Shown here: piece after piece, positions 1 to 26,084 of the stretch
How the letters are laid out: every line of letters begins with the position of its first letter
Numbering within the stretch: the stretch's first letter is position 1
IMG/VR virus record: IMGVR_UViG_3300033144_000944
Span: 1-26,084 of that record
Length of the DNA stretch: 26,084 nucleotides
Origin: a virus
Strand: one strand, 5' to 3'
Notes under the pieces: generated by a model
What the model was told of the DNA's origin: nothing
Databases searched by the model: none
Seen by the model: only the letters and a program-made list of their open reading frames with translations
Position numbers and translations under genes: made by a program

Positions 1-69
1 TACAAAATGGTATGTCCAACAGGAGAATTATTAGGTTATCATGGAAACTGTGAGATCCTAAAAAAATAA
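1..69 (+). CDS. 3' end of an upstream gene (partial)
   Basis: The first 22 codons of the window are open in frame 1 and end with TAA at 67-69, three bases before the portal start. The visible C-terminus contains CPTGELLGYHGNCEIL and ends in two lysines. In this type of phage the gene just upstream of the portal is usually the large terminase subunit, but these few residues are not enough to recognise it, and its two cysteines and GxHGN-like stretch fit no motif I can name. The function is therefore left open. The tight spacing suggests it shares a transcript with the portal gene. Confidence 0.55.
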   Translation, partial: YKMVCPTGELLGYHGNCEILKK

Positions 70-72
70 TAT

Positions 73-1281
73 ATGAGTATATTAAAATCATTAGAATTTG
101 CTTGGAAGCACAGAGGTCAACCAGGCATACAAAGAATAGAAGGTACTACTCACCAAAGTGAACGAAGTCGCTTCTTCTTTGAAAAAAGTTATGACCATAT
201 AGAAATAGTTAGACGTGGTGTAGATATGATAGTCGATTCTGCTACAGAAATCGATGTTAGTATAACCGGGTCTTTAAATACTAATCCTATACATAAGGGT
301 GGAAGACAACGCCAAAAAACACTATTAACAATACTTAATTTTCGTCCAAATAAAAACGAAGATGTAAGCACGTTTAGACGTGAATTAATTATGGATTTTG
401 TTCTTACAGGTAACTGTTACCAATATTGGGAAAAAGAAACTAGTAGTCTATACTATCTTCCCGCTAAGTTAATGGAAGTAGTTACTTCTAGTAGTGACAA
501 AGTAAGTCACTATGAATTTGAGGGAAAGACTAAGTTCTTTCCACATGAAATCATACACACCAAAGACAACAGTGCAACTACTCAATATACAGGCAGATCT
601 AGATTATTCTGTACTAAGAATACAATAAATATATTGAGAAGCATGTTAGACTTCCAAGAGAACTTTTTTGACAATGGGGCTATACCAGGCCTTATTATTC
701 AAACGCCTAATATCTTAGGCAACAAGTTAAAAGAAAAAATGCTAGTACAATGGAAAGCAAGATTTAATCCTAAGGATGGAGGGCGTAGCCCCATGATCCT
801 AGATGGGGACTTAAAAGTTAATCCACTTAGTACTACTAAGATTAGTGAGCTAGATTTTGAAACATCTATTGATTCACACGAAACCAAGATTCTAAAAGCA
901 CTAGGCGTACCGCCTGTACTATTAAATTCTGGTAACAATGCAAATTTAAGACCTAATATACAATTATTTTACGAAATGACAGTTTTACCGCTAGTATCGA
1001 AACTTATTAGTTCTTACGAAAGATTCTTCGCCTATGATATGGAACCAGAAGTAGTCAAAGTAAGAGCTCTACAGCCAGAATTACGAGATGCGGCACAGTA
1101 TTTTACAGGATTAGTTAACGCGGGGATTATGACCGCGGATGAAGCGCGAATTGAGCTAAGGCTCGATCCTATGAAGGATGGGGAATCGGATAAATTAAGG
1201 ATTCCAGCCAACATTGCAGGTAGCGCGACAGACCCCTCAGAGGGAGGAGCACCACCCGACCCTGAGAATGAAGACGAATAA
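73..1281 (+). CDS. Portal protein, HK97 family
   Basis: Forms the ring at the unique capsid vertex through which DNA is packaged and ejected, and to which the connector proteins bind. The 402-residue length is normal for the HK97-type family (Phage_portal). Recognisable stretches are the N-terminal RRGVDMIVDSATEI helix, the mid-protein NCYQYWEK region, the PHEIIHTKD then YTGRSRL segment (the usual place of a G-x-SPL motif), and KILKALGVPPVLL near residue 280. The C-terminus is acidic and Pro/Gly-rich. It sits directly before the protease-capsid gene, as expected. No clear Shine-Dalgarno precedes the ATG, which lies three bases after the previous stop, so translation is probably coupled. The family call comes from motif recognition, not from a search. 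Confidence 0.9.
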   Translation: MSILKSLEFAWKHRGQPGIQRIEGTTHQSERSRFFFEKSYDHIEIVRRGVDMIVDSATEIDVSITGSLNTNPIHKGGRQRQKTLLTILNFRPNKNEDVSTFRRELIMDFVLTGNCYQYWEKETSSLYYLPAKLMEVVTSSSDKVSHYEFEGKTKFFPHEIIHTKDNSATTQYTGRSRLFCTKNTINILRSMLDFQENFFDNGAIPGLIIQTPNILGNKLKEKMLVQWKARFNPKDGGRSPMILDGDLKVNPLSTTKISELDFETSIDSHETKILKALGVPPVLLNSGNNANLRPNIQLFYEMTVLPLVSKLISSYERFFAYDMEPEVVKVRALQPELRDAAQYFTGLVNAGIMTADEARIELRLDPMKDGESDKLRIPANIAGSATDPSEGGAPPDPENEDE

Positions 1282-1302
1282 TTTTATTCGAGGAAAATAT
1301 AT

Positions 1303-3270
1303 ATGCTAACAAAAAACAAAGTTCTAAAACTCAATGTACCCTTCACAAAGGAGTTACATGATGACGACGAAGATAACGAAGAACTTATCATTTCTGGGCT
1401 AGCAAGCACTAACGATGAAGATCGTTCGGGTGATATCATTGCGTCTGATGCCTGGAAGAAAAAGAGCGCGTTAAGAAACTATCTTAAGAACCCTGTTATT
1501 TTAGCTTTTCATGATGATTCTAGACCAATTGGTAAGACTATACATCATGAAATTCAAGAGAACGGGCTAGCTATTACAGCTAAGATTAGTAAATCAGCAG
1601 GCGATATTTTAGACCTAATCAAAGAGGGAATACTTTCCGCTTTTAGTGTTGGGTTTATGATTAAAGATGCAGACTTCGACCCTAAATCAGGGATTTTTAT
1701 GATTAAGGAAGTAGAACTTTTCGAAGTTAGTGTTGTTTCTATACCTGCTAATCAAAACGCACTTTTCAGTGTAGAGAAAAACTTCTCTAATCCTGAAGAT
1801 TACAAAGAGTTTAGGAATCAATTTATCAAAAATGAGGAAACTTTAATGGAAGATAAAACCGACAAAAAAGTAGAGCAAAAAATCGATCTAGCCGTATTAG
1901 CCGCTGAAATTTCTGCGCAAATTAAGGGCGACCTTAAAGCCGAAGAAAAAGCTGTAGCTGAGGCAGAAAAAGCAGCTCAGGATGAAGTTGCAAAGATGGA
2001 CGCTACTGCTACAACAGCTGCTGAACGAGTTATTAAAGACTTACGTACAGAGCTAGATGAAAATAACGCTTCCTTCACGGAAGCACTAGAGGGTATCAGA
2101 GATGCACTTAAGAAAGAAGCTGATGATGGAGAAATTCAAAAAGCTTTAAGCGCTGAAATCACAGACAGTAAAATGTCATTCGCGGATGTTAAGTCTAGTA
2201 TTGAACAAATACCTCAAGGCACACGTGATGGTATGATGTATGCCTCTAAGATTTTCGGTTGCAAAATCGAAGATACAAAGACTTTCAAAAACTTAGTTAC
2301 TAAGTCTAATATGGAACATTGGGACTCCGGTGTTACAGGTGAGTGGGAAGATGAGTATTCAACCCGTGTACAAAATGCTCTACGTGAGCAACTAGTAGTA
2401 GAACCCCTATTTACTAGTATCGCGATGACTACGCCTACTCTAAATATGCCGATTAACCCAGAAGCTGGTGACGCTACTTGGGTGCATAGTAATGCATTCC
2501 GCTCAAGCGGTAACCCTGCTGCTGAAACCGGTGATGGTACAGATACATCAACTGGCGCGGCTCAAAACCACCAAATTGATGAACAAGTGTTGATTGCTTA
2601 CAAGCTTGCAACACGTGAGTACATCGGTTATGAAGAAGAAGAAGATAGTATTGTAGCTCTTGCTCCAATCATCACAGACGCAGTTGTTCGCAGAATGGCT
2701 CGTGCTTCTGACCTATCTTTCCTACGCGGTGGAGGTGTTCTAACATCTGCAGCTTTTGATCCTATTCTAGGACTAGAAGGCCGTGGCGCTCTAACTACTG
2801 ATGTAACAATCGCTGGTGCAGCAGCTTGGGAAGCTAACTTAACAGAAGATGTAGTAGCTACAATGCGTAGAAACCTAGTACTTTACGGTATTGATTCTTC
2901 ACAATTAGTACTATTAGTATCTCATGACCTTTATTACGGTCTAATGACACTACCTCTGTTCAAATCTGTTGCAGAGTACGGCCCACAAGCGGCTACCGTT
3001 CACGTTGGTGAAGTAGGTAGTATCTTTGGTGTTAAAGTACTTGTATCACAAATGTTCGATAACGCAGCTATTACAACTGGAACATTAACAACAACACTTG
3101 GAATCATGTGTCGTCCAGCTAACTTCATACGAGGTGAGCTACGCGGAATCATGACTGAGGCTGATCGTGATATCATCAACCAGAAACGAGTTCTTGTTTC
3201 TAGTCGTAGATTTGCGTTCAACGATATTATCACAGGCCAAGGTACTGTGAACTTAGAAATCTCTTCTTAA
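1303..3270 (+). CDS. Fused prohead protease and HK97-fold major capsid protein
   Basis: One 655-residue protein joins two normally separate head proteins. Residues about 25-160 are an S78-type prohead protease: catalytic His is probably H70 (ILAFHDDSRPIGK) and catalytic Ser S115 (LSAFSVGF), followed by the typical ELFEVSVVSIPANQNALF. Residues about 182-280 are charged, Ala/Glu/Lys-rich and likely coiled coil, matching the scaffold (delta) domain that the protease removes. From about 300 onward is the HK97 capsid fold, with DSGVTGEWEDEYS, then TPTLNMPINPEAGD, and a C-terminal segment describing subunit contacts. GAGG at 1290-1293 precedes the ATG by 9 bases. A second start inside the gene (ATG 1846) may make a 474-residue scaffold-capsid form. 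A strong terminator follows. Protease-capsid fusions are known in some phages; the exact maturation cleavage site cannot be read here. Confidence 0.9.
   Translation: MLTKNKVLKLNVPFTKELHDDDEDNEELIISGLASTNDEDRSGDIIASDAWKKKSALRNYLKNPVILAFHDDSRPIGKTIHHEIQENGLAITAKISKSAGDILDLIKEGILSAFSVGFMIKDADFDPKSGIFMIKEVELFEVSVVSIPANQNALFSVEKNFSNPEDYKEFRNQFIKNEETLMEDKTDKKVEQKIDLAVLAAEISAQIKGDLKAEEKAVAEAEKAAQDEVAKMDATATTAAERVIKDLRTELDENNASFTEALEGIRDALKKEADDGEIQKALSAEITDSKMSFADVKSSIEQIPQGTRDGMMYASKIFGCKIEDTKTFKNLVTKSNMEHWDSGVTGEWEDEYSTRVQNALREQLVVEPLFTSIAMTTPTLNMPINPEAGDATWVHSNAFRSSGNPAAETGDGTDTSTGAAQNHQIDEQVLIAYKLATREYIGYEEEEDSIVALAPIITDAVVRRMARASDLSFLRGGGVLTSAAFDPILGLEGRGALTTDVTIAGAAAWEANLTEDVVATMRRNLVLYGIDSSQLVLLVSHDLYYGLMTLPLFKSVAEYGPQAATVHVGEVGSIFGVKVLVSQMFDNAAITTGTLTTTLGIMCRPANFIRGELRGIMTEADRDIINQKRVLVSSRRFAFNDIITGQGTVNLEISS
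1834..1848 (+). promoter_or_regulatory. Internal ribosome binding site and ATG for capsid-only product
   Basis: Inside the protease-capsid gene, GAGGAAA begins at 1834 and is followed after 8 bases by an in-frame ATG at 1846 (Met182). The same GAGG motif and a similar spacing precede the starts at 1303, 5991 and 7267. Met182 falls exactly at the boundary between the protease and the coiled-coil scaffold segment. Initiation here would supply scaffold-capsid subunits in excess over protease, which a head needs. That both products are made is inference. Confidence 0.5.
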
Positions 3271-3290
3271 TAGTTGAGGTATATTTGTTG

Positions 3291-3320
3291 AAAAAGTGGG
3301 GGAATTTTCCCCCACTTTTT
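3291..3320 (+). terminator. Intrinsic terminator after the capsid gene
   Basis: A perfect inverted repeat: 14 bases from 3291 (five A, then GTGGGGGAA) pair with 3307-3320 (TTCCCCCAC, then five T) around a two-base loop, or a 12-bp stem with an AATT loop. Because it starts with A5 and ends with T5 it could work in both directions. It lies 20 bases after the capsid stop and before the connector gene. It probably reduces expression of downstream genes relative to the capsid. No promoter is evident in the short gap after it, so readthrough is needed. Confidence 0.9.
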
Positions 3321-3336
3321 ACTACGTAGGGATACT

Positions 3337-3939
3337 ATGACCGACTTAATAGATTTAGATTGTTACAAAGAAGCCAAAGGAATCAAGAGTACTTTAAAAG
3401 ATGGTCAACATCAGACTTTAATTACTCAGGTTAGTGCGCTTGTTGAAACATACTGTAATAGAAAGTTCATAGAACACTCTACCGTTCAAACTGCAATAAC
3501 AGAATGGAAAGATGGTAAAACTAATTTAATTTATTTAGATAAGTTTCCTGTACTTAGTGTAGTTAGTGTAAAAACATCGCAGGATGGTGGCACTAATCAA
3601 ACTACTTTAACTGAAGGAGATTCAGCAAAAGGTGGTTATTACGCGGATCTAGAGAATGGAACCGTAATGACTCAGGTAGCACTAGAGAAATTTGTAGATA
3701 CTTATGATGTATCTTACAGAAGTCTAGAGATCGTTTATACCTACGGTTATATAACAGGCAATTTACCTAAAGAACTTGAATTAGCAATGGTTGATTTAGT
3801 ACACTACTATGATAGTGGTGAAAATATACCTAGTAAGAGTTTGCTAGGTGCTACTGTTGATAATGCACAACCTTATTTAGCTAATAGTTTCCCTCCACAT
3901 ATCCGCAGAATACTAGATCTTTATAGGTATTCCCCTTGA
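3337..3939 (+). CDS. Head-tail connector, HK97 gp6-like
   Basis: A 200-residue protein in the position of the first connector ring that docks under the portal. It shows the family pattern: an N-terminal helical part starting with DLIDLDCYKEAKGI, a helix LITQVSALVETYCNRKF (about residues 30-46), a beta segment with IYLDKFPVLSVVSVK, and a later IVYTYGYITGNLPKELELAMVDLVHYY that matches the usual xxYxaGYxxxxxxPxxlkxAxxxlv pattern. The ATG follows TAGGGA at good spacing. Its stop overlaps the TTG start of the next gene, which indicates translational coupling. Confidence 0.85.
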   Translation: MTDLIDLDCYKEAKGIKSTLKDGQHQTLITQVSALVETYCNRKFIEHSTVQTAITEWKDGKTNLIYLDKFPVLSVVSVKTSQDGGTNQTTLTEGDSAKGGYYADLENGTVMTQVALEKFVDTYDVSYRSLEIVYTYGYITGNLPKELELAMVDLVHYYDSGENIPSKSLLGATVDNAQPYLANSFPPHIRRILDLYRYSP

Positions 3940-5546
3940 GTGTTACAAATCCTAAATTTAAAGCATTATTAAGAGCTATAGAGAGATCTTTAATACAAGG
4001 GGCAGCTCAGGCTTCAAGGGATAGAAAGGAAGCAAGAATTCAAGAAGTAGCTATAAATGCAACAGAGATTTTATCGGAAATTACTAGTATCTTTTCCCCC
4101 TTCAAAGTACCTGGTAGGGAAGTAAGTGATTCAGACTTAGGACCTATATCTAAAACAATAGCTAATGATCTTTGGTCATTATTTAAAACACATACAAAAG
4201 GTAAGCATTTTGTCGTAGGACAAGAACGTGACTTCTTAAACCATGTGGGGATAGCCTTCTTATTCGATGATGCTAGAAGAGTTATATTTGCAAAGAGTTC
4301 CAAATCTACAGATAATCAAGAAATATTCAGAGCTAATGCTATGAAGCCTGTTCAAGATGTGGTAAAAGGTAGAGGTTTAGGGGATCCCACTAATTTATTT
4401 ATTAATAAACATCCGGAATATCAACAAAGATGGAATAATCTAAATAAACTTCTAACAGATGAATTTGATAAGTCTCCTGAAGGAAAAGCTTTACAAGGTA
4501 AAGAACATAGAAGAGCTTATATTAAGAAATTAGAAAATATAAGAAGCCCAAAAAGGGGGGCAGCTTTTGGTTCTTATCCGACCTTTTTCTGGAGTAAGAA
4601 ATTTACAGATTTAAAAGCTGAGTTTGGATCAGTTAATTTAGGCGGAACCCAACTAGGCCATGCTTTCGGGGGGCAAGTAAGCATAGCTACTAATTTAGTA
4701 GAGAATAGGGATGATTTTTTACTGGCGGAAACCGCCGAAGAAATAAAGTTAATATCTACTATTCCAGCAAGTTTTGATACTTCAGCTTTAAAAGCTGGTA
4801 TATTTAAAGTTGCTCAATCGGATGCTAATGTAGAATTCAAACGCACTAGTGTAAGAAATGAAATACTTGGTGAAATAACTATTCTACTTCCAGAATTAAA
4901 AGATAAAAATCAAAAGGAAGGTTCTGACGCTCAAAAAGCCTTCAATACTCTTGTAGTACCAGAATTATTAAAAATAAAGGAATTAATAGTAGATGCTAAA
5001 GGCAGTCTTAGTATTAATGATTTAATAACTGAAAGAATAGAACTTGAATTTTTAGGTAAGAAATCTAAAAATAGAACTTTTATAACAAGAGCTAAAATAA
5101 AAAGAAGAGAAGTTAGAGTACCTACTAATCGTATGCGTATAAAGGGTGCGCAGATGAAAGTCAAGAAGACTACTGGAAGACTTAGAGAAAATAAAGATGG
5201 TAGTCTAAACTTACAGTCTCTTATGGCGTTTCTAAATACAAAATTACACGATAAAATTAAAGAAAATATGGGGAAGGGGACCTCTACTACTATCTTGAAT
5301 TATAGAACTGGTAGATTTGCTAGATCGGCAAGAATAAAAGCACTATTGCCTAGCAAAGAAAAGGGTTCTATTAATGCTAGAGTTAAATATATGAGGAACC
5401 CCTATGGAGTATTTGAACCGGGTAACACTAAATTATCTAAGCCGGGTAGAAGTCCTGCAAGAATTTTTGGGAGAAGTATTAGACAACTTTTACAAGAAGA
5501 AAAAATCGCTACACTTAGAAGAGTAAAGGTAGAATTAATTGGCTAA
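3936..5546 (+). CDS. Large neck / head-completion protein with gp10-like C-terminus
   Basis: A 536-residue basic protein between the connector and tail terminator genes, where HK97-type phages place gp10-like head-closure or tail-joining proteins of roughly 110-150 residues. The last 120 residues fit that role: FLNTKLHDKIKENMG, TGRFARSARI, KYMRNPYGVFEPG and a final SIRQLL helix resemble the family's 'TGrLanSi ... P Y a..vE.G' pattern. The first 400 residues are unfamiliar; they contain QERDFLNHVGIAFLFDD and LGGTQLGHAFGGQVSIATNLV, with no catalytic motif I can name. The start is a TTG (3936-3938) overlapping the previous TGA; no ATG lies close by in frame. The length is several times that of a usual gp10-like protein, so it may combine neck functions or be a distinct family. 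Confidence 0.6.
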   Translation: MSVTNPKFKALLRAIERSLIQGAAQASRDRKEARIQEVAINATEILSEITSIFSPFKVPGREVSDSDLGPISKTIANDLWSLFKTHTKGKHFVVGQERDFLNHVGIAFLFDDARRVIFAKSSKSTDNQEIFRANAMKPVQDVVKGRGLGDPTNLFINKHPEYQQRWNNLNKLLTDEFDKSPEGKALQGKEHRRAYIKKLENIRSPKRGAAFGSYPTFFWSKKFTDLKAEFGSVNLGGTQLGHAFGGQVSIATNLVENRDDFLLAETAEEIKLISTIPASFDTSALKAGIFKVAQSDANVEFKRTSVRNEILGEITILLPELKDKNQKEGSDAQKAFNTLVVPELLKIKELIVDAKGSLSINDLITERIELEFLGKKSKNRTFITRAKIKRREVRVPTNRMRIKGAQMKVKKTTGRLRENKDGSLNLQSLMAFLNTKLHDKIKENMGKGTSTTILNYRTGRFARSARIKALLPSKEKGSINARVKYMRNPYGVFEPGNTKLSKPGRSPARIFGRSIRQLLQEEKIATLRRVKVELIG

Positions 5547-5973
5547 CACACGAACACAGATAGTAGAGGCGATAAAAGACCTATTCGTAGCTAACTTAGA
5601 TGGGACTAGCCCCTATACTACAAACGTATTTGAAAATGTAAAAGCTAAACAGATATTTTGGGATGAAATAGATGACTATCCCACTATATGTTTGTATTCC
5701 GGAATTGAAACTAGAGAGTATTTGCCCGGAGGATTTAGGTGGGCATTTTTAACAGTAAACATACGCGTCTATGTCCAAGATGAGGACGCAAAAGACAGAT
5801 TAGAAGAAATTTTTGATGACATCGAAGTTGTATTAGATTCGAACAATGACCTTACAGTAGCGGGTAATAACCTTAGCACTGACATAAGGATACTTTCGTT
5901 CAGCGACGATGAAGGATTATTAAGCCCTCTGGGAGTAGGAGAAATAGTTTTAGAGGTGCGATATGAAGTATAA
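5539..5973 (+). CDS. Tail terminator / tail-completion protein
   Basis: A 144-residue acidic protein that most likely caps the finished tail tube and joins it to the neck, like lambda gpU or the HK97 equivalent. It fits in length and position, just before the tube genes, and has the usual shape: N-terminal helix TQIVEAIKDLF, the PTICLYSGIETREYLPGGFRW strand region, WAFLTVNIRVYVQ, helix DRLEEIFDDIEVVL, and a final strand ending GEIVLEVRYEV. The start is TTG at 5539, inside the end of the preceding gene (8-base overlap). The downstream gap to the first tube gene is 17 bases and holds a strong Shine-Dalgarno. Confidence 0.75.
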   Translation: MANTRTQIVEAIKDLFVANLDGTSPYTTNVFENVKAKQIFWDEIDDYPTICLYSGIETREYLPGGFRWAFLTVNIRVYVQDEDAKDRLEEIFDDIEVVLDSNNDLTVAGNNLSTDIRILSFSDDEGLLSPLGVGEIVLEVRYEV

Positions 5974-5990
5974 CACGAGGAGAAATATAA

Positions 5991-7214
5991 ATGGCATTTA
6001 GTTTATCCAGAAATGCTAAGTTGTTTGTAACAACTAGCCAAACTATTGCAGCAATGACCAACGCTAATACCTGGGAAATACCTATCTTGGATGGTTTCTC
6101 ATTTAGTGCTGCCACTGCTACGCAGGAAATTGAAATCAGTGAGGCGGGAACAACACCTGTTCGTGGCCAACAAGTTTTCACTACTGCTATTGAACCGGTA
6201 AATTGGAATTTGCAAGCTTATATGCGCCCAAGATTCAATACACTCAACACACAAGTTGACGCTGTAGAAAGAATTCTTTGGGAAGCTTTAGCAGCTTCAG
6301 GTACTACAAATTTAGTGGCTACCAATACCGATGGTAACGCCACAACAAGAAATGCTGGTGGAACCGGAGGTCTAGCTATAGATTTTACAGATTCAAACAC
6401 AAACGAGCTATTGAAGCTATCCCTAGTATTTAATCTAGGAACTACTGGTACTCCAGTATGGTACCATGTTGTAGGTGCTGTTGTAGATACTGCCGAAGTT
6501 GATTTCGCTATCGATGCTATTGCATCTATCTCTTGGACCGGTTTTGGTACAAGTGTAACAGAAGTGACAGCGGGCGGAGATTTAACAGTACTATCTAACA
6601 TGTTGACAGATGGTGCAACAGATGATTGGGAAAGCGGTGGTTTCCCCGACGGTACAGCAGGTTACTTACCTGCACCTACAGGTGTTCAAGCTTGTATTAG
6701 AAACAAGCTATCAACAGTATCATTAGTGGGTACATCTGGTAAAGCTTATAGTAACTCATACGTACTAGCTTTAACAGGTGGTACATTGACAATTGCTAAT
6801 AACATTACGTTCTTAACACCCGAAGCTTTGGGTGTTGTAAATAACCCTTGTGGTCACTTTACAGGACAGAGAACAATTAGTGGTAATATGACTGCTTACC
6901 TGAAAACTGGTGGAACAAACGACACCGCAGATTTATTGAGAGATATTACGACTCACTCTAATTCTACGACTGGCGCAGATCCAACAGACTTTGAATTAAC
7001 AATTAATGTAGGTGGTATAGCTCCGGCTTCACCATTCGATACACCAGTTGTACAGTTCTTAATGTCAGGTACACACTTAATCATTCCTACAATCAATATT
7101 GAAGATGTAGTTTCTGTTGATATTGGATTTAATGCTCTACCTTACACAGGTACAGCACCGGATCCCGCAGCATTTAATGAATTAACTGTTGCATATCACG
7201 CTAACGAAGGTTAA
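5991..7214 (+). CDS. Major tail tube protein, copy 1
   Basis: A 407-residue Thr/Gly/Ala-rich beta protein expected to stack as rings around the tape measure and form the tail shaft. A strong GAGGAGA precedes the ATG and a terminator follows, as suits a highly expressed virion protein. It is clearly related to the next gene: both start MAF...RN, both contain VDTAE.(D/R)F.I(D/N).IA.I(S/T)W(T/S)G, both have ALTGG(T/S), GH.TG.R...G......YLKTG and TINVGG, in the same order. This copy is longer, with extra segments such as the AGGDLTVLSNMLTDGATDD region around residues 192-225. Which copy is the main tube subunit is not certain. Confidence 0.8.
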   Translation: MAFSLSRNAKLFVTTSQTIAAMTNANTWEIPILDGFSFSAATATQEIEISEAGTTPVRGQQVFTTAIEPVNWNLQAYMRPRFNTLNTQVDAVERILWEALAASGTTNLVATNTDGNATTRNAGGTGGLAIDFTDSNTNELLKLSLVFNLGTTGTPVWYHVVGAVVDTAEVDFAIDAIASISWTGFGTSVTEVTAGGDLTVLSNMLTDGATDDWESGGFPDGTAGYLPAPTGVQACIRNKLSTVSLVGTSGKAYSNSYVLALTGGTLTIANNITFLTPEALGVVNNPCGHFTGQRTISGNMTAYLKTGGTNDTADLLRDITTHSNSTTGADPTDFELTINVGGIAPASPFDTPVVQFLMSGTHLIIPTINIEDVVSVDIGFNALPYTGTAPDPAAFNELTVAYHANEG

Positions 7215-7221
7215 TAAAGAT

Positions 7222-7254
7222 AATAGGTGGGGTGCAACGCCCCACCTATTTTAT
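7222..7254 (+). terminator. Intrinsic terminator between the two tube genes
   Basis: An 11-bp perfect stem (7222-7232, AATAGGTGGGG; 7240-7250, CCCCACCTATT) with a 7-base loop that can tighten by one T-G wobble pair, followed by a short T-rich tail TTATT. It follows the stop of tube copy 1 by 7 bases and ends just before the GAGGAA ribosome site of tube copy 2. It likely lowers transcription of copy 2 and the rest of the tail genes compared with copy 1. Confidence 0.85.
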
Positions 7255-7266
7255 TGAGGAATTAAT

Positions 7267-8286
7267 ATGGCTTTCTTTTATAAAAGAAACACTGATATAT
7301 ACATTTCAAAAGCTGCCGACGCTAGTGCTAATGCAACTAACACGGTACAGTTGAAAGTAAAAGATTTTTCTTATAATCAGAGTAGCCAGGTAGTAGGGGT
7401 AGGTAGAAATACTCTAGACCCTACTCAATCGAGAACACCGGTACCACATATAGCCAGTGTATCTCCGGTAACATTTACTTTTGTTACTTATGTACTTCCA
7501 GTAGTAGATACTAATGTAACTAGCCCAGAAGAATATCTATGGGTTAGTTTAATGGGAGTAGACACTCTGAGCAGTAATCCTACTAGCTCTACTATAGATT
7601 TTGCGAATGGCAATGTGGCCGAACTGCAAAATCTCACGATCTGGTTCGATCAACCAACTCATACCGAAGGAAATTACAGGTTAGATAACGCTATTGTAGA
7701 TACTGCCGAATTTAGGTTCGACATTAATGGCATAGCTGAGATTACTTGGTCCGGGCGCGCACTTAATATTACAGAAGATAATACTCCCCCTGATTCTACG
7801 GACCGTACTGCGGTTACTACTTATATTAAAAATAGACCATCTACTATAACTTTAAATATGAATTCAGTAGATTATACGGTAGCACTTACTGGTGGTAGTA
7901 TAAAATTTGACAACCGAAATACTTTTTACGGTAGAAATGTTCTTGAAGCAACAACGGTTGCAGTAGGACATGTTACAGGTAATAGAGAAGTAAAAGGAAC
8001 ATTAGATTTCTACTTGAAGACTGGAGATTCTCCAGTAATCGGAACCGTGGACTTATTCAATGAATTATTGAATAACGTTACAAATACAGACTATGAGACT
8101 ACCCACGAAGCTCTAGTCACAATAAATGTTGGAGGAGTTACAAATACTCCTAGAGTTACATTTACTCTACCTCAGGCACTATTAGAATTACCCCGCCAAA
8201 ATTTTGGCGAAGTATACACGATTAGTGTACCCTTCAGGGCCAAAGAACAAACCGGCAGTTATAATACTGTCATTTATACAGCTTAA
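7267..8286 (+). CDS. Tail tube protein, copy 2 (paralogue)
   Basis: A 339-residue protein homologous along its length to the preceding tube protein (shared landmarks: MAF..(S/K)RN, IVDTAEFRFDINGIAEITWSG, VALTGGS, VGHVTGNREVKGTLDFYLKTG, ALVTINVGG). It is shorter by about 70 residues and clearly diverged, so this is an old duplication, not a recent repeat. GAGGAA sits 8 bases before the ATG. It may be a second tube component, a tube-initiating ring at the tip, or a minor variant. Separation from copy 1 by a terminator predicts lower expression. Confidence 0.75.
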   Translation: MAFFYKRNTDIYISKAADASANATNTVQLKVKDFSYNQSSQVVGVGRNTLDPTQSRTPVPHIASVSPVTFTFVTYVLPVVDTNVTSPEEYLWVSLMGVDTLSSNPTSSTIDFANGNVAELQNLTIWFDQPTHTEGNYRLDNAIVDTAEFRFDINGIAEITWSGRALNITEDNTPPDSTDRTAVTTYIKNRPSTITLNMNSVDYTVALTGGSIKFDNRNTFYGRNVLEATTVAVGHVTGNREVKGTLDFYLKTGDSPVIGTVDLFNELLNNVTNTDYETTHEALVTINVGGVTNTPRVTFTLPQALLELPRQNFGEVYTISVPFRAKEQTGSYNTVIYTA

Positions 8287-8300
8287 AGAGGTTTTTAACC

Positions 8301-8756
8301 ATGGACTTAAAAAATATGCTACTACCAGAAAAGGTGGTAACGTTCGAATTTCCTGGGTGCGAAGGTTTATCTTTCGACCTTGCTTTTTTATCTAAAGAAA
8401 GCAACCAGGCACTATACAAAAAATGTCAAAGAACTAAGTTTGACAAACAAAGGAATGAAGTTGAAGACTTTGATGATGTATTGTTTCTTCAACTATACGT
8501 AAAATCTATCGTCAAGGGGTGGAAAGGATTTAAATTAAATTACCTAACAGAATTCGTATTAGCGGATGTAGGTAGTCACGGAGAAGAAGAGTTAGATTTC
8601 TCAGATGAAAACGCTTTAGAGTTAATGAAGAACAGTGTACTGTTTGATAATTGGGTTAGTAAGGTTATTGCAGACCTGGGAAACTTCACTACGAGCGTCT
8701 CGAAGACGAAATTGGAAGACTTGAAAGATACGTCAAAGAGTCCAGCTCGGGATTAA
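8301..8756 (+). CDS. Tail assembly chaperone, G-like
   Basis: A 151-residue protein between the tube and tape measure genes, the fixed place of lambda gpG-type chaperones that coat the tape measure during tail assembly and are absent from virions. It starts MDLKNMLLPEKVVTFEFPGCEGLSFDLAFLSKE, a usual beta-rich beginning, and has a helical acidic C-terminal half. AGAGG precedes the ATG. Its codons 126-128 lie on the slippery sequence at 8678-8684, so part of the ribosomes should shift by -1 and make a 261-residue GT fusion. The unshifted C-terminus (FTTSVSKTKLEDLKDTSKSPARD) is low-complexity and looks like a non-essential tail. Confidence 0.85.
   Translation: MDLKNMLLPEKVVTFEFPGCEGLSFDLAFLSKESNQALYKKCQRTKFDKQRNEVEDFDDVLFLQLYVKSIVKGWKGFKLNYLTEFVLADVGSHGEEELDFSDENALELMKNSVLFDNWVSKVIADLGNFTTSVSKTKLEDLKDTSKSPARD
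8678..8684 (+). promoter_or_regulatory. Programmed -1 frameshift site GGGAAAC
   Basis: The heptamer G GGA AAC has the X XXY YYZ form in the reading frame of the G-like gene (codons CTG GGA AAC at 8676-8684). A -1 slip leads to CTT CAC TAC ..., an open frame that runs without a stop to 9085. Small hairpins can form 7-11 bases downstream (CGAG/CTCG at 8692-8702, or CGTCT/AGACG at 8696-8708). Lambda uses GGGAAAG in the same place between G and T. Site, phase, position and the product all agree. Confidence 0.93.
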
Positions 8757-9085
8757 GTAAAGAACAATATTTAGAAATGTGTGAAATGATGGGCAGTGAA
8801 CCATTGGAAGAAGAAATGCCAGCAGAAAGAGGGGATCTATATATAGAAACTCAAATGGTATTAAATTTGTATGATAAGCTGCCCGCTAAGTGGGAAGGAA
8901 TGTCTGGAAGTTACTTAGGTAAGGACCTACTATTATTACCCATATTATGTGAAGAATTTGATATAGAAGATTGTATCAGAAAATATGCTTGGAATATTAT
9001 ACCCATAATAGATAGTTATGTGGCACAAGATATAGCCGAGAAAATAAAACGCCAATCGAAAGGAAACACTAGTGGCTCAAGTTGA
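8684..9085 (+). CDS. T-like extension of the tail assembly chaperone (read by -1 frameshift)
   Basis: The 133 residues encoded after the slip at 8684 form the T part of a GT fusion (total about 261 residues). The frame reads LHYERLEDEIGRLERYVKE right after the slip, a strong amphipathic helix typical of such extensions, then EQYLEMCEMMGSEP, and a C-terminal helical domain ending in IAEKIKRQSKGNTSGSS. The first ATG in this frame (8777) has no ribosome site and would cut off the conserved helix, so independent initiation is unlikely. In lambda the T part binds tail tube subunits while G binds the tape measure. The end overlaps the tape measure start by 14 bases. Confidence 0.88.
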   Translation, partial: LHYERLEDEIGRLERYVKESSSGLSKEQYLEMCEMMGSEPLEEEMPAERGDLYIETQMVLNLYDKLPAKWEGMSGSYLGKDLLLLPILCEEFDIEDCIRKYAWNIIPIIDSYVAQDIAEKIKRQSKGNTSGSS

Positions 9086-12000
9086 TCTAAAAGTATTTTT
9101 AAAAGCCGTCGGGATAAAACCCACTACTAAAGATTTAAAAGCTCTTAATGCTCAAATGGGTATTACTGAAAAGAAAACTCGAGCCGTTAGTAAATCCGCC
9201 GGTGAATTAGACAGAAATATCAAGGGTACTGCGCAGATTACTAGTAATACAACTAAGGCATTCGCTAAACAATCTCAGGGTATGGGTGGTTTAATACAAT
9301 CTTACGCTATAGTTGCTGCTCACGTATTTGCACTTAGCGCAGCTTTCCTAGTGTTACGTCGTACAGCAGATTTAAGTAGTATGATCAAGTCCGCTGAAAA
9401 CTTCAGTACTAGATTTGGCGTTAGCGTTACACGTATCACTAAGCAAATGCAAGAAGCTAGTGGTGGTGCACTATCTTTTGCAGAGGCTTTACCTATTATT
9501 AACAAAGCGGTTTCTGCTGGGGTTCCAATTGAAAAAATGGAAGCTCTTACTAAAGCTGCTACTAAAGCTGCTCAAACTTTTGGTGGTTCTGCTACTGAAG
9601 CTTTAAATAGATTCATTAGTGCTTCACAGCGTGGTCGTGTGGAAATAATTCAAACACTAGGTGTTGTAATTAAAACTGAGGACGCATATAAAAGATACGC
9701 CGCTCAAATAGGAAAAACAGCACTAGAATTATCTGCCTTCGATAGACAACAAGCTATTCTAAATGCTACTATAGAAGCTAGTCAAAGTGTTTTCGACGGA
9801 GTAAAAATAGACCCTAATCCTTTCCAACAGTTACTAACTACTATTATAGATTTAAAAGATTCATTTGGAGTACTTCTTACAGATTTTCTAACTCCTATGA
9901 TAGATCTATTTAATAAGTCTAAACTAGCCGCTGCAGGTTTTATAGGGGTAATAATACAAATAGTATCCAGTCAATTATTTTCTGGAGCAGGTCAATTTTT
10001 CAAAGGCGTAGCAGCGTCGGGGCAAAAAGCTACTAGAGAAGTTAGAGCTTTAGGGAAGGCTAGTGAAGAAGTAGCAAAGAAGAGAGCAGCGGCCAATAAA
10101 CTTGTTGCTACGGGTAGTACTAAATCCTTAAAAAGAGAAGTGTCGACTTTTGAAAATGCTCAAAGAAAAAAGGTAAATGCTCACGCTGACTTTGTAAAGA
10201 AAATTTTAACTCAAGAAGGTAAACTAAACAAGGGCGTATTATCTGGTAGAACTCTTGCATTACAGGCTAATATAGCAAATTTGAAAAAGGGTGGAAAAGG
10301 GGTTAAAGGTTTAGGTTCTATAGAAAGTTCCCAAAGACAATTAGCAGTATTAAAAGAACTTGCTTTACGCGAAAAAATTGTAGGAACTTCTGCAGTAGCA
10401 AAAGGTTTTGATAGACAGGCTGCGGCAGCAAAAAGATTAACAGGTACTTTAGCTGTACTAAGTGCTAAACACGGTACGCTCAATATTTCAGTTAAAAAGG
10501 TAACTTCTGATATTAAAACAGGTTTTGCCCAAGGTTTTCAAATAGCTGAAGGTAGAGTAAGAAAATCTATGAGGGGTATGTTGGTTGGTTGGAAAAAATT
10601 CGGCAGAGGTATGACTCAAGGTACACAAGGTATAAATACTAACTTATCAAACTTAGGAAAAGCTGTAGGTAGAACTGGTGGAATAATTGCGGGAATTGGT
10701 TCAAAAATACTTTCAAATTTGGGGTTATATATATTTGCGTTTACAATACTTAAATCAGCCTATACTTTTCTTGTAGATGCCCTTAATAAGGTAACTCCTG
10801 AACAGAAATTAATTAATGACGCTACAGAAGACTTTAAGGAGGGGATGGAGGCTGCCAACGTAACATTAGCGAAAGGTATAGAACTATGGGGAGACAAGGC
10901 ACCTAGTTCTTTAAAAGAATTTGGAGATTCCTTTACCTTTATAGGGGGAATTTTTGAAAGTGTGGCCAACGAAGTTAATAGATTTTCGCAGAAATCAGTA
11001 AAAGCCCTAGACGGTTTAACTGTAGACGGGGCATTAAAGGAATTAAATAAGTTAAACGCCAGAAGTCAAGAGTTACGAGCAAGCCCCAAACAAGAATTCG
11101 CATTAGGTTTACCGGAAGAAGGTACTACTACTACCATATCATTAGAAGCTCGTCGAGAACTTACACAAACTACCCTTGCAGCAGAAAAACTAAATTCCAC
11201 TTTAATAGGTATAGGTCAGGCTGATATCCTAAGTTCGTTAATAAATCAATTTAAATCTGCTACTGGTTTTGCTGAAGATCTTGGCATTGTGTATACTGAA
11301 GTATTTTTAGAAAGTGCTAAAGTATTTAGCGGTTTAAATTCAGAAATAGGGGTGTTCAATGCTTTACAGTTGAGAGGATTAGCTGTAGCGGGAGATTGGG
11401 ACGCTTTAAGATCTAGAGTTAGTGAGTTAAAAGAAGAATTTAAGGATAATGGGGCAGCTCTAGTTTTATTAAATACACTCACTATTAAGTTCTTTTCTAG
11501 CGCATCGGGGGAGATAACTAGTTTAAGTAGAAGCGCAGCTAATAGCTTAAAACAACTACAAGAAGTATCTGTAAATTTCAATACCTTTCAATTAGGTCTA
11601 GAAAAATTAAAGTCTCAAAAATCTCCTTTTAAGGAAGTTTTTGGTTTTGCAATATCTGCGGAAAGAGCACTAAGAGATTTAATAGAAGTACAAAATGTCG
11701 CACCTAGTAAAACACTAGAAGAAGCTTTTGCTACAGGGGAGATATCTAAAGATCTAGAAGGTATAGCTGCACTATTAGGTAGTGGAAAACTTACATTAAA
11801 AGAAGCAGTTGCAGAAGCTGAGAGACAAAGAAAAATCTTCCAAGAACAACTAGAATTTCAACTGTTAGGTACTAAAAGATTAAAAGTTTTAAGTACTGAT
11901 TTGGCTACTTTAAAATTAAAAGAAATTAAAAGTGACGAAGCTAGATTATCTATTATAACTGCCATAGAAAGTAAAGAAAAAGATATAAACACACAAAAAC

Positions 12001-13502
12001 TAGCTCAGGCTGTATCTAATAGAAATGCAGCTCAAACTATAGTAGATAGCAGCAGTAAAGCAAATCTAGCAGACGCGGAAGCGACCTTAGCTGTATTTGA
12101 GGCAGAAGTAAGATCTTTAATAGAAAGGGGTAGAGTACTAGCTGCAAGTACTAAGAGAGAACAGGAAAGGCTAAAAATAGTTAGAGAAGTAATAAGTAAC
12201 GATCAAGCTATACTGGCGGCAAGAAAATCTGTATCAAATATCAACAAAAAATTAGTCACTAGCACTGTAGCTTTCCTAGCCGAATCAAAAAAGATTTTCC
12301 TATTAGATAAGCAAAGATTAGCTAATAGTGTAAAAGATATAGAAGCTAGAAAGGAACAAATTTTAATAGAACAAGACGCGGGCCCTTCTCGCGAAAGAGC
12401 CTTAGCTTTAGAAGAAGAAAAACTACTAGTATTAGAAGCTCAATCTAGAGAACTAGAACGTCAACAAATGAGCCGTAGAGCTAGAGAGGATGAACAAATC
12501 GGGGGTCTTACTGTATTTTCTGAAGAGGGTATAGGGAAAACTGTGGATTTCTTTATCATAGCTATGCAACAGGGTGTCAATAAACTAAAAAGCACCTTCG
12601 AAATACTAGGAAAAGGTTTTGCGGATACTATTAATGCTACCTTCGATAAAGCGGTAGACAACTTACTGGAGGGCGGCCACGACTTTGGGCGTGCAGTAAT
12701 AGAAACCTTGAAAGAGGGATTAAGGGAAACTTTTGGGGAAGCATTAAAGTCCAGAATTAGAGATTCATTGAATACTATATTTAGCTCTGGTAGAGGAGAC
12801 GAAAGTTTAAATAAACAACTACAAGCCTCTGAACAACTTACTTCAACTACTAAATTAAATACTTTTGCCTTAAACAAACTTACTACAGAACTTAAGGGTA
12901 ATAGTGTACTTCCCAGTGGAGTAAAACCTGTCGAACAGGCTAAAGATTCAATTATAGCGCCTTTAAGTGATGTTTTAAGTGATAAATTAAATTTCGGAAA
13001 AACAGAAGATACTTTAGCAAGTATACAAGGTGTACTTGGTGAATCTAAAGATATAACTAAACAAGGCTTCTTAGATAATATAAAAACGTTAGGATTACTA
13101 TTATTTGAAATGATTAAACAGGGTGCGAAAGCAATAGCTGGGGGTATAGGTTCGCTCTTTGGATTCGGTACTGGTGGTATTGCATCTGGAGGTTTCTCAA
13201 GTATACCTAAATTAGCCGCTGGCGCGATAGCTACTGGTCCAAATTTAGCTTTAATAGGTGAAGGTAGTAGAAATGAGGCGGTAGTACCACTACCCAATAA
13301 TAGAGAGATTCCCGTAGATCTAAAGGGTGCCGTAGGAGATACTGTAAACATCGAACAAAACTTTGATTTCCGAGGGGCCTCAACTGACGCTATACCACTA
13401 TTAAGACAAGAAGCAAGAGCTATAGAAGATAGAACATTCGCTAGAGTATTTTCAGAAATCAACCGTGGCGGTAGAGCTGCACAAATAACAGGACGTAGAT
13501 AA
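9072..13502 (+). CDS. Tail tape measure protein
   Basis: A 1476-residue protein that fixes tail length and is threaded into the host during DNA injection. With the usual value of about 0.15 nm per residue the tail would be near 200 nm. It starts at GTG 9072 (AGGAAA 9061-9066 upstream), inside the end of the T frame. The N-terminal part has the family's Ala/Lys-rich helices and a hydrophobic segment at about residues 74-96; further hydrophobic stretches lie at about 284-306 and 536-572. Residues about 860-1180 are long coiled coil with many K/E/R. The C-terminus shows the classical GTGGIASGG ... PNLALIGEGSRNEAVVPLP signature. No lysozyme or peptidase motif is visible. Its stop overlaps the next ATG. 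Confidence 0.95.
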   Translation: MAQVDLKVFLKAVGIKPTTKDLKALNAQMGITEKKTRAVSKSAGELDRNIKGTAQITSNTTKAFAKQSQGMGGLIQSYAIVAAHVFALSAAFLVLRRTADLSSMIKSAENFSTRFGVSVTRITKQMQEASGGALSFAEALPIINKAVSAGVPIEKMEALTKAATKAAQTFGGSATEALNRFISASQRGRVEIIQTLGVVIKTEDAYKRYAAQIGKTALELSAFDRQQAILNATIEASQSVFDGVKIDPNPFQQLLTTIIDLKDSFGVLLTDFLTPMIDLFNKSKLAAAGFIGVIIQIVSSQLFSGAGQFFKGVAASGQKATREVRALGKASEEVAKKRAAANKLVATGSTKSLKREVSTFENAQRKKVNAHADFVKKILTQEGKLNKGVLSGRTLALQANIANLKKGGKGVKGLGSIESSQRQLAVLKELALREKIVGTSAVAKGFDRQAAAAKRLTGTLAVLSAKHGTLNISVKKVTSDIKTGFAQGFQIAEGRVRKSMRGMLVGWKKFGRGMTQGTQGINTNLSNLGKAVGRTGGIIAGIGSKILSNLGLYIFAFTILKSAYTFLVDALNKVTPEQKLINDATEDFKEGMEAANVTLAKGIELWGDKAPSSLKEFGDSFTFIGGIFESVANEVNRFSQKSVKALDGLTVDGALKELNKLNARSQELRASPKQEFALGLPEEGTTTTISLEARRELTQTTLAAEKLNSTLIGIGQADILSSLINQFKSATGFAEDLGIVYTEVFLESAKVFSGLNSEIGVFNALQLRGLAVAGDWDALRSRVSELKEEFKDNGAALVLLNTLTIKFFSSASGEITSLSRSAANSLKQLQEVSVNFNTFQLGLEKLKSQKSPFKEVFGFAISAERALRDLIEVQNVAPSKTLEEAFATGEISKDLEGIAALLGSGKLTLKEAVAEAERQRKIFQEQLEFQLLGTKRLKVLSTDLATLKLKEIKSDEARLSIITAIESKEKDINTQKLAQAVSNRNAAQTIVDSSSKANLADAEATLAVFEAEVRSLIERGRVLAASTKREQERLKIVREVISNDQAILAARKSVSNINKKLVTSTVAFLAESKKIFLLDKQRLANSVKDIEARKEQILIEQDAGPSRERALALEEEKLLVLEAQSRELERQQMSRRAREDEQIGGLTVFSEEGIGKTVDFFIIAMQQGVNKLKSTFEILGKGFADTINATFDKAVDNLLEGGHDFGRAVIETLKEGLRETFGEALKSRIRDSLNTIFSSGRGDESLNKQLQASEQLTSTTKLNTFALNKLTTELKGNSVLPSGVKPVEQAKDSIIAPLSDVLSDKLNFGKTEDTLASIQGVLGESKDITKQGFLDNIKTLGLLLFEMIKQGAKAIAGGIGSLFGFGTGGIASGGFSSIPKLAAGAIATGPNLALIGEGSRNEAVVPLPNNREIPVDLKGAVGDTVNIEQNFDFRGASTDAIPLLRQEARAIEDRTFARVFSEINRGGRAAQITGRR

Positions 13503-14110
13503 TGGCAGCAATAGCTTTTCCTAGTATAGAGGCAGAGATACAAGATTTTGGTATATCTTATAATACACAAGTATCAAGTTCAGATATAAGTGGTGTTACA
13601 CAAACCGTAGAATTACCAGGTGCACGGTGGGCAGGTAGTCTTAGTTATAGAGATATGACAGTAGTCGAATCCGCAACTCTAAAAAAGTTTTTATTGCAGT
13701 TAAGGGGTTCCTCGGGAAGATTCTTTTACGGAGATCGTACTCATACTGATCCATTTAATGTTGTAACTGGTAGCCCAACTGTAACGGTTGTAGCGGGTAA
13801 TAGAGGATTGATAAGAGTAACGTTGGGGGGTGGAAGCCCTGTATTCTCCCCCGGAGACTTCATTCAGATAGGTATCGATGACCAAAGAGAATTAAAGATG
13901 GTTCTAGCTTCAGCTATTGTATCGGGGGATACACATGAGCTAACTATAGAACCTTTAATAAGAAGAAATATTTATTCAGGGCAAAACGTAGTATATACTA
14001 GTCCTACAGGGGTATTTATGTTAAGTGCAAGTGATCAGGCTAAATGGGCATCAAGAACTAAGGCTCAATTATCTGATATGAGTATAAGTTTTATAGAGGT
14101 ATTCTCGTGA
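13502..14110 (+). CDS. Distal / minor tail protein, lambda M-like position
   Basis: A 202-residue protein directly after the tape measure, where lambda has gpM and gene transfer agents have the distal tail protein. The N-terminal half (PGARWAGSLSYRDMT, ATLKKFLLQLRGSSGRFFYGD) resembles distal tail proteins, in which a W, a central helix and a 'G-x-FxxGD' loop recur; the middle (residues about 88-150) is a beta domain with FSPGDFIQIGIDD; the end (KAQLSDMSISFIEVFS) returns to the first fold. It probably forms the ring between the tube and the hub. The ATG is at the end of the tape measure gene (1-base overlap) and its stop overlaps the next GTG, a sign of coupled translation. Confidence 0.7.
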   Translation: MAAIAFPSIEAEIQDFGISYNTQVSSSDISGVTQTVELPGARWAGSLSYRDMTVVESATLKKFLLQLRGSSGRFFYGDRTHTDPFNVVTGSPTVTVVAGNRGLIRVTLGGGSPVFSPGDFIQIGIDDQRELKMVLASAIVSGDTHELTIEPLIRRNIYSGQNVVYTSPTGVFMLSASDQAKWASRTKAQLSDMSISFIEVFS

Positions 14111-15162
14111 TAAAGACCGTTAACTCTACAGTACAAGCTTCACTAGATAGTGAGAGTTTAGCTGGTGTAGTATTGGCTAAATTAGATTTTAGCCCTGCTG
14201 TAAGGTATACTAATGCTTATCAAAGTATTTACTGGGACGAAGCCGGTGGTGGAGAATTAGAGTATATAGGTCTAGGAAATCTGGCAAGTATGTCCGTACT
14301 TAATGAGACTAGTGAGTTGGGTGCTACTACTATTCAATTAACTTTATCTGGTATTCCTAATGCTTCTATTACAGATATATTTAGTAATGAATATATTGGT
14401 AAACCCCTACAAGTATGGTATGCTACACTTGATAAAGATACTTATGCAGTAGAAGGGGGACAAAATGGCCCAGTACTATTATTTGCAGGTAGAATGGATT
14501 TTGGTAATATAGAATTTGGGGAAACAGCAACAATAACAGTAAATGCAACTTCTAGGCTAGCAGATTGGGAAAGACCAAGGGGTGGACGATTTAATCATGC
14601 CTACCAAACTAGACACGTAGATGCTACTGATTTAGGTTTTAGGTGGGTTCAGGGTATACAAGATAAAATAATAAGTTGGGGTGGGGTTACTGTTGGAGAT
14701 CCTGGTAATGGTCAAGATGATAGATTTAACGATATGTGCCCACATTGTTGCTTTACACCTGATACACTTATTACAATGGCTGATGGAACTACACAAACAA
14801 TCAATTTAGTACAATTAGGTGATTGGATTAAAGTAGTAACGGGTGTGGAAGAAGTGACTGATATTATTACAAGAACAAACCGTCTTATGTATAAAATTAC
14901 TTTTGAAGATAATACAATATTGAAAGCTTCTGAAGATCACCCACTATTTGTAGAGCATAAGGGTTTTGCTTCTATCAATCCAGATCCTAATATTAGTTAT
15001 AAAGATCTTGGAGTTGCGAAACAGTTAGAAGTTGGAGACAGTGTAAAAACTGTAACTGGAGATACAGTTAAAATTATAGAAATGAAAACTATTCATTATC
15101 CAGAAACGGTGTATACATTTAGTAATTCGCGATTCTATGCAAATGGTGCACTAGTATACTAA
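14107..15162 (+). CDS. L-like tail hub protein with C-terminal Hint (intein-like) domain
   Basis: A 351-residue two-part protein. Residues 1-214 look like the minor tail/hub proteins at the lambda gpL position (or the DUF2163 type of gene transfer agents): SLAGVVLAKLDF, LSGIPNASITDIFSNEYIGKPLQVW, LLFAGRMDFGNIEFGE, SRLADWERPRGGRF and TDLGFRWVQGIQDKIISWGG. Residues 215-351 are a Hint domain: C215 begins block A (CFTPDTLITMADG), GD follows at about residue 238, block B carries H278 in SEDHPLFVE, and the final block is VYTFSNSRFYANGALVY. It ends there, without the His-Asn and C-extein of splicing inteins. A CPHC motif (211-214) stands immediately before C215. The start is GTG overlapping the previous TGA; the stop overlaps the next ATG. 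Autoprocessing is predicted, not shown. Confidence 0.85.
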   Translation: MIKTVNSTVQASLDSESLAGVVLAKLDFSPAVRYTNAYQSIYWDEAGGGELEYIGLGNLASMSVLNETSELGATTIQLTLSGIPNASITDIFSNEYIGKPLQVWYATLDKDTYAVEGGQNGPVLLFAGRMDFGNIEFGETATITVNATSRLADWERPRGGRFNHAYQTRHVDATDLGFRWVQGIQDKIISWGGVTVGDPGNGQDDRFNDMCPHCCFTPDTLITMADGTTQTINLVQLGDWIKVVTGVEEVTDIITRTNRLMYKITFEDNTILKASEDHPLFVEHKGFASINPDPNISYKDLGVAKQLEVGDSVKTVTGDTVKIIEMKTIHYPETVYTFSNSRFYANGALVY

Positions 15163-15563
15163 TGAAGAATTTAACTGATATTATATATCAATATAAAGAC
15201 ACAGAATTTAGTTGGGGAAATTTAGATTGCTGTATATTTACTGTAAAAGTAGTTGAAGAATACAAAGACATAACTCTTCCACTTTGGAGAGATGTAGTAA
15301 CATATAAAAAAGAAAAGGGAGCAATGAAAGCTTTAATTAAATTAGGATGTAAAAGTATAGTAGATTTACCCTCTATTATTTTAAATACACCTAAAAAAGA
15401 TATTTCACAAGTAAAATTAGGTTACCCAGTATACTATATTAATGAAGACAACATTGGTATACTTGGTGTATGCAATGGTGTTAGAACTTACTTCTTACAA
15501 AAAGGTGGGGGTCTAACAGCTAGAAATACGCAGGACTGTAAATATTGTTGGAGTATTGATTAA
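15162..15563 (+). CDS. K-like tail tip protein with WGxxDC motif (DUF6950-like)
   Basis: A 133-residue protein at the lambda gpK position, between the L-like and J-like genes. FSWGNLDCCIFTVKVVEEY (about residues 17-35) is the WGxxDC start of NlpC/P60-type peptidase folds, with C23 or C24 as the would-be nucleophile. The rest (VKLGYPVYYINEDNIGILGVCNGVRTYF, then GGGL and CKYCWSI at the end) follows the pattern I associate with the DUF6950 family. The His usually seen in GHVGI of active NlpC/P60 enzymes is Asn here (DNIGI), so peptidoglycan hydrolysis is uncertain. It overlaps both neighbours by one base. Family assignment is from memory of the pattern. Confidence 0.7.
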   Translation: MKNLTDIIYQYKDTEFSWGNLDCCIFTVKVVEEYKDITLPLWRDVVTYKKEKGAMKALIKLGCKSIVDLPSIILNTPKKDISQVKLGYPVYYINEDNIGILGVCNGVRTYFLQKGGGLTARNTQDCKYCWSID

Positions 15564-18500
15564 TGGTAACTGCAGCAGTTTTAGTAAATCTTTTTGTTGG
15601 TGGCGGAGCAGTAGCCGCGGCAGGTTTTGCGGGCATAGGTTTTGCAATTGGAGCTATAGTAATCAATTTAGCTATAGCTGCTTTACTGGGGAAAATATTA
15701 GCACCAGATGCACCTAAAAGTGGTAGAGATACTAAGGGTATACAAAATGTAATTCGTAGCAATATAATGCCACGTAGAATTATATACGGAGAAGCTGTAA
15801 CTGGTGGACCCTATGCTGTATTAGAAACTATAGGTATTACTAATAGTATATTAAATATGGTTGTAGTAATATCTGCTCATCCTGTAGAAGATATTATTGG
15901 TGTATTTATAGATGACCAATACGTAAATATATCGGGTAAAACTAGTGGTTCTACCAATATTGATTCTAATGATTTAGATGTTAATTATTTCCTAAATACT
16001 GGGAAGTTTGGTACCGGTGCGGCCGAAGAGCACGTTAAAATTATTAAAGTTAATGGTTGGGGATTTGCAGATAATCAATATGTAACTGATGGGGGAACAT
16101 CTACAGAAGCTGCGAGAGATAGAATTAAGGCCGGTTTAATACAAACCGCATTAACTACAGCATGGGGTGGAGCAGGAGCAACTAGAGACAGCGGTACAGG
16201 TTTATATACAGATAGTGGATATAAACTTACTAACTGTGCATATATTTTTGTAAGTATTAAATTCAACAGAGATGTGTGGTCTGGTTTTCCAAGATTAAAA
16301 TTTCATGTAAAAGGTAAAAGACTTTATAATCCTGAACAAGATCCAACAAACTTCACGGCAGAAGGGGCTGACGTTGGTGGTACTCATGTATTAAATGATC
16401 CCGATACATATACATGGTCTGAAGATTGGTCGTTAAGTATATTAGATTATCTATTAAATACTTCCTACGGTTTGGGAGCAAAAATTTCAGGAACATTAAT
16501 AGAGATAAATTGGACAGAAATGATCCAATCTGTTTTGGATTCTTCGGCGGTTGTTGATACTGGAATCGATGCGGCCACCTCAGCTAGATACACAACTAAT
16601 GGAGTACTAGAAACTAATAGTACTCCTATTTCAAATATGGAAGCGATGCTTACTTCTGGGGGAGGAGAGTTAATATATGCACAAGGTGCTTATAAATTAC
16701 GTCCAGCTATATACAGATTACCGGACTCAATAAATGATATCATAAACGAAGATATGATGGTATCCCCTTTAAGTATAAGAACACATACCCCTAGAGGGGA
16801 CTTGTTTAACAAAGCTGCTGGAGTATTTACGGATAAAGGTACTCTACCTCTTAGACCTAAGTTTGAACCTTCAGATTTTACAATAGTAGATCCATTAGAT
16901 AGTTCTGGACTTAATCCTTTTGAAGTAATTGACGATGAAGAGATAATAAGAGAGTTTGACTTCCCCTTCACAATTAGGGATTTTGAAGCGCAAAGACTTG
17001 CTAGAATACAGTTAGAAAGGGTTAGAAGAGGTTTGGCAGTTACTTTTGAAGCTAACTTAAAAGTATTGAAATTTTCAGTAGGGGACACTGTATACTTAGA
17101 AGTTCTTAGTAATTCTAAGTATGCTAATGAAAGCTTTTTTAATAGGCTAGGCTTAGATGATACAGTACAAAATCGTCCAGAGGCGCCTTTTACCGCATAC
17201 TATAAACAATTCAAAATAGTAGATATGCAGTATACCAAAGATGCAACAATTGAAGTATCAATGATTGAAGAAGCAGAAGAAATATATGACTGGAATGATG
17301 GGGACGCTAGTGCTACACCTAATGCTTTAGAATCAGAAATTATAGCAGATGATCCAACCGGCGTTGTATTACAACCGGATTGGTTTGTAGCTAGTCCACT
17401 GACTGTATTTACAGAAGTCACATCTGCTACTTCGGGTTCCACAGTTACTACTTTAGTAAGATGGAATGCAGCAACTAGGGGTACATTGATAAATGCTGTA
17501 GATCAAGTACATATATCTTTCTACACTCTAGAATATGGCATAGTTACCAATCCTTCTCTAGTAGGGGAACTTAGAGTAGATACTTGGATTCCTGCGGGAA
17601 ATAAAACTTCTGATCATAGTCAAATTTTACAGGGGCCCATCCCTTTAGAAACTTTATTTAAAGACGCAGCAGAATACGATTTTAGAGTTTCTGCCACTAC
17701 TTATGGTGGTAGAACATCTCTTTGGGCTTACCATAGTACAGATATTGGAACAGATTATCTTCCTGGAACTCCTCCAGCTTCGGTTGTAGATACTTTCTAT
17801 ATTAAACCTATAAATGGTACCGCTATAAAAAATGGTTTAGGTACTCTAACTGTAGAGGCTCATTCTATTGTAGGTGGAATAGATACTTTACTTTCAGCAG
17901 GTACTATTCAATTATATGTGGGAACTACCTTAGTAGAGGTAGCTTCTCCCGGTAACTTTACATCTCCTTCAGATGGCTATACTGGCACGTTTGATATAGA
18001 TGATATAACAGGTAGTATAATAGTAGAATTAAAAGATGGTCCAGCAGGAACTATTCTAGATACTATTACACTTGTAGATATTGATGATGGGTTAGCTGGG
18101 GGGGACGCATTTTACGGATATATAGAAGCAACTAATGGTTTAGCTTGGACTCAAGCAACTAATGGTGGAGCTTGGAATCCCGGATCACCTACTACTCAAC
18201 TTGACTTCACTGTAGTTCAAAATGGGAATATAGTAGCTCAAGATGCTTATTTAGTTACTAGAGATGCAGCAGGATTATTAACTGGAAGCGCGGCCACTCA
18301 CAGTGTTTCACCGGGAGATTTTGCCGATTCACCTGGAAATATAGCTATAGTTCCTAGTGGTAGTGGAACTCAAGCTTTTACTGTAGTATTTGAATATACT
18401 AATGGGACGGACGGAATCTCAGTAGGAGAAACAGTACTTACATCTGTGGGGGCAGATGATGGTATTGCAGGTGGCACTGGTGTAGCGGTACGTCATGTTA

Positions 18501-18664
18501 ATATGTATAATCTTAATGATAATACTGTAGCAGATCCTACTGGGGGCACCTTTGCTATACCAATCTCAGGCACTAACGCTAGTGATGGTTGGACATTAAA
18601 TGTAATGCATCTTCACCACAGGATCCTAGTTGGTCTTCTACCTCTATATATGCTACAAGAGTAG
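15563..18664 (+). CDS. J-type host specificity protein / central hub (N-terminal portion, frame interrupted)
   Basis: The 1033-residue tail tip protein of the lambda J / COG4733 type. Residues about 5-45 are Gly/Ala-rich and hydrophobic (membrane-like, as in such proteins where it may fuse the role of gpI). Then RRIIYGEAVTGGPYAVLE, a typical family motif, hub domains including WSLSILDYLLNTSYGLGA and EAQRLARIQLERVRRG, and after residue about 620 fibronectin-like and repeat domains. The true coding sequence appears to leave this frame near 18605, inside repeat unit A; the last 20 residues before the stop are out-of-frame. The natural continuation is read in another frame up to about 19075 and then again in this frame as the gene that ends at 24730. 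Confidence 0.85.
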   Translation: MVTAAVLVNLFVGGGAVAAAGFAGIGFAIGAIVINLAIAALLGKILAPDAPKSGRDTKGIQNVIRSNIMPRRIIYGEAVTGGPYAVLETIGITNSILNMVVVISAHPVEDIIGVFIDDQYVNISGKTSGSTNIDSNDLDVNYFLNTGKFGTGAAEEHVKIIKVNGWGFADNQYVTDGGTSTEAARDRIKAGLIQTALTTAWGGAGATRDSGTGLYTDSGYKLTNCAYIFVSIKFNRDVWSGFPRLKFHVKGKRLYNPEQDPTNFTAEGADVGGTHVLNDPDTYTWSEDWSLSILDYLLNTSYGLGAKISGTLIEINWTEMIQSVLDSSAVVDTGIDAATSARYTTNGVLETNSTPISNMEAMLTSGGGELIYAQGAYKLRPAIYRLPDSINDIINEDMMVSPLSIRTHTPRGDLFNKAAGVFTDKGTLPLRPKFEPSDFTIVDPLDSSGLNPFEVIDDEEIIREFDFPFTIRDFEAQRLARIQLERVRRGLAVTFEANLKVLKFSVGDTVYLEVLSNSKYANESFFNRLGLDDTVQNRPEAPFTAYYKQFKIVDMQYTKDATIEVSMIEEAEEIYDWNDGDASATPNALESEIIADDPTGVVLQPDWFVASPLTVFTEVTSATSGSTVTTLVRWNAATRGTLINAVDQVHISFYTLEYGIVTNPSLVGELRVDTWIPAGNKTSDHSQILQGPIPLETLFKDAAEYDFRVSATTYGGRTSLWAYHSTDIGTDYLPGTPPASVVDTFYIKPINGTAIKNGLGTLTVEAHSIVGGIDTLLSAGTIQLYVGTTLVEVASPGNFTSPSDGYTGTFDIDDITGSIIVELKDGPAGTILDTITLVDIDDGLAGGDAFYGYIEATNGLAWTQATNGGAWNPGSPTTQLDFTVVQNGNIVAQDAYLVTRDAAGLLTGSAATHSVSPGDFADSPGNIAIVPSGSGTQAFTVVFEYTNGTDGISVGETVLTSVGADDGIAGGTGVAVRHVNMYNLNDNTVADPTGGTFAIPISGTNASDGWTLNVMHLHHRILVGLLPLYMLQE

Positions 18665-19435
18665 ATGGAGTAATAGGTCTTACCGGTCAAGCGGTACGTC
18701 ATGTTAATATGTATAATCTTAATGATAATACTGTAGCAGATCCTACTGGGGGCACATTTAATACCCCAATCTCAGGCACTAATGCTAGTGATGGTTGGAC
18801 ATTAAATGTACCATCTTTGGCCTCAAATGGGGACATAGTATATGTAACTACTAGAACATTTACAAATGATGCCGGATCTCCACAAGACCCTAGTTGGTCA
18901 TCTACTTCTATATATGCCCAAAGAACTGATGGTGCTACCGGTGCTACTGGTGTAGCAACTCGTCATGTTAATATGTATAATCTTAATGATAATACTGTAG
19001 CAGATCCTACTGGGGGCACCTTTGCTATACCAATCTCAGGCACTAACGCTAGTGATGGTTGGACATTAAATGTACGACGATGCATCCTCTCCTCAAGACC
19101 CTAGTTGGTCAGCTACTTCTATATATGCTACAAGAGTAGATGGAGTAATAGGTCTTACCGGTCAAGCAGTACGTCATGTCAACATGTATAATCTTAATGA
19201 TAATACTGTAGCAGATACTGCTGGGGGCACATTTAATACCCCAATCTCCGGCACTAATGCTAGTGATGGTTGGACATTAAATGTACCATCTTTAGCATTA
19301 GATGGAGATATAGTATATGTAACTACTAGAACATTTACAAATGATGCTGGATCTCCACAAGATCCTGCTTGGTCAGCCACTTCAATTTATGCTCAAAGAA
19401 CGGATGGAGCTACTGGTGCTACTGGTGCTACAGGA
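18491..19435 (+). repeat. Four tandem repeat units A-B-A'-B' in the tail fibre
   Basis: Units begin at CGTCATGT at 18491, 18697, 18961 and 19172. B (18697-18960) and B' (19172-19435) are full length, 264 bases or 88 codons. A is 206 and A' 211 bases because both lack the part after TTAAATGTA that encodes PSLA..GDIVYVTTRTFTND. The first 114 bases of A and A' (18491-18604, 18961-19074) are identical, while their right halves differ at many silent sites. The encoded module carries RHVNMYNLNDNTVAD, SGTNASDGWTLN and SPQDPxW, with a linker that in B becomes collagen-like (GATGATG). Confidence 0.92.
18589..19104 (+). pseudogene. Middle segment of the J/fibre gene, out of frame
   Basis: About 160 codons between the two frame breaks. 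It reads ASSPQDPSWSSTSIYATRVDG, then one complete repeat unit (RHVNMYNLNDNTVADPTGG ... NVPSLASNGDIVYVTTRTF ... SIYAQRTDGATGATG) and the start of a third. The nominal start is a TTG inside the first unit with no ribosome site, and the last residues (RRCILSSRP) are out-of-frame, so this is not a separate gene. It is the central part of one long coding sequence that has been split by deletions of about 58 and 53 bases in the units on each side. Either the gene is genuinely broken here or the assembly has lost sequence at repeats. Confidence 0.7.
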
Positions 19436-22400
19436 GCAGACGGATCCGTAGGTTGGGGTCACGATTTAATATTCTCTGTTGGTTCTTCTCCGGACGATCC
19501 AGCATTAGTAGTACAATGGACTTCAGGAACTATATGGACAGCAGCTGGGTTAACTTTCCCTATAGATGCCGGAGACACCGGAGTAATGTCTGCTAGAACT
19601 TTTATATATTTTAACGGTGCTAGCCCTATACCAACTACTATGTCTTTAACTACGAGTGCAGTAACTTCTGTAGGATTAGATAAAATATTAGTAGCAGTAG
19701 CAGAAAATACTACTACAGAAGCATTTTTCCAAGTATTCGGTGGTAGAGGTGGATTAAAAATTGCAGGGGACGAAATAGCGGCTAACTCTATAATAGCAAA
19801 TAATGTTAATGCTAGTTTCTTTACAGGTAGAACCTTCCAAACTAGAGCACTTCTGTCAGAACAAACATCACCGTTTTCTACTAACCCTAGAGCTTCAATG
19901 CATGAAGGTGGATTTACTTTACAAGATGCGGAAGACAACTCTGTATTTGAAGCAGATGCTACCGATGGACATTTAATAGTTGGTGGTACTTCTGATATTA
20001 ATAATATTAGTGCCACTTCTATACAAGGTTGGGCTCAATCAGCTATAGATGCTATAGCAGATAGATTAGGAACTGTAGGTCCTACAAATCCAACTGGTGG
20101 ATCATTTACTTTCGCATCTTTACCCTTAGATATACCAGGTACAAGTGATGCAACTATTACGGGTGATACCCCAACTTCTGGGGTACTTAGTCATAAGGGT
20201 GGGGAAACTGTAAGTTTATCTTGCAGAGTATATGATGCTACTTTTGGATTCTTTTCTACTAACCAAAATTTTGTATCTCCAAGTTATGATGTTCAATTTA
20301 GAAGAGCTGTAAGTCCTTATACTGTTTGGGGAGATATAGGGGCACCACAAACTGTAACTGGAACATCTTTAAACGTGTTTGATCAGGAAATAGCAAAGTG
20401 GGAATGTTCCTTTAGAATAAATACAACAGCTTTAATGACAGATGTTACTGGTGTTGACGCAACTGATTATAAATATCGAGCTGTTGTTTCGTATAATTCT
20501 GGATCCTTTAGTGCTATTAGTAGGATTACTGCTTTTACTTATGCAGAACCAATATTTGGAGATGCTGCAGAAGGTAACGTCAGCAATACCGGAACACCAC
20601 TCGACAATCAGATTGCTATCTGGACTAATTCTACGACCATTGAAGGTGTTACAAACCTGACTTATGATGGTACAGACTTTGATGTAAATGCCAACCTCTT
20701 CATTGGTGGGGATGCTATAGGTCACTTTGAGACTGTTAGCGGGGTAGAAGGGTCAGTTCAAGCTGACGGAAAGGAGGGTTCGACTGGATTCTTTGCCGGC
20801 TATGCTGTTGGCAATAGATCCGGATTCTTCGACAATGTTGGAACGTTAACAACTAATCAGATCGCCGTATACGACCAATTGAATGCTCAGTATGTTCTAA
20901 GATATAACGGTGACGCGTCTAGTCATCGTGTAGCTCTTTATAATGACGGCACATTAAAATTCCAGACCTTAACAACTGGAGTCTTGGTTGTAGGGGACGT
21001 AGGCGCATCGACATTCAGTGGTGTAGCTTTAACTACCGCAGGTGCTGCAACTAACTTCCTTGATGAGACAGGTGCGTACTCTGTGCCTGGCGGCACAGGT
21101 GGAACAGTAACTACTGTTTCAGTTGTTTCTGCTAATGGTATCAGTGGTACAGTTGCAACAGCAACTACAACTCCAGCAATCACGCTTGCCTTAGATGATA
21201 TTACTCCTGAGAGTATTGTAATTACTCCAGCTTCACCTCAAAATTTCACTGAAATTAGTAGTAGTATTGGTACATTTTTCATACGGCCAGCTAATGGTAT
21301 ATTAAGCGTATCTAAATCTGGTACACAATCTCGAGTTAGAGCGTATGGCCCTACAGCAGGTGGATTTCTTTATACTTCTATAACTCATAATGATACTGAT
21401 GGGTGGGTAGAAAGTAATACCGGTGTACTAAACGTAGTAGGTGATAGTGATGTAGTTATAAGAACACAAGGAAATGAGCCTACTATCACGTGTACATCTG
21501 GTGGAGCAGTTACGATAAAGCATAATGTTAGTGCTAAATTCGCAACTACTTCTACTGGGGTAGCTATAACAGGTGGTTTAACAACTACTACAACAGTTGC
21601 AGCTACGGGTAACGTTACGGGCGCGAACCTTTCAGGTTCAAACACTGGAGACAATGCGGGTGTAACAGCAGTTACAGGTGGCACAGGTGTAGATTCTACA
21701 GGAGGTAATACTCCAGATATTACACTAGATGTTGCTGAATTAGCAGTTGGTGGTACATTACTTGCAACTGATCATCTTATAGCTGCTAATGCTGCGGTAA
21801 GTAATAAACAATTAATATCGTCTATACCTTTAAGTATATTTAATGATGATATTGGTGCTGGTGGTGGGGGTACAGTTGGAGGTACAGGTACTGATAACTT
21901 TTTAGCTGTTTGGAACGGTACTGCTAACATTGATGCTGGGGATAGTTTTCTTGTAACGAATGCCGTTGACAAGTCTGCTGTAGAAGCTATCGCGGGTGCT
22001 TGGTCTTTCAGTGGATTAAACACAGTGACAGGTGGTTCACTGCGATTCAACGACGGTGTAGACTGCATATTTGGAACTACCTCTGATGTTGCTATTAATT
22101 TCAATGGTGTTACTACCTTCGACATACAGATGATAAGTGGGGTAGACTTCCTTCTAAGGGGTGGAAGTGCGGGTTCAAAACCGATGATTGATGCTAGCTC
22201 CAATAGTCATGTGGCATTGTATTGGAACGGTAGTGTTAAGTTCATAACACAAACAACGGGAGTAGGTATAACTGGAACTTTGGCAGCAACAACTGTCACT
22301 GGTGCTAATGTAACTACGGGTGCTGATCCGGGGCATACGCATACTACTGCTAGTATTACCGGACTATCGGGCACTAACACCGGTGACAATGCGGGTGTAA

Positions 22401-24730
22401 CATCGGTTACAGGTGGTGTAGGTATTGATTCAACAGGGGGTACTACTCCAAGTATCACATTAGATGTTTCTGAATTAGGTCTCGGTGGTACATTACTTGC
22501 AACTGATCATCTTGTAGCTGCTAATGCTTCAGTAAGTAATCGTCAAGTAATTTCATCTATACCATTAAGTATATTTAATAATAATTCTGGTTGGACAAGT
22601 AATACTGGTACAGTAACAAGTGTTACAGGTGGCACAGGTGTAGATTCAACAGGGGGTACTACTCCAAGTATCACATTAGATGTTAACGAGTTAGCAGTTG
22701 GTGGTACACTACTTGCAACTGATCACCTTATAGCTGCTAACTCTACAGTAAGTAATAAACAATTAATATCATCTATTCCACTAAGTATTTTTAATGATGA
22801 TATAGGTGCTGGCGGAGCTTTCCTTCCTTTAGCTGGTGGCGCACTGACAGGTGCCACAAGCATCTCTGCTCAGTTTACGGTCTTACCACAGAACCTGATA
22901 ATGCTAGATGCTGATGCAACGACACTTCGTTCGTATATTGCAACGAAAGACGTAGCAGGAGTAGAGCGTAAGATTCTGGTTCGTGGTTCCTCACTCGATA
23001 GAATTAACATATCGAACGTGAACTTCGATACGAACATTCAGTACAAGACCCTTTTGATGTTCAATGGGTCGGAGAACCTCACGATTGGTGGTGACCTCAA
23101 TATAGGGGGTGACGCTACAGGTCACTTTGAAACTGTTAGTGGGATAGAAGGTTCTGTACAAGCTGACGGAAAGGAAGGTTCCACTGGATTTTTTGCAGGT
23201 TACTCTGTTGGTAATAGATCTGGATTCTACGATAACGCCGGAACGTTGACAACTAATCAGATTGGCATATACGATCAACTGAATACTCAGTATGTTCTAA
23301 GGTATAACGGTGACGCGTCTAGCCATCGTGTAGCTCTTTACAATGACGGCACATTAAAATTTCAGACCTTAACAACTGGAGTCCTGGTTGTAGGAGATGT
23401 AGGTGCAACAACCTTTAATGGTGGAACTCTTTCAGGTTCAAATACTGGAGATAATACAGTTAACACCAGCGTAAACCTATCCGACTACTCTGGTGACGCA
23501 GACTCGGCAACCACTCGTGGTAACCGTCGTGTCAATAGCACAGCAACTAACATGCCTACGGCTAGTACCTTCTGGTCTATGATGACGTATGGCAATGGTT
23601 CAAATGTTGCTGCTCAGTTAGCTACACATTTTACGACTGGTGACACTTACGTTAGAGCATTCAATACGGTATGGTCTTCTTGGACCCAACTAGGTTCTGG
23701 CTCAGTAGCGTTTAATGATTTGACCAGTAAGACAAGTGGCACAGGTAATTACACAACTACAGGTGACTTCACCGCAGACAACTTCGAAGCTACTGGTCTT
23801 GGACCGAACAGTACTCCAGGAACTGATGATTCTTACTTTGGCGGGTATGGAGTGTTGGGTAGTCGTGCTAGTACTACTTACGTCAGTAATGTTGCTGGAG
23901 CCGTCTCACTAAATCACACTGGCATTCACGGCACTAATATAAAACTCGCAACGACTACAACTGGTGTTGCTATAACGGGGGGTATTACGGTTACGTCAAC
24001 TACGCTGGTAACCAATCTAAATGCTGACAGACTTGACAGTGTTCACGGCTCTTCATTCCTACGATCAGATGCTGCGGATCAGAAGACCTCCGGCAACCTA
24101 AGATTCAATGACAACATTCAGTTGAATTTTGGTAATGGGGACGACGTTGATATGTACTTTAGTGGCGTAGACTTCTTTATTGATATGCCAGCTACGACAT
24201 CAGACTTTAGAGTGCGTGGTGGCACTGGTGGCACTGAAGTAATGTTTGCTGGTATCGCAAACGGTCAGGCTATAATGTATTACAATGGTCTCCCCGGTAT
24301 TCAGACTCAAAGTCATACGGCAACGGGTAACACTTCAGGGGGCACGGTTACAGATCATGAGAATAGTCCTAGAGACTTGGGATTCAATGATGTTAAAGTC
24401 ACTGACAATAACCCTGCTTCCGTAACCCTTGCGGCAAACCAGTGTGGTTCCTCAATCGTGATGGATGACAACACAGCATTCACAGTTACGCTGCCAGCAT
24501 CGACCGGACTAGATTTCCCAGTGGGGGGAATGACTATACTTATTAATGCTAATACTTCAGCAGTTAATATGACTATAGTGGACACAGCCTCTGCTACTTG
24601 TTACTATATGAGCGGTACTGCTAGGACTGATATTGCGGGTACTGCTACATTGGGTCCGGGTGGAGTTGCTACTATATACAGACAAGAAGCGGCCATATTT
24701 TTAATCTGGGGAACAGGTATAACACCATGA
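19070..24730 (+). CDS. Long repeat-rich tail fibre (C-terminal portion of the J/fibre gene)
   Basis: An 1886-residue open frame, in the same frame as the J-type gene. Its first ATG lies inside repeat unit A' without a ribosome site. It begins with the end of the repeat array and a collagen-like GATGATGATGADG stretch. GGRGGLKIAGDEIAANSIIANN (about residues 220-245) resembles the I-A-G-x-I/A-N-x-I pattern I associate with J-protein C-terminal regions, which supports one continuous J/fibre protein of about 3,000 residues. Further on come a 322-base duplicated module, three copies of a TGGxGxDSTGGxTPxITLDV / SxKQLISSIPLSIF module, and a terminal beta-rich tip ending IFLIWGTGITP. No S74 peptidase chaperone domain is visible. 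It probably forms the receptor-binding central fibre. The stop overlaps the next ATG. Confidence 0.8.
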   Translation: MYDDASSPQDPSWSATSIYATRVDGVIGLTGQAVRHVNMYNLNDNTVADTAGGTFNTPISGTNASDGWTLNVPSLALDGDIVYVTTRTFTNDAGSPQDPAWSATSIYAQRTDGATGATGATGADGSVGWGHDLIFSVGSSPDDPALVVQWTSGTIWTAAGLTFPIDAGDTGVMSARTFIYFNGASPIPTTMSLTTSAVTSVGLDKILVAVAENTTTEAFFQVFGGRGGLKIAGDEIAANSIIANNVNASFFTGRTFQTRALLSEQTSPFSTNPRASMHEGGFTLQDAEDNSVFEADATDGHLIVGGTSDINNISATSIQGWAQSAIDAIADRLGTVGPTNPTGGSFTFASLPLDIPGTSDATITGDTPTSGVLSHKGGETVSLSCRVYDATFGFFSTNQNFVSPSYDVQFRRAVSPYTVWGDIGAPQTVTGTSLNVFDQEIAKWECSFRINTTALMTDVTGVDATDYKYRAVVSYNSGSFSAISRITAFTYAEPIFGDAAEGNVSNTGTPLDNQIAIWTNSTTIEGVTNLTYDGTDFDVNANLFIGGDAIGHFETVSGVEGSVQADGKEGSTGFFAGYAVGNRSGFFDNVGTLTTNQIAVYDQLNAQYVLRYNGDASSHRVALYNDGTLKFQTLTTGVLVVGDVGASTFSGVALTTAGAATNFLDETGAYSVPGGTGGTVTTVSVVSANGISGTVATATTTPAITLALDDITPESIVITPASPQNFTEISSSIGTFFIRPANGILSVSKSGTQSRVRAYGPTAGGFLYTSITHNDTDGWVESNTGVLNVVGDSDVVIRTQGNEPTITCTSGGAVTIKHNVSAKFATTSTGVAITGGLTTTTTVAATGNVTGANLSGSNTGDNAGVTAVTGGTGVDSTGGNTPDITLDVAELAVGGTLLATDHLIAANAAVSNKQLISSIPLSIFNDDIGAGGGGTVGGTGTDNFLAVWNGTANIDAGDSFLVTNAVDKSAVEAIAGAWSFSGLNTVTGGSLRFNDGVDCIFGTTSDVAINFNGVTTFDIQMISGVDFLLRGGSAGSKPMIDASSNSHVALYWNGSVKFITQTTGVGITGTLAATTVTGANVTTGADPGHTHTTASITGLSGTNTGDNAGVTSVTGGVGIDSTGGTTPSITLDVSELGLGGTLLATDHLVAANASVSNRQVISSIPLSIFNNNSGWTSNTGTVTSVTGGTGVDSTGGTTPSITLDVNELAVGGTLLATDHLIAANSTVSNKQLISSIPLSIFNDDIGAGGAFLPLAGGALTGATSISAQFTVLPQNLIMLDADATTLRSYIATKDVAGVERKILVRGSSLDRINISNVNFDTNIQYKTLLMFNGSENLTIGGDLNIGGDATGHFETVSGIEGSVQADGKEGSTGFFAGYSVGNRSGFYDNAGTLTTNQIGIYDQLNTQYVLRYNGDASSHRVALYNDGTLKFQTLTTGVLVVGDVGATTFNGGTLSGSNTGDNTVNTSVNLSDYSGDADSATTRGNRRVNSTATNMPTASTFWSMMTYGNGSNVAAQLATHFTTGDTYVRAFNTVWSSWTQLGSGSVAFNDLTSKTSGTGNYTTTGDFTADNFEATGLGPNSTPGTDDSYFGGYGVLGSRASTTYVSNVAGAVSLNHTGIHGTNIKLATTTTGVAITGGITVTSTTLVTNLNADRLDSVHGSSFLRSDAADQKTSGNLRFNDNIQLNFGNGDDVDMYFSGVDFFIDMPATTSDFRVRGGTGGTEVMFAGIANGQAIMYYNGLPGIQTQSHTATGNTSGGTVTDHENSPRDLGFNDVKVTDNNPASVTLAANQCGSSIVMDDNTAFTVTLPASTGLDFPVGGMTILINANTSAVNMTIVDTASATCYYMSGTARTDIAGTATLGPGGVATIYRQEAAIFLIWGTGITP
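20701..21022 (+). repeat. Fibre repeat module, copy 1 of 2
   Basis: This segment matches 23101-23422 at an exact offset of 2400 bases with no gap and only scattered, mostly silent differences. It encodes IGGDA.GHFETVSG, then VQADGKEGSTGFFAGY, VGNRSGF, QYVLRYNGDASSHRVALYN and TLTTGVLVVGDVGA. Both copies are richer in C-ending codons than their surroundings, suggesting that the module moved as a block. Confidence 0.93.
21632..22816 (+). repeat. Three copies of an STGG / LISSIPLSIF fibre module
   Basis: Copies lie at about 21632-21864, 22371-22590 and 22607-22816. Each encodes VT.VTGG.G(V/I)DSTGG.TP.ITLDV.EL..GGTLLATDHL(I/V)AAN..VSN(K/R)Q(L/V)ISSIPLSIF. The first is separated from the second by about 500 bases of other fibre sequence; the second and third are nearly adjacent. 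The repeats are in frame and diverged mostly at silent positions. They are probably trimeric beta-repeats of the fibre shaft and are substrates for recombination. Confidence 0.9.
23101..23422 (+). repeat. Fibre repeat module, copy 2 of 2
   Basis: Second copy of the module at 20701-21022. The length is the same, so both copies stay in frame. Differences include A-to-S, V-to-A and A-to-G changes in the VGNRSGF(F/Y)DN(V/A)GTLTTNQI(A/G) part. Preserved spacing and mainly synonymous changes indicate a functional structural unit maintained after duplication. Confidence 0.93.
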
Positions 24731-25608
24731 GTATGAGTGTTTATCCCGTGTGTAATGCAGCACAACAGGGTTCCGTTGCCCCCCCACTGGTTAGTGCGTT
24801 AGGAAATGGGGATACTAATTCTGCTATTCTGTCCTCAGTTAAAGTAGGTGTGAGATTTGCTACTGATGGTGAGGAATATGAATTCCTTGCATCGGGTCCG
24901 CCTACTGCAACTATTGGTACTTGGCTGGATCAAGGTGTTTCTAGTGATGTCTGGGTTGAACACTTACGCACATCTGGAACCGAGACTAGATTTGCCGATC
25001 ATCCTAATGCAACGCGCATTAACATAGCCTTAAACGCAAATTTTACACTTACAGATACCACTACAGGTGATGGTGCGAAGACCATCACAGGAACCTTTAA
25101 GTTCTGGGATGCAGCTAGTGGGGGTAACGTTTTAGATACTACGTCAAGTGCCCAATATTCGGCAAATAGACTTGTTGATATGTGTCCTACTTGTTGTTTC
25201 ACACCTTGGACGCTCATTACTATGGCCAATGGATTAATGGCCAGAATTGTTGATATAAGGGAGGGGGATTTAATACAGGTTGAAGACGGGGTAGAGCCGG
25301 TTAAAAGTATTATTACACGTACAAATCGTGTTATGTACCGAATTACATTTGCCGATGGTAGAGGATTAGAGTTGTCAGAGGATCACCCACTATATGTAGA
25401 GGGTAAAGGTTATTCTGCAATTAATCCGGATCCCGGTATAGACTATAAAGACTTAGGTATTGCTGAACCTCTTTTAATAGGGGACAAGGTAAGAGATGTG
25501 GCAGGTAACTCTACTGCTATTAAAATCATAGATTGTATTGAATATCCTAGCACAGTTTATACTCTTGAGAATTCCAAATTCTACGCTAATGGATTACTGG
25601 TATACTAA
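24727..25608 (+). CDS. Small tail-associated protein with C-terminal Hint (intein-like) domain
   Basis: A 293-residue protein that starts in the last codons of the fibre gene (4-base ATGA overlap). Residues 1-152 are a beta-rich domain I do not recognise, with FATDGEEYEFLASG, VWVEHLRTSGTETRF and FWDAASGGNVLDTTSSAQYS. A CPTC motif (153-156) then leads into a Hint domain, C157 to Y293: block A CFTPWTLITMANG, GD at about residue 180-181, H220 in SEDHPLYVE and the final VYTLENSKFYANGLLVY. This domain has the same length (137) as the one in the L-like protein and about 58% identical residues by my hand alignment (80 of 137, ungapped). It too lacks the terminal His-Asn. The position behind the fibre gene suggests a tip or fibre accessory protein. 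Confidence 0.8.
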   Translation: MSMSVYPVCNAAQQGSVAPPLVSALGNGDTNSAILSSVKVGVRFATDGEEYEFLASGPPTATIGTWLDQGVSSDVWVEHLRTSGTETRFADHPNATRINIALNANFTLTDTTTGDGAKTITGTFKFWDAASGGNVLDTTSSAQYSANRLVDMCPTCCFTPWTLITMANGLMARIVDIREGDLIQVEDGVEPVKSIITRTNRVMYRITFADGRGLELSEDHPLYVEGKGYSAINPDPGIDYKDLGIAEPLLIGDKVRDVAGNSTAIKIIDCIEYPSTVYTLENSKFYANGLLVY

Positions 25609-25609
25609 T

Positions 25610-26084
25610 ATGGCAGGCATTTGTTTCTATTATGAAAATTCAAACATAGATATATGTTCGGGAAAGGATTTGTTTGCATGGGACTACAATTGTAGGGCTG
25701 CCGAAGATATTGACAAGATGATTGTAATTAATCTGGCTAACTCTGTCCCCGAGAACCCCGGAGAGACTACAGGACGAACATATGATTTTAAGGTAGTACA
25801 ATCACTAGAACAAGCAGAATTACTCATGAAAGGGGACCGTATTACACAAGTTGTATGTCCTTGGAATTTTGATCAACAAGTCACAGAGTTGTGGGATTAT
25901 GATCACGAAACCGACTGGTACGTATTTGGTCCCGCACAAGGTTGGAGAGGTTATGATATGTATACTAACAAGATATCAATACCTGTATCTGAAGAATCGC
26001 CTATGTTCTCAGTTCATTCTGCAACTGTTATTCTTACCCATAGGTATAAAATAAATATAATTACAAAGCAACACGCTTTAAATA
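25610..26084 (+). CDS. Unrecognised protein, 3' end outside the window
   Basis: An open frame starts at ATG 25610, one base after the stop of the Hint gene, and remains open for 158 codons to the window edge. It begins MAGICFYYENSNIDICSGKD and contains NCRAAEDIDKMIVINLA, RITQVVCPWNFDQQVTELWD, then DWYVFGPAQGWRGYDM and FSVHSATVILTHRYK. The composition is that of a soluble globular protein with several Cys and Trp. I do not recognise a family. The codons are used naturally and it follows the preceding gene immediately, so it is a real gene in the same unit. The product may be non-structural, since the tail genes appear to end here. Confidence 0.75.
   Translation, partial: MAGICFYYENSNIDICSGKDLFAWDYNCRAAEDIDKMIVINLANSVPENPGETTGRTYDFKVVQSLEQAELLMKGDRITQVVCPWNFDQQVTELWDYDHETDWYVFGPAQGWRGYDMYTNKISIPVSEESPMFSVHSATVILTHRYKINIITKQHALN

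Follow-up and report, generated by a model that had tools for sequence, protein, structure and literature searches.

The window analysed here is a stretch of 26,084 nt from a viral contig (IMG/VR record IMGVR_UViG_3300033144_000944). In this window, a tail hub gene runs into a Hint domain that ends in Val-Tyr-stop, where inteins have His-Asn followed by an extein. Hint domains are known from intein splicing, from the attachment of cholesterol to Hedgehog and from the conjugation of ubiquitin-like proteins. The question was what such a domain does at the end of a tail protein. The features of the hub gene and its neighbours are:

13502..14110, + strand: distal tail protein (phrog_1302), directly upstream of the hub
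14107..15162, + strand: gpL-like tail hub gene with C-terminal Hint cassette (351 aa, GTG start)
14107..14703, + strand: hub body, residues 1–199 (phrog_2048 match; complete alone in Hint-less relatives of 188–221 aa)
14737..14748, + strand: C211-P-H-C214, cysteine motif directly before Cys1 (positions -4 to -1)
14749..15159, + strand: hub Hint domain, residues 215–351 (137 residues)
14749-14751, + strand: hub Cys1, C215
14938-14940, + strand: codon of H278, the His of block B (S-E-D-H)
15133..15159, + strand: block G, FYANGALVY, without His-Asn
15160..15162, + strand: stop directly after Tyr351
15162..15563, + strand: DUF6950 protein, directly downstream of the hub

The preliminary description had named the upstream part a tail hub, and this held. 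The phrog_2048 'tail protein' profile matched residues 5–192 (E 3.2e-28), and with the adjoining phrog_1302 gene the hub follows the gene order typical of tail tips; the ORF at 14107-15162 thus shows both marks of a gpL-like hub, profile match and gene order. Its TAA stop overlaps the ATG of the DUF6950 gene, an order also found in Hint-less relatives. Roseobacter phage CRP-406 has the same gene order, and its hub gene is annotated as minor tail protein L. In an AlphaFold model of the full hub, residues 1–211 had a pLDDT <50. The stop is unlikely to be an assembly error, an explanation that was discarded because an independent virus record (L001, 15.7 kb) encodes an identical 351-aa protein with the same stop.

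Two further ORFs of the window deserve mention. The 655-aa ORF at 1303-3270 matched a prohead protease (Peptidase_S78), with an HK97-type capsid match below the cut-off, and is probably a protease-capsid fusion. The end of the 1033-aa tail ORF at 15563-19104 looks out of frame and overlaps an ORF at 18589-19104, possibly due to a frameshift or an assembly error.

The hub C-terminus reads DMCPHC-CFTPDTLITMADG...SEDHPLF...FYANGALVY-TAA. A profile search of residues 215–351 against Hint families, as proposed earlier, gave 31.6 bits for TIGR01445 (intein_Nterm; curated cut-off 24.5) and a sub-threshold match to Pfam Hint (E 2e-5). The AlphaFold model of the cassette (pLDDT 89.8) matched 57 PDB chains at E<=0.001, and all 50 matches listed were Hint folds. 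The top match among those listed was BIL2 of Tetrahymena BUBL1 (TM 0.80, 25% identity), followed by the gp41-1 intein, a Clostridium BIL and, lower, Hedgehog (1at0, TM 0.63). The cassette therefore has the Hint fold, Cys/Ser1 and the block-B T/S-x-x-H of the superfamily, and the assignment as a Hint domain was borne out. The residue numbers C215 and H278 and the Val-Tyr-stop ending were right as well; the span given for it, 14734-15162, begins at M210 and not at Cys1. Hint-bearing proteins named collagen, fibronectin or PASTA are present in the viral structure library, so fusions of Hint domains to fibre-like proteins have already been deposited.

An intein lies between an N- and a C-extein and has a terminal Asn/Gln and a +1 Cys/Ser/Thr. 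Here, the stop directly follows the Hint domain in all 24 cassette genes, and neither residue is present. With no residues for C-terminal cleavage and no C-extein, standard splicing is not possible, as had been claimed for the hub; the same loss was found in all relatives. A conserved His-Asn that might be reached beyond the stop by readthrough or frameshifting was not found in the 24 genes. The nearest hub relatives without Hint (L002, 75% identical, 221 aa; L003, 61% identical, 210 aa) and the hubs of CRP-406 (188 aa) and Vibrio phage K396 (193 aa) show what the gene looks like without it. As Hint-less relatives end where the linker begins, the Hint domain is a C-terminal module and not an intein minus its C-extein. 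An intein with its C-extein elsewhere was rejected, since Hint-less hubs are complete without further sequence. The L002 and L003 virus records (53 and 46 kb, possibly fragments) contained no cassette anywhere, which argues for an accessory element.

The preliminary description missed a second carrier in the same contig and 20 non-redundant relatives. The second carrier comprises:

24727..25608, + strand: distal tail/fibre-type protein (293 aa) with the cassette at its C-terminus
24727..25182, + strand: body, a beta-sandwich-type domain, Hint-less in other phages
25183..25194, + strand: CPTC motif before Cys1
25195..25605, + strand: second Hint domain (Cys1 25195-25197, block-B His 25384-25386)

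The second Hint domain ends in FYANGLLVY followed by TAA and is 58% identical to that of the hub, whereas the partner bodies are unrelated. Both cassettes share the pattern CPxC-CFTP...FYANGxLVY-stop. The beta-sandwich-type body occurs without Hint in two 151-aa neighbours (L134_7 and L152_3; iE 8e-38 and 3e-37); with Hint-less hubs and a Hint-less fibre-domain paralogue in existence, the bodies are complete on their own. In another phage, G008 (L134), the cassette likewise sits on two different proteins. Hence, a Hint domain on a tail hub was correctly described, but it is not peculiar to the hub: it is also carried by the second protein and by unrelated tail/fibre-type proteins in many phages, and an explanation that applies to the hub alone would probably not hold in general. 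A gene beginning MAG[IV]CFYYE follows the second cassette in the window (25610-26083) and in another phage (L129:10429-10818) and is conserved in both; the gene of the window had no Pfam or PHROG match.

The cassette family was collected by scans of viral contigs and one genome scan, and 20 strict Tyr-stop Hints were left after dereplication at 90%. The sole hit of the genome scan (L105) was a 65-kb contig of a Desulfuromonadales MAG. Apart from this uncultured phage, about twenty phage types carry the cassette on tail proteins. It forms the very C-terminal end of several structural proteins that are unrelated to one another: the hub, a beta-sandwich family, a 'AEFGRGNDLNSYRGT' family, YNxGN repeat proteins, proteins with a 540-aa body matching phrog_3677 'protease' and others. 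Among annotated phages (50,697 records), the Tyr-stop family was not found; only inteins and the distant Hints of phages PSTNGR1, JWF and 2-1 were. C-terminal Hints of tail proteins were not found described in the literature searched, which covered few subscription papers.

The aligned cassettes (n=23) were 40–60% identical to the hub copy. Invariant in all of them were Cys(-1), Cys1, the block-B His, an Arg (R256 in the hub), the Asn of 'FYAN' and the final Tyr. The Asp and His of block F and the His-Asn of block G were missing from all 23, and the position of the block-F Asp (F:4) was Thr in most. The N-terminal catalytic residues were thus the same in every relative, as the preliminary description had reported for the hub. 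The final residue was Tyr, followed by TAA or TGA, in 24 of 24 genes. As an ascertainment check, we used a block-B search pattern that is blind to both ends of the cassette; it was present in 22 of the 24 genes, and all 22 had Cys-Cys and Tyr-stop. Cys(-1) was found in 23/23 Tyr-type versus 5/54 His-Asn-type Hints (Fisher p 4e-15, a test that ignores relatedness). The residues before Cys1 read CPxC in most cassettes, and cysteine made up 36% of the five residues before Cys1, compared with 0.9% of the rest of the partner and 0.15% of the Hint domain apart from Cys1. Three of the 23 Tyr-type Hints (L159, L161 and L236, from large phages) end in FYANG[IV]LVYDE[QE]K-stop, also with Cys(-1). Since L159 and L161 were placed among the His-Asn types in the tree, the pairing of Tyr with Cys-Cys may have arisen twice.

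The Hint domain is under strong purifying selection. Its dN/dS between close pairs was 0.009–0.16 and mostly lower than that of the partner (YN00 or NG86; rough estimates, some with saturated dS). Hint and partner also differed in their histories: the Hints of L135/L138 were 99% identical with partners at 59%, those of L144/L147 were 97% identical with partners at 61%, and the pairs L136/L144 and L133/L156 showed the reverse. This uncoupling indicates that the cassette is exchanged as a unit and evolves apart from its partner. The missing His-Asn and C-extein would also be expected of inteins in decay, drifting after the loss of their C-exteins. That origin is highly improbable in view of the purifying selection, the invariant Cys1 and His, the same ending in 24/24 genes, the exchange of modules between partners and the Hint-less homologues that end before the Hint.

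We therefore regard the cassette as probably a modular, C-terminal, self-processing Hint element of phage tail proteins, which is Hedgehog-like with an active N-terminal chemistry. The exact conservation of the N-terminal catalytic set and the exact loss of the C-terminal set, under selection, argue for the N-S acyl shift only. The tail protein would fold together with its own Hint domain, which would then convert the Cys(-1)-Cys1 peptide bond to a thioester in an N-S acyl shift, with the block-B His helping. As the His-Asn and a C-extein are absent, splicing could not resolve this thioester. The attack on it would instead come from outside, with water, a small thiol, or another protein's amine or cysteine as the nucleophile. 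This would remove the Hint domain and leave the tail protein with a new, cysteine-rich end (in most cases CPxC), which would stay free or become linked to the attacker. We infer the thioester, the cleavage and its timing from the fold, the catalytic positions kept and lost, the C-terminal place, the cysteine cluster, the mobility between partners and the purifying selection. With the splicing chemistry lost and the bond-breaking/transfer chemistry kept, the tail proteins of these viruses are probably either trimmed or covalently joined to something else. The free carboxylate of the Tyr could lie near Cys1 and stand in for the missing C-terminal residues. The block-F Asp assists the N-terminal chemistry in inteins (PMC4031507), and with Thr at F:4 in most cassettes this activity could be weak.

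A gene family common to all lineages, as expected of a dedicated partner or acceptor, was not found. We also considered native chemical ligation, with the N-terminal Cys of a phage protein as acceptor, and rejected it: Met/Val/Leu-Cys starts were found in only 9 of 376 ORFs, none of them common to the different lineages. On motifs alone, genes adjoining Hint carriers (L134:10944-12552 and L133:10420-10923) look like those for sulfotransferases and a 2-oxoglutarate oxygenase; their products might modify tail proteins.

What attacks the thioester divides the self-processing model into two sub-cases. The Hint domain may be a removable assembly aid that is cut off by water or a cellular thiol after folding, with nothing attached. 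Taken alone, this sub-case is plausible but less likely than not. It fits the C-terminal position of the cassette on structural proteins in all cases, the repetitive or beta-rich, fibre-like partners, and the lack of both an acceptor gene and an N-terminal-Cys protein common to the lineages. A 137-aa domain at the end of the hub would presumably be bulky in the tail tip, and self-cleaving intramolecular chaperones of tail-spike C-termini offer an analogy. Simple removal leaves unexplained the Cys(-1), the extra cysteines kept in the product and the invariant terminal Tyr. Alternatively, the thioester could react with a lipid, a sugar, or an amine or thiol group on some other protein of phage or host; the preliminary description had named a tail protein, a lipid or a cell-surface amine. 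We consider such a conjugation somewhat unlikely. The C-terminal chemistry is lost as in Hedgehog, the best fold match (BIL2) is a reported maker of isopeptide bonds, and the two carriers per phage, in the window and in G008, could share one acceptor. However, an extension resembling a sterol-recognition region is absent, and no neighbour or acceptor is conserved across lineages.

The main alternative to active N-terminal processing is a purely structural or metal-binding role, in which Cys(-4), Cys(-1), Cys1 and the block-B His bind a metal or form a disulfide and the Hint domain is a non-enzymatic, redox- or metal-sensing tip. The cysteines do cluster at the junction, and the related hub gpL of lambda binds an Fe-S cluster. 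Nevertheless, several members (L148, L150, L157 and L183) lack Cys(-4), the invariant ones among these residues reduce to the catalytic pair and Cys(-1), and a whole Hint domain would not be required for a metal site. Overall, we judge this role improbable.

If self-processing is true, a swappable C-terminal Hint cassette would be a new means by which virions mature or are cross-linked, and might supply small tags for ligation or cleavage in a single reaction. It is conceivable, if rather unlikely, that phages use the cysteine-rich C-terminal tag to ligate hub and fibres covalently to another molecule of the virion or the host surface during assembly or adsorption, with neither ATP nor a separate enzyme. 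The function of bacterial intein-like domains would become testable on purified particles and recombinant proteins.

The inteins of phage terminases, helicases, RNRs and DNA-repair proteins share the Hint fold, Cys1 and block B with the cassette. In contrast, they lie inside conserved genes and have C-exteins and His-Asn, whereas the cassettes are terminal add-ons of tail genes. A separate observation concerns large-phage proteins of about 740–925 aa (L054-L058, L063, L066, L204, L205, L215), which end in two to three tandem complete Hints with junctions LVHN-RACF and LTHN-KACF and a final LVHNK or LVHNKK before the stop. They keep the canonical His-Asn, with a C-flank of one or two residues.

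Like the BIL domains, and BIL2 in particular, the cassette has a Hint fold and no +1 nucleophile, is carried by variable proteins and would use N-terminal thioester chemistry. BIL2 of Tetrahymena BUBL1 is reported to conjugate its upstream protein to lysine via an isopeptide bond, independently of ATP (PMC8616854). Type A BILs keep His-Asn, and type B BILs cleave at their own N-terminal side (PMC7765530, PMC4031507). With neither a C-flank nor a C-terminal His-Asn, the cassette is not of type A. For type B, a lack of the C-terminal motif is described, while the cassette keeps the N-terminal motifs and part of block G (FYANGxLVY). Unlike BILs, it retains block G up to Val followed by Tyr-stop, is always terminal, has an invariant Cys(-1) and is found on phage tail proteins. 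Like the Hedgehog Hog domain, the cassette is a C-terminal Hint with its partner upstream and keeps, by residues and not by activity, N-terminal chemistry only. Hog differs in the sterol-recognition region after the Hint, where the cassette has no residue after block G, and its fold likeness is lower (1at0, TM 0.63).

Among cultured phages, C-terminal Hints occur in tail-region genes of Providencia phage PSTNGR1 (L253:3554-4507; QPB11246.1) and Achromobacter phages JWF (L256:2577-4028; PJWF_00028) and 2-1 (L257:2583-4025). Noted with JWF and 2-1 was a radical SAM-type gene, two genes downstream of such a Hint. These Hints belong to a more distant subfamily, with residues after block G and no Tyr-stop. 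As in the cassette, they sit at the C-terminus of a tail/fibre-region protein and have no block-G His-Asn, and in JWF and 2-1 a Cys-rich stretch (NCNCDCNC..SC) precedes Cys1, similar to the cassette junction. These phages make the question accessible in culture.
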